From Rhizobium sp. NLR16a (GTDB taxonomy: Bacteria; Pseudomonadota; Alphaproteobacteria; Rhizobiales; Rhizobiaceae): a stretch of 64,000 nucleotides of DNA. Below, in pieces: positions 1 through 64,000 of this stretch. Position numbers and translations under genes: made by a program. The stretch lies in NCBI RefSeq assembly GCF_017948245.1, contig NZ_CP072865.1, positions 62,001 through 126,000 of the forward strand, in the 5' to 3' direction. Position 1 is the first letter of the stretch. Every line of letters begins with the position of its first letter. The notes under the pieces are model-generated. The model ran no database searches. It was not told where the DNA came from and saw nothing but the letters and a program-made list of their open reading frames with translations.

Positions 1-55
1 CAGATTAAAGCTGCCTTGCGGCCGCTCCCTGCTTCAGATCAGATCGGTGATTGCC

Positions 56-928
56 ATGGCAACAACACATACTCGCTCCGCGGCGCGCCTGATGATTGCG
101 CCCTCCGTGCTGTTCCTCTTTGCGTGGATGATCGTTCCGCTCGCGATGACGATCTACTTCTCGCTGCTGAACTACAATCTGCTCAGCCCCGGCATGGAGA
201 GCTTTGTCGGCCTGCTGAACTACGAATATTTCCTGTCCGATCCGGCCTTCATCGCCGCGCTGATCAATACGCTGCTGCTTGTCGCCGGCGTTCTCGTCGT
301 TACCGTCGTCGGCGGAATTGCCTTTGCGCTGTTGCTCGACCAGCCGATGTACGGCCAGGGCATCGTGCGCATCCTCGTCATCGCGCCGTTCTTCGTTATG
401 CCGACAGTGGCGGCACTCGTCTGGAAGAACATGTTCATGAACCCGGTCAACGGCCTGTTTGCGCATCTGGCGAAGGCGCTCGGCCTGCAGCCGATCGACT
501 GGCTGGCGAATGCGCCTCTGTTGTCCGTCATCCTCATCGTCGCCTGGCAGTGGCTGCCCTTTGCCACCCTCATTCTGTTGACGGCGCTGCAGTCGCTCGA
601 CGAAGAGCAGAAGGAGGCCGCCGAAATGGACGGCGCCGGAGCAATCTCGAAATTCATCTATATCATCCTGCCGCACATGGCGCGCGCCATCACCGTGGTG
701 ATCCTGATCCAGACGATCTTCCTGCTTTCGGTCTTCGCCGAAATCCTCGTCACCACCAATGGCGGGCCGGGCACCGACAGCACCAATCTCACCTATCTCG
801 TCTATGCGCAGGCACTCCTGCAGTTCGATATCGGCGGCGCTTCGGCAGGCGGCATTGTCGCGGTCGTGCTTGCCAACATCGTCGCGATCTTCCTCGTCCG
901 CCTCGTCGGCAAGAATCTGGAGGCTTGA
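56..928 (+). CDS. smoF: Polyol ABC transporter permease, SmoF-like
   Basis: Inner-membrane permease of a CUT1-type importer for sorbitol/mannitol-like polyols. The 290-residue protein has about six hydrophobic segments. The cytoplasmic EAA loop, which docks the ATPase, starts near residue 187 (EAAEMDGAG). A second permease follows after one base and an ATPase after that, so this is an operon with translational coupling. I chose ATG 56; a GTG at 47 in frame is possible. The matching periplasmic binding protein (SmoE type) is not in the window and should lie immediately upstream. The polyol assignment rests on the adjacent mtlK and the known smoEFGK arrangement in rhizobia and Rhodobacter; substrate is inferred. 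Confidence 0.85.
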   Translation: MATTHTRSAARLMIAPSVLFLFAWMIVPLAMTIYFSLLNYNLLSPGMESFVGLLNYEYFLSDPAFIAALINTLLLVAGVLVVTVVGGIAFALLLDQPMYGQGIVRILVIAPFFVMPTVAALVWKNMFMNPVNGLFAHLAKALGLQPIDWLANAPLLSVILIVAWQWLPFATLILLTALQSLDEEQKEAAEMDGAGAISKFIYIILPHMARAITVVILIQTIFLLSVFAEILVTTNGGPGTDSTNLTYLVYAQALLQFDIGGASAGGIVAVVLANIVAIFLVRLVGKNLEA

Positions 929-929
929 G

Positions 930-1760
930 ATGGCCAGAAAAGTCACAACTCAGCGCAAGGTCATCATGACCGCGATTGCCTGGACGCTCGGCATCCTGAT
1001 CTTCTTTCCGATCCTCTGGACGTTCCTGACCAGCTTCAAATCGGAAGCCGATGCCATTGCCTCGCCGCCGCAGTTCCTGTTCTTCCACTGGACGACGGAA
1101 AACTATGCGGAAGTGCAGAGCCGGTCGAACTATCTCAGCCACTTCATGAACTCGGTGGTCATTTCCTTCGGCTCGACGCTGATCGGGCTGGTCATCGCCA
1201 TTCCGGCCGCCTGGGCGATGGCTTTCGCGCCCACCAAGCGGACCAAGGACGTGCTGATGTGGATGCTCTCGACCAAGATGATGCCGCCCGTCGGCGCGCT
1301 CATCCCCATCTATCTGATGTTCCGCAATTCTGGTCTGCTCGACACGCGCACCGGGCTGGTGATCGTGCTGACGCTGATCAACCTGCCAATTATCGTCTGG
1401 ATGCTCTACACCTACTTCAAGGAAATCCCCGGCGAGATCCTGGAAGCAGCCCGCATGGACGGAGCGTCGCTGATGAAGGAGATCGTCTACGTGCTGACGC
1501 CGATGGCGGTGCCCGGCATTGCCTCGACGCTGCTTCTGAACATCATCCTTGCCTGGAACGAGGCGTTCTGGACGCTCAACCTCACCGCCTCGAAGGCAGC
1601 GCCCTTGACGGCCTTCATCGCCTCCTATTCCAGCCCGGAAGGCCTGTTCTACGCCAAGCTTTCGGCGGCCTCGACCATGGCGATCGCGCCGATCCTGATC
1701 CTCGGCTGGTTCAGCCAGAAGCAACTCGTCCGCGGCCTGACCTTCGGCGCAGTGAAATAA
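930..1760 (+). CDS. smoG: Polyol ABC transporter permease, SmoG-like
   Basis: Second permease of the polyol importer, 276 residues, with about six membrane segments and an EAA loop beginning near residue 172 (EAARMDGAS). The ATG lies one base after the TGA of the preceding permease, indicating coupled translation. A longer in-frame ORF extends upstream to 759, but it overlaps smoF and lacks family similarity before MARKV, so it is not used. The protein ends just before the ATPase gene (16-base gap with GGGAGA ribosome site). Confidence 0.86.
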
Positions 1761-1776
1761 GAAAAGGGAGACAAAC

Positions 1777-2775
<999 letters not shown>

Positions 2776-2805
2776 GCAGGCGGCCGGGTGGGGGCAGGCA
2801 TGCGA

Positions 2806-2825
2806 GCCGGGCGATGGCGCCCGGC
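2806..2825 (+). other. Intercistronic hairpin between smoK and mtlK
   Basis: A perfect 7-bp inverted repeat (GCCGGGC / GCCCGGC, 6-base loop) sits in the 82-base gap between smoK and mtlK. No T-tract follows, so it is not a convincing terminator. It could stabilise the upstream mRNA or mark where another gene (smoS in related operons) was lost. Confidence 0.45.
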
Positions 2826-2857
2826 CGTCTCGGTAAGACCTTCAAGAGGACTGAAAC

Positions 2858-4339
2858 ATGACGTGCAAACTATCGCTGGCAACGCTTTCGGACGCGGCGC
2901 GCACTGCCGCCATCCCTTCCTATGAGAGGGCGTCGCTGAATGCCGGCATCATGCACTTCGGCGTCGGCAATTTCCACCGCGCCCATCAGGCGATCTATCT
3001 CGACGATCTCTTCAACCACGGCGTCGATCACGACTGGGCAATTGTCGGTGCCGGCGTTCTGCCATCGGATGCCGCCATGCGCGAGAAGCTTGCGGCGCAG
3101 GATTTCCTGACGACGGTGGTGGAGCAGGACAACAACAAAACGGCGGCGCGAGTGACCGCCCCGATGATCGATATTCTGCCGGTGGGCGATCCCGCCGCCA
3201 TCATCGCCAGGCTTGCCGATCCTGAGATCCGCATCGTCTCGCTGACGATCACCGAGGGCGGTTATTTCATCGATGCGTCAGGCACGTTCAATCCGGCCCA
3301 TCCTGCTATCGCCGCCGACGGACAAAATCCCGGTGCTCCGAAGACGGTCTTCGGTCTGATCGTTGCCGGCCTGAAGGCGCGCAAGGACAAGGGCATCGGG
3401 CCCTTCACCGTGATGTCCTGCGACAACATTCCTCATAACGGCGTCGTCACCGCCAATGCCGTGATCGGCACAGCCGCCCTTTCGGATGCCGCCCTTGCCG
3501 ACTGGATCAGGGCTAACGTCGCCTTCCCAAACGCGATGGTCGATCGCATTACGCCGGCGACCGGCCAGCGGGAGATCGATTTCCTCAGGGACAATTTCGG
3601 CATCGAGGATAACTGGCCGGTTTATTGCGAAGAATTCAAGCAGTGGGTGCTCGAAGACAAGTTCACGGCTGGCCGCCCGGCCCTGGAAAAGGTTGGCGTC
3701 ACCTTCGTTCCCGATGTCACGCCTTACGAGCATATGAAGATCCGCATCCTGAATGGCGGACATGCCGCGATCGCCTATCCAGCGGCGCTGATGGACATTT
3801 ATTTCGTGCATGATGCGATGGAAGATCCGCTGATCCGGGCTTTCCTGGCCAAGCTTGAGAAGGACGAGATCATTCCGATCGTACCGCCGGTGCCGAATAC
3901 CTCGCTGACGGATTATTTTGCTCTCATCGAGCATCGGCTTCTCAATCCGAAGATCGCCGACACCATCCCGCGTCTGGCGCAGGACGGCTCGAACCGCCAG
4001 CCGAAGTTCATCCTGCCGTCGACGCTCGACAATCTGCGCCAGAGCAGGGACGTCATCGGCCTGGCGCTGGTCTCGGCGCTCTGGTGCCGTTATTTCGCCG
4101 GCAAGACCGACAGCGGCAAGGATATCGTCTTCAACGACGCCAGCGCCGAGCGCCTGCACGCGGCGGCCCTGAAGGCAAAGGACGATCCGTCGGCCTTCCT
4201 TGCCTTTGATGATATTTTCGGCGAGGTGGCGAAATCGGACCTTTTCCGAAGACGGTTCGCTCATGCTCTTAAAACCTTGTGGGAAAAGGGTACGCGGGAA
4301 ACGCTGCAGCTCTATCTCGACGACAAGCTCGCAATGTAA
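2858..4339 (+). CDS. mtlK: Mannitol 2-dehydrogenase (polyol long-chain dehydrogenase)
   Basis: NAD-dependent oxidation of mannitol to fructose, and probably of D-arabitol to D-xylulose and sorbitol to fructose. The 493-residue protein is the normal length for polyol-specific long-chain dehydrogenases. The N-terminal Rossmann region carries GVGNFHRAHQA near residue 35. The family signature K-x4-N-x2-H reads KIRILNGGH, with Lys294, Asn299 and His302. It lies directly behind the polyol transporter and is probably in one operon with it. A ribosome site (AAGAGGA) precedes ATG 2858. Confidence 0.92.
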   Translation: MTCKLSLATLSDAARTAAIPSYERASLNAGIMHFGVGNFHRAHQAIYLDDLFNHGVDHDWAIVGAGVLPSDAAMREKLAAQDFLTTVVEQDNNKTAARVTAPMIDILPVGDPAAIIARLADPEIRIVSLTITEGGYFIDASGTFNPAHPAIAADGQNPGAPKTVFGLIVAGLKARKDKGIGPFTVMSCDNIPHNGVVTANAVIGTAALSDAALADWIRANVAFPNAMVDRITPATGQREIDFLRDNFGIEDNWPVYCEEFKQWVLEDKFTAGRPALEKVGVTFVPDVTPYEHMKIRILNGGHAAIAYPAALMDIYFVHDAMEDPLIRAFLAKLEKDEIIPIVPPVPNTSLTDYFALIEHRLLNPKIADTIPRLAQDGSNRQPKFILPSTLDNLRQSRDVIGLALVSALWCRYFAGKTDSGKDIVFNDASAERLHAAALKAKDDPSAFLAFDDIFGEVAKSDLFRRRFAHALKTLWEKGTRETLQLYLDDKLAM

Positions 4340-4437
4340 GGGAATGCGGATGGCGGCATCGGCTGGCGCCATCCATCCCGCTTTGCGGGCGAAGCGGCAT
4401 GATCACGAGTCTGAATTGAAGTCAGGTTGGGTCTTTC

Positions 4438-5127
4438 ATGGCTGATGCTGAACCACGGCTGGTCATTTTCGATTGCGACGGGGTGCTCGTCGACAGCGAG
4501 CCGATCTCGATCAGCGTACTCGTCCGGGCGATGAGCGATCTCGGCGTTTCGATCACCGAAGACCAGGCCTATGAGCGTTTTCTCGGTCGCAGCCTGGCAA
4601 CCCTCATCGATACGCTTGAAACCGAGTTCAATATTCACGCCGGCGAAGAATTCCTCGAGCGCATCCGCACCGATCTCTACGCGCGGTTCCGCACCGAGCT
4701 GAAGCCGATGGACGGCATCGCGGCGACGATCGACGGGCTCGGCATTCCCTGCTGTGTCGCTTCATCAAGCCAGATGGAGCGAATCCGGCTGTCGCTGTCC
4801 GTCACCGGACTTCTCGACAGGCTCCCCGACATTTTCAGCGCGACGATGGTCAAGCGCGGCAAACCGGCGCCCGATCTCTTCCTCCACGCGGCGCGACAGA
4901 TGCATGTCGAGCCGGGATCCTGCCTTGTCATCGAGGACAGTCCGGCCGGCATTGCCGCCGCCAAGGCGGCGGGCATGACGGTCTTTGCCTTCACCGGCGG
5001 ATCGCATGCGAATTTCGCCGGATACCGGGCCGAACTCGACCGGCTTTCGCCTGATGTGGTGTTTGACGCCATGCCGGATTTGATACACCTTGTCCGCAAC
5101 CATAAGCTGGACGGGACCGAGATTTGA
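4438..5127 (+). CDS. HAD-superfamily phosphatase, beta-phosphoglucomutase-like
   Basis: A 229-residue haloacid dehalogenase hydrolase of the subclass with an alpha-helical cap. Motif I is FDCDGVLVDSEP with nucleophile Asp12 and acid/base Asp14. Motif III has the Lys in VKRGKPAPDLF, and motif IV is VIEDSPAGI. It likely dephosphorylates a sugar or polyol phosphate. It sits between mtlK and a pentulose kinase and overlaps the kinase start by one base (TGATG), so it probably serves polyol catabolism, perhaps removing toxic dead-end sugar phosphates. That role is inferred. Confidence 0.8.
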   Translation: MADAEPRLVIFDCDGVLVDSEPISISVLVRAMSDLGVSITEDQAYERFLGRSLATLIDTLETEFNIHAGEEFLERIRTDLYARFRTELKPMDGIAATIDGLGIPCCVASSSQMERIRLSLSVTGLLDRLPDIFSATMVKRGKPAPDLFLHAARQMHVEPGSCLVIEDSPAGIAAAKAAGMTVFAFTGGSHANFAGYRAELDRLSPDVVFDAMPDLIHLVRNHKLDGTEI

Positions 5128-6710
5128 TGCGTGATCATGTGGTTGCGGTGGATGTCGGCACCGGCAGCGCGCGCGCCGGCGTCTTCGATGCCAGCGGCCG
5201 TCTGCTGGCCAAGGCGGAACATCCCATCGTCATGAACCGGCCGCGTGAAAACCACGCCGAGCACGATTCCGAAGACATCTGGTCGGCCGCCTGCACCGCG
5301 GTGCGCAGGGCGATGGAGCAATCCGGTATCGCCGCCGCCTCGGTCGGAGCAATCGGCTTCGACGCGACTTGTTCGCTCGTCGTCCGCGATGTCGAAGGCC
5401 GGCAGATCAGTGTATCCACCAGCGGCGAGCAGCGTTTCGACACCATCGTGTGGCTCGATCATCGGGCGCTGAAGGAAGCCGACTTCTGCACGGCGACGGA
5501 GCACAGGGTGCTCGAACATTCCGGGCACGTCATGTCGCCGGAAATGGAAATGCCGAAGCTGATGTGGTTGAAGAAGAAGCTGCCGGCGACATGGGAAAAG
5601 ACGGGCTATTTCTTCGATCTTGCCGATTTCATGACCTGGAAATCGACGGGATCGACTGCCCGTTCTCGCTGCACGCTGACGGCAAAATGGAACTATCTCG
5701 CCCATCTCGAAAAGGGATGGCAGCAGGATTTTCTGCAGCGGATCGGGCTCGACGATCTTCAGGCCCGCGGCGGGCTACCGGATGAGACTGTGCCGGTCGG
5801 CGGCAGTATAGGCCGGCTGACGGCTGATGCGGCCGAGGCGCTGGGGCTGACCACGGAGTGCCATGTCTCGGCGGGAATGATCGACGCCTATGCCGGCGCG
5901 CTCGGGGCGCTCGGCGGTTATGCCGCCGATCCTGTAACACGTGAGCTTAAGCTGGCACTGATCGCCGGCACGTCGAGCTGCATCGTCGCCTTCTCGCAGG
6001 AGTGTAAGCCGAGCCACGGCATGTGGGGGCCTTATTATGAGGTTGTCTTCCCGCAGTCCTGGCTGGTGGAGGCGGGGCAATCTGCGACCGGTGCGCTGCT
6101 CGACCATATCGTGCGCATGCATGCGGCCGGCGGCGAGCCGACGGCGGCGCTGCACCAGAAGATCGTCGCGCGCATCGCCGAATTGCGGGCAGAGGAGGGC
6201 AACGCTTTCGGCGAGCGCATTTTTGTGCTGCCAGACTTTCACGGCAATCGCTCGCCGCTTGCCGATCCGCATGCCGTCGGTGTGATCAGCGGGCTGACGC
6301 TCGACACCTCCTTCGACGGGCTCTGCGCGCTCTACTGGCGGTCTGCAGTCGCGATCGCTCTCGGGATCCGCCATATCCTGGAGACGATGAAGGAATATGG
6401 CCACGTGCCCGATACGCTGCATATCGCGGGCGGACACGTGAAGAACCCGGTGCTGATGGAGCTTTATAGCGACGCCACCGGCTGCAAGGTCGTGGTGCCG
6501 AAGATGAACGAGGCGGTGCTGCTCGGCACGGCGATTGCGGCATCCGTCGCCTGCGGCCTGCACGAGAATTTGGCGGCAGCCGGCGAAGCGATGTATCCGG
6601 GTGGCGACGAACGGCTTCCAGACAAGGCAAAACAGGCGCTTTACGACCGCGACTATCGCCGTCTTCTGGCCATGCACCGGCACCGCGCCGAACTGGAAGC
6701 GATGTTCTGA
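5127..6710 (+). CDS. FGGY-family pentulose kinase (D-ribulokinase-like)
   Basis: ATP-dependent sugar kinase of the FGGY family (527 residues, the size of the long pentulose-kinase subfamily rather than glycerol kinase). The N-terminal phosphate-binding segment is VAVDVGTGSARAGVF, and a C-terminal adenosine-binding segment contains HIAGGHVKNP. It would phosphorylate the ketopentose made by polyol oxidation, such as D-ribulose or D-xylulose. ATG 5127 shares its A with the TGA of the HAD gene, so translation is coupled. Exact substrate is unknown. Confidence 0.82.
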   Translation: MRDHVVAVDVGTGSARAGVFDASGRLLAKAEHPIVMNRPRENHAEHDSEDIWSAACTAVRRAMEQSGIAAASVGAIGFDATCSLVVRDVEGRQISVSTSGEQRFDTIVWLDHRALKEADFCTATEHRVLEHSGHVMSPEMEMPKLMWLKKKLPATWEKTGYFFDLADFMTWKSTGSTARSRCTLTAKWNYLAHLEKGWQQDFLQRIGLDDLQARGGLPDETVPVGGSIGRLTADAAEALGLTTECHVSAGMIDAYAGALGALGGYAADPVTRELKLALIAGTSSCIVAFSQECKPSHGMWGPYYEVVFPQSWLVEAGQSATGALLDHIVRMHAAGGEPTAALHQKIVARIAELRAEEGNAFGERIFVLPDFHGNRSPLADPHAVGVISGLTLDTSFDGLCALYWRSAVAIALGIRHILETMKEYGHVPDTLHIAGGHVKNPVLMELYSDATGCKVVVPKMNEAVLLGTAIAASVACGLHENLAAAGEAMYPGGDERLPDKAKQALYDRDYRRLLAMHRHRAELEAMF

Positions 6711-6720
6711 AAGCTCACAT

Positions 6721-7575
6721 CTAATGGTTCGCGGTTTCACCGAGGACGGTCGCAAATTCCAGCATGCGGCGGCGGCGGAGGGCTGCCTCCTCTCCGACTT
6801 CGAGAATGACGGATTCGGACAGGCAATCGAGCAGCGCAATCAGCGGCGGAAGATTGTCGAGATCAGGGGCGCGTGCCGGCGGCAAGGACAGCATGACGTT
6901 TGACTGATCCGCCATCCAGTCTGCTTGCTGCGGCGAAATTAGCACGACCTTGTAGCCGTAGCGCCGCGCGGTTCTGGCAAGCAGCCGCGCCTTGGCGAAA
7001 CGGCGGCAATCGATGATGACGAGCAAAGCGTCGTCCACGGCCTGCCGGGCGAAGAGTTCGGCAAAACGGTTGTCGGTGGCATCGAGCGTGCGGACGCCAT
7101 CGCGGGCCTGCGTCAGCCGCTGGCAGAAGTGATTGGCAAGGCTTGCGAGCCGCGCATGGGTGGCGATCGATACTTCGCGGGCCGTGCTGATCAGGCGGAC
7201 GGCTTCGGCCCAAAGCGGCTGCGCCGTCAGATGATAGATGTGATGCAGGGCCTGGATCTGCTCGGCAACCAGCACGGCAAGCGGCTTGCCCTCCGCGGCG
7301 TCCGCATGCAGCTCGCTCATGGCGCTCTGCAATTGCGCCGGCGATGTCGTCACGGTCTCGCGAATTTCCACTTTGACGCTGTCCAAACCCTGGTAGCCGA
7401 GCGCGCGCAGGAAGCGCCCAACGGTCATCGGCGAGAGGTCCAGCCTGTCGGCGACAGATGCTGCCGTCTCAAACGGCAGGTCGTTGAGGTGCTCGGAGAA
7501 ATATTTCGCGATGCGACGCTCGGCCGGTGTGCCGCTTTTTACGTATTGCCTGAGTTTGTGCACAAAGTCTTCCAC
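6721..7575 (-). CDS. RpiR/MurR-family transcriptional regulator
   Basis: A 284-residue repressor-type protein. The N-terminal helix-turn-helix spans roughly residues 15-75 (ETAASVADRLDLSPMTVGRF), followed by a SIS sugar-phosphate-binding domain at about 120-260. It starts at GTG 7575 behind a strong GGGGAGG ribosome site 5 bases away. It is convergent with the pentulose kinase, with a 10-base gap. It is a plausible regulator of the polyol operon responding to a sugar phosphate, though this rests on position only. Confidence 0.82.
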   Translation of the reverse strand: MEDFVHKLRQYVKSGTPAERRIAKYFSEHLNDLPFETAASVADRLDLSPMTVGRFLRALGYQGLDSVKVEIRETVTTSPAQLQSAMSELHADAAEGKPLAVLVAEQIQALHHIYHLTAQPLWAEAVRLISTAREVSIATHARLASLANHFCQRLTQARDGVRTLDATDNRFAELFARQAVDDALLVIIDCRRFAKARLLARTARRYGYKVVLISPQQADWMADQSNVMLSLPPARAPDLDNLPPLIALLDCLSESVILEVGEEAALRRRRMLEFATVLGETANH

Positions 7576-7805
7576 ATCAGCCTCCCCGTATTTCCTCAGA
7601 GGCGTTCCGTGGATGCGCTAACGCGACCCTTTGTCTTTGCAACTATTTTCGGAAGCTGCTTCTCAGGCTCGTATTTCTGCGTCCGATAATATTATATTCG
7701 TTCTAATATTGCGACAAGTTTCTATTAAAGCATGCAATTTTATTCTCTCTTGTCGGTAGCATTCGCCTTTCCTACATCTTCTGCGTAACCGGAGACGCTG
7801 AAGAA

Positions 7806-8519
7806 ATGATTCTTGATGCCGCACGCCTTTCGCTCGCCAATCTGTTCGCGCCGGAGACACGCTCGGTCTTCTGGAAAGTGCTCGGCCTGACGCTTCTCGT
7901 CCTCGTCGGCCTCTGGTTCGCGCTACGCGGGGCCTTCATGGCCTTTCTCTTTCCCTGGCTCACCAGCTTCTTTCCCGAGATGCCGGACTGGGCGGGGTGG
8001 TTCGCGCTGGTTTTCGCGATCTTCGCCGGGATCGGCCTTGCGCTCGTGCTGGCGCTGCTGCTTTCGCCTGTGACGGCGCTGATCGCAGGCCTTTTCCTCG
8101 ACGATGTCGCCGACGTTATCGAAAAACGTGACTATCCCGGCGACGCGCCGGGTGCCGCAATGCCGCTCGGCCCGGCGATGGCGAGCTCGATCAAATTTCT
8201 CGGGGTTGTGATCCTTGGCAATATCGTGGCGTTGTTGCTACTGTTCGTTCCCGGCGTCAATCTGGTCGCGTTCTTTCTGGTGAACGGCTACCTGCTCGGA
8301 CGGGAATTCTTCGAATTCGCCGCCATGCGCTTCCGTCCGCCTCATGAGGCGCGGCTCTTCCGCACCAAACATGCGCCGACGGTCTTTCTCGGCGGGCTGG
8401 TGATCGCCCTCTTTCTGGCGATCCCGGTGGTCAACCTGCTGACGCCCCTCTTCGCGGCGGGTATGATGGTGCATCTGCACAAGCTGATTTCCGCAAAGGA
8501 CGCCGGTTTCCGCGCCTGA
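7806..8519 (+). CDS. EI24/CysZ-like membrane protein
   Basis: A 237-residue integral membrane protein with about four to five hydrophobic segments (residues 25-50, 60-95, 125-155, 190-225). The pattern and the conserved region around LLLSPVTALIAGLFLDDV match the EI24 family, which includes the CysZ sulfate permease. CysZ function is uncertain here because no cysteine-biosynthesis genes are nearby. It ends 3 bases from the convergent VOC gene. The 230-base region upstream is AT-rich (7680-7740) and probably holds its promoter. Confidence 0.75.
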   Translation: MILDAARLSLANLFAPETRSVFWKVLGLTLLVLVGLWFALRGAFMAFLFPWLTSFFPEMPDWAGWFALVFAIFAGIGLALVLALLLSPVTALIAGLFLDDVADVIEKRDYPGDAPGAAMPLGPAMASSIKFLGVVILGNIVALLLLFVPGVNLVAFFLVNGYLLGREFFEFAAMRFRPPHEARLFRTKHAPTVFLGGLVIALFLAIPVVNLLTPLFAAGMMVHLHKLISAKDAGFRA

Positions 8520-8522
8520 GGC

Positions 8523-8948
8523 TCAGCCAGGTAATTCAGATGTCTCGTACATTGCCGCGAATTCGGCGCTCGGCGGGATCGGCTTGATGATGTCGATCAG
8601 CACGCCGTTCGGATCGGCGGTGATAAAATGCCGCTGGCCGAAATCCTCGTCGCGGATCTCCTGCAGGATCGGAAGGTTTGCGCTACGGCAAGCAGCGTAG
8701 ACCGCATCGACATCGGCAACCTCGAAATTGAGGAGCAATCCGGACACTTTGCCCCGAGCCGCAGCCGGAATGGTTTCGTGGTTGCCATCGAGAACGGCGA
8801 GAGCGACATGCTTCTCCTCTTCCGACTGCAGATGTACGTACCAGTTGCTCTCGAACACTGCCCTGAAGCCGAAATGCGCGCAGTAGAAGCGGGCGGAACC
8901 GGCGACGTCGTCGGTCATGATGACAGGGTAATAGCTCGTCGATTTCAT
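8523..8948 (-). CDS. VOC-family (glyoxalase-like) protein
   Basis: A 141-residue vicinal-oxygen-chelate fold protein, containing segments [15 protein letters not shown] near the start and [15 protein letters not shown] near the end, the two usual halves of a glyoxalase/bleomycin-resistance domain. It starts at ATG 8948 behind an excellent AAGGAGG site; longer in-frame extension to 9179 runs through the operator and is rejected. It is divergent from a TetR gene and shares a palindromic operator with it, so it is probably the TetR target. It could detoxify or sequester a small molecule; ligand unknown. Confidence 0.82.
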
Positions 8949-8966
8949 CCCTTTCCTCCTTGGATG

Positions 8967-9014
8967 CATACAGCCTGTATGTTTTTTGCTCTTAACATAC
9001 AGGCTGTTTGTATG
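8967..9014. promoter_or_regulatory. Palindromic TetR operator region
   Basis: Two related palindromes lie in the 69-base gap between the VOC and TetR starts. CATACAG-c-CTGTATG at 8967-8981 is a perfect 7-1-7 dyad. CATACA...TGTATG at 8996-9014 is a second dyad. The two also pair with each other: CAGCCTGTATG (8971-8981) is the reverse complement of 8996-9006. This arrangement is typical of autoregulated TetR pairs. Confidence 0.75.
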
Positions 9015-9017
9015 TAA

Positions 9018-9605
9018 ATGGGAGAAATGAGCCGCAGCAATCGCCAAAGAACGGAACAGACAAAAAAGGCGCTGATCGATGCCGGACGACGCCTCTTCGT
9101 CGAAAAGGGGTATGCCGAAACGGCGACGCCGGAGATCGCAGCGGCGGCGGGTATGACGCGCGGAGCGCTCTATCATCATTTCGAGGACAAGAAGGCGCTG
9201 TTTCGCGCGGTCGTCGAAGCCGAGGCGCGCGCAGTTGCCGAAGCGATCGCGGCATCTTCGACACCCGATGATACGCCGCGCGACGCGCTGACTGCGGGCG
9301 CTGCGGCCTATTTCAATGCGATGATGGCAGAGGGCCGCACGCGGCTGCTGCTGATCGAAGCGCCCGCCGTTCTTGGTCTGGCGGCGACTCAGGCGATCGA
9401 TGCTGACAATGCCGAAACGACCTTGCGGGCAGGACTTGCAGCCATGTTTCCGAGAGCCGGCGCTGCGCTCGAGCCTCTGGCATTGCTGCTATCGGCGGCC
9501 TTCGACCGCGCTGCGCTGGCGATCGAAGCGGGTGCCGAACGGCGGAGTTACGAGCAGGCAATCGCTGCTTTACTCGACGGCCTCGCCAATCACCTGCGGC
9601 GGTAG
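9018..9605 (+). CDS. TetR/AcrR-family transcriptional regulator
   Basis: A 195-residue regulator. The N-terminal DNA-binding domain covers residues 10-60, with the recognition segment [17 protein letters not shown], and a ligand-binding C-terminal domain follows. It is divergent from the VOC gene across an operator with two dyads, so autorepression and repression of the VOC gene are likely. ATG 9018 or the internal ATG 9027 could start translation. Its 3' end overlaps the convergent nth gene by 36 bases. Confidence 0.85.
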
Positions 9606-10343
9606 CTCGACGAGTGGGGCCGGCACGTCCGAGCTCTTCTCCGACGATTTGCAAATGTCGGCGATGACGCAGCACTCGCATTCGGGTCGGCGTGCCTTGC
9701 AGGTGTAGCGCCCGTGGAGGATCAGCCAGTGATGGGCGTGATAGAGGTAGTGTTTCGGCACCACTTTCATCAATCGCGCTTCGACTTCATCCGGTGTCTT
9801 GCCGGGAGCAAGCCTGATGCGATTGGCGATCCGGAAGATGTGCGTGTCGACGGCCATGGTGGCCTGGCCAAAGGCCATGGACAGCACGACATTGGCAGTT
9901 TTGCGGCCGACGCCAGGCAGGCGAACCAGTTCCTCACGCGTTTCCGGCACCTTGCCGGCGAAGTCGTCGACCAGCATTTGCGAGAGCGCGATGACGTTTT
10001 TCGCCTTGTTGCGGTAAAGGCCGATCGTCTTGATGTAATTGCGAAGCTTGTCCTCGCCGAGATCGAGCATTTTCTGCGGCGTATCGGCCACCTTGAAGAG
10101 CGCCCGCGTCGCCTTGTTGACACCGGCATCGGTGGCCTGGGCGGAGAGAGCCACCGCCACGACAAGGGTGAAAGGGTTGGTGTGCTCCAGCTCGCCCCGC
10201 GGCTCGGGCCGCTGCACCGAAAAGCGACGGAAGATTTCCTCGCGTTCAGCCGGCGAATAGGCGGTTTTGACCGCCGCCGCCGGTTTGCGGCGGGTGATCA
10301 TGTTCGTGCCTTGCGGCAGGGATTTGAGTTTCGGATTCGCCAT
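9570..10343 (-). CDS. nth: Endonuclease III
   Basis: Base-excision repair DNA glycosylase/AP lyase for oxidised pyrimidines, 257 residues. The helix-hairpin-helix LPGVGRKTANVVLS carries catalytic Lys148, and VDTHIFRIANR carries Asp166. The iron-sulfur loop has Cys215, Cys222, Cys225 and Cys231 in the C-x6-C-x2-C-x5-C spacing of the family. It is about 45 residues longer than the E. coli enzyme, mostly at the N terminus. I used ATG 10343 (MANPKL); ATG 10301 (MITRRK) is an alternative. It is divergent from the DUF2244 gene, with a 22-base gap. Confidence 0.93.
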   Translation of the reverse strand: MANPKLKSLPQGTNMITRRKPAAAVKTAYSPAEREEIFRRFSVQRPEPRGELEHTNPFTLVVAVALSAQATDAGVNKATRALFKVADTPQKMLDLGEDKLRNYIKTIGLYRNKAKNVIALSQMLVDDFAGKVPETREELVRLPGVGRKTANVVLSMAFGQATMAVDTHIFRIANRIRLAPGKTPDEVEARLMKVVPKHYLYHAHHWLILHGRYTCKARRPECECCVIADICKSSEKSSDVPAPLVELPPQVIGEAVE

Positions 10344-10365
10344 AGAAACTCTATACTCAGCGGTC

Positions 10366-10863
10366 ATGATGGAAAGCAACGCCAACAGCTCCAACGAGCA
10401 GCCTGTTTTCGCCGCCGAGCTCTTCCCCCACCGGTCGCTCGGCCGCCGGGGCTTCAAGGTGCTGCTCATTCTGTCCGGCGCCGTATGTTTCCTCTACGGG
10501 ATGTTCTTCATCGCCAGCGGCGCCTGGCCGATCGGCTTCTTCTTCGGATTGGATTTCGCGCTTCTTTACGGCGCCTTCTGGCTGAATTACCGCTCCGGAC
10601 GGGTGCGCGAACAGGTCACCGTGTCGCGCACGGACGTATCGGTGCGCAAGGTTGCCCCATCGGGGCGGATCGTGGAGCATCATTTCAACCCGTTCTGGGC
10701 GCGGTTCCTCGTCCGAAGGCACCAAGAGATCGGCATCCTCTCCATGCATATTTTCGGCGAGGGCCGGCGCACGGATATCGGCTCCTTCCTCAATCCTGAC
10801 GACCGCGAAAGTTTCGCCAAGGCCTTCAAAGGCGCGCTCGCCACGGTCAAACAGCGTATCTGA
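10366..10863 (+). CDS. DUF2244-domain membrane protein
   Basis: A 165-residue protein with two adjacent membrane segments (about residues 30-75) followed by a soluble region containing VRKVAPSGRIVEHHFNPFWARF, which fits the DUF2244 family of alphaproteobacteria. Function is unknown. DUF2244 genes often sit beside nth, as here. A double ATG at 10366/10369 is the likely start; longer in-frame sequence to 10267 would run into nth. Confidence 0.75.
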   Translation: MMESNANSSNEQPVFAAELFPHRSLGRRGFKVLLILSGAVCFLYGMFFIASGAWPIGFFFGLDFALLYGAFWLNYRSGRVREQVTVSRTDVSVRKVAPSGRIVEHHFNPFWARFLVRRHQEIGILSMHIFGEGRRTDIGSFLNPDDRESFAKAFKGALATVKQRI

Positions 10864-10941
10864 GCCTATAGGCGAGCGCGCAAGAATCGGGTGGTTTACG
10901 CTCCGCCTATTGATTATCTCCTTGTTACAAGGAGAAAGACT

Positions 10942-11814
10942 ATGGATATGATTGCGAACCTGCAGACCGACATCACGCCTGACGGCCCTGATTATGATAT
11001 CGTCCGTCGGGTCATCGAACTCATCACCGAGGATTATCGCGATCAGCCGTCGCTGGAGGCGATCGCCGCTAGGCTCAACCAGTCGCCGACGCAATTGCAG
11101 AAGACCTTCACCCGCTGGGCTGGCCTCTCGCCGAAAGGTTTCCTGCAGGCGGTGACGCTCGACCACGCCAAGCGGCTGCTGCGCAAGGAAGACATGCCGT
11201 TGCTCGAGACGTCGATCGAAGTCGGCCTCTCCGGGCCAAGCCGCCTGCACGACCTTTTCGTGACCCATGAGGCGATGTCACCTGGCGAATGGAAGGCAAA
11301 AGGCGGCGGCCTCTCCATCCGCTACGGCTTCCACATCTGCCCCTTCGGCGTGGCGCTGATCATGGTGACCGATCGCGGTCTTGCCGGCCTTGCCTTCAGC
11401 GATTCCGGCGGTGAAAGGGCTTGCCTCGAGGACATGACCGGCCGCTGGCCGAATGCCGAATACATCGAAGACCTGCAGGCGACGATGCCCTATGCCGCCC
11501 GCATCTTCCAACCCGGAAAATGGTCTTCCGAGCAGCCGCTCCGCGTCGTACTGATCGGCACGGACTTCCAGGTGCGCGTCTGGCAGAGCCTCATGAAGAT
11601 ACCGTTCGGCAAGGCGGTCACCTATTCCGACATCGCCAACGATATCGGCCGGCCGACGGCGCAGCGCGCTGTCGGCGCGGCGGTGGGCGCAAATCCGATC
11701 TCCTTCGTGGTGCCTTGCCACCGGGCGCTCGGCAAGAACGGGGCGTTGACGGGTTACCACTGGGGCCTCACACGCAAACGGGCGATGCTCGGCTGGGAAT
11801 CGGCGCATGCGTAA
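10942..11814 (+). CDS. Ada-like AraC-HTH / O6-methylguanine-DNA methyltransferase
   Basis: Repairs O6-alkylguanine by transfer to a cysteine and probably activates alkylation-response genes. The 290-residue protein has an AraC-type helix-turn-helix (residues 20-120), a ribonuclease-like segment, and the methyltransferase domain with PCHR at 258-261 (acceptor Cys259). Compared with E. coli Ada it lacks the N-terminal phosphotriester-sensing domain with its four cysteines, so activation by that route is not expected. ATG 10942 follows AAGGAGA. Confidence 0.88.
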   Translation: MDMIANLQTDITPDGPDYDIVRRVIELITEDYRDQPSLEAIAARLNQSPTQLQKTFTRWAGLSPKGFLQAVTLDHAKRLLRKEDMPLLETSIEVGLSGPSRLHDLFVTHEAMSPGEWKAKGGGLSIRYGFHICPFGVALIMVTDRGLAGLAFSDSGGERACLEDMTGRWPNAEYIEDLQATMPYAARIFQPGKWSSEQPLRVVLIGTDFQVRVWQSLMKIPFGKAVTYSDIANDIGRPTAQRAVGAAVGANPISFVVPCHRALGKNGALTGYHWGLTRKRAMLGWESAHA

Positions 11815-11816
11815 AG

Positions 11817-11842
11817 CATGCCTTGCTAAAAAGCACGGCATG
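11817..11842. terminator. Bidirectional hairpin between ada-like and sorC-like genes
   Basis: CATGCCTTGCT / AGCACGGCATG forms an 11-bp stem with one wobble and an AAAA loop. It sits 3 bases after the ada-like stop and 38 bases from the stop of the convergent SorC gene. The poly-T tract is weak, so termination is probable rather than certain. Confidence 0.5.
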
Positions 11843-11879
11843 AGGCGCGGCAAGCCGACCTGAAAGATCACGGCGCGCT

Positions 11880-12863
11880 TCAGGCCTGTTCGGCCAGATC
11901 AAGCAATGCTCGCGCCGCACCTTCATCGGTGATCAGCGTATTGCAGCCGATGCGCTTGATCGTGGCGCGGATGGCGGTGGCGCGGTGGGCGCCGCCGGAG
12001 GAAAGCACGATGTGCTTGGCCTCTTTCAACATATCGAGGTCGACGGACATCACGCGCTGGTTGATCGAGTGGTCGACCGAATTGCCGTCCCTGTCGAGGA
12101 AGTTGAACATGGTGTCGCAGACGCAGCCGGCATTGATCAGCTCGCGCAACTCGGCCTTCGATATCCAGCCTTCCGATAGCGAGGTCGAGTGCGGCCCGAT
12201 ATCACCGCAGCTGACGATCGCGAGATCGAGGTTCTCGGCGAGACGGTAAATCGTGTCCAACCCGCATTTGTCGATCAGATTGCGTTTGGTTTCGATGGAA
12301 TCGACGAGAAGCGGCGCCAGGAACATGTAACATTCGGCGCCGAGCTGATTGGCCAGCCGCCAGGTGTAATCGATCGGGTTCGTCTGGTGCACGGCAACGA
12401 TGCCGCCGAGCAGCGAAACGACCTTGCAATTGGCGCGGCGTGGCGGCCGGAAGCTCGCCAGCGAAGCGGTCATGGTGCGGCCCCAGCCGACGCCGATTGT
12501 ATAGTCGTCGGGGATGGCTTCGGAGAGGAACTGGCCAAGCGCCAAGCCGACATTCTTTGCCAGCGAATCGACATCGCAATGAACCGGCGCAGGCACGACG
12601 ATCGCCTCGTCAAGGCCATAGGCGCGCTCCAGCTTGACGGACAGCTCGACGCATTCGCCGATCGAATCGTTGATCCAGATCTGGACTTCGCTGCGTTTCA
12701 TCGACTCGTCGAGCAGGCGGATCACCGTTGTCCGGCTGATGCCGAGCTGTTCGGCGACGTCTTTCTGGGTCAGGCCTTCATTGTAATAGAGCCATGCGGC
12801 CCTCAGCCGCAGCGAGGACGCTTCCGAATAGGCGGTATGGGTGCCGCGTTTGAGCTTGACCAC
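11880..12863 (-). CDS. SorC/DeoR-like sugar-binding transcriptional regulator
   Basis: A 327-residue regulator. The N-terminal helix-turn-helix (residues 30-55, QKDVAEQLGISRTTVIRLL) precedes a C-terminal sugar-phosphate-binding domain with VGWGRTMTASL and VSCGDIGPHSTS, typical of the SorC family. Members respond to phosphorylated sugars or polyols. It is divergent from transaldolase over a 426-base region, so the two may be linked, but no polyol genes adjoin it. Confidence 0.82.
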   Translation of the reverse strand: MVKLKRGTHTAYSEASSLRLRAAWLYYNEGLTQKDVAEQLGISRTTVIRLLDESMKRSEVQIWINDSIGECVELSVKLERAYGLDEAIVVPAPVHCDVDSLAKNVGLALGQFLSEAIPDDYTIGVGWGRTMTASLASFRPPRRANCKVVSLLGGIVAVHQTNPIDYTWRLANQLGAECYMFLAPLLVDSIETKRNLIDKCGLDTIYRLAENLDLAIVSCGDIGPHSTSLSEGWISKAELRELINAGCVCDTMFNFLDRDGNSVDHSINQRVMSVDLDMLKEAKHIVLSSGGAHRATAIRATIKRIGCNTLITDEGAARALLDLAEQA

Positions 12864-13289
12864 GTCTCCTCCCGCAGGATTTTCGCCTAAGTCCCTTGTG
12901 GGACGAAAGGCTGCGCCTGTGCGTTTGTCGCCGGGATAATGACGGGTGTGACACTTATGTCAATCGGAATGCACAAATGTCCTTGACTTTTCCTTGCGCG
13001 AACGGCGATAGTCCTCGCGACACGAAGTCGTCCCTGTCCCGTTCGAGGAGGACATAGTGCGGGCATGCCGAAAGTCACGATCGGTCTCCGAGCCGCAGGC
13101 GACCCCGCTTGTGTTCGAGGAGCCGTTCGACTGCATCAGGAACATGGCCAGTGTGCTTCACGTTTATGAATCATCAGTGACGGTTGCGCCTGTCCTTCAC
13201 CGCTGGATGCAGGCCGTTTGTCCCCAGATCACCTTTGCCGGGCGGAACGCGCCGGCCCCGCAGCCCAAGTTCAACAAGGATTATTGACC
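12864..13289. promoter_or_regulatory. Long regulatory region between sorC-like gene and tal
   Basis: These 426 bases hold no convincing gene; short overlapping ORFs on both strands lack ribosome sites. Three signals are visible. TGACA-ctta-TGTCA at 12949-12962 is a dyad near the SorC gene, a candidate SorC operator. CTTGAC at 12982-12987 with GCGATA 17 bases later resembles a rhizobial sigma-70 promoter. An EcfG-type motif lies at 13139-13164 (separate entry). Confidence 0.5.
13139..13164 (+). promoter_or_regulatory. EcfG-type general stress promoter upstream of tal
   Basis: GGAAC at 13139-13143, exactly 17 bases, then CGTT at 13161-13164. This matches the alphaproteobacterial EcfG/RpoE2 consensus (GGAAC-N16/17-CGTT). 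It faces tal, whose ATG is 125 bases downstream. Confidence 0.6.
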
Positions 13290-14255
13290 ATGACATCCAA
13301 GCTTGACCAACTTCGCGAGATTACCACCGTCGTCGCGGATACCGGCGACATCGAGGCTGTCGCGCGCCTGAAGCCTGTGGATTGCACGACCAATCCGAGC
13401 ATCGTGCTGAAGGCATTGGGTACGCCGATGTTTGCCGACGCCATCAAGGAAGCCGTCGCCTGGGGCAAGAAGCAGGGCGGCAATCCGGAAGCGGTCTCCT
13501 CGGCCGTCGCCGATCGCCTCGCGATATCCGTCGGCGCCGCGCTGGTGAAGCTCGTCCCGGGCCGCGTCTCGACCGAGGTCGACGCCGATCTCTCCTTCGA
13601 TACCGAGGCTTCGCTTGCCAAGGCACGTTCGATCATCGCCGCCTACAAGGACCGCGGCATCGATCGGGACCGCATCCTCATCAAGCTCGCTTCCACCTGG
13701 GAAGGCATTCGTGCCGCGGAAGTGCTGCAGAAGGAAGGCATCGACTGCAATCTGACGCTTCTGTTCAGCAAGGCCCAGGCGATTGCTTGCGCCGATGCCA
13801 AGGTGTTCCTGATCTCCCCCTTCGTCGGCCGCATCCTCGACTGGTACAAGAAGTCGACCGGCAAGGACTACACCGCCGAGGAAGATCCGGGCGTCATCTC
13901 CGTTCGCGAGATCTACAATTACTACAAGGCGAACGATATCAAGACGATCGTCATGGGTGCCTCCTTCCGCAACGCCGGCGAGATCGAAGCCCTTGCCGGC
14001 TGCGACCGGCTGACCATCAGCCCGGCGCTGCTCGACGAACTTTCCAAGGATGACGGCAAACTGGAGCGCAAGCTCTCGCCGGAAAGCCGCAAACCCGATG
14101 CCAAGGTCTCGGTCGACGAAAAGACCTTCCGCTGGATGATGAACGAGGACGCGATGGCGACGGAAAAGCTCGCCGAAGGCATCCGCGCCTTCGCCAAAGA
14201 CCTGACGACGCTGCGCACCATGGTGCAGAAGGAACTGCAGCTCGCCGCCGCGTGA
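13290..14255 (+). CDS. tal: Transaldolase
   Basis: Pentose phosphate pathway enzyme that moves a dihydroxyacetone unit from sedoheptulose 7-phosphate to glyceraldehyde 3-phosphate. The 321-residue sequence is of the classical TalB type. The Schiff-base lysine is Lys132 in IKLASTWEG, and the N-terminal signature [13 protein letters not shown] is present. It is monocistronic, with a strong terminator. An upstream EcfG-like promoter suggests stress induction. Confidence 0.95.
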
Positions 14256-14274
14256 TAGAGCACCTCAAGGATCG

Positions 14275-14309
14275 AAGGCGCGGATGCCGGCTGGCAACCG
14301 CGCCTTTTT
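14275..14309 (+). terminator. Rho-independent terminator of tal
   Basis: AAGGCGCGG / CCGCGCCTT stem with a 14-base loop, ending in TTTTT at 14305-14309, 20 bases after the tal stop codon. Confidence 0.85.
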
Positions 14310-14329
14310 CATGCTCTTATCAATGACAT

Positions 14330-15022
14330 ATGCTGTCGGAGACCGATATGGCGGAGGAGGAACCGGCAAGTTCGCCTGTGGCACTTGCACTTGCCCGCAA
14401 GCACGCAAGCTTCATCATCGCCGCTGTTGCTGGACTGGTGGTCTTCTTGGCTGTCACCTCGCGGGAGGTCAGCGCCGGCAATATCCTGTTCGGCTGGAAT
14501 ATCAGCGCCATTGTTTTTGTCGCGCTCAGCTGGCGCAAGATGCTGCGGGCGACGGTCGAAACGATCCGGAAACGCTCCGCCGATCTCGATTTTTCGGATA
14601 CCGTTTTGCTGTCCCTTTCGATCGGCGCTGCGCTTGCGAGCATCGCCGGCATCGGCACCGAGCTTCATTCGATCAAGGAGGCGCCACCTGACGTCGCGCT
14701 GACGCGGGCGGGTGCCGCGGTGCTGACGATCCTGATCTCCTGGATTTTTCTGCATACGCTTTTCACCATCCACTATGCCCATTACTTTTATGGCGGGGCG
14801 GACGAAGAGAGCGGCCTCAAATTTCCCGACGGAATCGAAGAGCCCGGCTATTGGGACTTCCTCTATTTCTCCTTCACCATCGGCGTTGCCGCGCAGACCG
14901 CGGATGTCGGGGTCAGTTCGACCAGCATGCGCAAGCTAACATTGCTGCATGCCGTGCTGTCGTTCCTGTTCAACACGACGATCCTGGCGCTGGCGATCAA
15001 TGTCGGCGCAAGCCTGCTTTAA
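14330..15022 (+). CDS. DUF1345-family membrane protein
   Basis: A 230-residue integral membrane protein with about five hydrophobic segments and a conserved YWDFLYFSFTIG motif in the second half, typical of DUF1345. No function is known. ATG 14330 or ATG 14348 could be the start; neither has a strong ribosome site. Its last four bases overlap the stop of the convergent anti-sigma gene. Confidence 0.72.
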   Translation: MLSETDMAEEEPASSPVALALARKHASFIIAAVAGLVVFLAVTSREVSAGNILFGWNISAIVFVALSWRKMLRATVETIRKRSADLDFSDTVLLSLSIGAALASIAGIGTELHSIKEAPPDVALTRAGAAVLTILISWIFLHTLFTIHYAHYFYGGADEESGLKFPDGIEEPGYWDFLYFSFTIGVAAQTADVGVSSTSMRKLTLLHAVLSFLFNTTILALAINVGASLL

Positions 15023-15816
15023 CCCCTTGCCGCCTTCCTGAAGAGCGCCTCGAACTCGGCCAGATCGCCGGCGGCGACATCTGAAATCGCTGAGAAAACG
15101 AGCCCGCCATCCGACCATTGCTCCATATTGTAGCCGTCATGCACGGCTGTCGTCTCTGCGGCCGATCCTGCGGGCCAAACGAACAGGTTGATGACATGGC
15201 CGTGGCGCCGATAGACGAGGGCCGCAACGGCGCGACCACCGAGATAGTCGACCCGCCCGCCGATCAGTGGAAAGCCGTCCTTGGATAGGTCGCTGACCGG
15301 CGGTGAAAAATCGAGCTTGCCGTTGAACCACGGTTTTACCGTATGCTGATCCGAGGTCAGCACGTCGGTCAGATGGTCGGCCATCATCGACCTGATATGG
15401 CTTGAAAGGATCTGTTCCTGCAGAAGCGCGGTCTGAGACGGTGCGTTGACGAACAGGAAGGCGCCGACCGCCAATGCCGCGAGTGAAGGAACGAAGCTCC
15501 ATTGCCGGAAGAAAACCAGGGCGCGGCGCCATCCGGCCACCCGGAGTGGCAACGGCAGGCCGGATGTTGTCGCCTGTTCAAACGACAGCATCGACAGGAC
15601 ATGTGAACGCAGCGCTTCGGGCGGCCGCCATTTGACGCCATCTTGATCGATGATCTCTCTCACGGCCTGAACCCTTTCCACCTCCGCTCTGCAATCCGTA
15701 CAGGCAGCAAGATGATCCTCGAATTGTGCCGCGTGGTCTGAATCGAGTTCGCCATCGACAAAGCCATGCAGCATGACACGCCATTCCGGGCAGCCTTTTT
15801 GGTGCGTGTCGCTCAT
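15019..15816 (-). CDS. Zinc-binding anti-sigma factor
   Basis: A 265-residue membrane protein expected to hold the adjacent ECF sigma factor inactive. The cytoplasmic N-terminal domain has the H-x3-C-x2-C zinc motif (HLAACTDC, about residues 35-42), a single membrane span lies near residues 115-132, and a periplasmic domain follows. ATG 15816 overlaps the sigma factor TGA (ATGA), so the two are made together. The periplasmic part may sense envelope or redox stress (inferred). Confidence 0.82.
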   Translation of the reverse strand: MSDTHQKGCPEWRVMLHGFVDGELDSDHAAQFEDHLAACTDCRAEVERVQAVREIIDQDGVKWRPPEALRSHVLSMLSFEQATTSGLPLPLRVAGWRRALVFFRQWSFVPSLAALAVGAFLFVNAPSQTALLQEQILSSHIRSMMADHLTDVLTSDQHTVKPWFNGKLDFSPPVSDLSKDGFPLIGGRVDYLGGRAVAALVYRRHGHVINLFVWPAGSAAETTAVHDGYNMEQWSDGGLVFSAISDVAAGDLAEFEALFRKAARG

Positions 15817-16553
15817 CCTGCAATCTCGCCTTTGTCGCATGCGTGCCAGGCTTCACCAAATTCATGCCGCGCCCTTGCAAGCCTCGACATGACAGTGCCG
15901 ATCGGCGCGTCGATGATTTCGGCGATCTGCCGGTAGGAGAGATCCTCAAGCTCCCGCAAGACGAGGATTTCCCGCATTGCCTCGGGGAGCCGACTAATGA
16001 CAGCGCGCACGCGCTGCTGTTCACTTCGCCGGATCGTCGCCGCCTCTGGCGAATCCTCCTCCGAGGCGATCTCGTTCTCACCTGTTTCATCGTCGTCGCC
16101 ATCACTCAGATGCCGCTCGAACCGCGCCTTGCGGCGATCCTGCTGGCGCCAGGCATGGCAACAGTTTCTCACGATGGCAAAGAGCCAGGCGCGCGGATCG
16201 CCACCGCGATAGCTATCGAAGTTGCGGAAGGCACGCAGGACTGCATCCTGGACGATATCTTGCGCCGCATCCGCGTCGCGGCTGAGGAAGCGGGCAAAAT
16301 TATAGGCAGCGTCAAGGTGCGGAACGATCAAGTTCTGAAAGCGCTGCATGAGTTCACGCTGCGCGCTCACATCGGCCGCCGAAGCAACCTGCTCGCCGCT
16401 CGACTTTTCCGAGACCATAGGGTGGAACAACCGCGCTGCGCTGTCGAGAAGCAAGGCCAGCGGCGATGGTCGAAGACGGTCCTTCCAATGTCGCCACGCC
16501 AACGGCAACCACTCGTTTGATCCGATGGGATTGGTGATCTGAGCGTCTGTCAT
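15813..16553 (-). CDS. ECF RNA polymerase sigma factor
   Basis: An extracytoplasmic-function sigma factor of about 246 residues. Region 2 has AAYNFARFLSRDADAAQDIV followed by WLFAIVRNCCHAW, and region 4 has LSYRQIAEIIDAPIGTVMSR. About 50 extra residues precede region 2. ATG 16553 follows GGGGAGG; ATG 16556 and an upstream in-frame start are alternatives. It is divergent from a metallo-hydrolase / TPR / DoxX operon, its likely target. The 303-base gap to that operon shows no clear -35/-10 pair and no credible gene. Confidence 0.88.
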   Translation of the reverse strand: MTDAQITNPIGSNEWLPLAWRHWKDRLRPSPLALLLDSAARLFHPMVSEKSSGEQVASAADVSAQRELMQRFQNLIVPHLDAAYNFARFLSRDADAAQDIVQDAVLRAFRNFDSYRGGDPRAWLFAIVRNCCHAWRQQDRRKARFERHLSDGDDDETGENEIASEEDSPEAATIRRSEQQRVRAVISRLPEAMREILVLRELEDLSYRQIAEIIDAPIGTVMSRLARARHEFGEAWHACDKGEIAG

Positions 16554-16856
16554 CATCCTCCCCTGCCTCAATAGTAGCCGAATTTAAAAGCGAGATCCTC
16601 AGGCATGGAGTGCGGTCCCTTGCCGTCTAGACCGACCGGCACGCGGTTTTATTCCAACCGAAGCCAATTTATTGGCACGCGGCCGGACAGCCGGCCGGGG
16701 CGATAGAAATGACGATGTCTTTTCAAGCGCTTGAACAAACGACGCTCGAGATCGGGAATAAGCGCGTCCGGCTGGCGATCTAGTTCATCAGCGAGGGAAT
16801 CCGAATAATTGCGGTCTTCGCCAGCTGAAATCTCATCGACAAGAGGAGGCATATCC

Positions 16857-17823
16857 ATGTTTAACATGTCACGTCGCGCCGTCCTTGGATCGGCTGCCGC
16901 GGCAGCTGCATTCGGGCTGTCGTCGAAGCTCGAATTCGTCGGGCCGGCGCTCGCCGCAACAACGCTGGAGCCGACCGTCGGCTTCTACAAATATCAGGTC
17001 GGCGATGTCGAGGTCACGGCGGTCTACGACGGAATCTGGAAAAAACCGCATGACCCGACCTTCATCAAGAATGCCTCGATCGAGGATACCAAGGAAGCGC
17101 TTTTCAAGGCAGGGCTTACGACCGAATTCATGCCGATCCCGCTGACGGTGGTCGTCCTGAAACTCGGCAACCGGCTGATCATGATGGACGCCGGCTCGGG
17201 CGTCGGTCAATGGCAGGCAAATGCCACACATCTGCCGGCGAATATGGCAGCCGCCGGCATCGATTATAAGAGGATCGACACGATCATGCTCTCGCATTTC
17301 CACCCGGATCACGTCTGGGGATTGATGGAAAAGGGAACGAACGATCCCGTCTTTCCGAACGCCGAACTCATCGTCAATGCCATCGAATATAACTGAGCCC
17401 GGCCGGGTCGAGAAGCTTGCCGAAGGCCGCAGGCCGGCCGGCAAGCGCATCGCCGAGGTCTTTCCGAAATGGAAGAACTGGAAACTGGTGGACGAGGGTG
17501 CCGAGGTTGCGCCCGGCGTTCGGCTTCTTGCTGCGCCAGGCCATACACCGGGTCATTCGACCTATCTTGTCGCCTCCGGCAGCAAGCAACTGCTTGTCTC
17601 GGCCGATATCATGTACGTGCCGGCGCTGCTTGCGCCGCACCCCGACTGGCAGGGCAGTTATGATCAGGATGGGCCGGCGGCCATCGACACCCGCCGCCGT
17701 CTCATCGACCGCATCATTGCCGACAATATCGCCATTTGCGGCTCGCATTTCCCCTTCCCCGGCTCGGGCACCTTCGTCAAGGACGGAAGCGCCTATGGCT
17801 TTACGCCGACAGTCCAGGCCTGA
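16857..17823 (+). pseudogene. MBL-fold metallo-hydrolase, frame-disrupted
   Basis: Exported metallo-beta-lactamase-fold hydrolase split by a frame change. The first part (16857-17396) has a twin-arginine signal (SRRAVLG then an Ala-rich stretch) and the metal motif SHFHPDHVWGL. It stops at TGA 17394. The rest continues in the next frame from about 17394 to 17823, with APGHTPGHSTY and SADIMY. The junction reads EYN-stop where relatives usually continue with a short aromatic stretch before EPGRVEKL. An 8-base loss between two ACT repeats would restore the reading frame; one extra base or two missing bases are also possible. RBS AGAGGAGG precedes ATG 16857. Sequencing error is not excluded. Confidence 0.75.
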
Positions 17824-17843
17824 AAGGCCGAATGGAGATCATC

Positions 17844-18309
17844 ATGATGAAATATCTCATTCTCGGATTCATCTGGCTCTGCGCCATATCCGCGGGCTTC
17901 TCCGCGGTGACGGGCGCTTCCCGCTTTTGCTGTCGATAATATGGAATCGACGGACGCTCCCGATTTGACGTCGGTACGCGCCAAGATCGATGCTAAGGAT
18001 TATGCCGGCGCCCTGGCGGAGCTTCGCGGTCTTGCCGAAGACAATCAACAGGCAGATGTCTATAATCTTATGGGGTATACGCTGCGCAAGACCGGCGACT
18101 ACAGATCGTCGCTGACCTACTACACCAAAGCACTTGAGCTTCAACCCGATCACAAGGCTGCGCGTGAATATCTCGGCGAGCTCTTTGCCGAAACGGGCGA
18201 GATGGCGAAGGCGGAGGAGCAGCTATCATCGCTGAAGCAACTTTGCCCAAGCGGCTGCGAAGAACTCGAAGACCTGCAAAAGGCCATCGCTGCCAAGGGT
18301 GGCAACTGA
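17844..18309 (+). pseudogene. Secreted TPR protein, frame-disrupted at signal peptide
   Basis: The signal peptide and mature part are in different frames. MMKYLILGFIWLCAISAG starts at 17844 behind GGAG and runs to TAA 17937-17939. The next frame reads ALPAFAVDN and then the TPR protein (MESTDAPDL onward, about 122 residues, ending at 18309). Removing one G from the GGG near 17909-17912 joins them as AVTALPAFA-VDN, a good signal-peptidase site. The TPR part has about two repeats (DVYNLMGYTLRKTGDY and similar). ATG 17941 could still give a cytosolic form, but without a visible ribosome site. Confidence 0.7.
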
Positions 18310-18324
18310 CGAGTCCATGAACGT

Positions 18325-18353
18325 GAGAACGGGCGGCCAAGCCGCCTGTTCTC
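18325..18353 (+). other. Hairpin upstream of doxX-like gene
   Basis: GAGAACGGGCGGC / GCCGCCTGTTCTC makes a 13-bp stem with one wobble pair and a CAA loop. It has no T-tract, so it may be an intercistronic stabiliser or partial attenuator. Confidence 0.5.
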
Positions 18354-18371
18354 TGCAAATCGGAGGGTGTA

Positions 18372-18815
18372 ATGGATAGCGCCGCAAGCCGGTCTCAACT
18401 GGCCGATTTCATTCTTCTCCTGGGCAGGCTGCTCCTGTCGCTGATCTTCCTGCATGAAGGTTCGGTGCTCGCATCAGATATCAGCGCGACCGTCGACACT
18501 TTCGCAAAACTGGGGCTTGCCACGCCGGTTGCATTTGCTGTCATAGCACTTCAGCTCGGCGCCGGCCTTTCCATTGCCGCGGGTTTCCTCAGCCGGCTTG
18601 GCGCGTTAGCGCTGGCCTTCTTCTGCCTGGCGACCGCCTTGATGTTTCACACGAATTTTGACAGCCAGAACGAGCTCCTGCATTTCGAGAAGGATCTGGC
18701 GATTGCCGGCGGCATGTTCGTCCTGGTGGCTTCGGGGGCGGGGTCGATATCGATCGACAACCTGCTGAGAAAGCGGGGTAGCAGCCTTCATCCCTGGCTG
18801 AGGGCGATGATGTAG
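18372..18815 (+). CDS. DoxX-family membrane protein
   Basis: A 147-residue protein with four hydrophobic segments, with GRLLLSLIFLHEG near the start, as in the DoxX family. Some DoxX proteins take part in thiol-redox balance or quinone chemistry; the function here is unknown. GGAGGG precedes ATG 18372. It is the last and only intact gene of the operon divergent from the ECF sigma factor. Confidence 0.8.
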   Translation: MDSAASRSQLADFILLLGRLLLSLIFLHEGSVLASDISATVDTFAKLGLATPVAFAVIALQLGAGLSIAAGFLSRLGALALAFFCLATALMFHTNFDSQNELLHFEKDLAIAGGMFVLVASGAGSISIDNLLRKRGSSLHPWLRAMM

Positions 18816-18848
18816 CCAATTGGCTGCAAGCTTTTGCGCGCCATGAAC

Positions 18849-18873
18849 ATTCCGCGGCTCCGAGCCGCGGAAT
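18849..18873. terminator. Perfect 12-bp palindrome between convergent genes
   Basis: ATTCCGCGGCTC-c-GAGCCGCGGAAT lies between the doxX-like stop (18815) and the DUF1328 stop (18898). It would stop or stabilise transcripts from both sides, though it lacks T-runs. Confidence 0.5.
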
Positions 18874-18897
18874 TGCTCCGGCTTGTGCGGTGCTCGG

Positions 18898-19071
18898 TTA
18901 CAAGACCGCCTGGCCGGCCATCAACGCCAGAACCAGGAAGATCAGGAAAATCACCAGCGCGATACCGAAGAGCACGCGGGCGATGGTCGCTGTGGCGGCG
19001 GAAACGCCGGAGAAGCCAAAGAAGCCGGCGATGATCGAAATAACGAAGAATATCAGAGCCCATTTCAGCAT
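18898..19071 (-). CDS. Small DUF1328 (YtjA-like) membrane protein
   Basis: A 57-residue gene. The product begins [20 protein letters not shown] and ends [10 protein letters not shown], with two hydrophobic helices, which matches DUF1328/YtjA. Function is unknown; such genes are often stress induced. An AGGATG-type ribosome site precedes ATG 19071. An EcfG-like promoter lies 31 bases further upstream. Confidence 0.85.
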
Positions 19072-19101
19072 GACACATCATCCTTTGCGTTTGCCTGAGA
19101 A

Positions 19102-19126
19102 GACGCGGCAACCGGGAAATTGTTCC
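19102..19126 (-). promoter_or_regulatory. EcfG-type promoter of the DUF1328 gene
   Basis: On the minus strand GGAAC (19126-19122), 16 bases, then CGTC (19105-19102). This is the EcfG/RpoE2 motif with one mismatch in the -10 (CGTT). Its -10 is 31 bases before the ATG. Confidence 0.6.
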
Positions 19127-19189
19127 ACTACGCGCGAAATCGGATGATGTTCTCTGCCATTGGCTCCTATAATCCTGCCGGTTTCACCG

Positions 19190-20617
19190 TCAGCCATGAT
19201 TGATCATCACGTGACGCACGGCGGTATAATCCTCCAGCGCATAGACCGACATGTCCTTGCCGTAGCCCGACTGTTTGAGGCCGCCATGCGGCATCTCGTT
19301 GACCAGCATGAAATGGGTGTTGATCCAGGTGCAGCCATATTGCAGGCGGGCGGCGGTCTTCATGCCGCGGCCGATATCCCTGGTCCAGACCGAGGAGGCG
19401 AGGCCGTAATCGCTGTCGTTCGCCCAGGCGATGGCATCATCGGCGTCGGAGAAGCGGGTGACCGAGACGACCGGGCCGAAGACCTCACGACGGACGATCT
19501 CGTCGTCCTGCAGGGCGCCTGATATGACGGTCGGGGTGAAGAAGAAGCCCTTGTCGCCGGAGACCTTGCCGCCGGTGGTGATTTCCATGTGCTTGTGCTC
19601 GGAAGCGCGGGCGACGAAGCTTTCGACGCGGTCACGCTGGCGCCTGGAGATCAGCGGACCGATCTCGTTTTCGGTATCGTCGGCCTGGTTGAAGCGGATG
19701 CTTGAGACGGCCGAAGAGAGATCTGCGACGAAATTGTCGTAGACCTTGGCGTCAGCATAGATGCGGCAGGCCGCGGTGCAGTCCTGACCGGCATTGTAAT
19801 AGCCGAAGGTGCGGATGCCGGCGACGACGGCATCGATGTCGGCGTCGTCGAAGATGATAACCGGGGCCTTGCCGCCGAGTTCCAGATGAGTACGCTTCAC
19901 GGTCTTGGCGGCGGCCTGCAGCACCTTCTTGCCGGTGGCGACATCGCCTGTTATCGAGACCATGTTGACCTTGGCATGGTTGATCAGCGCATTGCCGACG
20001 CTTTCGCCGCGGCCGAGGATGACATTGACGACGCCTTCGGGCAGGATATCGGAAAGCAGCTTCGCCATCTTCAGCGCGGTCAGCGGCGTCTGCTCCGACG
20101 GCTTGAAGACGACGGTATTGCCGCCGGCGATTGCCGGCGCCAGCTTCCAGGCCATCATCATCAACGGATAGTTCCACGGCGCGATCGAGCCGACGATGCC
20201 GATTGGATCACGGCGGATCATCGAGGTGTGGCCGGGCAGGTATTCGCCCGCGGCCGGTCCGTGCAGGTTGCGCACTGCCCCCGCGAAGAAGCGGTAACAA
20301 TCGACGATCGCCGGGATTTCATCGTTCAGCACTGAATTGATCGGCTTGCCGCAGTTCAGCGCTTCCAGCGCGGCGAAACCGGCGGCATCCTTCTCGATAG
20401 CGTCGGCGATCTTCAACAGGTAACTCGAGCGTTCGGAAGGCGTCGTCTGCGACCAGCTCTTGAAGGCTTTTTCGGCGGCATCGACGGCGGCATCGACCTG
20501 GGAGAGCGAGGCTTCGGGAAGGTCGGTGACCGTCTCGCCAGTTTTCGGGTTCAGGATGTGCTCTTCCGTCTCCGTGCCTTTTTCGAAGCGGGAACCGATC
20601 AACATTTGCGTATCCAT
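19190..20617 (-). CDS. Gamma-aminobutyraldehyde dehydrogenase (PatD/YdcW-like)
   Basis: NAD-dependent aldehyde dehydrogenase of 475 residues, likely oxidising 4-aminobutanal to GABA in putrescine breakdown. Catalytic Cys280 is in GQDCTAA, Glu246 in LELGGKAP and the N-x4-Y segment SIAPWNYPL is present. It is last in an operon with four putrescine-type ABC genes, like ydcSTUVW in E. coli, which guides the substrate call. The start is ATG 20617 after GGGAGAA; in-frame sequence further upstream lies inside the permease and is not used. Confidence 0.85.
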
Positions 20618-20630
20618 GATGTTCTCCCTG

Positions 20631-21443
20631 TTATTTGCCGGCGCCGGCGATCTGGTCGCCGTCGCGGGTGAGGTAATAGGCTGCCAGGATCGGCAGGAAG
20701 GTGACGAGCACCACGACCATGGCGACCACATTGGTGACGGGGCGCTGGCGCGGGCGGATGAGTTCTTCGAGCATCCAGATCGGCAGGGTCGATTGCTGAC
20801 CGCCGGTGAAGGTGGTGACGATGACCTCATCGAAGGACAGGGCAAAAGCGAGCATGCCGCCGGCAAGCAAGGCGGTGCCGATATTCGGCAGGATGACATG
20901 GCGGAAGGTCTGGAAGCCGTCGGCGCCGAGATCCATCGAGGCTTCGATCAGCGAGCCGGAGGTGCGGCGGAAGCGGGCGACGGCGTTGTTGTAGACGACC
21001 ACCACGCAGAAAGTGGCGTGGCCGAGCACGATGGTCCAGACCGAGAACGGGATGTCGAAGAGGCTGAAGGCGGAGCGCAGCGCTATGCCGGTGATGATGC
21101 CGGGAAGCGCGATCGGCAGGATGACCAGCAGCGAGATCGCCTCGCGGCCGAAGAACTTCGTCTGGCTGACGGCCGCGGCACAGAGCGTGCCGAGGATGAG
21201 CGCGATCGCGGTGGCGATGACGGCGACCTGCACGGAAAGGCCGAGCGCCGACCAGACGTCTGGCCGATTCCAGGCAACGGCGAACCATTGCAGCGTCAAC
21301 GCGGGTGGCGGCCACTGATAGCTCTTCTCCTCCGTCGTGAAGGCATAGACGAAGATCAGCAGGATCGGCAGGTGCAGGAAGAGCAGCCCGCCTGCGGCGG
21401 CGATCTTCAGGGGCAGCGGCGATGTCTTGAGGTCAGAGCGCAT
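20631..21443 (-). CDS. Polyamine-type ABC transporter permease (PotC/YdcV-like)
   Basis: Inner-membrane permease, 270 residues, with about six membrane spans. The EAA-like loop reads [15 protein letters not shown]. It pairs with the next permease to carry a polyamine-like substrate. ATG 21443 lies inside the last codons of the upstream permease (11-base overlap). Confidence 0.85.
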
Positions 21444-22395
21444 CGAAGGCCCCCAGTCTTTTGGCGAGCGACAGATAAAGCGCCATGATGACGATTGGCA
21501 CGACCGAGAAGGCGGCCGCCAGCGGCACGTTGCCGGCGGTTCCCTGCTGCGCATAAACGGCCTGGCCGATGAACAGCCTGGACGAGCCGATGATCTGTGG
21601 GATGATGTAATCGCCGAGGGTCAGCGAAAAGGTGAAAATCGAACCGGCGACGATGCCCGGCAGCGCCAAGGGCAACAGCACGGTGCGGAAGGTCTGGCGC
21701 GGTGTCGCGCCGAGATCCGCCGAGGCCTCTATCAGGTTGCCGGGCACACGCTCGAGCGCGGCCTGCGTCGGCAGGATCATGTAGGGCAGCCAGATATAGA
21801 CAAAGACGATGAAGGTGCCGAGGTAGCTGACCGAAAGCGAATTGCCGCCGACGACGGGCAGGTTCAAGACGCCCTGGAGAAGCCAGGAGAGATGGAGCTG
21901 TTCGAAGATCCAGGTCAGGATGCCTTCCTTGGCGAGGATCAGCTTCCAGGCGTAGATCTTGACGAGATAGCTCGACCAGAGCGGCAGCATGACGCCGAGA
22001 TAGAACAGCACCTTCCATTTGCCCTGCGCATAACGCGCCGCGTAGTAGGCGATCGGGAAGGCAATCAATGCAGAAGCGATGGTGACGAACGCGGCCATCA
22101 TGACGGTGCGGATGATGATGTCGAAGTTCGTCGGGCTCAGAAGCTGGGCGTAGGTCGCAAGGGTGAATTCGTAATTCACCAGTCCGGAGAAATCGTCGAT
22201 CGAGAAGAAACTCTGCAGAAGCAGGGCGATCAGCGAGCCGATATAGATGATGCCGAGCCAAAGCAGCGGTGGCGTCAGCATCAGGAAGAGCAGCAGTTTC
22301 GGGTGTCGCCAGAAGGCATCCGACATTCGGCCGAAGACGCCGCTGCGTGCCGGAAGGATCGATGTCTTGCCGTCGGAGATGATGAGTGCCGTCAT
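21433..22395 (-). CDS. Polyamine-type ABC transporter permease (PotB/YdcU-like)
   Basis: A 320-residue permease with about six spans and a long N-terminal tail. The EAA-like loop is [18 protein letters not shown] 22395 overlaps the ATPase stop (ATGA), so translation is coupled. Part of the ydcSTUV-like transporter. Confidence 0.86.
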
Positions 22396-23378
22396 GCCAC
22401 ATCGTCCATGTAGTGGATATCGGCGGGCTGCCAGGTGAGCCGGATGCCGGCGCCGACATCCGGCACAGGCGTGCCTGCCGGCAGCGTGACATGCAGCCGG
22501 CTGCCGCTCAGATCGACGCTGAGACGGGTGGCGGCGCCGAGGAAGCTCGCATGCTTGACCTTCGCCTCGATGCCATCGCTTGCCAGCCGGATCGCCTCGG
22601 GGCGCAGGCTCGCCCAGCGTTTCTCGCCGCCGAGCGCGGCCATCAGATCAGGCGCGATCACATTTGACGAGCCGACGAAATCGGCGACGAAGCGGGTCTT
22701 CGGGCAGCGGTAGATATCTTGCGGCGTGCCGTGCTGGACGATATTGCCATTGTTGAAGACAGCGACGCGATCGGCCATCGACAGCGCCTCGCCTTGATCA
22801 TGGGTGACGAAGACAAAGGTGATGCCGAGCGCGCGCTGCAGGCTCTTCAATTCCTCCTGCATCTGCTCGCGCAGCTTCAGGTCCAGCGCACCGAGCGGCT
22901 CGTCGAGCAGCAGCACCTTCGGCTTATTGACCAGCGCGCGGGCGAGCGCCACGCGCTGCCGCTGGCCGCCGGAGAGCTGGCCGGGGCGGCGAGCGCCGTA
23001 GCCCGGCAGCTTGACAAGTTCGAGGGCATCGCTGGCCGCCTTCTTCCGCTCCGCCTTGCCGACGCCCTTGACCATCAGCCCGTAGGCGACATTGTCGAGA
23101 ATGTTGAGATGCGGGAAGAGCGCGTAATCCTGGAAGACGGTGTTGACGTTGCGGCGGTAGGGCGGAATGCCGTCGGCCGTCTCTCCGAAAATCTGGATGT
23201 GGCCTGATGTCGGCTGTTCGAAGCCGGCGATTAATCTGAGGCACGTCGTCTTGCCGGAACCGGACGGCCCGAGCATGGCGAAGAACTCGCCCGGCGCGAT
23301 CTCGAGATCGACACCGTCGACGGCGCGGACCTGGCCGAAATGGCGCGATACCTGCTGGAAACGGACGGCTGACGTCAT
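22392..23378 (-). CDS. Polyamine-type ABC transporter ATPase (PotA/YdcT-like)
   Basis: A 328-residue ATPase with Walker A GPSGSGKTT at 37-45, signature LSGGQRQR, Walker B VLLLDEPLGALD and a C-terminal TOBE domain. It energises the two permeases that follow. A 213-base gap with a GC-rich palindromic repeat separates it from the binding-protein gene upstream. Confidence 0.87.
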   Translation of the reverse strand: MTSAVRFQQVSRHFGQVRAVDGVDLEIAPGEFFAMLGPSGSGKTTCLRLIAGFEQPTSGHIQIFGETADGIPPYRRNVNTVFQDYALFPHLNILDNVAYGLMVKGVGKAERKKAASDALELVKLPGYGARRPGQLSGGQRQRVALARALVNKPKVLLLDEPLGALDLKLREQMQEELKSLQRALGITFVFVTHDQGEALSMADRVAVFNNGNIVQHGTPQDIYRCPKTRFVADFVGSSNVIAPDLMAALGGEKRWASLRPEAIRLASDGIEAKVKHASFLGAATRLSVDLSGSRLHVTLPAGTPVPDVGAGIRLTWQPADIHYMDDVA

Positions 23379-23439
23379 GAGAGGACTCCGGGTCTTGTCT
23401 GTTTAAAGAGGGCTTGGTCCTGGCCAATATAGACCCCGC

Positions 23440-23577
23440 CCCAAGCCCCTCCCCCAGGGGGAGGGGCTTAACCCGCCGTACCCCTTCGCAAATACCTTGG
23501 TGTTTCGGCAGATTTGGCGGTGCCACTCTTAGCCGCTCCCCCTTGTGGGGAGGGGTTGGGGAGGGATTCTTACGCAT
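23440..23577. repeat. GC-rich palindromic intergenic repeat
   Basis: Between the binding protein and ATPase genes. AAGCCCCTCCCCC-a-GGGGGAGGGGCTT (23443-23469) is a perfect 13-bp palindrome. A second C/G-rich pair, CTCCCCC-ttg-TGGGGAG, lies at about 23537-23554. It resembles rhizobial intergenic mosaic or REP-like elements and could reduce expression of the downstream genes relative to the binding protein. Confidence 0.6.
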
Positions 23578-23591
23578 ACGATCGGATCGGC

Positions 23592-24752
23592 TCACCGTCC
23601 GCCGATCACGCCGATGTAATCCGACACCCAGCGGTGATAGGGCACGCATTCGTTCTGCGTTGCGCATTTGGCGACCGGGGTCTTCCAGAATTTGATCTTG
23701 TCAAAGTGATCGAAGCCGTTGGTGGCGCAGCCGGTTTCGCCCATCAGCTCGTTGCCCTTGCAGGCGGCGGGAACGGAGGGCACGGCGCCGAACCAGGCGG
23801 CGGCGTCGCCCTGGACCTTGGCCTGAAGGGAATGTTCCATCCACATGTAGGCGCAGTTCGGATGTTCGCTGTCGGCGTGCAGCATTGTCGTGTCGGCCCA
23901 GCCGGTGACGCCTTCATCCGGGAAGGTGGAGGCGATCTTCTGCTTGTCGGCCTGCAGCAGGTTGACCTGGAAGGGCCAGGAGCCGGAGGCGACGACACCT
24001 TCATTCTTGAAGTCGTCGATCTGGATCATCGCGTCGTGCCAGTAGCGCGAGACGAGCTTGCGCTGGCCGCGCAAAAGGTCGAGAGCGGCCTTGTACTGGT
24101 CTTCGGTGAGTTCATACGGGTCCTTGATGCCGAGATCCGGCTTGTGGGCCATCAGATACATGGCCGCATCGGCGATATAGATCGCGCCGTCATAGGCCTG
24201 CACGCGGCCCTTGTTCGACTTGCCGTCCGGCAGGGTCTGCTCCTCGAAGACGACGCCCCAACTGGTCGGCGCCTTGTCCTTGAAGGCATCGGTATTGTAC
24301 ATCAGCACGTTCGGTCCCCAGAGATAGGGCACGCCGTAATGTACGCCGCCGACCGTGTACCACGGGCCCTCCTGCAGGCGCTTGTCGACATTTTTGAAGC
24401 TCGAAATCAGATCGGTATTGATCGGCTGGACACGCTTGCCGGCAATGAGGCGGAGCGACGCGTCACCAGATGCGGTGACGAGATCGAAACCGCCCTCGTT
24501 CATCAGCGACACCATTTCATCGGACGTGGCGGCCGTCTTGACGGACACTTTGCAGCCGGTCTCCTTTTCGAAGCCGGTGACCCAGTCGTAATTCTTGTCG
24601 GTTTCGCCGCGTTCGATGTAGCCGGCCCAAGCGACGATGCTGACCGCGCCTTCCCCCTTGCCCAAGGCCTTCAGCGGTTCGGCGGCGACCACCTGTGTCG
24701 CGAAGCTCAGGCAGGCGAGCGCTGCCGTGCAGGATTTCAACAGATTCGTCAT
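23592..24752 (-). CDS. Polyamine-type ABC transporter substrate-binding protein (YdcS-like)
   Basis: Periplasmic binding protein, 386 residues. A signal peptide of about 23 residues ends at VVA-AEPL, followed by the segment VSIVAWAGYIERG typical of the spermidine/putrescine-binding family. First gene of the transporter-aldehyde dehydrogenase operon. The ligand is probably putrescine or a related amine, inferred from the aldehyde dehydrogenase. Confidence 0.85.
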   Translation of the reverse strand: MTNLLKSCTAALACLSFATQVVAAEPLKALGKGEGAVSIVAWAGYIERGETDKNYDWVTGFEKETGCKVSVKTAATSDEMVSLMNEGGFDLVTASGDASLRLIAGKRVQPINTDLISSFKNVDKRLQEGPWYTVGGVHYGVPYLWGPNVLMYNTDAFKDKAPTSWGVVFEEQTLPDGKSNKGRVQAYDGAIYIADAAMYLMAHKPDLGIKDPYELTEDQYKAALDLLRGQRKLVSRYWHDAMIQIDDFKNEGVVASGSWPFQVNLLQADKQKIASTFPDEGVTGWADTTMLHADSEHPNCAYMWMEHSLQAKVQGDAAAWFGAVPSVPAACKGNELMGETGCATNGFDHFDKIKFWKTPVAKCATQNECVPYHRWVSDYIGVIGGR

Positions 24753-24851
24753 CGTTCGTCTCCCGGTTTGGTGCCACTTTGTGGCAATTTGTTCCCGGCT
24801 GAAAAAGTGACGCGAAAAACCCGGTTTCGCAAATTCATTTATCAGAAAGGC

Positions 24852-24872
24852 GATATCGGAAATTCCGATATC
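24852..24872. promoter_or_regulatory. LysR-type operator before ydcS-like operon
   Basis: GATATCGGAA-a-TTCCGATATC is a perfect 21-base palindrome that contains T-N11-A, the LysR-family box. It overlaps the lysR stop codon and lies 100 bases upstream of the binding-protein ATG. Confidence 0.65.
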
Positions 24873-25779
24873 AGCGGATTCGACCGGAACGCAGAGTTTC
24901 GGCGATGCCGACGAAATCGCGCGCCGCCTGCGGCAGGCTGGAGCCCTTGCGCCAGACCATGCCTACCTGGACCACCGGCAGCGAGCCGGAGACGTCGCGG
25001 CTCTCGATGCGGTCACCTTCGAGCGACCACGGGCGGTAGACGAGATCGGGAAGCAGCGCCACGCCGGCGCCCGTGGCCACCAGGCTGCGCACCGCTTCCA
25101 CCGAACGGGTGCGGAAGGCGACATGCGGGCGGGCGCCGAGTGCGGAGAGCAGCTTGCCGGTATTCTCCTCAATCTCGTCGACTGTCAGCATGATCAGTGG
25201 TTCGCGGGCGATATCGGCGACGGAGATGATATCGGCCGACACCAGCGGATGGCCCATCGGCAGCCAGAGGCGATAGGGCGAGGTTTCGAGGATTTCCGCC
25301 TGCAGCGCCATGCGGTCGCGCAGATTGGATATCACCATCACCGCCACGTCGAGTTCGCCGCCGACCAGGAGATGTTCGAGGTAGCCGCCATTGTCCTCGA
25401 TGGCGCTGACTTCGATGCCCGGGCAGGCGCGGCGGTATCGCGCCAGCAGATCGGAGAGCACATAGCCGGCGACAAGCGAGGTGACGCCGATGTTCAACGT
25501 GCCGGAGAGAGCACTCTGCTGGCCGGAGAAGCTGGTTCGCGCATCGGAGACGGAGGCGAGAATCTTGGTCGCGTGACGGAGGAACTGATGTCCGTTGTGG
25601 GTGATCGTCAGGCCGCGCGGATGGCGCTCGAAGAGTTCGACGCCGAGATCAGTTTCGAGCTCCTTCAGCGCTTCCGTCACCGAGGATTGGGAGATCGAAA
25701 GGTTCTGCGCGGCTCGCGTCACCGAACCCTGTTCGGCGACGGCCACGAAGTATTGGATCTGGCGAAGCGTGAAGGCCAT
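24871..25779 (-). CDS. LysR-family regulator, probably of the polyamine operon
   Basis: A 302-residue LysR protein. The N-terminal winged helix (MAFTLRQIQYFVAVAEQGSV, then ITRAAQNLS-type recognition) precedes a co-inducer domain from about residue 90. It lies upstream of, and in the same direction as, the transporter operon, and the operator sits between them. ATG 25779 gives the standard family start. The 179 bases upstream show nothing distinct. Confidence 0.85.
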   Translation of the reverse strand: MAFTLRQIQYFVAVAEQGSVTRAAQNLSISQSSVTEALKELETDLGVELFERHPRGLTITHNGHQFLRHATKILASVSDARTSFSGQQSALSGTLNIGVTSLVAGYVLSDLLARYRRACPGIEVSAIEDNGGYLEHLLVGGELDVAVMVISNLRDRMALQAEILETSPYRLWLPMGHPLVSADIISVADIAREPLIMLTVDEIEENTGKLLSALGARPHVAFRTRSVEAVRSLVATGAGVALLPDLVYRPWSLEGDRIESRDVSGSLPVVQVGMVWRKGSSLPQAARDFVGIAETLRSGRIR

Positions 25780-25958
25780 GGGCGTTTAGAGCATGGCGGA
25801 ATGTGCCGTGGCAAGCAGCCGATAAATTCGGACCTTTTTTGGGATTTTCCTGAAATGGAGCGAGCTCGGCGCAGCCACTTAAACTTTCCGAAACGTCATT
25901 TCCCTAGCATTCTCAGCACCTGTCCTGCGTTGGAGTTTGAGATGGCGGAGCAGTTGGC

Positions 25959-26720
25959 GTGAAGGCCTTACTGCGCATATTCCGGCCTTCCCGGAAATTG
26001 GCAATCATCATCGGCGGAGTCGCGCTTCTGGCGGGCGTTTCCGGCGGCGCGGCGCTTTATGTCGGCAAGGACAGGCTGGTCGGCGTCTCTGGTGGCGGTC
26101 ATGGGCTCGAATGCAGCGACGTCAACCTCGTGACGATCAGGAAGCAGGATCATGTCTGGGTCCGCAAATACATCAAGACCGAACCGACCGATGGCATGAC
26201 GCGGGTCAGGACTGCACTTCGTGTTGCCCAGGCCGTCTATGCCGCGCAGAAACCGGATCTGGTACAGGTGGTGGTGCTTGATGAGAACGGCCCGACGCTG
26301 CGTGCCGATATTCGCGGTCGGGCGATCGGAGCTGATGTCGTCTTCATCCCGCATCCGGACAAGACCGTTCCCGGCCTCGACGACAAGCGCTATACCGCAC
26401 GCTACTATGACGGCAAGGCCAGCGAAAACGGGCTGTTCTTCGGCGAGCGCATCGAACTGCCGGCCGACGAGATCGCGATGATCAGCGCTTCGTTCAAGGA
26501 TCCCGAGGATTGTGTCGATCCGGTCGCCGTTGCATCGACCAAGGGCGAGGCGACGGGCAAGAAGACTGAGGATAAGGACAACAAGGCCGAGGGCGGCGGA
26601 CACGGCGCGGCACCGGCTGCCGAAAGCGAAGCGCCGCCAACTGCAGAGAGTCACGGCGCCGATGCGGTGGCCGAGGCGCCGGCCGAAGAGCCGCCGGCGC
26701 AAGCCCCCAAGGCCCACTGA
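25959..26720 (+). CDS. Membrane-anchored hypothetical protein
   Basis: Not recognised. The 253-residue product has one N-terminal membrane anchor (residues 15-35) and a periplasmic domain with an ECSDVNLVTIRKQDHVWVRK segment. Its tail from about 190 is rich in Ala, Glu, Pro and Lys. It starts at GTG 25959 behind GGAG. It stands alone, convergent with lysS, with a terminator in between. Probably an envelope protein conserved in rhizobia. Confidence 0.6.
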   Translation: MKALLRIFRPSRKLAIIIGGVALLAGVSGGAALYVGKDRLVGVSGGGHGLECSDVNLVTIRKQDHVWVRKYIKTEPTDGMTRVRTALRVAQAVYAAQKPDLVQVVVLDENGPTLRADIRGRAIGADVVFIPHPDKTVPGLDDKRYTARYYDGKASENGLFFGERIELPADEIAMISASFKDPEDCVDPVAVASTKGEATGKKTEDKDNKAEGGGHGAAPAAESEAPPTAESHGADAVAEAPAEEPPAQAPKAH

Positions 26721-26735
26721 ACGGGCGGCATGTAA

Positions 26736-26776
26736 AAAGCGGAGCGCCGGCCGGCACCCCGCTTTGCATTTTCCGA
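26736..26776. terminator. Terminator between hypothetical gene and lysS
   Basis: AAAGCGG ... CCGCTTT stem containing the GC-rich GCCGGCCGGC, followed by GCATTTT. It lies between convergent genes and may act in both directions. Confidence 0.65.
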
Positions 26777-26787
26777 TTCTTTTCCTG

Positions 26788-28284
26788 TCAGTCGGCCTTG
26801 TTGCGGCGGGCCGGGAAGAGAATGACGTCGCGGATCGACGGAGCGTTGGTCAGAAGCATGATCAGCCGGTCGACGCCGATGCCGAGGCCGCCGGCAGGTG
26901 GCATGCCCTGGTCGATCGCGTCGAGGAATTCGTCGTCCAGCTGTTTTTCCTTCTCGCCGCGAGCGAGCGCCTGTTCCAGTTGCTCGACCATGCGGCGGCG
27001 CTGCTCTTCGGGATCGTTGAGCTCGGAGAAGGCGTTGCCGAGTTCCCAGGCGTTGCAATAGGTCTCGAAGCGTTCGACAAGCCGCGGCTCGCCCGGCACT
27101 TCCTTGGCGAAAGGCGAGATGTCCTTTGGGAAATGCGTGACGTGAGCCGGCTGAATCAGTGTCGCTTCCACCTTTTCCTCGAAGATGAAGGCGAGGCATT
27201 CGCCCCAGGTCCAGTCCTTCTCGACCGCAAAGCCGGCAGCCTTGGCGGCGGCGCGGGCTTCCTCATCGGTCTTGATGGCGAGGAAATCGATGCCGGTCGC
27301 TTTCTTGACGGCATCCGGCATCGGCACGCGCTTGAACGGTCCCTTGAAGGAGAGGCGCTTGTCGACGAAGTCGAATTCCGTGGTGCCGTGGATCGAGAGC
27401 GCCAGGGTCTCGAACAGCCGCTCGACGAGATCCATCATGTCCTCGTAATCGGCATAGGCCCAATAACACTCCATCATGGTGAATTCGGGATTGTGCCGAG
27501 TGGAAACGCCTTCGTTGCGGAAGTTGCGGTTGATCTCGAAGACCTTGTCGGTGAGGCCTGAAACCAGAGTGCGCTTCAGAAACAATTCCGGCGCGATGCG
27601 CAGGTACATGTCGAGCTTCAGCGTGTTGTGATGCGTCTTGAACGGCTCGGCGGTGGCGCCGCCATAGACGGAATGCAGCATCGGCGTCTCGACTTCCATG
27701 AAGCCGTCATTTTCCATGAAACGGCGGATGCCGGAGACGATCTTCGAGCGCTGCTGGAAGCGCAGCTTCGAATCCTCATTGGTCATGATGTCGAGATGGC
27801 GCTTGCGATAGCGCAGCTCGATGTCGGAGAGGCCGTGCCACTTCTCGGGCATCGGCAGCAGCGACTTGGTCAGCATTTCGATCTTCTGGGCGTTGATCGT
27901 CAGTTCGCCGCGCTTGGTGCGGCGCACGATGCCGGTGACGCCGATGATGTCGCCGATGTCGATCATCGGCAGCAGGTCGCGGGCCTCTTCCGGCGTCGTG
28001 TCCTTGTGGCTGAAGATCTGGATCTTGCCGGAAGCGTCGCGGATATCCATGAACATGCCGGAGTTGCGCGAGGAATAGACGCGGCCGGCGACGGTGACGA
28101 CATCCTGCGTCTCGACGTCCGGTTCCAGAGATTCATACTTGGCGCCAAGCTCGGCATTGGTCAGCGTCCGGTGGAAATGCGCCGGATAGACCTCGCCGAT
28201 CTGCTCGCGCAGCAGCTTCAGCTTCTGGGCGCGCACTTCGGTCGCGTCGGAGGAGAGGGTGTTTTCGGTCTTGTTGTCAGCCAC
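26788..28284 (-). CDS. lysS: Lysyl-tRNA synthetase, class II
   Basis: Charges tRNA-Lys. The 498-residue enzyme has an N-terminal OB-fold anticodon domain (about 50-170). Class II motif 2 is FRNEGVSTRHNPEFTMME, and motif 3 is GLGIGVDRLIML near the C terminus. It lies 22 bases downstream of gltX in the same direction, so the two synthetases are probably co-transcribed. Confidence 0.95.
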   Translation of the reverse strand: MADNKTENTLSSDATEVRAQKLKLLREQIGEVYPAHFHRTLTNAELGAKYESLEPDVETQDVVTVAGRVYSSRNSGMFMDIRDASGKIQIFSHKDTTPEEARDLLPMIDIGDIIGVTGIVRRTKRGELTINAQKIEMLTKSLLPMPEKWHGLSDIELRYRKRHLDIMTNEDSKLRFQQRSKIVSGIRRFMENDGFMEVETPMLHSVYGGATAEPFKTHHNTLKLDMYLRIAPELFLKRTLVSGLTDKVFEINRNFRNEGVSTRHNPEFTMMECYWAYADYEDMMDLVERLFETLALSIHGTTEFDFVDKRLSFKGPFKRVPMPDAVKKATGIDFLAIKTDEEARAAAKAAGFAVEKDWTWGECLAFIFEEKVEATLIQPAHVTHFPKDISPFAKEVPGEPRLVERFETYCNAWELGNAFSELNDPEEQRRRMVEQLEQALARGEKEKQLDDEFLDAIDQGMPPAGGLGIGVDRLIMLLTNAPSIRDVILFPARRNKAD

Positions 28285-28306
28285 TGTCGAAATCCTCTGA
28301 CTATTC

Positions 28307-29773
28307 TTACTTCGAGCCGACGAGGGCGGCGACCGCCTGGGCGGCGAGTTTGAGGCGCTGGCGCACGACGGAGCGGCCGAGGATGGCCATGGAATCGAAG
28401 AGCGGCAGGGAACGCGACGAGCCGGAGACGGCGACGAAGAGCGGCGAGACCACGACCTTCAGCTTCTTGCCCATGCGATCGGAGATGGCGCGCAATTCCG
28501 CTTCGATCGTCTCCACATTCCATTCCAGGATCTTTTCGAGATCCGGCTGAACGGTGTTGAGGATCTCGAGGATCTCCTCCGGCGGCGACTTGATCTTGGC
28601 GAAGTCGGACGGCTGCAGGCCGAGATCGGACTTCAGCAGGAAGCTGGCGAGATCGGGCAGCTCGCCGAGCTTGGAAATGCGGGTCTGCGACAGGCGCAGG
28701 CCAGCCTTCAGGCGGTCGTTCTCCATCGCCCAGGTCAGCACGCGCGCCTGGAATTCCTCTTCGGAGAGCTTCTCGCGGATCCAGCGGCCGTTCAGCCAGT
28801 CGAGCTTCTGGATGTCGAAGATCGCGCCGGCCTTGGAAAGGTTTTCGGGGTCGAACTTCTCGGAGAGCTCATCCATCGTCAACAGCTCTTCACCTTCAGC
28901 GATCTGCATGAAGAACAGGCCGAGGAAGTTCATCAGCGCCTCGGGGATATAGCCGAGCGCGGAGTAATAGGAGATCGAGGTCGGGTTCTTGCGCTTCGAC
29001 AGCTTCGACTTGTCGGCATTGCGCATCAGCGACAGATGCATGAAGACCGGCTGCTCCCAGCCGAAATAGCGATAGAGCAGGATGTGCTTCGGCACCGAAG
29101 CCAGCCATTCCTCGCCACGCGCCACATGGGTGATCTTCATCAGATGGTCGTCGATGACGTTGGCCATGTGATAGGTCGGCATGCCGTCGGCCTTGATCAG
29201 GACCTGCATGTCGACGGAATCCCACGGAATGGACACGTCGCCATAGACGCCGTCGGTAAAGTCGCAGGAACCCTCCGCCGGGATCTTCATGCGGATGACC
29301 GCGGCTTCGCCCGCCGCCATGCGTGACGTCACCTCTTCCGCCGTCAGATTGAGGCAGTGGCCATCATATTTCGGCGGCTTTCCGGCGGCGCGCTGCGCCT
29401 CGCGCATCTGCTCCAGCCGCGCGGGCGTGCAGAAACAGCGGAAGGCATGGCCATTGTCCAGCAATTCCTGTGCATAGGGCTGATACATCGGCTTGCGGTC
29501 GGACTGGCGATAGGGGCCGTAGGGGCCGCCGATATCGGGGCCTTCCTTCCAGTCCAGCCCGCACCATTTCAGCGCGTCGAGCACCTTCGTCTCGAATTCC
29601 GGGGTCGAGCGCGTCGCATCGGTATCTTCGATGCGCAGGATGAACTCGCCACCGTGCTTCTTGGCGAAGAGGTAGTTGAAGAGAGCGATGTAAGCGGTGC
29701 CGACATGCGGCTCGCCGGTCGGCGAGGGAGCGATGCGGACGCGGACGCCGGAAGCTGTCCCGGAATTTGTCAT
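28307..29773 (-). CDS. gltX: Glutamyl-tRNA synthetase
   Basis: Charges tRNA-Glu and, in this lineage, usually mischarges tRNA-Gln for amidation. The 488-residue class I enzyme has a HIGH-type motif APSPTGEPHVGTAY (residues 14-27) and a KMSKS-type motif KSKLSKRKNP. The HIGH His/Gly pattern EPHVG is normal for the family. It lies upstream of lysS. The 242-base gap to terC on its 5' side has no supportable gene. Confidence 0.95.
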   Translation of the reverse strand: MTNSGTASGVRVRIAPSPTGEPHVGTAYIALFNYLFAKKHGGEFILRIEDTDATRSTPEFETKVLDALKWCGLDWKEGPDIGGPYGPYRQSDRKPMYQPYAQELLDNGHAFRCFCTPARLEQMREAQRAAGKPPKYDGHCLNLTAEEVTSRMAAGEAAVIRMKIPAEGSCDFTDGVYGDVSIPWDSVDMQVLIKADGMPTYHMANVIDDHLMKITHVARGEEWLASVPKHILLYRYFGWEQPVFMHLSLMRNADKSKLSKRKNPTSISYYSALGYIPEALMNFLGLFFMQIAEGEELLTMDELSEKFDPENLSKAGAIFDIQKLDWLNGRWIREKLSEEEFQARVLTWAMENDRLKAGLRLSQTRISKLGELPDLASFLLKSDLGLQPSDFAKIKSPPEEILEILNTVQPDLEKILEWNVETIEAELRAISDRMGKKLKVVVSPLFVAVSGSSRSLPLFDSMAILGRSVVRQRLKLAAQAVAALVGSK

Positions 29774-30015
29774 TGTATGTGCCCGTCAATGAAGCCGGAC
29801 TGCTTTCACGGGAAAGCAAGGTTCGGCCGGAAGGATGCAGATATCTTCATCGGCAAACCGGCCGATAAAGGGCATTCGCCCGCACCATTCGCCGATCGTC
29901 CGTTCGGCTGGCCTTAGGCCATATTCAACCGGGCGCGTCAAGAAAAACCGCGTCCGCAACGGCTTGCCGGCGCTGAGAGAGTGCACCGGTTGCGGCGCGC
30001 TCTCCCGTATCAGCC

Positions 30016-30765
30016 TCAATGCGCGCCTTCGCGTTTCCGCTTGCGGGCGTTGCGTGCGAACATGTTCAGCACCTCGACCAGTGCGGAGAAGGCCATGGCG
30101 GCGTAGACGTAACCCTTCGGCACATGGAAACCCATGCCTTCGGCGATCAGCGTCGTACCGATCATCAGCAGGAAGGCGAGCGCCAGCATGACGATCGTTG
30201 GATTCTTCTCGATGAAGTTGGCGAGCGGGGTCGCGGCAACCAGCATGACGGTGACGGCGGCGATGACGGCGATCACCATGATCGGCAGATGCGGCGTCAT
30301 GCCGACGGCGGTGATGATGCTATCGACGGAGAAGACCAGGTCAAGCAGCAGGATCTGGCCGATGGCCGATGCAAAACCCGTGGTGGCGGACTTCGCGATG
30401 AAATCCTCCTGATGATCCACCGGGTCGACCGTGTGGTGAATTTCCTTGGTGGCTTTCCAGACGAGGAACAGGCCGCCGGCGATCAGGATCAGATCCTTCC
30501 AGGAGAAGCCGTGCCCGAAGGCCGTAAACAGCGGTTCGGTCAGCTGTACGATCCAGGCTACGGTGCCGAGCAGCGCCAGGCGCATGACCAGGGCAAGGCC
30601 GATGCCGATCCGGCGGGCTTTCTCGCGATGCTCGGACGGCAGTTTGTTGGTGAGAATGGAAATGAAGATCAGGTTGTCGATACCGAGAACGACTTCCATC
30701 ACCACCAGTGTGATGAGCGCCACCCAGGCGGCCGGGTCCTGAATGAGCGTCATGATTTCCTGCAT
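30016..30765 (-). CDS. TerC-family membrane protein
   Basis: A 249-residue integral membrane protein with about seven hydrophobic spans. The acidic membrane motifs [11 protein letters not shown] and [12 protein letters not shown] are diagnostic of TerC. Family members export or handle metal ions, notably manganese (Alx/MntX type). ATG 30765 is preceded by AAGGGG 10 bases upstream, and that site falls inside a long inverted repeat. See the leader entry. Confidence 0.88.
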
Positions 30766-30847
30766 TAGCTTATATCCCCTTGCGTCACCGATGACGCCCG
30801 CAATGTAGTGTCCGCGGCCTGCTGCACAAGCGCCGCAAGGGGATATA
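30766..30847 (-). promoter_or_regulatory. Candidate switching leader RNA of terC
   Basis: TATATCCCCTTGCG at 30771-30784 and CGCAAGGGGATATA at 30834-30847 form a perfect 14-bp stem around 49 bases. The 3' arm in the RNA holds the AAGGGG ribosome site. Two local hairpins compete for the same bases: GCGTCA/TGACGC (30782-30797, 4-base loop) and GCGGC/GCCGC (30814-30836). Thus one fold hides and the other frees the ribosome site. It sits between the AraC stop and the TerC ATG. I do not recognise the yybP-ykoY core. Confidence 0.6.
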
Positions 30848-30864
30848 CGAAATCGATGTGACTT

Positions 30865-31704
30865 TTATTCCCTGACAGGTAGCCAGATTTCAGTGACGCC
30901 CATCCCGGTATAGGGATCGAAGCGTTCGTCGTAACGTTCGAACATGTCGGGCGTCTCGCCGTGTTCCAGGCCAGACGTTGGCCACCATACGCCGAAAATT
31001 CGGTTCATGGTCGAGGAAATGCCGGAGACATGGCCGCGATGGGTGAAGACAGCGTAGCGTTGGCCCGGAAGCCTGAGCGTCGTAAAATCCGGCGGAAGGT
31101 CGCTGGCATCGGAGATCTCGACGCCGGCCATATAGCGATACTTCTCCGCTTCGCCATCGATATGGGTGCAGACGCCGTAGGCGACATTGCCTTTTTGGCC
31201 TGCAACATGACCGAAATGGGCGTTGAATTTCTGCCAGAGAGAGGGGATGGCGGCGTTACCGCCATAGGGATAGGTCTCCTGCAGGCCGGCAAGGAGCATC
31301 GGTTGACGCTTTTCGAAGCGGGGCGGTTCGAGGGCGTTGAGGTGGGCGGGGTCCATTCTGATCGGCTCCAGCAAGACAAGATTGCGGGCGTGCCCCTGTC
31401 TGCGCACCGCATCCGGCGTCATGCCGAACTGGTCGCGGAAGGCACGGGTGAAAGCCTCGTGCGAGCCGTAGCCCGCGCAAAGCGCAACCTCGAGAATGGT
31501 GGATGAGCCGCCGACCAGCGCGGGCACGGCGCGGCTGAGGCGCCGCCCCCTGATATAGCTGCTGATCGAGTGGCCGGTGACGAGCCCGAAGACGCGTGAC
31601 AGATGATAGCGTGACAATCCGGCGGCTTCCGATATCTCTTCCAGCGATATATCGCTCTCGAAATGGCTCTCTATAAACCAGATCGCCCTTGCGACGGCGC
31701 TCAT
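30865..31704 (-). CDS. AraC-family regulator with GyrI-like effector domain
   Basis: A 279-residue protein with an N-terminal AraC double helix-turn-helix (residues 1-100; SLEEISEAAGLSRYHLSRVF) and a C-terminal GyrI-like small-molecule-binding domain (about 125-279). This is the Rob/SoxS-like architecture used in multidrug and antibiotic response. It runs toward terC with a 99-base gap, but there is no evidence that it controls terC. Confidence 0.85.
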   Translation of the reverse strand: MSAVARAIWFIESHFESDISLEEISEAAGLSRYHLSRVFGLVTGHSISSYIRGRRLSRAVPALVGGSSTILEVALCAGYGSHEAFTRAFRDQFGMTPDAVRRQGHARNLVLLEPIRMDPAHLNALEPPRFEKRQPMLLAGLQETYPYGGNAAIPSLWQKFNAHFGHVAGQKGNVAYGVCTHIDGEAEKYRYMAGVEISDASDLPPDFTTLRLPGQRYAVFTHRGHVSGISSTMNRIFGVWWPTSGLEHGETPDMFERYDERFDPYTGMGVTEIWLPVRE

Positions 31705-31811
31705 CCTCGCTCCCTTGGTTGCGGCTTCTTCCTTAGAGAAAAGCCGGCAGCCGGGTTTGATCGTTCTTGCGGAGTTTTGGCCGAAGGAGAGCGGCAGTCA
31801 ACGGTGCGGGG

Positions 31812-32492
31812 TTAGGCAGTCTCGTGCCGGCGCACGCCGTAGGCTGCCATGAAGACCTTGATCGCACCGCGGATGACGCGGTCGATTTCCTCACGAGTCG
31901 GCGGTTCTTCCATGCTGCCGAACAGACGGAGCTTGAAGAAGCTGCCGCTGGCAAGATCGAGAAACTGGCCCGCGGCCAGATCGATGTCGTCGATCTCGAG
32001 CCGGCCTTCGGCGACATGCTGTTCCAAAAAGTCGCGCATGATGGTGCGCAGGTTTACCGGTCCTTTGAAGAAGCGTTGACAGAGCTCGGGCATGCGGTCG
32101 CGAACGCCGAGAACAGTGCGCATCGCGCTGATGACCTTTTCATCGGTCATGTGGGTGACGAAGCTTATCCCGAACTCGTACAGGCCGGCTTCGGGGTCGT
32201 CATGCTCGGCAAGCGCCGTGCGCACGGCCGCCACGAAAGCGGCGCGCTCGGTCTCGATCATCGCCGAAAACAGTTCTTCCTTATTGGTGAAATAGACGTA
32301 GAGCGTTCCCTTGGAGACTCCGGCCTCGCGCGTCACGTCGTTCATGCTGGCGGCGTCGAAGCCCATTTTCATGAACACGCGCTTGGCGCCGGCAAGAATT
32401 TGCTGGCGCTTGGCCGGATCTTCGCCCGCAGCAAATCGGCCTCCGGCAGCGGGAGGGCTGAATACGGCGGCGTGGTCGGGTTTTAACGTCAT
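31812..32492 (-). CDS. TetR/AcrR-family regulator of efflux genes
   Basis: A 226-residue TetR protein. The DNA-binding domain spans residues 27-80 (NDVTREAGVSKGTLYVYF), with a large ligand-binding domain behind. It is divergent from an EmrA/EmrB pair across 152 bases with two dyads built on GAACC. It probably represses the efflux genes and itself until a drug-like ligand binds. Confidence 0.86.
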   Translation of the reverse strand: MTLKPDHAAVFSPPAAGGRFAAGEDPAKRQQILAGAKRVFMKMGFDAASMNDVTREAGVSKGTLYVYFTNKEELFSAMIETERAAFVAAVRTALAEHDDPEAGLYEFGISFVTHMTDEKVISAMRTVLGVRDRMPELCQRFFKGPVNLRTIMRDFLEQHVAEGRLEIDDIDLAAGQFLDLASGSFFKLRLFGSMEEPPTREEIDRVIRGAIKVFMAAYGVRRHETA

Positions 32493-32539
32493 GTCTCCTT
32501 AACCGTGTTTACGGTTTCGCATTTTCCTTAAAAGAAATC

Positions 32540-32612
32540 GAACCGATTGGTTCTATACATCTTGATATGACGATAAAACAGGTTTATGTCAACTGAACCG
32601 AACCGTTCAGTT
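32540..32612. promoter_or_regulatory. Operators between tetR and emrA-like genes
   Basis: GAACC-gatt-GGTTC (32540-32553) and AACTGAAC-cgaacc-GTTCAGTT (32591-32612, perfect 8-bp arms) share GAAC half-sites. They lie within 50-100 bases of both divergent starts and are probable TetR binding sites. Confidence 0.65.
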
Positions 32613-32644
32613 CGATTATTACTCCAAAGATCGGTAAAGTGGCC

Positions 32645-33853
32645 ATGTCGAGCAACCAGAAAAGCAACGTCGCGCGTATCGTCAGCGAAAACGCCGAGCC
32701 CGAAGAGGCAAAGGTCGCGGTGGTTGCAGAGGCTCCGACGGCGGAAGCCCTGGAAAAGCCGGCTGCTCCCGCGCAATCGGCGCCGGCCGAGGCCCCGGTT
32801 GCTGCTTCGGCAAAGAAGCGCCGCAGCCCGGTGCTGCCGATCGTCGTGCTTGCCCTGCTTGCGGGCGGCGGCTGGTATGGATACGAATGGTGGATGAACG
32901 GCCGGTTCATGGTGTCGACCGACGACGCCTATATCGAAGGCGATATCGCGACCATCTCGCCGAAGGTTACCGGCTATGTCGCGAAGGTGAATGTTGTCGC
33001 CAACCAGGAAGTCAAGGCAGGCGACGTTCTCGCTACCCTTGATAACGGCGACTACCAAAATGCCCTCGATCAGGCGAATGCCCAGATCGCGACCGAGCAG
33101 CTTTCGCTGAGCCGTATTGATGCGCAGATTGAAGGCGCCAAGGCGAGCCTCGTGCAGGCTCAGGCCCAGAAGACTGCCCTCGAAGCGACGGTTCGCGGCG
33201 CGGAAATCAAGCAGAAGCGCCAGAGCGACCTGCAGGCGAAGTCGGTCGGCACCACCGCGGATCTCGATGATGCTAATACGGCCCTCGATCAGGCCAAGGC
33301 CAATCTTGCCGGCGGCGACGCCAATATCGTGGCGGCACAGGCCAATATCGCCATCCTCGAAGCCCAACGCAGGGAAGCCGAAGGTTCCGTCCGCACGCTG
33401 GAAATCCAGCGCGACAAGGCCGCCCGCGACCTCTCCTTCACTGTGCTCAAGGCGCCCTATGACGGCATCGTCGGCAATCGTTCCATCCAGGAAGGCGATC
33501 TGGTCTCGCCCGGCCAGCGCCTGATGGCGCTCGTTCCGGTGCGCCAGCTTTATATCGACGCCAATTTCAAGGAAACGCAGATCCAGCATCTCGTTCCAGG
33601 CTCGAAGGTCAACGTCCATGTTGATGCCTATGACGACCATCCGATCGTCGGTACCGTCGAATCGATCTCGCCGGCCTCCGGTTCGGTCTTTTCGCTGCTG
33701 CCACCGGAAAACGCCACGGGCAACTTCACCAAGGTAATTCAGCGTGTGCCGGTGCGCATTGCGCTGCCGCAGGATGCGCTCGACAGCGGGCGTTTGCGCG
33801 CGGGCCTCAGCGTCGTCGTCGACGTCGATACCCGCACGGCACCGAACAAGTAA
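32645..33853 (+). CDS. emrA: HlyD/EmrA-family efflux adaptor
   Basis: Membrane fusion protein of 402 residues linking an inner-membrane pump to the outer membrane. A cytosolic Ala/Pro/Glu-rich N terminus precedes one membrane span (about 60-80). Then come the first lipoyl half (STDDAYIEGDIATISPKVTG), a coiled-coil hairpin (about 130-250) and the second lipoyl half/beta barrel. GTG 32639 is an alternative start. It forms a pair with the MFS pump downstream. Confidence 0.87.
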   Translation: MSSNQKSNVARIVSENAEPEEAKVAVVAEAPTAEALEKPAAPAQSAPAEAPVAASAKKRRSPVLPIVVLALLAGGGWYGYEWWMNGRFMVSTDDAYIEGDIATISPKVTGYVAKVNVVANQEVKAGDVLATLDNGDYQNALDQANAQIATEQLSLSRIDAQIEGAKASLVQAQAQKTALEATVRGAEIKQKRQSDLQAKSVGTTADLDDANTALDQAKANLAGGDANIVAAQANIAILEAQRREAEGSVRTLEIQRDKAARDLSFTVLKAPYDGIVGNRSIQEGDLVSPGQRLMALVPVRQLYIDANFKETQIQHLVPGSKVNVHVDAYDDHPIVGTVESISPASGSVFSLLPPENATGNFTKVIQRVPVRIALPQDALDSGRLRAGLSVVVDVDTRTAPNK

Positions 33854-33897
33854 ACCTTCGGAGCAATTCCAGCAAAAGGAAAGGCGGAGGTGGTCCG

Positions 33898-35499
33898 ATG
33901 GCCGGGAGCGCGACAGCAACAGCGGGAACGATGCCGGCGGTGCCTGCCCACGCCGGAGATCGCATGGATCCGAGGAAGCTCATCGCCTTCTTCGCGATGG
34001 TGCTCGGCATGTTCATGTCGATCCTCGACATTCAGATCGTCTCTGCTTCGCTTGCCGAAATTCAGGCCGGCCTGTCGGCCGGTTCCGACGAAATCGGCTG
34101 GGTGCAGACGGCCTATCTGATCGCGGAAGTGATCATGATCCCGCTTTCGGGAACGCTGGCGCGCATCATCTCGACGCGCTACCTCTTCGCGATCTCGGCC
34201 GCCGGCTTCACCATGGCGAGTGCGCTTGCGGCGACGGCGACGAATATCGACCAGATGATCGTCTACCGCGCCATCCAGGGCTTCATCGGCGGCGGCATGA
34301 TCCCGTCGGTTTTCGCGGCCGCCTTCACCATCTTTCCGCCGTCGAAGCGCAGCATCGTCTCGCCGATCATCGGCCTGATCGCGACGCTGGCGCCGACCAT
34401 CGGCCCGACCGTCGGCGGCTATCTCAGCCACGCCTTCTCCTGGCACTGGTTGTTCCTCGTCAATATCGTTCCGGGCATCATCGTCACGCTGGTTACCTGG
34501 AACTTCATCGACTTCGACAAGCCGGAACTGTCGCTCTTCAAGAAGTTCGACTGGTGGGGGCTGATCTCGATGGGCGTCTTCCTCGGCGCGCTGGAATATG
34601 TGCTCGAAGAGGGCAACTCGAACGATTGGTTCAACGACAATTCCATTGCGCTGGCTGCCGTCGCTTCCGGCGTCGCGGCCATCGTCTTCTTCTATCGCGC
34701 CTTCACGGTGGAGTTTCCCGTAGTCGATCTCAAGGCCTTTGCGAACAGGAATTTCTCCTTCGGCTCGGTGTTTTCCTTCGTCATGGGCATCGGCCTTTAC
34801 GGCCTTACCTATATCTACCCGGTCTATCTCGGGCGTATCCGCGGCTATGATTCGCTGATGATCGGCGAGACGATGTTCGTCTCTGGCCTTGCGATGTTCT
34901 TCACCGCGCCGATCGCCGGGCGGCTGTCGACCAAGATGGACCTGCGCCTGATGATGGTGATCGGTTTCATCAGCTTCGCCGCCGGCACATACATCATGAT
35001 CCACCTGACGGCGGATTGGGATTTCTATGAACTGTTCATTCCGCAGATCCTGCGCGGGTTCGGCCTGATGATGTGCATGGTGCCGATCAACAACATCGCG
35101 CTCGGCACGATGCCGCCGTCGCGCATCCGCGGCGCGTCCGGCCTATTCAACCTGACTAGAAACCTCGGCGGCGCCGTTGGTCTCGCGGTCATCAATACCG
35201 TGCTCACCAGCCGGCAGGATGTGCACTACGAGCGGCTGCGGGAGAATATGGACTGGGGCAATCCGGCGGCGATCGATCAGATGAACAACATGACTGCCAA
35301 TTTCAGCAGTTACGGCATGGACGGCACTTCAGTCGCGATCAAGCAGATGGTCGGCCTCGCCACCAAGCAGGCGGTCATCCTTTCCTTCAGCGATGTGTTC
35401 CTCATCCTGACTGCGCTGTTCGTTGCGATGATCCTCGGTGTCGCCATGATCAAGAAACCCGCGCCGCAAGGCGGCGGAGGAGGTGGCGGCGGCCACTGA
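33898..35499 (+). CDS. emrB: DHA2-family drug:H+ antiporter, EmrB-like
   Basis: A 533-residue MFS transporter with about 14 membrane segments, of the DHA2 (EmrB/QacA) class. Segment LDIQIVSASLAEIQAGL near the first helix and GFIGGGMIPSVFAAAFTIFP fit the family. It works with the EmrA-like adaptor to expel drugs or plant phenolics (inferred). The C terminus is an unusual run of eight glycines before His. RBS GGAGG precedes ATG 33898. Confidence 0.88.
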   Translation: MAGSATATAGTMPAVPAHAGDRMDPRKLIAFFAMVLGMFMSILDIQIVSASLAEIQAGLSAGSDEIGWVQTAYLIAEVIMIPLSGTLARIISTRYLFAISAAGFTMASALAATATNIDQMIVYRAIQGFIGGGMIPSVFAAAFTIFPPSKRSIVSPIIGLIATLAPTIGPTVGGYLSHAFSWHWLFLVNIVPGIIVTLVTWNFIDFDKPELSLFKKFDWWGLISMGVFLGALEYVLEEGNSNDWFNDNSIALAAVASGVAAIVFFYRAFTVEFPVVDLKAFANRNFSFGSVFSFVMGIGLYGLTYIYPVYLGRIRGYDSLMIGETMFVSGLAMFFTAPIAGRLSTKMDLRLMMVIGFISFAAGTYIMIHLTADWDFYELFIPQILRGFGLMMCMVPINNIALGTMPPSRIRGASGLFNLTRNLGGAVGLAVINTVLTSRQDVHYERLRENMDWGNPAAIDQMNNMTANFSSYGMDGTSVAIKQMVGLATKQAVILSFSDVFLILTALFVAMILGVAMIKKPAPQGGGGGGGGH

Positions 35500-35518
35500 C
35501 CTCCGGCCCCGTCCCTTG

Positions 35519-35545
35519 AAAAGGCCCTCTTCGGAGGGCCTTTTT
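35519..35545 (+). terminator. Terminator of the emrAB operon
   Basis: GGCCCTC-ttcg-GAGGGCC followed by TTTTT, with flanking AAAA that pairs with the T-run. UUCG tetraloop stem; textbook rho-independent terminator. Confidence 0.92.
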
Positions 35546-35650
35546 GTTGCGGTTTTCAGGCCTCTGTGTCATCAGGGGGGCGCTGATCGAATCGATGCCA
35601 ACGGGCGGTAATGCCGGTAAAATAATGCGGAAATCGCGCCGCTGGATTTT

Positions 35651-35668
35651 TTGATTTACGTACATCAA
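35651..35668. promoter_or_regulatory. LacI-type operator upstream of xyl regulator
   Basis: TTGATTTACGTACATCAA is an 18-base palindrome with a single mismatched pair and a central TACGTA, 33 bases upstream of the regulator ATG. It is probably the autoregulatory site for this LacI protein. Confidence 0.6.
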
Positions 35669-35700
35669 ATTTGGCGCTAATGGTCTCGTCAGGAGGAATG

Positions 35701-36723
35701 ATGAGGCCAACTGTTCACGATATCGCCGCTGCGGCGGGCGTCAGTCTCGCGACTGTCGACCGGGTGCTCAACCAGCGTCCTGGTGTGCGCCATGTCACGC
35801 GGGAGAAGGTCGAGACGGCAATCCGCGAACTCGGTTATGTCAGGGACGTCGCCGCCGCCAATCTCGCCAAGGGTCGCACCTATCCGCTGGTCTTCATCCT
35901 GCCGGCCAGCGACAATTCCTTCATGCACGGGCTCAATGCCGAAATCCGGCAGGCGATCCTTCGCTCGCCGGCCGAACGCACCGATATTCGCACCATCGAG
36001 GTGCCTGCCTTCGATCCGGCCGCTCTTGTCGCCGTGCTTGACGGGCTTTCCCGCGAAAAACCTTGCGGCATCGCAATGGTTGCGACCGATGCGCCTGAAG
36101 TGCATGCCGTCGTCGACAGGCTGGTGCATGCGGGCTTTCCCATCGTCACGCTGGTGTCCGATCTTACCGGATCGCTGCGCCATCACTACGCCGGCGTCGA
36201 CAATATCGCGGCAGGCCGCACGGCGGCCCGCCTGCTCGGCCGATTCCTCGGGCCGCGAAAGGGCGAGATCGCCGTGCTCGCCGGCTCCATGCTGGTGCGC
36301 GACCATCGCGAGCGGCTGGAAGGATTCACCTCGGTCGTGGCGGAGGAGTTTCCCAATCTTGCGATCCTTCCGGTTCTGGAAGGGCGTGACGATCCTGAGA
36401 TCGCCCATATGCTCGTCGCCGAGGCACTTGGGAATGCCGACATTATCGGCGTCTATAGTCTCGGGGCAGGCAATCGCGGCCTTATCCGGGCGCTGAAGGA
36501 GAAGGCCGTCGATCGGACGCTGACGGTCATTGCCCACGAGCTGACCGCCCACACGCGGACGGCGCTCATCGACAACACGATTGATGCGATCCTCAATCAG
36601 AATGCCGGTCATGAGGTGCGCAGCGCCATTCGCGTGCTGAAGGCCAAGGCGGACGGGCTCGCCGTCATCGAAGCGCAGGAGCGTATCCGCCTCGACATAT
36701 TCCTGAAGGACAATCTGCCGTAA
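35701..36723 (+). CDS. LacI-family regulator of the xyl genes
   Basis: A 340-residue LacI/GalR protein. The helix-turn-helix and hinge fill residues 1-60 (TVHDIAAAAGVSLATVDRVL), and a periplasmic-binding-like sugar domain follows. A double ATG (35698/35701) follows AGGAGG; I chose 35701 for spacing. It is the first gene before xylB (20-base gap) and xylA, so it is probably co-transcribed and responsive to xylose or a derivative. Confidence 0.85.
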   Translation: MRPTVHDIAAAAGVSLATVDRVLNQRPGVRHVTREKVETAIRELGYVRDVAAANLAKGRTYPLVFILPASDNSFMHGLNAEIRQAILRSPAERTDIRTIEVPAFDPAALVAVLDGLSREKPCGIAMVATDAPEVHAVVDRLVHAGFPIVTLVSDLTGSLRHHYAGVDNIAAGRTAARLLGRFLGPRKGEIAVLAGSMLVRDHRERLEGFTSVVAEEFPNLAILPVLEGRDDPEIAHMLVAEALGNADIIGVYSLGAGNRGLIRALKEKAVDRTLTVIAHELTAHTRTALIDNTIDAILNQNAGHEVRSAIRVLKAKADGLAVIEAQERIRLDIFLKDNLP

Positions 36724-36743
36724 CGGCAAAGGGAGAATGCCAC

Positions 36744-38198
36744 ATGTATCTCGGTCTCGATCTCGGAACCTCCGGCGTCAAGGCGATGCTGATCGACGGC
36801 GACCAGAAGATCGTCGGTTCGGCCAACGGTGCGCTCGACGTCTCGCGCCCGCATTCCGGCTGGTCGGAACAGGAACCGGCTCACTGGGTGCGCGCGACCG
36901 AGGAGGCCGTGGCCGGCCTCAAGGCGAAACATCCAAAGGAGTTCGCCGCAGTCACGGGCATCGGCCTTTCGGGCCAGATGCACGGCGCCACGCTGATCGA
37001 CGCGAGCGACAAGGTATTGCGGCCCTGCATTCTCTGGAACGATACACGCAGTCACGTCGAAGCCGCCGCACTCGACGCCGACCCGCGTTTCCGGGCGCTG
37101 ACCGGCAATATCGTGTTTCCCGGCTTTACGGCGCCCAAGCTCGCCTGGATCAGGAAGCATGAGCCTGAGACTTTCGCGAAGGTCGCCAAGGTATTGTTGC
37201 CGAAGGATTATCTGCGTCTCTGGCTGACCGGCGAATATATCTCCGAAATGTCGGATTCGGCAGGCACCTCCTGGCTCGATACTGGCAAGCGCGGCTGGTC
37301 GTCGGAACTGCTTGCCGCCACCGGCCTTTCGAGGGAGCAGATGCCGGCGCTTGTCGAAGGGACCGATCAGGCCGGCAGACTGCGGTCCGAACTCGCGGCC
37401 CAGTGGGGCATATCAGGCTCGGTCGTCGTTGCCGGCGGCGCGGGCGACAATGCAGCCTCGGCCTGCGGCATGGGCACGGTCAGCGATGGCGCGGCCTTCG
37501 TCTCACTCGGCACCTCGGGCGTGCTTTTTGCCGCCAACGGCTCCTATCTGCCGAAGCCGGAAAGCGCCGTGCATGCCTTCTGCCATGCGCTGCCCAACAC
37601 CTGGCATCAGATGGGCGTCATCCTCTCGGCCACCGATGCGCTCAACTGGCATTCCGGTGTGACCGGCAAATCGGCCGCTGATCTCACAGGCGAACTCGGC
37701 GAGACACTGAAGGCGCCGAGCGGCGTCACCTTCCTGCCCTATCTCTCCGGTGAGCGTACGCCACACAATGATGCCGTCATCCGCGGGGCCTTTATCGGGC
37801 TCGGGCATGAAAGCAGCCGCGCGGCGCTGACCCAGGCCGTGCTCGAAGGCGTGGCTTTCGCCATTCGCGACAATCTCGAAGCGCTGCGTTCGGCCGGCAC
37901 CGGCATCTCCCGCGTGACGGCAATCGGCGGCGGTTCGCGCTCGCAATATTGGCTGGCGTCGATCGCGACGGCGCTCGGCGTTCCGGTCGATCTACCGGCC
38001 GACGGCGATTTCGGCGCAGCTTTCGGTGCGGCCCGTCTCGGCCTAATCGCGGCGACGGGTGCGGATCCGATCGCCGTCTGCACGCCGCCGATGACGGCAG
38101 GCACGATCGAACCGGTCGCGGCGCTTAAGGGCGCTTACGAGGACGCTTACAAGCGCTATCGGGCGCTCTATCCGGCGATCAAGTCGCTGGCGCATTGA
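36744..38198 (+). CDS. xylB: Xylulokinase
   Basis: Phosphorylates D-xylulose to xylulose 5-phosphate for the pentose phosphate pathway. The 484-residue FGGY kinase begins MYLGLDLGTSGVKAML, has GLSGQMHGATL near residue 78 and the C-terminal VTAIGGGSRSQYW segment. Size and motifs are typical of XylB. It precedes xylA and follows a LacI-type regulator. Confidence 0.93.
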   Translation: MYLGLDLGTSGVKAMLIDGDQKIVGSANGALDVSRPHSGWSEQEPAHWVRATEEAVAGLKAKHPKEFAAVTGIGLSGQMHGATLIDASDKVLRPCILWNDTRSHVEAAALDADPRFRALTGNIVFPGFTAPKLAWIRKHEPETFAKVAKVLLPKDYLRLWLTGEYISEMSDSAGTSWLDTGKRGWSSELLAATGLSREQMPALVEGTDQAGRLRSELAAQWGISGSVVVAGGAGDNAASACGMGTVSDGAAFVSLGTSGVLFAANGSYLPKPESAVHAFCHALPNTWHQMGVILSATDALNWHSGVTGKSAADLTGELGETLKAPSGVTFLPYLSGERTPHNDAVIRGAFIGLGHESSRAALTQAVLEGVAFAIRDNLEALRSAGTGISRVTAIGGGSRSQYWLASIATALGVPVDLPADGDFGAAFGAARLGLIAATGADPIAVCTPPMTAGTIEPVAALKGAYEDAYKRYRALYPAIKSLAH

Positions 38199-38210
38199 GA
38201 ACTCGAGCCG

Positions 38211-38345
38211 GCGGCCCCCTCACCCTACCCTCTCCCCGGGGGAGAGGGGGAGTTCGCAGCAATGGCTTTGAAAGAGCTGCAACGTAGCGGCAAGTCCCTT
38301 CTGCCCTCGGGGAGAAGGTGCCGGTAGGCGGATGAGGGGCTGCCT
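38211..38345. repeat. Palindromic intergenic mosaic repeat between xylB and xylA
   Basis: The element starts GCCCCCTCACCCTACCCTCT and ends GGATGAGGGGC, so the termini are inverted (CCCCTCA / TGAGGGG). Inside is CCTCTCCCC-GGGGGAGAGG (about 38228-38247). It strongly resembles the element at 46021-46168 and the REP/RIME-like repeats common in rhizobia. It lies upstream of the xylA ribosome site and could affect xylB/xylA mRNA stability. Confidence 0.7.
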
Positions 38346-38400
38346 CCGCAGACAAGAATTCAGAACTGCCAAGAGATACGAACCCAAAGGAGACCCCAAT

Positions 38401-39711
38401 ATGAGCACCGGATTTTTCGGCGATATCCAGAAGATCAAATATGAAGGCCCTGACAGCACCAATCCGCTGGCCTTCCGCTATTACCAGCCGGACGAGATTG
38501 TTCTCGGCAAGCGCATGGAAGACCATCTGCGTTTTGCGGTGGCCTATTGGCACACCTTCACCTGGCCCGGCGGCGACCCCTTCGGCGGCCAGACCTTCCT
38601 GCGTCCCTGGTTCGAAGACACGATGAAGGCCGCCAAGCTCAAGGCCGACGTCGCTTTCGAATTCTTCTCGCTGCTCGGTGCGCCCTATTACTGCTTCCAC
38701 GACGCCGACGTGCGCCCTGAAGGCAAGAACTTTGCCGAGAACACCAAGAACCTCAACGAGATCGTCGATTATTTCGCCGAGAAGCAGGCAGCCACCGGCA
38801 CCAAGCTGCTCTGGGGCACAGCGAACCTCTTCTCCAACCGCCGCTACATGTCGGGTGCGGCGACCAACCCCGATCCGGACGTCTTTGCTTTCGCAGCTGC
38901 GACGGTCAAGACCTGCATCGACGCTACGCAGAAGCTCGGCGGCGAGAACTACGTGCTCTGGGGCGGCCGCGAAGGTTACGAGACGCTGCTCAACACCGAT
39001 CTCAAGCGCGAGCTCGACCAGCTCGGCCGCTTCCTCAACCTCGTCGTCGAATACAAGCACAAGATCGGCTTCAAGGGCACGATCCTGATCGAGCCGAAGC
39101 CGCAGGAGCCGACCAAGCACCAGTATGATTACGACGTTGCGACTGTCTACGGATTCCTCAAGAAGCACGGTCTCGAAAACGAAGTGAAGGTCAATATCGA
39201 GCAGGGCCATGCGATCCTTGCCGGCCACTCATTCGAGCACGAGCTGGCGCTTGCCAATGCGCTTGGCATCTTCGGCTCGATCGACATGAACCGCAACGAC
39301 TACCAGTCCGGCTGGGACACCGACCAGTTCCCGAACAACGTTCCGGAAATGGCGCTCGCCTATTACCACGTTCTGGCGGGCGGCGGCTTCAAGACCGGCG
39401 GCACCAACTTTGATGCGAAGCTGCGCCGCCAGTCGCTCGATCCGGCAGACCTCTTGATCGGTCATATCGGCGGCATGGATTGCTGCGCCCGCGGCCTGAA
39501 GGCGGCTGCCAAGATGATCGAGGACAAGGCTCTGTCGCAGCCGCTTGCCGACCGTTATGCCGGTTGGGAAACGGCCGAGGCGCAGAAGCTCTTCCGCGGC
39601 GAGTATTCGCTCGATGAGATCACGAACTGGGTCGAGAGCAAGGACGTCAACCCGCAGCCGAAATCCGGCAAGCAGGAACTGCTCGAAAACGTCGTCAACC
39701 GTTACGTCTGA
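38401..39711 (+). CDS. xylA: Xylose isomerase
   Basis: Interconverts D-xylose and D-xylulose. The 436-residue class II enzyme has catalytic His100 and Asp103 in [12 protein letters not shown] and the metal-ligand segments [14 protein letters not shown] and [24 protein letters not shown] lies just before ATG 38401. With xylB it completes the isomerase route of xylose use; the transporter is not in this window. Confidence 0.96.
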
Positions 39712-39717
39712 TGACAG

Positions 39718-39750
39718 GCGCCGGCGGCCATCGGTCGCCGGCGCATTTGT
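39718..39750 (+). terminator. Terminator after xylA
   Basis: GCGCCGGCG (39718-39726) pairs perfectly with CGCCGGCGC (39736-39744); ATTTGTT follows. It begins 6 bases after the stop codon. Confidence 0.75.
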
Positions 39751-39772
39751 TAGCCGGCTATGCCATCTCCGT

Positions 39773-40804
39773 TCAGCGCTTCAACCAGTTGCGCGACGGC
39801 GCTGAGACGGAGTTTCGCACCACCAGATCCGGCCTAAGCAGGATTTCCGTCTCGGCTGGCTGTCCGTCGGACAGGAGCTCCAGCAGCAGCGCCATCGCCT
39901 GTTTCCCGATCGCCGTTCTCGGCTGACGGATCGTCGTCAGCGATGGGGATATGAAGACGGCCTGCGGCACATCGTCGAAGCCGGTCACCGAGAAATCCCG
40001 CGGAATATCATAGCCTCGCGCGCCGAGTCCGATCATGACGCCGATCGCCGTCTGGTCGTTCACGCACATAAAGGCGGTCGGAAGCGTGTCGCGCATGAAA
40101 AGCTGCTCGACCGCATGCCGTCCGCTTTCGATCGTGCCGTCGCCTTCGAGCACGATCCGCAAATCGGGCGGGACGCCGGCAGCGTCGAGACCGGCATCAT
40201 AACCCATGCGGCGCCTGGTATAGGCGAGCCGAGTGCGGGAATCGCCGATGAAGGCGATCTTGCGATGGCCTTCGGCCAGCAGCAGATCCACGGCCTTTCG
40301 CGCGCCCTCGGTATCGTCAACGCCGACATAGGGAATGCCGCCGTTGAAGACCGGTTCGAAGACCCCGACACTCGGCGGTAGGCGCGCCGTCATGGTCTGG
40401 TGACCGAAGGGCAGGATGCCGGTGAAGAGGATGAGCCCAGCCGCCTGGTTGGAGTTGAAGAATTTCAGATATTCCAAGCCGCGCTGGGCATCGTTCTGGG
40501 TGTGGCCGATCAGGACGCCGTAGCCGTGGGCGCGAGCCTCGTTCTCCAGTCCGACGAGAATGTTGGAGAAATTGGGATCGCCGATGTCGGGCGCCACCAC
40601 GAGGATCATGTTGGAGCGGCCGAGCCTCAGGCTGCGCGCCATGGCATTAGTCGTATAACCGGTGATGGCGATCGCCTGGTTGACCTTGAGCCGCGTCGAG
40701 TTGGCGACCTTCTCCGGCGTGTGGATCGCCCGGGAAACCGTCGCGATAGAGACCTCGGCGATCCGGGCGACGTCTTCGATTGTTGCGGGCGTGGAATTCG
40801 ACAC
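39773..40804 (-). CDS. LacI-family regulator of the sugar ABC cluster
   Basis: A 343-residue LacI/GalR protein starting at GTG 40804 (VSNSTPATIEDVARIAEVS), which fits the family; an upstream ATG at 40876 would add 24 atypical residues. Helix-turn-helix in residues 8-30, then sugar-binding domain. It is divergent from a CUT2-type ABC importer, with twin operator palindromes in between, so it very likely represses that operon. Confidence 0.85.
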   Translation of the reverse strand: MSNSTPATIEDVARIAEVSIATVSRAIHTPEKVANSTRLKVNQAIAITGYTTNAMARSLRLGRSNMILVVAPDIGDPNFSNILVGLENEARAHGYGVLIGHTQNDAQRGLEYLKFFNSNQAAGLILFTGILPFGHQTMTARLPPSVGVFEPVFNGGIPYVGVDDTEGARKAVDLLLAEGHRKIAFIGDSRTRLAYTRRRMGYDAGLDAAGVPPDLRIVLEGDGTIESGRHAVEQLFMRDTLPTAFMCVNDQTAIGVMIGLGARGYDIPRDFSVTGFDDVPQAVFISPSLTTIRQPRTAIGKQAMALLLELLSDGQPAETEILLRPDLVVRNSVSAPSRNWLKR

Positions 40805-40896
40805 TGGGCTCTGCCTTAAGGCTGTCTTCGCCGCGACACTACACAGACTTGTCGAGAGGTCAAAGGTAAGCGTCAACTCATCTGTGTTAATCCACG

Positions 40897-40933
40897 ATGT
40901 AAACCTTTACATGCTTTATGTAAAGGTTTACAT
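40897..40933. promoter_or_regulatory. Twin LacI-type operators
   Basis: ATGTAAACCTTTACAT (40897-40912) and its exact reverse complement ATGTAAAGGTTTACAT (40918-40933) are separated by GCTTT. Each has perfect 7-base dyad arms around CC or GG. They lie between the LacI gene and the ABC operon. Confidence 0.8.
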
Positions 40934-41060
40934 AAGGCTCGAAGCGGTCGGGAGCCGCATGCGCGTGCCTGTTTGAGAGCCCAAGGCGGTTTTCACAAGG
41001 AAAATGTGCGCTAGTTCAAAGCGGAGCGTTGCCGGGTGCGGCGCTCTAGGGGAGGGCATA

Positions 41061-42587
41061 ATGACCGTGGAGATCGCCGACACCGCACCCGTGGTGCTGT
41101 CCGCCAGGCGCATATGTAAATCCTTCAGCGGCGTGCAGGTCCTCTTCAGCGTCAACTTCGATCTCCGCGCCGGCGAAATCCATGCGCTCATGGGCGAAAA
41201 CGGCGCCGGCAAATCCACCCTCGTCAAGGTGCTCTCGGGTTTCGAACAGCCGAGTTCCGGCGAAATCCTGCTCGACGGCAAGCCTTTGGTGCTGCCGGCG
41301 AATGGCGCTGCGGAAGCGCTCGGCATCGTCATCATTCATCAGGAATTCAACCTCGCCGACCATCTGACCGTGACCGAGAGCCTATTCCTCGGTCGCGAGG
41401 TTACGCGTCTCGGCGTGCTCGACCGTAGGTATATGCGGGCTGAAACGCGCAAGGTCCTCGACGTGCTCGGTTCGCATGTCGATGAGAATGCCTTGATCAG
41501 CACGCTTTCCATCGCCGACAAGCAAATGGTCGAGATTGCCAAGGCGATCAGTCGCGATGCCCGTGTCGTCTTTATGGACGAGCCAACCGCCGTGTTGTCG
41601 CGGGAAGAGACCAATATGCTGTTCAAGCAGGTCCGCAAGCTTCGCGACCAGGGCACGAGCTTCGTCTTCGTGTCCCATAAGCTCGACGAGGTGATGGAGC
41701 TGACCGACCGGGTGACGGTGCTGCGCGACGGCCAGTGGATCAAGACGTCGCCGACCGCCATTTTGGATGGCGAATCGATCGCGCAGCTGATGGTCGGCCG
41801 CGAGCTTTCCAGCCTCTATCCGGCCAAGGTCGAGCCCAATGTCGACGAGGAGATCGTCCTCAGCGTCTCTTCGGTGTCGACGGGATATGTCAGGGATGCG
41901 AGCTTCGAAGTGCGCAAGGGCGAGATCATCGGGTTTTCCGGCCTGATCGGCTCCGGCCGTACCGAGCTGATGGAGGCGATTGCGGGACTGCGGCCCCGCC
42001 TCGAGGGCGAGGTGGTCATCAAAGGGCAAACGGTTCCCTCCGGCGACGTGCACGCGGCCAATCGCTGCGGCCTCGCCTATATGACCAAAGACCGCAAGTC
42101 GAAGGGTCTGCTGCTGCGCTCCGGCATGGCGACCAATCTGACGCTGCAATCGCTCGGACGGCATTCGCGCCACGGCTATCTCAGCCCGAGCAGCGAGGCG
42201 GCCGCACTGGCGAAAGCCAAACGTCGTTTCGACATCAGGGTTCGCGACAGCGCTATCGTCGCGGGCCGCATGTCGGGCGGAAACCAGCAGAAGCTGCTGC
42301 TCGCCAAAGTCATGGAGACCGATCCCGACATCATCATCATCGACGAGCCGACGCGCGGCATCGATGTCGGCACCAAGCAGCAGATCTATCATTTCATTTC
42401 GGCGCTCGCCCGGGACGGCCGGTCGATCATCGTCGTTTCGTCGGAAATGCCTGAAGTCATCGGTCTCTGCACGAGAGTGGCCGTCATGCGCGAGGGGCGG
42501 ATCGTCGGCGTGCTCGAGGGCGACGAGATTTCCGAGCAGGAGATCATGCGTTACGCCGCCGGGCTCAAAAAGAAGGTGGCTGCGTGA
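41061..42587 (+). CDS. Sugar ABC transporter ATP-binding protein, CUT2 type
   Basis: Double-domain ATPase of 508 residues, of the RbsA/MglA/FrcA class. The first Walker A is GENGAGKST with Walker B VVFMDEPTAVLS. The second domain has the degenerate Walker A GLIGSGRTE usual in this family and the signature MSGGNQQK. RBS GGGGAGGG precedes ATG 41061. It is first in the operon with a permease and a binding protein. The sugar is unknown. Confidence 0.9.
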   Translation: MTVEIADTAPVVLSARRICKSFSGVQVLFSVNFDLRAGEIHALMGENGAGKSTLVKVLSGFEQPSSGEILLDGKPLVLPANGAAEALGIVIIHQEFNLADHLTVTESLFLGREVTRLGVLDRRYMRAETRKVLDVLGSHVDENALISTLSIADKQMVEIAKAISRDARVVFMDEPTAVLSREETNMLFKQVRKLRDQGTSFVFVSHKLDEVMELTDRVTVLRDGQWIKTSPTAILDGESIAQLMVGRELSSLYPAKVEPNVDEEIVLSVSSVSTGYVRDASFEVRKGEIIGFSGLIGSGRTELMEAIAGLRPRLEGEVVIKGQTVPSGDVHAANRCGLAYMTKDRKSKGLLLRSGMATNLTLQSLGRHSRHGYLSPSSEAAALAKAKRRFDIRVRDSAIVAGRMSGGNQQKLLLAKVMETDPDIIIIDEPTRGIDVGTKQQIYHFISALARDGRSIIVVSSEMPEVIGLCTRVAVMREGRIVGVLEGDEISEQEIMRYAAGLKKKVAA

Positions 42588-42664
42588 GGGCGGAGCAAGA
42601 CTTCGCCGACGCGGACAATAAATAGGATACCCAGACGATCTGGGACGGGAGGTTGGTTTTGGAC

Positions 42665-43669
42665 ATGAGCATTAACGAGGAGACCAAGGCGATCCGGCGC
42701 AGGTCCTGGCGTGACGTTGATCTGCGCGCGGTTGCACCGTTTGCCGCCTTGGCCTTGCTTCTCGTCGTCGGCGCACTGGTCAATCCGAACTTCATCGGCA
42801 TCACCAATCTTGCCAACGTCGCGACGCGCTGCGCTTTCATCGCTATCATCGCGGTCGGCGCCACTTTCGTGATCTCGGCCGGAGACCTCGACCTTTCCGT
42901 CGGCTCGATGGTCGCCTTCGTCGCCAGTCTGATGATCCTGCTCATTAATTCAGGCGTCATTGCCGATCCGGTGCTGATGCTGACGGCAGCGGTGGTCTTT
43001 ACGGTGATGGCGGGGGCTCTTTGCGGCCTCGCAAACGGCCTCATCACCACCGTCGGCAAGATCGAGCCTTTCATTGCCACGCTCGGCACAATGGGCATTT
43101 ATCGCGGCCTGACCACCTGGCTGTCGCAGGGCGGCGCGATCACGTTGCGCTCGAGTGAAATCCAGACGCTCTACCGTCCAGCCTATTTCGGCAATATTCT
43201 CGGCGTTCCCGTGCCGATCTTGGTAATCCTCGTCGTCACCGCAATTGCAGCCTTTATCCTCTATCGCACCCGTTACGGCCGCCATGTCGTGGCTGTCGGT
43301 TCGAACAGCGACGTCGCGCGCTACTCGGGCATTGCAGTCAACCGCGTGCGCACGATTGCCTTCGTTATCCAGGGTCTCTGCGTGGCGATCGCCGTGCTGC
43401 TCTATGTACCGCGTCTCGGTTCCACCTCGGCAACGACCGGTATCCTGTGGGAGTTGCAGGCCATCACCGCCGTCGTCGTCGGCGGCACGGCTCTCAAGGG
43501 CGGCGCAGGCCGGGTCTGGGGGACCATCTGCGGCGCCTTCATTCTCGAACTCGTCGGCAACATCATGCTGCTTTCGAACTTCATCAGCGAGTATCTCATC
43601 GGCGCGATCCAGGGTGCAATCATCATCATCGCCATGCTGGTGCAGCGGTCGCTGGTTCGCAAATCCTAA
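42665..43669 (+). CDS. Sugar ABC transporter permease, CUT2 type
   Basis: A 334-residue RbsC-like permease with about ten hydrophobic spans. It contains VISAGDLDLSVGSMVAF and the AVVVGGTALKGGAGRVWGT segment that is characteristic of the family. ATG 42665 is distant from GGGAGG (42646-42652); a TTG at 42659 in frame has better spacing. Follows the ATPase by 77 bases. Confidence 0.87.
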   Translation: MSINEETKAIRRRSWRDVDLRAVAPFAALALLLVVGALVNPNFIGITNLANVATRCAFIAIIAVGATFVISAGDLDLSVGSMVAFVASLMILLINSGVIADPVLMLTAAVVFTVMAGALCGLANGLITTVGKIEPFIATLGTMGIYRGLTTWLSQGGAITLRSSEIQTLYRPAYFGNILGVPVPILVILVVTAIAAFILYRTRYGRHVVAVGSNSDVARYSGIAVNRVRTIAFVIQGLCVAIAVLLYVPRLGSTSATTGILWELQAITAVVVGGTALKGGAGRVWGTICGAFILELVGNIMLLSNFISEYLIGAIQGAIIIIAMLVQRSLVRKS

Positions 43670-43755
43670 GGCAAAGAGCTTCTCGGATTGGCCGGGCTTC
43701 ACGGGGCACCCGGCTCGAATTGGACAAGTCCCTGATATTTTGGGAGGAAATAAGC

Positions 43756-44703
43756 ATGCGCAAGCTCATGTTGGGTCTGGCTGTTGCGGGGGTGGCTTTT
43801 GCCGGCGCAGCCTACGCCCAGGACAAGAACTACACGATCGGTGTGTCCATTCCGGCCGCCGACCACGGCTGGACCTCTGGCGTCGTGTTCCATGCCGAGC
43901 GTATCGCCAAGAAACTGATGGCCGAACATCCGGGCCTGAACGTCATCGTCAAGACTTCACCGGATGCCGCGACGCAGGCAAACGCCGTGCAGGACCTCGA
44001 TACACAGGGCATCGACGCGCTGGTCATCCTGCCGTCGGACCCGGATCCGCTCGTCAACGCCATCAAGGAAGTCAAGGACAAGGGTAAGTTCGTAGCACTT
44101 GTCGACCGCGCGCCGTCGAACAACGATAATTCCGTGCGTGATCTTTACGTCGCCGGCAACAACCCGGCACTCGGCGAAGTCGCCGGCAAGTACATTGCCG
44201 AAAAGACGCCGGAAGCCGAGGTCGTCGTTATCCGCGGACTGCCGATCCCGATCGACCAGCAGCGCCAGGATGGCTTCGACAAGGGTATCGCCGGCTCCAA
44301 GGTCAAGGTTCTCGACCGCCAGTATGGCAACTGGAACCGCGACGACGCCTTCAAAGTGATGCAGGACTACCTGACGAAGTACCCGAAAATCGATGTCGTC
44401 TGGTGCCAGGACGACGATATGGCCGTCGGCGTACTGCAGGCGATCGAGCAGGCCAAGCGCACCGACATTCAATATGTCGTCGCCGGCGCCGGCTCCAAGG
44501 ACATGGTCAAGAAGGTCATGGACGGCGACAAGCTGATCCCGGTCGACGTTCTCTATCCGCCGGCAATGGTCGGCACGGCAATGGAGCTGACGGCGGCGGC
44601 GCTCTACGATCAGGTCCCGGTTCACGGCAATTACATCCTCGACGCAACGCTCGTCACCAAGGAGAATGCCAAGAACTTCTACTTCCCGGATTCTCCGTTC
44701 TGA
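43756..44703 (+). CDS. Sugar ABC transporter substrate-binding protein
   Basis: Periplasmic ribose/galactose-type binding protein of 315 residues. Signal peptide MRKLMLGLAVAGVAFAGAAYA, cut before QDKNYTIG. RBS GGAGGAAA precedes ATG 43756. It delivers its sugar to the permease upstream. A strong terminator follows, which would separate it from the catabolic genes or leave them to partial read-through. Confidence 0.88.
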   Translation: MRKLMLGLAVAGVAFAGAAYAQDKNYTIGVSIPAADHGWTSGVVFHAERIAKKLMAEHPGLNVIVKTSPDAATQANAVQDLDTQGIDALVILPSDPDPLVNAIKEVKDKGKFVALVDRAPSNNDNSVRDLYVAGNNPALGEVAGKYIAEKTPEAEVVVIRGLPIPIDQQRQDGFDKGIAGSKVKVLDRQYGNWNRDDAFKVMQDYLTKYPKIDVVWCQDDDMAVGVLQAIEQAKRTDIQYVVAGAGSKDMVKKVMDGDKLIPVDVLYPPAMVGTAMELTAAALYDQVPVHGNYILDATLVTKENAKNFYFPDSPF

Positions 44704-44720
44704 TCCGACGACCGAAAGAC

Positions 44721-44751
44721 GCGCCCGTTCGAAAGGACGGGCGCATTTTTA
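44721..44751 (+). terminator. Terminator after binding-protein gene
   Basis: GCGCCCGT (44721-44728) pairs with ACGGGCGC (44737-44744), followed by ATTTTTA. Confidence 0.85.
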
Positions 44752-44910
44752 TGCGCGCATGCGGCGCGGCGCTGAAAATGCTGCACGTACCTCTTGCCCG
44801 CCAACGCCCATCATGATTAGCTCGCAACCATATCGCATCTGGCCTCGCGCCAAATCCGCGAGGCAGGACAAGGAAGCGCCTTGCACCCGTCAAAATGCGT
44901 GCTACAAGTT

Positions 44911-44924
44911 TTCAGAAACGTTTA
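44911..44924. promoter_or_regulatory. Operator-like 14-mer upstream of TIM-barrel gene
   Basis: TTCAGAAACGTTTA with the dyad core AAACGTTT, 28 bases before ATG 44952. The same 14-mer occurs inverted at 49550-49563. AAACGTTT cores are common in LacI/GalR operators. Confidence 0.55.
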
Positions 44925-44951
44925 CGGTCGATGTTCAGGGAGGAATCTGAC

Positions 44952-46007
44952 ATGAAGACGATCAAGGGCCCCGGCCTTTTTCTTGGCCAGTTCGCGGGCG
45001 ATACCGCGCCTTTCAATTCCTGGGACGCGATCACCAAATGGGCGGCCGACATCGGTTACAAGGGCGTCCAGGTGCCGACCTGGACAAGCCAGCTGATCGA
45101 TCTGAAGAAGGCCGCGACGTCGAAGGATTATTGCGACGAATTCGCCGGCAAGGCCCGCGAAAACGGCATCGAAATCACCGAACTTTCGACCCATCTGCAG
45201 GGCCAGCTCGTCGCCGTTCACCCGGCCTATGACGAAGCCTTCGACGGCTTCGCGGCCCCCGAGGTGCGCGGCAACCCGAAGGCGCGCCAGGAATGGGCGG
45301 TCGAGCAGGTCAAGCTGGCGCTGACCGCATCGAAAAACCTCGGCCTCAAGGCGCATGCGACCTTCTCCGGGGCGCTTGCCTGGCCCTTCATCTATCCCTG
45401 GCCGCAGCGTCCCGCCGGCCTGGTTGAGACCGCGTTCGACGAACTTGCCCGCCGCTGGACGCCGATCCTCAACCATGCGGATGAAAACGGCATCGACGTC
45501 TGCTACGAGATCCATCCGGGTGAAGACCTGCATGACGGCATCACCTTCGAGATGTTCCTGGAGCGGGTGAAGAACCATTCCCGCGCCAACATGCTCTATG
45601 ATCCCTCGCATTATGTCCTGCAGTGCCTCGATTATCTCGAGAACATCGACATCTACAAGGACCGCATCAAGATGTTTCACGTCAAGGATGCCGAGTTCAA
45701 TCCGACCGGGCGCCAGGGCGTTTACGGCGGTTACCAGGGCTGGGTGGAACGCGCCGGCCGCTTCCGCTCGCTCGGCGACGGCCAGGTCGATTTCGGCGCG
45801 GTCTTCTCGAAGATGACGGCCAATAATTTCGACGGCTGGGCCGTGGTCGAATGGGAATGCGCGCTGAAGCATCCGGAGGATGGCGCCCGCGAGGGGGCCG
45901 AATTCGTCGCCGCCCATATCATCCGCGTCACGGAAAAGGCCTTCGACGATTTTGCCGCCGGCGGCACGGACCAAGCGGCCAATCGGCGGATGCTGGGGCT
46001 TTCCTAA
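44952..46007 (+). CDS. Xylose-isomerase-like TIM-barrel sugar isomerase/lyase
   Basis: A 351-residue protein of the AP-endonuclease-2 / sugar isomerase-epimerase fold. Likely metal-ligand segments are CYEIHPGEDLHDG, NMLYDPSHYVLQ, MFHVKDAEF and VVEWECALKHPEDG (Glu, Asp, His, Glu pattern). RBS GGGAGGA precedes ATG 44952. It is followed by a Gfo/Idh oxidoreductase, a pairing seen in inositol, keto-sugar and 3-keto-glycoside pathways. Exact reaction unknown. Confidence 0.82.
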   Translation: MKTIKGPGLFLGQFAGDTAPFNSWDAITKWAADIGYKGVQVPTWTSQLIDLKKAATSKDYCDEFAGKARENGIEITELSTHLQGQLVAVHPAYDEAFDGFAAPEVRGNPKARQEWAVEQVKLALTASKNLGLKAHATFSGALAWPFIYPWPQRPAGLVETAFDELARRWTPILNHADENGIDVCYEIHPGEDLHDGITFEMFLERVKNHSRANMLYDPSHYVLQCLDYLENIDIYKDRIKMFHVKDAEFNPTGRQGVYGGYQGWVERAGRFRSLGDGQVDFGAVFSKMTANNFDGWAVVEWECALKHPEDGAREGAEFVAAHIIRVTEKAFDDFAAGGTDQAANRRMLGLS

Positions 46008-46020
46008 ACAGGGCATCTGG

Positions 46021-46168
46021 TGGGTGCCCCTCACCCTAACCCTCTCCCCGTAAACGGGGAGAGGGGACTTGCCCGACCAAACGTTGAGAGCGGAAAAGCC
46101 GCTGCGGCATATCGCCTCCGCCCCGCTTGCGGGGCGAAGGGGGCAGCAGCCGGATGAGGGGCGCACCC
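46021..46168. repeat. Palindromic intergenic mosaic repeat
   Basis: Begins GGGTGCCCCTCACCCTAACC and ends GATGAGGGGCGCACCC, giving inverted termini. Inside are CTCTCCCCGT-aaa-CGGGGAGAG (about 46041-46064) and CCGCCCCGC-ttg-CGGGGCG-like arms. Same family as 38211-38345. It occupies nearly all the 190-base gap before the Gfo/Idh gene and ends 18 bases before its RBS. Confidence 0.72.
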
Positions 46169-46197
46169 GCACCAGATTCAATTTCAGGAGGACAAGA

Positions 46198-47385
46198 ATG
46201 GCAATCGAAGCATCATCCGAACAGACCCGCGAGCCGCGCATCCGGCTTGGCATGGTGGGCGGCGGCGCGGGCGCGTTCATCGGTGCAGTGCACCGCATCG
46301 CAGCCCGCATCGACGATCAGTACGATCTCATCGCCGGCGCGCTGTCGTCGACGCCTGAGAAGGCGGTTCAGTCCGGCCGCGACCTTGGCCTCGACCCGTC
46401 GCGGACCTATTCCAGCTACCGCGAGATGGCGATCCGCGAGGCGAAGCTGAAGAACGGCATCGAGGCGGTGGCGATCGTCACGCCGAACCATGTGCACTAT
46501 GACGCGGCCAAGGAATTCCTGAAACGCGGCATTCATGTCATCTGCGACAAGCCGCTGACATCGAACCTCGCCGATGCGAAGAAGCTGAAGAAGGTGGCCG
46601 ACGAGAGCGGCGCGCTCTTCGTGCTGACGCATAATTACACCGGCTATCCGATGGTCCGCCAGGCGCGGGAGATGATCGCGAACGGGGAACTCGGCGATAT
46701 AAGAGTGGTCCAGGCCGAATATCCGCAGGATTGGCTGACGGAAGCGGTCGAGCAGACCGGGCAGAAGCAGGCTGCCTGGCGCACCGATCCGGCCCAGTCC
46801 GGCGTCGGCGGGTCTACAGGCGATATCGGCACACATGCCTATAATCTTGCCTCCTTCATTACCGGACTGGAACTCGACAGCCTGGCCGCCGACCTCGACA
46901 GCTTCGTTCCCGGCCGCCGGCTGGACGATAACGCCCATGTCATGCTGCGCTTCAAGGCGAAGGGCGCGGAGAAGCCGGCTAAGGGTATGCTCTGGTGCAG
47001 CCAGGTAGCGCCGGGCCATGAAAACGGCCTGATGGTGCGCGTCTATGGCAGCAAGGGCGGGCTGGAATGGACCCAGAAGGACCCGAATTACCTCTGGTAC
47101 ACGCCTTTCGGCGAGCCGAAGCGGCTGATCACCCGCGGCGGCGCCGGCGCCGGAGCGGCTGCCGGGCGCGTGTCACGCGTGCCGTCAGGGCATCCGGAAG
47201 GGTATCTCGAAGCCTTTGCGACGATCTATACGGAAGCCGCGCATGCGATCAACGCCCGCAAGAGGGGCAAGGAAGTCGATAAGGCGGTGGTCTATCCCAC
47301 AGTCGACGACGGCGTGAAGGGTGTCGCCTTCGTCGAGGCCTGTGTTGCCTCGTCCAAGAAAAACGGCGCCTGGGTCAAGCTCTGA
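46198..47385 (+). CDS. Gfo/Idh/MocA-family oxidoreductase
   Basis: NAD(P)-dependent sugar or inositol-type dehydrogenase, 395 residues. The N-terminal Rossmann motif is LGMVGGGAGAFIGAVHR, and the family's catalytic EKP region appears as ICDKPLTSNL with Lys. GDIGTHAYNLASF has the conserved Asp/His pair. RBS AGGAGG precedes ATG 46198. With the TIM-barrel gene it probably oxidises the sugar imported by the upstream ABC system. Confidence 0.85.
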   Translation: MAIEASSEQTREPRIRLGMVGGGAGAFIGAVHRIAARIDDQYDLIAGALSSTPEKAVQSGRDLGLDPSRTYSSYREMAIREAKLKNGIEAVAIVTPNHVHYDAAKEFLKRGIHVICDKPLTSNLADAKKLKKVADESGALFVLTHNYTGYPMVRQAREMIANGELGDIRVVQAEYPQDWLTEAVEQTGQKQAAWRTDPAQSGVGGSTGDIGTHAYNLASFITGLELDSLAADLDSFVPGRRLDDNAHVMLRFKAKGAEKPAKGMLWCSQVAPGHENGLMVRVYGSKGGLEWTQKDPNYLWYTPFGEPKRLITRGGAGAGAAAGRVSRVPSGHPEGYLEAFATIYTEAAHAINARKRGKEVDKAVVYPTVDDGVKGVAFVEACVASSKKNGAWVKL

Positions 47386-47470
47386 TCTTTGGCGATCCGT
47401 GCGTCGGATGGCGCGGAGTCGCAGGAAATGCCGCGGCGGTCTTGGGCCGCCTCGGCTTGTCCGTCAGGCC

Positions 47471-47872
47471 TCAGGCCGCAGCGCGGTCGCGCTTCATGAG
47501 GCCGTCAATGCTGAGCGGGCCGGCGCCTGCCGCCACCAAATAGAGAAACACGAAGCAGAACAGGATCGCGGCGACGCCACCGTTCTGCGCGGGATAAAAG
47601 CTCTTCCCCGCATGGCCGATGAAATAGGCGAAGGCCATCAGGCCGGAGAGTACGAAGGCTGCAATGCGTGTCTGGAATCCTATCACCACGACGAAGCCGA
47701 GGGTGAGTTCGATCAGCCCGGCGATCCAGGAGAGCGAGCCCATCGGCGGCACGCTTGCCGCGGCCGGAAAGTGCAAAATCTTCTGCGTTCCGTAGCTGAA
47801 AAGCACGAGCGACGAGACGAGGCGCAGCAGGCTCAGCAGATGCGGCTGCAGCAGATGGATCGAAGACAGCAT
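47471..47872 (-). CDS. DoxX-family membrane protein
   Basis: A 133-residue protein with four membrane segments; LVLFSYGTQKILHFP near the start and GGVAAILFCFVFLYLVAAG near the end fit DoxX. RBS AAAGGA precedes ATG 47872. It is oriented against its neighbours, so it is a separate unit. The in-frame extension to 49537 is antisense to the glucosidase and is not coding. Confidence 0.82.
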   Translation of the reverse strand: MLSSIHLLQPHLLSLLRLVSSLVLFSYGTQKILHFPAAASVPPMGSLSWIAGLIELTLGFVVVIGFQTRIAAFVLSGLMAFAYFIGHAGKSFYPAQNGGVAAILFCFVFLYLVAAGAGPLSIDGLMKRDRAAA

Positions 47873-48020
47873 GGGATTCCTTTCACGTTGTGATGTCTTC
47901 GCTGTGTAGTGATCATGGGCTCGGCAGCAAGTCACGACTGCTGACATTCGCGTTATGAGAGCGTGGGGGCCGAAAGTATGGCGACCGAGGCGACGGAACG
48001 ATGCCGTTCTGTCACTAGTC

Positions 48021-48034
48021 CTGCAACGTTGCAG
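48021..48034. promoter_or_regulatory. Palindrome upstream of beta-glucosidase
   Basis: CTGCAACGTTGCAG is a perfect 14-base dyad, 90 bases upstream of ATG 48125. It has the CG-centred form of LacI-family operators. The following TTTTT is fortuitous, since the dyad has no loop for a terminator. Confidence 0.5.
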
Positions 48035-48124
48035 TTTTTCTTCCCCAGCACCTGTACTTTGCTTGCCGGCTTGGCTAAATCCGGCCCACGGGCAACCCAC
48101 ATTGCTGAGAGCCGGGGAATACAG

Positions 48125-49519
48125 ATGATCGACGCCAAGACGCTTGCAAGCCGCTTTCCCGGTGATTTCACCTTCGGCGTTGCCACCGCCGCCTTCCAGA
48201 TCGAAGGCGCCAGCAAGGCCGATGGCCGCAAGCCGTCGATCTGGGACGCCTTCTGCAACATGCCCGGCCGCGTCTATAACCGCGACAACGGCGACATTGC
48301 CTGCGACCACTATAACCGCCTGGAGCGAGACCTCGATCTCATCAAGGACATGAGCGTTGAGGCCTACCGTTTTTCCATTGCCTGGCCGCGGATCGTCCCG
48401 GAGGGCACGGGCCCGGTGAACGAGGCGGGCCTCGATTTCTACGATCGGCTGGTCGATGGCTGCAAGGCGCGCGGGATCAGGACCTTCGCGACGCTCTACC
48501 ATTGGGACCTGCCTCTGATGCTCGCCGGCGACGGCGGCTGGACGGCGCGCTCGACCGCCTATGCCTATCAGCGCTACGCCAAGACTGTGATGAACCGCCT
48601 CGGCGATCGTCTCGACGCCGTCGCGACATTCAATGAGCCCTGGTGCATCGTCTGGCTGAGCCACCTTTACGGCATCCATGCTCCGGGTGAGCGCAACATG
48701 CAGGCTGCCCTTCACGCCATGCATTACATGAACCTCGCCCATGGCCTCGGTGTCGAGGCAATCCGTTCGGAAGCTCCCAATGTGCCGGTCGGGCTCGTGC
48801 TCAACGCCGCCTCGGTCATCCCGGGCTCCGACAGCCCGGCCGATCTGGCAGCCGCCGAACGGGCGCATCAGTTCCACAACGGCGCCTTCTTCGATCCCGT
48901 CTTCAAGGGCGAATATCCGAACGAATTCGTCGAGGCGCTCGGGGACCGCATGCCCGTGATCGATGACGGGGATCTGAAGCTCATCAGTCAGAAGCTCGAC
49001 TGGTGGGGTCTGAATTATTACACGCCCGAGCGCGTCACCGACGATGCCGAACGAAAAGGCGACTTCCCCTGGACGGTGAAAGCGCCGCCTGCAAGCGACG
49101 TCAAGACCGATATCGGCTGGGAAATCTATGTGCCCGGATTGAAGCTCCTGGTCGAGGACCTCTACCGCCGCTACGACCTGCCGGAATGCTACATCACCGA
49201 GAACGGCGCCTGTGACAATACCGGTGTCGTCGGGGACGAGGTCGACGATACGATGCGCCTCGACTATCTCGGCGGTCACCTCGATGTCGTGGCCGACCTC
49301 ATCAAAGACGGCTACCCCATGCGCGGCTATTTTGCCTGGAGCCTGATGGATAATTTTGAATGGGCGGAAGGCTATCGCATGCGCTTCGGTCTCGTTCATG
49401 TCGATTATGAGACGCAGCGGCGCACGGTGAAGAAGAGCGGTAAATGGTATCGCGCACTCGCGGCTGAATTTCCGAAAGGCAATCACACGCCGGCTCAGCA
49501 TAGCAAACTGAAAAAATAG
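48125..49519 (+). CDS. Beta-glucosidase, glycoside hydrolase family 1
   Basis: Hydrolyses beta-glucosides (cellobiose, plant aryl-glucosides). The 464-residue enzyme lacks a signal peptide, so it acts in the cytoplasm. Acid/base Glu171 is in TFNEPW and nucleophile Glu359 in YITENGA, one residue off the numbering of the Agrobacterium enzyme Abg. It follows the sugar-transport and oxidation cluster, with its own promoter region. Confidence 0.94.
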   Translation: MIDAKTLASRFPGDFTFGVATAAFQIEGASKADGRKPSIWDAFCNMPGRVYNRDNGDIACDHYNRLERDLDLIKDMSVEAYRFSIAWPRIVPEGTGPVNEAGLDFYDRLVDGCKARGIRTFATLYHWDLPLMLAGDGGWTARSTAYAYQRYAKTVMNRLGDRLDAVATFNEPWCIVWLSHLYGIHAPGERNMQAALHAMHYMNLAHGLGVEAIRSEAPNVPVGLVLNAASVIPGSDSPADLAAAERAHQFHNGAFFDPVFKGEYPNEFVEALGDRMPVIDDGDLKLISQKLDWWGLNYYTPERVTDDAERKGDFPWTVKAPPASDVKTDIGWEIYVPGLKLLVEDLYRRYDLPECYITENGACDNTGVVGDEVDDTMRLDYLGGHLDVVADLIKDGYPMRGYFAWSLMDNFEWAEGYRMRFGLVHVDYETQRRTVKKSGKWYRALAAEFPKGNHTPAQHSKLKK

Positions 49520-49549
49520 ACCAGCGGAAAGCTGCAACAGGCGGTTGCT

Positions 49550-49563
49550 TAAACGTTTCTGAA
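49550..49563. promoter_or_regulatory. Inverted copy of the operator-like 14-mer
   Basis: TAAACGTTTCTGAA is the exact reverse complement of 44911-44924. It lies 31 bases after the glucosidase stop and 37 bases before the GGDEF-EAL gene. Confidence 0.5.
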
Positions 49564-49600
49564 CCCTTGACTGGCAAACTCCGCTGGTCAGGGAGCAGGA

Positions 49601-51814
49601 ATGCAGATACTCGCAAAATTGCAGGGCAGGGGATCGGGAATAGGCCGTGACGTCACCGTCACGGGCGTGCTGCTCTCCTTCGCCGTCATCGTCGCGGTCG
49701 CCACCATCATGGTGCTGACGGCACTCGAACGCGTGGCTGAGAACGCCAATGTCCTTGATGACGAGCGCTCGCGCGAAACGACAATCGGCGCGTTGAAGAC
49801 CTTCGAGGATCAGCTCGGTGCGACGCTCGACGATTATGCCGCCTGGGACGATGCCGCCGCCAACGTCTATGCGTCGGATGGCATGGCGTGGACGGTCAGC
49901 AACTACGGCGAGATGTCGGTCAACAGCTCACTTTTCGACATGGCAATCGTTGTCGATGATGCGAAGAACTCGATCATGGCGTATCGCGACGGCAAACCGA
50001 TGGAGGAGCCGCCCGCGGATTTCTTCGCGCCTTCGCTGTGGAAGCTGTTCGACGTGGTCAAGGCGGCCGGTCCGGCCGATTCGCCCCAGGCGGTCGGATT
50101 CATCACCACCAAACGCGGCATTGCCGCTGTCGGCGTGGCATTGGTGCGGAAGAAATCCGGCGCGCTTGATGCGCCCGCCGGGCAGCACCGGTATCTCATT
50201 TTCGCACGCCATCTCGATGACGACAGGGTGGCCGGACTCGGCCAGACCTATGTGATCGGCGGACTGAGGCTGGCGCCGCCGAGTTTCGAGGCAGAATATT
50301 TTGTACCTATCGCCGATCCGTCGGGGGCAACGATCGGCAAGCTCGTCTGGAATTCGCGCTCACCCGGCAATATTGCCTACGCGCAGGTACGACCGATGGT
50401 CATCGAGGCACTCGGTCTCGTCGGGCTTTTCTTCGGGGTGCTTCTGGCCATCGGCTGGCTGGTCGGCCGACGCCTGAAGGCGGAGGAAAACAGCGCGCGC
50501 GAAGAGGCGCTGCGCGACAGGCTGAGCGGCCTTTCCAATCGCGACGGCCTCGGGCTCGCCGTCGATCGTTGTGTCCTCGAAGCGCGCCAGAGCAAACGCA
50601 ACGTGCTGCTCCTCTATCTCGACCTCGACGGTTTCAAGGAAGTCAATGACAGCTATGGACACGGCACCGGTGACCAATTGATCCGCGCGGTCGCGGCCGG
50701 CCTCAAGGTATTGATCCCGCAAGGCGCAGTTCTAGCCCGCATCGGCGGCGATGAATTTGCGATCGCCTTTCTCTCCGATGGCGAGAACGCCGCCGCCCTG
50801 CAGCTCGCCGAGCAGATCCTCGATTTTCTCGTCGAGCCGCTGGAGATCGGTCGCCGTGTCGTCGTCGTCGGCGCCAGCATCGGCATCGCCATGTCGCCTG
50901 CCGGCGCAATCGATCGCGAGGAACTGGTGCGCCGTTCCGACCTTGCCATGTATAAGGCGAAGGAGGCGGGCCGTGCGCGCATGACGCTTTACGACCCGTC
51001 GATGGATGCGGACCGGCAGCAGCGCAATGCGCTGGAACTCGATCTCAGAATCGCCATTGAAAGCGGTGATCTGACACTTGCCTATCAGCCGCTGGTCGAT
51101 GCGGCCACGCATGCGCTCACCGGCGTCGAGGCGCTGGTGCGCTGGAACCGTCCGGGCCACGGCCCGGTTTCGCCAGAGGTGTTCATTCCGATCGCCGAGA
51201 CCAGCGGCCTCATTGAATCACTCGGCCTGTTCGTGCTGCGCAAGGCCTGCGAGACGGCCAAGCAGTGGCCGGAGCTGAACGTATCTGTCAATGTCTCGCC
51301 CGGCCAGTTCCGCAATCCAGCCTTCACCGACTATGTGCGCTACGTGTTGAAGCAGACGGAGATCGAGGCCAGCCGCATCACTCTCGAGATCACCGAAGGG
51401 TATATGATCCAGAATCCGCAGCGTACCCGCCAGTCGATCGAGCGGCTGAAAGGTCTGGGGGTCAAGGTGGCGCTCGACGACTTCGGTTCCGGCTTCTCAT
51501 CGATCGGCTATCTCCGGCAGTTCGGCTTCGACCGCATCAAGATCGACCGCTCGTTGGTGATGGGCGTCAACGAGGACAAGCGCCAGCGCGAAATGCTGCA
51601 GGCGACGGTGGCGCTCGCCCGCTCGCTCGATATCCCGGTGACGGCGGAAGGCATCGAAACCGAGGGGCAGGCGGTCGCCATGCGCCTGTTCGGCTGCGAC
51701 TGTCTGCAGGGCTATTTGTTCGGAAAGCCTGCGGCGGCCGAGCGAATTACCGAGATGCTCAACGAGCTTCGTACTGCGGAACAGTCAACCCCGTGCCGTC
51801 TCGGCGCGGCCTGA
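49601..51814 (+). CDS. CHASE4-GGDEF-EAL cyclic-di-GMP protein
   Basis: A 737-residue inner-membrane signalling protein. One span near residues 20-42, a periplasmic CHASE4-like sensor (about 43-260), a second span (about 265-290), GGDEF domain with intact GGDEF at 382-386, then EAL with EALVRW at 510, DDFGSGFSSIGYL and TAEGIETEGQA. Both catalytic halves look complete, so it may both make and degrade c-di-GMP. RBS GGAG precedes ATG 49601. The ligand is unknown; an operator-like 14-mer lies upstream. Confidence 0.92.
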   Translation: MQILAKLQGRGSGIGRDVTVTGVLLSFAVIVAVATIMVLTALERVAENANVLDDERSRETTIGALKTFEDQLGATLDDYAAWDDAAANVYASDGMAWTVSNYGEMSVNSSLFDMAIVVDDAKNSIMAYRDGKPMEEPPADFFAPSLWKLFDVVKAAGPADSPQAVGFITTKRGIAAVGVALVRKKSGALDAPAGQHRYLIFARHLDDDRVAGLGQTYVIGGLRLAPPSFEAEYFVPIADPSGATIGKLVWNSRSPGNIAYAQVRPMVIEALGLVGLFFGVLLAIGWLVGRRLKAEENSAREEALRDRLSGLSNRDGLGLAVDRCVLEARQSKRNVLLLYLDLDGFKEVNDSYGHGTGDQLIRAVAAGLKVLIPQGAVLARIGGDEFAIAFLSDGENAAALQLAEQILDFLVEPLEIGRRVVVVGASIGIAMSPAGAIDREELVRRSDLAMYKAKEAGRARMTLYDPSMDADRQQRNALELDLRIAIESGDLTLAYQPLVDAATHALTGVEALVRWNRPGHGPVSPEVFIPIAETSGLIESLGLFVLRKACETAKQWPELNVSVNVSPGQFRNPAFTDYVRYVLKQTEIEASRITLEITEGYMIQNPQRTRQSIERLKGLGVKVALDDFGSGFSSIGYLRQFGFDRIKIDRSLVMGVNEDKRQREMLQATVALARSLDIPVTAEGIETEGQAVAMRLFGCDCLQGYLFGKPAAAERITEMLNELRTAEQSTPCRLGAA

Positions 51815-51856
51815 CGGCGAAATTCTGGGCGCAAAGCTCATTCAACAGCAACAAGC

Positions 51857-52786
51857 TCAGCTGCCGATATGCCGTTGGCCGCGTTTTTTTGCCAGCGCGA
51901 TCTGATGCTGCCGTTGACGGTAGCGCAGCCGGTCTTCTTCTGTGCGTCTTGGATAGCAGTGGCTGCAGGAAACGCCTTCCTCATAAAGCGGCGAGGCAAT
52001 TTCCTCTGATGTGATCGGGTTGCGGCAGGCGTGGCACAGCCGGTGCTCACCCTCCTTCAGCCCGTGTTCGACGGATACACGCTCATCAAACACGAAGCAG
52101 GCGCCCTCCCAGAGGCTTTCTTCCTGCGGCACTTCCTCCAGATATTTCAGGATGCCGCCCTTCAGATGATAGACCTCGTCGAAACCCTCGGCCTTCATGA
52201 AGGCAGTGGCCTTTTCGCAGCGTATGCCGCCGGTGCAATACATGGCGACTTTCGGCTTGTTGTGCAGTCCCGTATTCCGGCGCACCCAATCCGGAAATTC
52301 GCGGAATGTCTTGGTCTTGGGGTCGAGCGCGCCGCGAAAAGCACCGATCGCCGTCTCATAGTCGTTGCGGGTGTCGATGACGATCGTATCGGGATCGGAG
52401 ATCAGCGCATTCCAGTCCTTGGGCGCGATATAGGTGCCGACCACCTTGTTGGGGTCGATGTCCTCGACGCCCATGGTGACGATTTCCTTCTTCAGCTTCA
52501 CTTTCATGCGCAGGAAGGGCATTTTCGAGGCGCGGCTTTCCTTGTGCTCCAGGCCCGCAAATTCCGGCTGGACGCGCAGGAAGGCGAGCACGGCGTGAAT
52601 GCCGGCATCCGGTCCCGCGATCGTACCGTTGATGCCCTCATGCGCCAGAAGCAGCGTTCCCTTGACGCCGTTTTCCTCGCACAGCGCCTGCAGCGGGGCC
52701 TGCAAGCTGGCAAAGCGCGGCACGGATACGAAATGGTAGAGCGCCGCTACGAGGAACGGGCCGGTGTGTGTCAGGCTGTCGGTCAT
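51857..52786 (-). CDS. trhO: tRNA uridine(34) hydroxylase, rhodanese-like TrhO
   Basis: Oxygen-dependent hydroxylation of wobble uridine. The 309-residue protein (formerly UPF0176) has an N-terminal ferredoxin-like part and a rhodanese domain with the loop CTGGIRC, Cys184 to Cys190. The C terminus has paired cysteines (CHAC and CSHC) like the longer family members. Start ATG 52786; in-frame extension to 52876 overlaps the next gene and is not used. Confidence 0.88.
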
Positions 52787-52872
52787 GCGCCGGAAATACA
52801 GAAAATTGACCGGTCGCGCAATTGCCTTCCGCGCAGGCGGCCGACCGCCTCCAGGATCGCGCCTGCCATCGC

Positions 52873-53781
52873 TCAACTTGCAGCCGTCAACCAGAGAAGC
52901 TCGATACGCTCCGATTCCTCGTCGGGATCATCGGCGAAGACGGCTTCGGCCTTGAGGAGGGCCTGCCGCCGGTCTTCCTGCTGGCGGACGATGATTGCCT
53001 CAAGAAGATGCGCCAGGTCGTCGTTGCGGGTGAAGAGCTGCGGCTCGGCTTCGACCAGTTCGCAGAGTACGGCAAGGTCATGGATGCGGCCGAGATCCTC
53101 GACGAGCTCCTTGGCCGCATCCTGCTTGGCCTTCATCGCACCCGGCCAGACGTCGCGCAGAAGAGCGTGGTAAAGCCGGTAGTCGTAGGTGCGTTTGCGC
53201 AGATCATGGAAATCGCCGGCCGATGCATCACCGTGGCAGTTGGCGAGCGCGGCCTCAGCCTTGCGCGCCGTGCGGCGCCAGCTCTTCGCCAGCATGCGGG
53301 CATTCTTGCGGTGGCTGCCATCGAAGGAGATTCCATCCAGAGCGGAAATCGCCTCTCTGAGCACGTCCGAGGTTTCCATCAGCTGCCGTTCAAGACCGCT
53401 TTCGGCCTCCGCCATCCAGTCGCGGCGCCCCTCGAGAATGATGACGATCCGGCCGAGTGCCTCGCTTTCCTCTTTCCCGCGGGCTGAATGCTGCAGATAT
53501 TGCGCGGTGCCGATGAGCGCGGCAGCGTCGCGGATTGCCGAAAGCGAGCGCGCGGCGTCGCGCAACCTTGCATTTTCCTGCTCCTGGAAATCAGGCACCT
53601 CGCGTGCGACGAGCCGGTAGAGCGAGCGCAATCTCTTCAGGTTTTTTCGGAAGGAATGGATCGCCTCGTGCGCACCTTCCGGCCGTTCTTCGAGAAAGGT
53701 AATGGCACCTTCCAGCTGCTCGGTCGCGATGCTCCGGAATGCCTCGGTGAAATCGGCGTCAGGCCGAATGCGATAGGCCAT
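52873..53781 (-). CDS. CHAD-domain protein
   Basis: A 302-residue all-helical CHAD protein, rich in paired Arg/Lys/His ([18 protein letters not shown] and [16 protein letters not shown]). These basic faces bind polyphosphate. It overlaps the CYTH gene upstream by 23 bases and so is probably made with it. A TTG start at 53808 is possible. It may localise to polyphosphate granules (known for the family). Confidence 0.88.
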
Positions 53782-54247
53782 GCCTGTCGTGCTCGTATTC
53801 TGTGGCAAGGGCCTGGTTGGAATAGCGGAAATCGCCGGTCACTTCGCGACCAAGCCAGGCAGGCAGGACGGGTTTGTCGGTTTCTGCCGTCATCTCCACC
53901 TCGGCAATCACCAGCCCGAGATGCTCGCCGGCAAAGACGTCGACTTCCCAGACGAAGCCCTGATGCGGGACGCGGTAGCGCGTCTTCTCGATGACGACGC
54001 CGATCGCGCTCTGCAACAGCTCCTCGGCATCGGCAATCGGGATGTCATATTCGAATTCGTCACGGGTGATGGCACTGCGGCCAATCTTGATCGTCAGCTT
54101 CGCTTTCCTGCCGTCGAGGGTGCGAACGCGGACGGAACGGTCGTCCATCGAGGCGATGTAACCCTGCCTCAGGACAGACTTGCTCTCGACGGCGGAACGC
54201 CATCCGTCGCCGCGTACAAGAAACTTCCGCTCGATCTCTTTCGCCAT
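53759..54247 (-). CDS. CYTH-domain triphosphatase
   Basis: A 162-residue CYTH protein; the ExExK signature reads EIERKFLV at the N terminus. Members hydrolyse tripolyphosphate or nucleoside triphosphates; a few are class IV adenylate cyclases. Proximity to the CHAD gene points to polyphosphate metabolism. In other bacteria the two domains are often one protein. RBS is weak; ATG 54247 is the only start matching the family. Confidence 0.88.
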   Translation of the reverse strand: MAKEIERKFLVRGDGWRSAVESKSVLRQGYIASMDDRSVRVRTLDGRKAKLTIKIGRSAITRDEFEYDIPIADAEELLQSAIGVVIEKTRYRVPHQGFVWEVDVFAGEHLGLVIAEVEMTAETDKPVLPAWLGREVTGDFRYSNQALATEYEHDRHGLSHSA

Positions 54248-54401
54248 GTCAGTGAACCTTTTGTGACGAATGCCGCACGGTAGACCAATTTCCAAGCATT
54301 TCATACCTTCTTCTCACGCAGCCGGGTTTTATCTCGACAAGGGTCGGCGAGGGCGTTATTCGGGATGCAAATTTCAATCGTTTCAAGGAGGTCGTGCGAC
54401 C

Positions 54402-55040
54402 ATGGGCGAGAAAACAGAGAAGCTCCTTTCCATCCTGAAACTCCAGCCGGTCGTTCCGGTCCTGATCGTTGACGATGCCAGGTCGGCGGTGCCGCTGGCC
54501 CGCGCGCTTGTCGCAGGCGGCCTGAAAGCAATCGAGATCACCATGCGCACGCCGGCGGCGCTCGATGCCGTGCGCGCCGTCGCCGCCGAGGTCGAGGGCG
54601 CCGAAGTCGGCGCCGGCACCATCCTGAATGCCGCCCATTGGGAAGCGGCTGTCGAGGCCGGCTCGAAGTTCATCGTCAGCCCGGGCACGACGCAGGAGCT
54701 GCTTGATGCCGCTGCCGATTCCGACGTGCCGCTGCTTCCGGGAGCTGCGACCGCCAGCGAAGTCATGGCGTTGCGTGAGGAAGGTTATCAGGTGCTGAAG
54801 TTCTTTCCGGCTGAGCAGGCTGGGGGCGCCGCTTATCTTAAAGCGCTTTCTTCGCCGCTCGCCGGCACGCTGTTCTGCCCGACCGGCAGCATTTCGCTGA
54901 AGAACGCCAGGGATTATCTTTCGCTGCCGAACGTCGTCTGTGTCGGCGGTTCGTGGGTTGCGCCGAAGGAACTGGTCGCAGCCGGCGACTGGGCCGGCGT
55001 TACCAAGCTTGCGGCTGAGGCCGCCGCTCTGAAGGCCTGA
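54402..55040 (+). CDS. eda: 2-keto-3-deoxy-6-phosphogluconate aldolase
   Basis: Splits KDPG to pyruvate and glyceraldehyde 3-phosphate in the Entner-Doudoroff pathway, the main glucose route of rhizobia. The 212-residue class I aldolase has Schiff-base Lys133 (VLKFFPAE) and Glu46 (IEITMRT). RBS AAGGAGG lies 10 bases before ATG 54402. No edd or zwf gene is nearby. Confidence 0.94.
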   Translation: MGEKTEKLLSILKLQPVVPVLIVDDARSAVPLARALVAGGLKAIEITMRTPAALDAVRAVAAEVEGAEVGAGTILNAAHWEAAVEAGSKFIVSPGTTQELLDAAADSDVPLLPGAATASEVMALREEGYQVLKFFPAEQAGGAAYLKALSSPLAGTLFCPTGSISLKNARDYLSLPNVVCVGGSWVAPKELVAAGDWAGVTKLAAEAAALKA

Positions 55041-55151
55041 GGTTGCATGAGCGGGGTATGAGCGCCAGGCACAGCCCCACGCCCAATATTTGTATTTCAG
55101 CCGTCGCAAACCTATGTTCTCCTCCGGCCTCAAACAGGGAGACGACGAGGA

Positions 55152-55871
55152 ATGTTCGACGCAAAGAAGCTTCTCGACCAGTTCTTGGGTTCGCAGGTGC
55201 CGGGTCTCGGCGGTTCAGTCCGCGACAGGGCGGGCGAGGCCATACAGACGGCAAAGAACAATCCGATGAAGAGCGGCGCGATCGCAGCCGTGCTTCTCGG
55301 CACCAAGACCGGCCGCAGTATTGCCGGCAACGCATTGGCGATCGGCGGTCTTGCTGCTATCGCCGGCCTTGGCTATCAGGCTTACAAGAACTATCAGGCT
55401 GGGCAAGCGCCCGCGGCCCCCTCGGATGCGCCGTCGGCAAACAATCCGGTGCTCCTGCCGCCGCCCGTCGACTCCGGTTTCGGACCAGCATCGCCTGCCG
55501 GGAGCAACGAATTCGTGCTGGTGCTGATCCGGGCGATGATCGCCGCCGCCAAGGCCGATGGTCATATCGACGACGCCGAACGCGTCCTGATCATGGACAA
55601 GATCAAGGCTGCTGACGTCAGCGGCGAGGCTGCGGCTTTCATCGAGGGAGAACTTGCGTCTCCGACGGATATCGACGCGCTCGTTGCTGCGGCGCTCACG
55701 GAAGAACAGCGCGTCGAGCTCTACACCGCCTCGCGGCTGACCATCGATCCGGATTCGCGCGCCGAGCGCGGTTATCTCGATCTGCTCGCCGGCCGGCTCG
55801 GCCTTGCTGATCAGCTGGTCGACCATATCGAGGCGACGGTGTCATCCGCCAAGACGACCTTGTCACAGTGA
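55152..55871 (+). CDS. DUF533 / TerB-like protein
   Basis: A 239-residue protein. N-terminal region with FDAKKLLDQFLGSQ and a Gly/Ala-rich hydrophobic stretch (about 45-78), a Pro/Ala linker, then a helical TerB-like domain (about 115-235, MIAAAKADGHIDDAER). YebE/DUF533 family, inner-membrane associated, function unknown. GGGAGA precedes ATG 55152 by 8-10 bases. Confidence 0.8.
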   Translation: MFDAKKLLDQFLGSQVPGLGGSVRDRAGEAIQTAKNNPMKSGAIAAVLLGTKTGRSIAGNALAIGGLAAIAGLGYQAYKNYQAGQAPAAPSDAPSANNPVLLPPPVDSGFGPASPAGSNEFVLVLIRAMIAAAKADGHIDDAERVLIMDKIKAADVSGEAAAFIEGELASPTDIDALVAAALTEEQRVELYTASRLTIDPDSRAERGYLDLLAGRLGLADQLVDHIEATVSSAKTTLSQ

Positions 55872-55919
55872 CATGCCGGCCGATTGCCTTTATCGGGCGA
55901 CTGGCCTATCCACTCCCGG

Positions 55920-55969
55920 AGCCTTCCCCGGTCAAATTGACGCGTTCGTCAATTTAACCGGGGAAGGCT
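55920..55969. other. Long hairpin before the GNAT gene
   Basis: AGCCTTCCCCGGT-c-AAATTGACG pairs with CGTCAATTT-a-ACCGGGGAAGGCT around a CGTT loop: 22 pairs with one C/A mismatch. It ends 20 bases before ATG 55989. No T-tract follows on either strand. It may be a terminator for the DUF533 gene, a REP-like element or a translational control structure. Confidence 0.6.
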
Positions 55970-55988
55970 CTGGAATAGGGGAGTGAAC

Positions 55989-56684
55989 ATGCGCGATCTT
56001 GCAAATTTCAAGGGCTGCCCGGCGCCAAAGCCGGTTACGCTGAAAGGCCGTTTCGTCACCGTCGAGCCCTATCGCCGCGAGGAGCATCTCGAAGCGCTGT
56101 GGGAAGGGCTCGGCGGCATGGGCATCAACCCGCTGCTGCTCTATTTTTCGCAGGATGATTTCTCGGGCATCGAGGACTTCGCCAGCTGGCTGGAAAACGT
56201 CCACACCAAGTCCGGTTGGCTCACCCATATCTTCCGCGACAACGCCACCGGCAAGGTTGTCGGCATGGCGAACTACATGCGCGCCGACCCGGCAAACGGC
56301 GTCGTCGAAATCGGCGGCGTGGCTCATGGTCGCGCTATGAGCCGTTCGCCGCTGTCCACCGAAGCGCACTATCTGATGGCCAAACATGTTTTCGAAGATC
56401 TCGGCTATCGCCGCTACGAATGGAAATGCGATAATAAGAACGAGGCGAGCAAGACGACGGCACTGCGCTACGGCTTCAGCTTCGAAGGGGTGTTCCGTCA
56501 GCACATGATCTCCAAGCATCGCAACCGCGACACCGCCTGGTTCTCGATGATCGACGCCGAATGGCCGCTGATCAACGATGCTTTCGAGGCCTGGCTTTCG
56601 CCTGCAAATTTCGACGCGGCCGGCAATCAGATCCGTCGCCTGCAGGATATTCGTGCGGATCTGGAGAAGGAAAGGCTCGCGTGA
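55989..56684 (+). CDS. GNAT-family N-acetyltransferase (RimJ/RimL-like)
   Basis: A 231-residue acetyltransferase of the Acetyltransf_3 type. Features are VVGMANYMRADPANGVVEIGG, a RYEWKCDNKNEASKTTALRY segment and FEGVFRQHMISKHRNRDT, as in RimJ/RimL-like and spermidine-type enzymes. Acceptor unknown. ATG 55989 follows GGGGAG; GTG 55983 is an alternative. The small gene downstream starts at its stop codon. Confidence 0.85.
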   Translation: MRDLANFKGCPAPKPVTLKGRFVTVEPYRREEHLEALWEGLGGMGINPLLLYFSQDDFSGIEDFASWLENVHTKSGWLTHIFRDNATGKVVGMANYMRADPANGVVEIGGVAHGRAMSRSPLSTEAHYLMAKHVFEDLGYRRYEWKCDNKNEASKTTALRYGFSFEGVFRQHMISKHRNRDTAWFSMIDAEWPLINDAFEAWLSPANFDAAGNQIRRLQDIRADLEKERLA

Positions 56685-56890
56685 GCCCGGAAAGCCGCTC
56701 GCAGGCGATCGCCGCCGCTGTCATCTTGCTCGGCGCCGGCCTCGTCGTCTACTTTCTGCCGACCATCGTTCTATGGATCGGCAATTTCTCGCCAACGCTG
56801 GGGATCGCCGTCGGCTTCTGCCTGATCATGGCGTTCTTTGCGATCTTCTGGCTGCGGGCGCGCTACCAGCGTCGCAGAGATAGACAGTAA
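56681..56890 (+). CDS. Small two-helix membrane protein
   Basis: A 69-residue product (MSPESRSQAIAAAVILLG start) with two hydrophobic helices and a basic C terminus (RARYQRRRDRQ). GTG 56681 overlaps the GNAT stop (GTGA), so it is likely translated by coupling. Not recognised as a named family. Confidence 0.68.
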   Translation: MSPESRSQAIAAAVILLGAGLVVYFLPTIVLWIGNFSPTLGIAVGFCLIMAFFAIFWLRARYQRRRDRQ

Positions 56891-56927
56891 TCCAGGGGCG
56901 TCCGGGGGCACGGAGCCCTGAGGGTGT

Positions 56928-58004
56928 CTAGCCTTGCAGCGAAGCTCCGAGCAGGACGGCGCCCATCAGGATGACGAGCAGGGCGCCGAGGATTTCGATG
57001 GCGTTGCCGACCCAGACCGAAGCCGTCGAGCCGCGTCCGGAGAGACGGACCGCCGCACCTTTGGCGGTGACGGCAAGCGTCGCGAGCACGGAAACCGTGA
57101 TCGCCGTGCCGAGCGACATGGCGGCGACCGAAAGCGCGCCGCCGAGATAGAGGCCGTTCAGCAACGAGAAAGTCATGACAAGCAAAGCCCCTGAGCAGGG
57201 TCGAAGGCCGACGGCTACGATCGCCGACCAAGCCTCTCGAGCGCTGAACCTGTCGCCGGCGAGCAGGGCCGGGTCCGGCACGTGCGTATTGCCGCAGGTC
57301 TCGCAGGCCATGCCGGGAACGAAGCTGTGGCCGGCGTTCACGGCCTGCGCCTTGCCGTTGAAGGCATAGGCCTGGCGTTCGGCTGCGTTATCCTTCCAAT
57401 CCAGCATCATGGACACCGGACCGGCCGACGTCGCCACCAGCCGGCGGCGCGGCAGATTGCGAGCTATCAAACGCAGTTTGCGGAACAGCAGCCAGCCGCC
57501 GAAGAGGATAACCATGACGAAACTTATAATTTCCATGGCATGAGTGGCTGTCGTCAGTGTAATGCCGGTGCCGCGCAGCACCAGCCAGGCGCCGCCGACC
57601 AGCGCCACAGCGACGACGCCCTGGATGAAAGCCGAAATGAAGGAAATAACCACGCCGCGCTTCAACTCGACCTCGTTGGCGATCATGTAGGAGGAGATGA
57701 CCGCCTTGCCATGGCCGGGGCCGGCGGCATGGAAGACGCCGTAGGCGAAGGAAAGGCCGACCAGCGATGTCAGCTGCCACGGATCCTCGCGCATGCCCTT
57801 CAACGCACCGGTCAGCGCCCGATAGAAAGCCTGCTGTTCATAGTTCACGTAGAGCAAAAGTGGCGCAAGCGGCCCGCCGGTCGGTTGGAAACTGGGTTCG
57901 GCCGTGCCGATGCCGAGCGGCGATTGCGCGTGGGCGAGGCTTGCCGCGGTCAGGAGCGCAAGGAGCGCCGCGGAAAGGATCAGGGACGGACGTTTTATCA
58001 GCAT
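56928..58004 (-). CDS. NicO-family nickel/cobalt transporter
   Basis: A 358-residue inner-membrane protein with a signal-like N terminus and about six spans. The metal motif HAAGPGHGKAVISSY and the second motif VGLRPCSGALLV are the NicO (RcnA-type) signatures. The central loop is cytosolic or periplasmic and carries CETCGNTH. It probably exports Ni2+ or Co2+. Its start overlaps the DUF1007 gene by 7 bases. Confidence 0.87.
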   Translation of the reverse strand: MLIKRPSLILSAALLALLTAASLAHAQSPLGIGTAEPSFQPTGGPLAPLLLYVNYEQQAFYRALTGALKGMREDPWQLTSLVGLSFAYGVFHAAGPGHGKAVISSYMIANEVELKRGVVISFISAFIQGVVAVALVGGAWLVLRGTGITLTTATHAMEIISFVMVILFGGWLLFRKLRLIARNLPRRRLVATSAGPVSMMLDWKDNAAERQAYAFNGKAQAVNAGHSFVPGMACETCGNTHVPDPALLAGDRFSAREAWSAIVAVGLRPCSGALLVMTFSLLNGLYLGGALSVAAMSLGTAITVSVLATLAVTAKGAAVRLSGRGSTASVWVGNAIEILGALLVILMGAVLLGASLQG

Positions 58005-58639
58005 GTGAGCTCCAGCCGGGTGGCGAAGAGTTTGGACATGTTGGTGCCGGTGGGATCGTTGAAAAAGGCGTCTGTCAGCGACTGCTTGTTTTGCGAGATC
58101 ACCTCGTCGGCATCCGGCCTTATCACCTGGTGCTTGCAGGCCTTGAAGCCGTCGCCCACCGTTGCCAGCTCGTTGTCTGTGGGGAAATCGATCGACGTAT
58201 AGAGCGTCGGATCGTAGACGCCGAAGGTAAGCCTGCCCTTGAGCGGCATCTTCTCCACCGGCTTGACCGCAAAGAACATCAGGAGCTGGCCGTTCTTATA
58301 GTCGACATGGATGATGTCGGGCTGCTGGACGGTGATGCTCTTCCCGTTGATCGTCAGGTTCATGTAATAATCGTAATCGGCAAGCGATTGCTTCACCGTT
58401 TTGCCGACCTGCGCGAGTTCGTTCGGCTCCAGCTTCAGATCGGTGTTCTTGTCGAAATCCATGACGACCGAGGAGGAGAAGACCTCGTCAAAGCGCCAGA
58501 CATTGCGCAGTTCCTCGATACTGCCGTCAGCGCCGGCCACGACTTCGAGCCGCGCCTCCACGAAGATGTGCGGATGCGCGAAGGCGGCGGCCGGCGCCAG
58601 CGAAAGAAGCGCGGTGATCAATGGTATGGATTTGTTCAT
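57998..58639 (-). CDS. DUF1007-family periplasmic protein
   Basis: A 213-residue secreted protein with signal peptide MNKSIPLITALLSLAP..AFA, cleaved before HPHIFVEARLE. The N-terminal His-x-His after cleavage is typical of DUF1007 and could bind metal. DUF1007 genes commonly pair with NicO transporters, as here with overlap; a periplasmic metal-handling partner is inferred. Confidence 0.87.
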   Translation of the reverse strand: MNKSIPLITALLSLAPAAAFAHPHIFVEARLEVVAGADGSIEELRNVWRFDEVFSSSVVMDFDKNTDLKLEPNELAQVGKTVKQSLADYDYYMNLTINGKSITVQQPDIIHVDYKNGQLLMFFAVKPVEKMPLKGRLTFGVYDPTLYTSIDFPTDNELATVGDGFKACKHQVIRPDADEVISQNKQSLTDAFFNDPTGTNMSKLFATRLELTC

Positions 58640-58769
58640 GCGTCCCGCTGCCTTGTTCGCTCGACCCGAGTTCTTGCCAGAAATTGGGACGGAATTGGGA
58701 CCGGCTTGTCGGTGAGTCCCGATCGGCACCGCTCCATCGTCCGGCCCGACCGGTCTTGCCGTGCAGATC

Positions 58770-59663
58770 TCACGGATGCTTCTTGAACCAGTTGTGCAGG
58801 TAATCGACAAAGATCCTCACCTTGGCCGGCAGGTAGCGCCGGTGCGGGTAGACGGCATAAATGCCGCGGTCGGTTGGTATGTAATCGTTGAATAGCGTCA
58901 CCAGTTCGCCGCTTTCGATCGGCTTGCGGGCGATGAAATCGGGAATGAGGGCGATGCCGATGCCGGCGAGGGCGGCGCGGAGTGTCGCGTGCGGGCTGTT
59001 GACCTCGATCGGCCCGGAGACGGCGACGGCGAAGGTTGTGTTGTCAGGATTGTGGAAGCGGATGCTCCCCTGGGTGCGTGAATTGGTATCGACGATGAAG
59101 GGAAGATTGGACATGTCGCTTGGATGCTCCAGATCCGGATGGCGCTCGAGAAAATCCGGGGTGGCGCAGAGATGGACGCGGAAATCGGAGATCTTGCGAG
59201 CAATCATGCCGGAATCTTCGAGCTTGCTGATCCGGATCGCCACGTCAAAGCCTTCCTCGATCAGATCGACGAATCGGTCATCGGCGGCGATCTCCAGCGA
59301 AAGGTCCGGGTTCTCGCCGGCGAAATCGATCAGCGACTGGCCGACGTCGGCATCGACGAAGGTGCGGGGGACGGAGACGCGCAACCGTCCCTTCAGCTGT
59401 GCATTGTTTTCGCGCACTAGATCGGCAAGGTTGTCGATCTCCTTCAAAATGTCGGAGGCGCTGCGATAATAGGTGTGGCCGGCCTCCGTCATAGAGAACT
59501 GCCGGGTCGTGCGGTTGAGCAGCAACGCGCCGAGTTCGTCTTCCAGTTCGCGCACATATTTGGACAGCAGCGCCTTCGAGCGGCCGGTGCGCCGCGCGGC
59601 GGCGGAAAAGCCTTCGGCCTCGACGACTTCAATGAAGGCGCGTATGCGGGTCAAGGTGTCCAT
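58770..59663 (-). CDS. LysR-family transcriptional regulator
   Basis: A 297-residue LysR protein with N-terminal winged helix (residues 1-60, AAARRTGRSKALLSKYVREL) and a co-inducer domain from about 90. Divergent from the ornithine decarboxylase leader. The gap on its 5' side holds a perfect 9-9-9 dyad 27 bases from its start. Target is unknown; autoregulation is likely. Confidence 0.85.
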   Translation of the reverse strand: MDTLTRIRAFIEVVEAEGFSAAARRTGRSKALLSKYVRELEDELGALLLNRTTRQFSMTEAGHTYYRSASDILKEIDNLADLVRENNAQLKGRLRVSVPRTFVDADVGQSLIDFAGENPDLSLEIAADDRFVDLIEEGFDVAIRISKLEDSGMIARKISDFRVHLCATPDFLERHPDLEHPSDMSNLPFIVDTNSRTQGSIRFHNPDNTTFAVAVSGPIEVNSPHATLRAALAGIGIALIPDFIARKPIESGELVTLFNDYIPTDRGIYAVYPHRRYLPAKVRIFVDYLHNWFKKHP

Positions 59664-59689
59664 GAAATCCCCACAGGTGTTTTGGAATG

Positions 59690-59716
59690 TTGAACAAATC
59701 GCGCCGGTTTGTTCAA
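59690..59716. promoter_or_regulatory. LysR operator dyad
   Basis: TTGAACAAA-tcgcgccgg-TTTGTTCAA, perfect 9-base arms with a 9-base spacer, 27 bases upstream of the lysR ATG. A second dyad, TTTTTTGA-cctcaaga-TCAAAAAA, follows at 59720-59743. Confidence 0.65.
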
Positions 59717-59743
59717 TTATTTTTTGACCTCAAGATCAAAAAA

Positions 59744-60192
59744 TCGCTTGATTATGAAGGCGAATATTCTTATCTCACCAGTCAGCCCAAAGTCGCACGT
59801 GCCCATGGGTGTCCGCCGAACCCTCGAATTGGTGAGGAAATCGGTAAGGTACCTGGAATTAACCCCTCCAGTCGCTATTCCGGCCAACCGGAAAATGCGA
59901 GGACGCCTGAAGCAACGACGGTGCGGGCCTTTTTGTTCTCTCCCTGCTTTCCATCAGCGGGGGTTACTGAAGAGGCACACCATCATTGCCGGAAGTGCGG
60001 TTGGGACTCTCCCTCCAATCCATGGCAGACAAAGCCGAACTTACACCGCGTTTGCGGCGTTGGTTCATTATCCGCGCATCGAGCGCTTGCTGTGGTTCCG
60101 GGGTCTCCACCGGCTGGTTCCAATGCGAGTTCTCGTATGCCCTTTGTCCTCCGGATCATGCCGGAGCTCTGGAACTGGAAGAGGGAACTGAT
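59744..60192 (+). promoter_or_regulatory. Long leader of ornithine decarboxylase, speF-motif candidate
   Basis: About 450 bases with no credible gene lie before the ATG at 60193. Hairpins seen: TTCCGG-ccaa-CCGGAA (59878-59893) and CTCCGG-atcatg-CCGGAG (60149-60166), the latter 27 bases before the ATG. A 12-codon uORF starts at ATG 60158 (MPELWNWKRELI); its TGA at 60194-60196 overlaps the decarboxylase ATG. A conserved speF RNA motif is known upstream of such genes in alphaproteobacteria; that this is it is inferred from position, not matched in sequence. Confidence 0.5.
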
Positions 60193-61326
60193 ATGACCAC
60201 CCAGCGCATCCGCGACTTTCTCGCAACCCGACGTCCCGACGGTCCCTGCCTCGTGGTTGACCTCGATGTCATCAGCGACAATTTCCACGCTTTCCGCCAC
60301 GCCATGCCGGATAGCGCCATCTACTACGCCGTCAAGGCCAACCCGGCTCCGGAAGTGCTGAAGCTGCTCGCCAGCCTCGGCTCCAATTTCGATTGCGCAT
60401 CCGTTGCCGAAATCGAAATGGCGCTCGAAGCCGGTGCGACCGCCGCCCGCATCTCCTATGGCAACACGATCAAGAAGGAACGTGATGTCGCCCGCGCGCA
60501 TACGCTCGGCGTCAGCCTCTTTGCTGTCGACAGCCACGAGGAAGTCGAGAAGATCGCGCGCGCCGCGCCCGGCGCCCGTGTCTTCTGCCGCGTGCTGACC
60601 GATGGCGAAGGCGCCGAATGGCCGCTGTCGCGCAAGTTCGGCTGCGTTCCGCAGATGGCCGTCGACGTTCTCGTCTACGCTCATCAGCTCGGCCTGCAGT
60701 CCTACGGCGTCTCCTTCCATGTCGGGTCGCAGATGACCAAGGTCGATGCCTGGGATTCGGCTCTTGCCGATGCCAAGCGTGTCTTCGTCCAGCTGGCCAA
60801 GCAGGGCATCCACCTGCAGATGGTCAACATGGGCGGCGGCTTCCCGACCAAGTATCTGCGTGACGTTCCGTCCGCGGAAGCTTACGGAAAGTCGATCTAC
60901 CAGGCGCTGCGCACGCATTTCGGCAACCAGATCCCGCAGACGATCATCGAGCCGGGCCGCGGCATGGTCGGCAATGCCGGCGTCATCAAGGCTGAGGTCG
61001 TGCTGATCTCCAAGAAGTCGGACAATGACGACGCGCGCTGGGTCTTCCTCGACATCGGCAAGTTCGGCGGTCTCGCCGAAACCATGGACGAGGCTATTCG
61101 TTACCCGATCCGCACCGAACGCGACGGCGACGAGATGGAGCCCTGCGTGATCGCCGGCCCGACCTGCGACTCGGCTGACGTGCTGTATGAAAAGAACCTC
61201 TACCCGCTGCCGCTGTCCCTGACGATCGGTGACGAGGTCCTGATCGAAGGCACCGGCGCCTATACGACGACCTACTCGGCAGTCGCTTTCAACGGCTTCG
61301 AGCCGCTGAAGGCCTACGTCATCTAA
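60193..61326 (+). CDS. Ornithine (lysine/ornithine) decarboxylase
   Basis: PLP enzyme of the alanine-racemase fold, 377 residues, making putrescine from ornithine (possibly cadaverine from lysine). PLP lysine Lys48 in YYAVKANPAP, GGGFP at 214-218, EPGRG at 253-257, and the catalytic Cys325 in GPTCDSADV. Size and motifs match the short rhizobial ODC. RBS GAGGGA precedes ATG 60193 after an unusually long leader. The GNAT gene downstream may be linked. Confidence 0.93.
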   Translation: MTTQRIRDFLATRRPDGPCLVVDLDVISDNFHAFRHAMPDSAIYYAVKANPAPEVLKLLASLGSNFDCASVAEIEMALEAGATAARISYGNTIKKERDVARAHTLGVSLFAVDSHEEVEKIARAAPGARVFCRVLTDGEGAEWPLSRKFGCVPQMAVDVLVYAHQLGLQSYGVSFHVGSQMTKVDAWDSALADAKRVFVQLAKQGIHLQMVNMGGGFPTKYLRDVPSAEAYGKSIYQALRTHFGNQIPQTIIEPGRGMVGNAGVIKAEVVLISKKSDNDDARWVFLDIGKFGGLAETMDEAIRYPIRTERDGDEMEPCVIAGPTCDSADVLYEKNLYPLPLSLTIGDEVLIEGTGAYTTTYSAVAFNGFEPLKAYVI

Positions 61327-61422
61327 GGTCTTGTTTCTGCTAGTCCCGTCACCAGCCGGGGCGGCAAATCCACAATTCTCCGAAGTCACCGTCTGAAGCG
61401 GTTTTGAGTGCGGGAGGCCACG

Positions 61423-62013
61423 ATGGCCGCTGTTCTTGATTCTGTCCGCGCATTCTTTGCGCCTTCCATTTTCACCATCGACGCCGAAAATCCGTCGGAT
61501 GTCGTCGCGCGTGAAAACCTGCTCGATCGCGTCATGGGCATTGACCGTCGCAAGAAGTCGTCGGAGAAGATCCGCCGCAACCGCATTGCGGCCGAAGGAC
61601 TTGCGCTGGTCGCTCGTGATCGCGACGGCCATCTGATCGGCACAGTGCGGCTCTGGAACGTCGAGGCCGGCGTCAACGCTGAAGGCACGCCGATCAATGC
61701 GCTGCTGCTCGGTCCGCTGGCCGTCGATTGCCGTCACGGCGGCAAGGGCGTCGGCTCGGCCCTGATGCGCGCGGCGATCCTCGAGGCAAAGAACCGCGGG
61801 CATGGCGCGGTCCTGCTCGTCGGCGATGCCGCCTATTACGAGCGTTTCGGCTTCTTCGCCGAAAAGGCTCGCCATCTTGTCATGCCCGGTCCGTTCGAAC
61901 GTTCGCGCTTTCTCGCCCTTGAGCTCACCGACGGCTGGCTTGACGGCGCGGCCGGAATGATCGTCCCCTCGGGACGCATGCTGGCCAGGGCGCCGGTTCG
62001 CCGCGCAGCTTGA
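61423..62013 (+). CDS. GNAT-family N-acetyltransferase
   Basis: A 196-residue acetyltransferase. The acetyl-CoA loop is LAVDCRHGGKGVGSALMR, and YYERFGF is near the C terminus. The first 70 residues are not typical of small GNATs. RBS GGGAGG precedes ATG 61423. It lies 96 bases after the ornithine decarboxylase and may act on polyamines or an unrelated amine; no evidence decides. Confidence 0.85.
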   Translation: MAAVLDSVRAFFAPSIFTIDAENPSDVVARENLLDRVMGIDRRKKSSEKIRRNRIAAEGLALVARDRDGHLIGTVRLWNVEAGVNAEGTPINALLLGPLAVDCRHGGKGVGSALMRAAILEAKNRGHGAVLLVGDAAYYERFGFFAEKARHLVMPGPFERSRFLALELTDGWLDGAAGMIVPSGRMLARAPVRRAA

Positions 62014-62204
62014 GCTGCGCGCCCGCCGGGCAGGTGGGGATCTCTTCCCTGGTCGGCGACGTCCGCGCCGCTTGGCCATGTAGGCAGGCGGGCCTGCGAT
62101 GGTTGCGGCGCGGATTGTCTTTCAGTGACAGAGCGGTGAGGAGTGCGAATAATGGGCTCACCAGCAGACACGATCGCGTGAAAAGTGCCATAGGGCATGC
62201 GAAG

Positions 62205-63260
62205 ATGCCGCTGCGATATCCTATCATGTGCCGCATGATCCGTATTTTTTCCCTTCTCCTTTTTCTCTGCCTGCCGTTTGGCGCAACAGGCCCGGCGTCT
62301 GCCCAGGGCACGGCATCCGCCGCCGGGCTTGGTCCGCGTCTCGACCAAGCGGCGACCGATCCGGCGCTGCGACCGCTCAAGACGGTGGTCGTCGCTCGTG
62401 AGGGACGCGTGCTCGCCGAACGCGCCTTCCGTGGTCATTCGCCGTCGGAATCGACCAATATCAAATCCGCTTCGAAATCGATCATTTCGGCGCTTGTCGG
62501 TATCGCGATCGGCAAAGGACTGCTTGATGGGCCGGACCAGAAGATCGCGCCGATCCTGAAGGCCGATCTTCCTTCATCGGCTGATCCGCGCCTCAACGAC
62601 ATCACTATCGGCAATCTTCTCTCCATGCAGGCGGGGCTCGACCGTATGTCCGGGCCGAATTATGGCCGCTGGGTCTCCTCGCGCAACTGGGTGCGCTTTG
62701 CCCTTTCGCAGCCTTTCGTCGACCAGCCCGGTGGGGAGATGCTCTATTCCACCGCATCCACGCATCTGCTTTCGGCCATTCTGACCAAGGTCAGCGGCCG
62801 GTCGACCATGGCGCTGGCGCGCGAATGGCTCGGCCCAATCGAGGGTTTCCGCATCGGCGCATGGGAGCGCGACCCGCAGGGGATCTATCTCGGCGGCAAT
62901 CAGATGGCGATGAGCGCCCGGTCCCTGCTTGCCTTCGGCGAGCTCTATCGCAATGGCGGGCGTACGACGGAGGGAGTGCAGGTGGTGCCTGCCGACTGGA
63001 TCGTGCAATCCTGGCAGCGCCGTACCAATTCACGCTTCTCCGGCGACGAATATGGCTATGGCTGGTTCACGCGTGAGATCGGCAGCGAGCAGGTGCATTT
63101 CGCCTGGGGTTATGGCGGCCAGATGCTCTACATCGTGCCGTCGCTCGATCTGACCGTCGTCATGACCTCGGAAGAGAGCGGTCCCTCGGCCCGAAACGGC
63201 TACCGGGATTTGCTGCACGATCTGCTGGCCGATATCATCGGCACGGTGCGGGCCGCTTGA
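62205..63260 (+). CDS. Secreted serine hydrolase, beta-lactamase class C-like
   Basis: A 351-residue PBP-like hydrolase with a signal peptide ending ATGPASA before QG. Catalytic S-x-x-K is SASK (Ser88, Lys91), with YSTAS as the second motif and HFAWGYGGQ in the third-motif region. It is probably an esterase or peptidase in the envelope. Start is uncertain: ATG 62205, 62226 or 62235 all keep the signal peptide. The 191 bases before it show nothing clear. Confidence 0.82.
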   Translation: MPLRYPIMCRMIRIFSLLLFLCLPFGATGPASAQGTASAAGLGPRLDQAATDPALRPLKTVVVAREGRVLAERAFRGHSPSESTNIKSASKSIISALVGIAIGKGLLDGPDQKIAPILKADLPSSADPRLNDITIGNLLSMQAGLDRMSGPNYGRWVSSRNWVRFALSQPFVDQPGGEMLYSTASTHLLSAILTKVSGRSTMALAREWLGPIEGFRIGAWERDPQGIYLGGNQMAMSARSLLAFGELYRNGGRTTEGVQVVPADWIVQSWQRRTNSRFSGDEYGYGWFTREIGSEQVHFAWGYGGQMLYIVPSLDLTVVMTSEESGPSARNGYRDLLHDLLADIIGTVRAA

Positions 63261-63370
63261 CCACGGCGGCGGCAGGGAAAACCACCGATCGTTCAAGTTT
63301 TAACGAAGGCTCCAATCAAACCGCAAAATCCTTGCTGTAGGTTCCGCCACCAGAACTTCGGAAAAGCGCC

Positions 63371-64000
63371 ATGCTACTGGATCTCAGGACGATCTATTTC
63401 ATCGTTGCCGTAAGCTGCTTCGTGCTGGGGATTCTCCAGCTTGCAGCCTATGCAACAGGCCGCTTCGAGAGGTGGCCGCTTTGGTGGGGCTTGAGCAACC
63501 TCTTCGTCGGCGTCGGTTCCTTCCTCGTGGCGCTGCGCAATTTCGTTCCCTACGCGGTCTCGGTCGACGGCGGCAATATCGTCACCGTCGCGGGTTATAT
63601 GCTGATGTTTTTTGCCGTGCGCGTCTTTTCGGGACGGGTTCTCGACCAGCGCACCTTCTGGCTTGCCATCTCTCTCGTCAGCGTTCCCGTCGTGCTGATC
63701 GTCAGCGATCCCGCAGCGGTCTCGGCAAGGCTTCTTTACGTCTCAGTCATCTGCAGCCTATGCGATCTTGCGGTCGCAGGGGAGGCGATCAGCATTGTCC
63801 GCCGCGAGAAGCTCTATTCCGCCGGTCTGCTCATCGGCCTCTATGTCTGCACCGCCATGATCTTTGCGGTCCGCAGCATCCTTGCTGCGACCGGCGAGAT
63901 CGGCGGGCCGGATCCATTCGGCGGCAGCGTGGTCCATAGCTGGATGGGGGTATCGGCGGTGGCTTTCATCATGCTGCGCAGCATGGCCATGGTGCTGATG
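63371..64000 (+). CDS. Multi-span membrane protein, N-terminal part, window-truncated
   Basis: The open frame runs from ATG 63371 to the window end (210 codons) with no stop. It begins MLLDLRTIYFIVAVSCFVLG and shows six or more regularly spaced hydrophobic helices, including VAGYMLMFFAVRVFSG and SWMGVSAVAFIML. This is the usual membrane sensor of a GGDEF diguanylate cyclase, but the catalytic domain lies outside. Identity beyond a membrane sensor is inferred. Confidence 0.65.
   Translation, partial: MLLDLRTIYFIVAVSCFVLGILQLAAYATGRFERWPLWWGLSNLFVGVGSFLVALRNFVPYAVSVDGGNIVTVAGYMLMFFAVRVFSGRVLDQRTFWLAISLVSVPVVLIVSDPAAVSARLLYVSVICSLCDLAVAGEAISIVRREKLYSAGLLIGLYVCTAMIFAVRSILAATGEIGGPDPFGGSVVHSWMGVSAVAFIMLRSMAMVLM

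Follow-up and report, generated by a model that had tools for sequence, protein, structure and literature searches.

A predicted ECF sigma factor promoter and an inverted repeat over the ribosome-binding site at terC of Rhizobium: a candidate two-promoter regulon

The yybP-ykoY manganese riboswitch (Rfam RF00080) precedes terC-type genes and can hide the ribosome-binding site. The closest documented case to the locus described here would be gene e (lysozyme) of phage T4. The passages of PMC3014915 on this gene, and on soc, 49 and I-TevI, describe long RNAs started upstream that form a stem hiding the ribosome site. The two late promoters that immediately precede gene e give RNAs without the 5' part of the stem, and in relatives of T4 a promoter lies inside the 5' strand of the stem (same passages). 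On the side of transcription, the relevant systems are the ECF26 sigma factors of S. meliloti (RpoE1, RpoE3, RpoE4 and RpoE6), which according to the passages of PMC6180224 on these factors use promoters with GGAATA at -35 and GT at -10 and have an anti-sigma gene downstream. RpoE1 and RpoE3 have small target sets, and RpoE1 activates its own operon whereas RpoE3 does not (same passages).

We analysed the leader of a terC gene in a stretch of 64 kb (hereafter the window). The features of the locus are the following:

30016..30765, minus strand: terC gene, 249 aa (Pfam TerC PF03741, E 1.7e-50)
30776..30781, minus strand: Shine-Dalgarno sequence AAGGGG, ten bases 5' of the terC ATG at 30765
30771..30784, minus strand: 3' arm of the inverted repeat, CGCAAGGGGATATA, which contains the ribosome site
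30782..30797, minus strand: small hairpin GCGTCA-UCGG-UGACGC of 6 pairs, directly 5' of the ribosome site and near the inferred P2 start
30802..30807, minus strand: -10 element of the candidate promoter P2, TACATT (pattern CTTG-N19-TAnAT)
30825..30830, minus strand: -35 element of P2, CTTGTG, whose CTTG is invariant in 95 leaders
30836-30814, minus strand: second hairpin, 5 pairs
30836..30837, minus strand: inferred transcription start of the candidate promoter P1, 7-8 nt after CGTATA
30834..30847, minus strand: 5' arm of the inverted repeat, TATATCCCCTTGCG
30844..30849, minus strand: -10 element of P1, CGTATA, with its TATA forming the outermost bases of the 5' arm
30864..30871, minus strand: -35 element of P1, GGAATAAA, sharing bases with the stop codon of the AraC-type gene upstream
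30865..31704, minus strand: upstream AraC/GyrI-like regulator gene (Pfam HTH_18, GyrI-like), same strand as terC

The 14-bp inverted repeat with the AAGGGG ribosome site is as the original prediction described it, the two arms being perfectly complementary. The two hairpins are also confirmed, and each has three bases in common with the arms. The whole arrangement belongs to the minus strand, which the prediction did not mention. Four perfect inverted repeats with arms of 14 bp or more (loop of 3-60) occur in the window and none in any of 20 first-order resamplings, so the one at terC is more than chance, although there are three others in the window (8970/8994, 40897/40920 and 55919/55957). 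The minus strand of 30860-30740 folds with a z-score of -3.8, and none of 200 shuffles was as good. The region around the repeat is mainly promoter DNA: two promoter-like elements overlap the arms or sit between them.

P1 reads GGAATAAA-N14-CGTATA (30871-30844), and the 5' arm overlaps its -10 element. We compared the locus with 80 named loci, the top-ranking ones among 589 confirmed matches, and with 148 genomes of the same genus for which the bases upstream of terC were available; a TerC match is present in all 148. P1 stands at terC in 102 of these genomes (exactly in 100, with one mismatch in two), a count that relatedness inflates, as it does every count given here, because P1 at terC shows a single state change on a tree of 33 genomes and the species are therefore non-independent witnesses. 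The other 46 terC leaders have 5 to 7 mismatches to P1, i.e., they lack it. In 82 distinct stretches the mean identity is 0.997 for the -35 element and 1.0 for the -10 element, versus 0.72 for the spacer of P1. There are exactly two sites of the motif in the 6.6-Mb source genome, where a control with the pattern read backward gave none, and the 148 genomes have two sites (92 genomes), one (11) or none (45), and never more. The control pattern gave two matches in total over the same genomes. P1 agrees with the S. meliloti ECF26 consensus (PMC6180224, passages on these promoters) in having GGAATA and GT at the conserved spacing, and CGTATA is a particular form of the -10 element relative to this consensus. 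Broadening the motif gave 14 further matches in the source genome versus 12 in the control, another widening gave 3 versus 16, and we do not claim further targets because such matches are near or below the control. A looser motif, searched across the family, was likewise near background in the 243 genomes outside the genus (36 matches versus 27 in the control). A scan of the locus for E. coli-type promoters called neither P1 nor P2.

The second P1 site of the source genome ends 7 nt 5' of the ATG of an ECF sigma gene (G000:C3:46714-47250). This gene heads a row of three: sigma, putative anti-sigma and Bax1-I. Its product has the sigma2 and sigma4 domains of ECF factors (Pfam Sigma70_r2 and r4_2) and matches NCBIfam NF009164 with 300 bits for a cut-off of 185. 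All 148 genomes match the sigma protein at E ≤ 1e-35, one of them (G127) in two separate pieces. CGTATA lies exactly 7 nt before the ATG in all 53 sigma-promoter stretches that we collected (from 50 genomes, three of which were seen twice), and these stretches have no mismatch to the whole P1 motif in 37 cases, one in 14 and two in 2. Among the 20 sigma promoters read first, most came from genomes whose terC is without P1. The three genes, all on the same strand, stand in this order in every one of 33 neighbourhoods. The putative anti-sigma protein (255 aa) has no Pfam match, a weak match to the NCBIfam anti-sigmaE family far below its cut-off, and one modest hydrophobic stretch. Judging from these sequences, P1 is very probably the promoter of this dedicated ECF sigma factor, which would read P1 at terC and would drive its own sigma, anti-sigma and Bax1-I row from the same sequence. 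Among the papers listed by our literature search we found no report of terC under an ECF sigma factor.

Some features of the sigma neighbourhoods may be mentioned in passing. The conserved gap of 7 nt between the -10 element and the ATG (e.g., L113:1494-1528, minus strand) suggests a leaderless sigma-factor mRNA. Genes for a CueR-type regulator and a copper-type P-ATPase adjoin the sigma gene (in the source genome L321:5748-8714, contig G000:C3) in 12 of 19 neighbourhoods from genomes with P1 at terC and in 0 of 14 from genomes without it. A link to copper is a lead at most, since this difference is inseparable from shared descent, P1 having changed only once on the tree. In the source genome, Rfam matches to a plasmid copy-control antisense RNA and an S-element (L321:427-580, G000:C3) lie within a few kb of the sigma operon, which thus seems to be on a plasmid near replication genes. 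Rfam searches of five sigma-operon neighbourhoods matched no leader family near Bax1-I, and only the plasmid copy-control RNAs in one of them.

The second promoter-like element, P2 (CTTG-N19-TAnAT, 30830-30802), is found between the arms of all 148 leaders, always with the same spacing; the control, made of resampled leaders and a broader pattern, gave a mean of 0.75 in 148. It resembles the query used for rhizobial sigma-70 promoters in S. meliloti, CTTGAC-N17-CTATAT (as quoted from PMC2573895), but is one base shorter and has three different hexamer bases in the window. P2 would then be a housekeeping promoter of the sigma-70 type.

The position of the transcription starts matters for the role of the repeat. 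Two ECF26-type starts, printed in lower case in Table 1 of PMC6180224, follow the -10 hexamer by 8 and 7 nt, and the other starts of that table range over about 5-10 nt if the last letter of each entry is the start. The gap of 7 nt before the sigma ATG would fit a leaderless start at +8. From the ECF26 starts together with this fixed gap, we place the P1 start at 30837 or 30836. Of the 14 bases that make up the 5' arm, RNA from P1 would keep 4 or 3, and RNA from P2, with an inferred start near 30797-30794, would keep none. It is thus likely that the 5' arm is not transcribed from P1 or P2. The original prediction had seen in the leader a stem hiding the ribosome site as well as a switch between two exclusive folds. 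The stem is real, and its arms are complementary across relatives, but the idea that one leader RNA changes between the two folds is not supported: since the 5' arm lies at and 5' of both inferred starts, such a switch could operate only in RNA begun further upstream.

We computed how exposed the ribosome site would be in the different RNAs. In the window, its predicted probability of being unpaired is 0.00 in read-through RNA, 0.54 in RNAs started at P1 (starts 5 to 9 nt after its -10 element) and 0.50-0.53 in RNA started at P2. Over 100 distinct leaders with P1 the mean predicted exposure is 0.157 for read-through RNA, 0.531 for P1 RNA and 0.529 for P2 RNA, and it rises to 0.419 in read-through RNA when the 5' arm is shuffled. 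The prediction is less clear-cut in 24 of these 100 leaders, where read-through exposure is at least 0.2. The arm of a leader hides the site better than the differing arm of another species in 73 of 95 cases (means of 0.150 versus 0.186). Some folding is also predicted in 45 distinct leaders without P1 (exposure of 0.308 in read-through RNA and 0.426 in P2 RNA). A possible source of read-through is the upstream AraC-type gene, which in the window ends inside the -35 element of P1; there are no terminator-like sites in 30700-31000. terC follows directly on a same-strand ORF of 150 codons or more in 20 of 22 named loci that have P1 and in 44 of 57 that lack it (79 of the 80 named loci, one being left out).

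These elements can be combined in one mechanism. The 5' arm would lie over the -10 element of P1 and over the bases immediately preceding its start. RNAs from P1 and P2 would leave the ribosome site usable because nearly all of the 5' arm is missing from them, whereas RNA coming from the upstream gene would have both arms, fold, and be poorly translated. We lean slightly towards this reading as a whole, i.e., that an ECF and a sigma-70-type promoter drive terC, that the inverted repeat blocks translation of read-through RNA, and that the leader is not a metal riboswitch. Taken separately, the insulation against read-through, which the folding calculations suggest, has in our view even chances. 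More tentative, and somewhat short of even, is a fuller version: a minimal regulon of two promoters, one at the sigma factor's own Bax1-I operon and one at terC elsewhere in the genome, combined with an insulator in the manner of T4, so that TerC would be made only from its own promoters and hardly from read-through RNA, and TerC and a Bax1-I membrane protein would answer together to a single signal of envelope or metal stress.

An unlikely alternative is that P1 and P2 are real and that the repeat has no role as RNA, the 5' arm being conserved as DNA, for instance as a promoter flank or because a protein binds it together with the 3' arm. Conserved inverted sites around P2 could indeed be operators. 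The core of the arm (columns 9-16 of alignment A1, which comprises 95 distinct leaders among the 102 with P1) has a mean identity of 0.98, compared with 0.65 for the P2 spacer and 0.72 for the P1 spacer. This conservation could be related to the promoters, because the arm sits between two promoter elements and is 2-4 bases from the -35 element of P2 in 87 of the 95 leaders. Against this explanation, the distance is 16-32 bases in the other eight leaders (L218, L232, L235, L236 and L247-L250, some of which have extra CTTG words), and the bases that follow the sigma gene's own P1 differ from those that follow P1 at terC. The word CGCAAGGGGATAT has three exact copies in the source genome, two of which are the arms (the third is at L356); together with nine copies that have one mismatch, these are in excess of the four matches in the control. 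The arms form on average 11.2 of 14 pairs, versus 9.0 when shuffled and 10.96 when swapped between species (76 distinct arm pairs), and none of 5000 permutations reached the observed mean, in a test that does not control for relatedness; in 30 of the 76 pairs of arms, no run of contiguous pairs is longer than 6. Yet covariation, which the original prediction had proposed as a check on the stems, was close to the shuffled level and convincing neither for the long stem nor for either hairpin. In A1 the long stem is 89.0% paired versus 88.6% in shuffles (2 of 500 as high), has two-sided changes at 2 of its 14 pairs (9 cells versus 5.2 in shuffles, 17 of 500 as high), and scores 0.066 for covariation versus 0.062 (27 of 500 as high). 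The hairpin at 30797-30782 is paired in 92.2% of cells over the 95 leaders versus 91.3% in shuffles, with one two-sided change, and the hairpin at 30836-30814 gives no better result than a control shifted by 3 columns. RNAalifold did not return the long stem from the leader alignment.

The leader could instead be a regulated RNA switch, in which P1 would start further upstream and its RNA would contain the whole stem, opened by a signal, a small RNA or temperature. RNA that contains both arms forms a very stable stem, and the folds exclude each other through the bases that they share. We nonetheless find this quite improbable given the two ECF26-type starts at 7 and 8 nt (PMC6180224, Table 1), the gap before the sigma ATG that is the same in 53 of 53 stretches and would fit a start at +8, the little covariation, and the lack of an Rfam match to the leader. 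It is extremely improbable that the leader belongs to the yybP-ykoY family or to another described leader family. TerC genes often have such leaders, and the relatives that NCBIfam calls R_switched_YkoY and R_switched_YjbE were matched below their cut-offs. Yet at E ≤ 10 the sole Rfam match in 30600-31000 was to sul1 (E 7, below its threshold), inside terC, and at gathering thresholds nothing in the window matched at the terC leader, the only matches being to ar45 and speF, far away. With no Rfam riboswitch match, a metal-responsive element is not supported, and the phrase for a separately named "terC" RNA motif was absent from the papers listed by our literature search.

If terC is insulated as we propose, the likeness to gene e of T4 (passages of PMC3014915 cited above) would lie in a ribosome site that is hidden in the long RNA and, by folding prediction, freer in RNA from proximal promoters. 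The differences are that terC is a bacterial chromosomal gene with an ECF and a sigma-70-type promoter, that read-through would come from a neighbouring gene, and that the effect here is predicted only. The likeness to the ECF26 regulons, as far as the cited passages of PMC6180224 describe them, covers the -35 and -10 consensus, a putative anti-sigma gene downstream, and few predicted targets with the own operon among them. This locus differs from them in its CGTATA form of the -10 element, in its predicted targets (the own Bax1-I operon and terC), and in a sigma RNA that is apparently leaderless. It differs from yybP-ykoY leaders in giving no covariance-model match and in having a stem that straddles promoters.

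What had been guessed to be a metal riboswitch thus becomes a testable regulon of one sigma factor and two predicted promoters, the one at terC being shared by the 102 genomes with P1. It would tie TerC, a metal and secretion protein, to a Bax1-I protein under one predicted signal. In Bacillus, TerC proteins work with the secretion machinery and FtsH is needed in their absence (statements in PMC10550928); such a role would fit an envelope or secretion stress signal and proves nothing here. If the insulation is true, not every stable stem that covers a ribosome site is a riboswitch, and overlapping promoters should be looked for first.

The window has a second ECF sigma gene (15813-16571, minus strand) with a zf-HC2 anti-sigma-like gene (15019-15840, minus strand). 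It is preceded by a weak P1-like site at 16655-16628 with two mismatches in the -10 element, which is not above background. At 59785-60096 on the plus strand, Rfam places a speF leader immediately after the alphaproteobacterial sRNA ar45.
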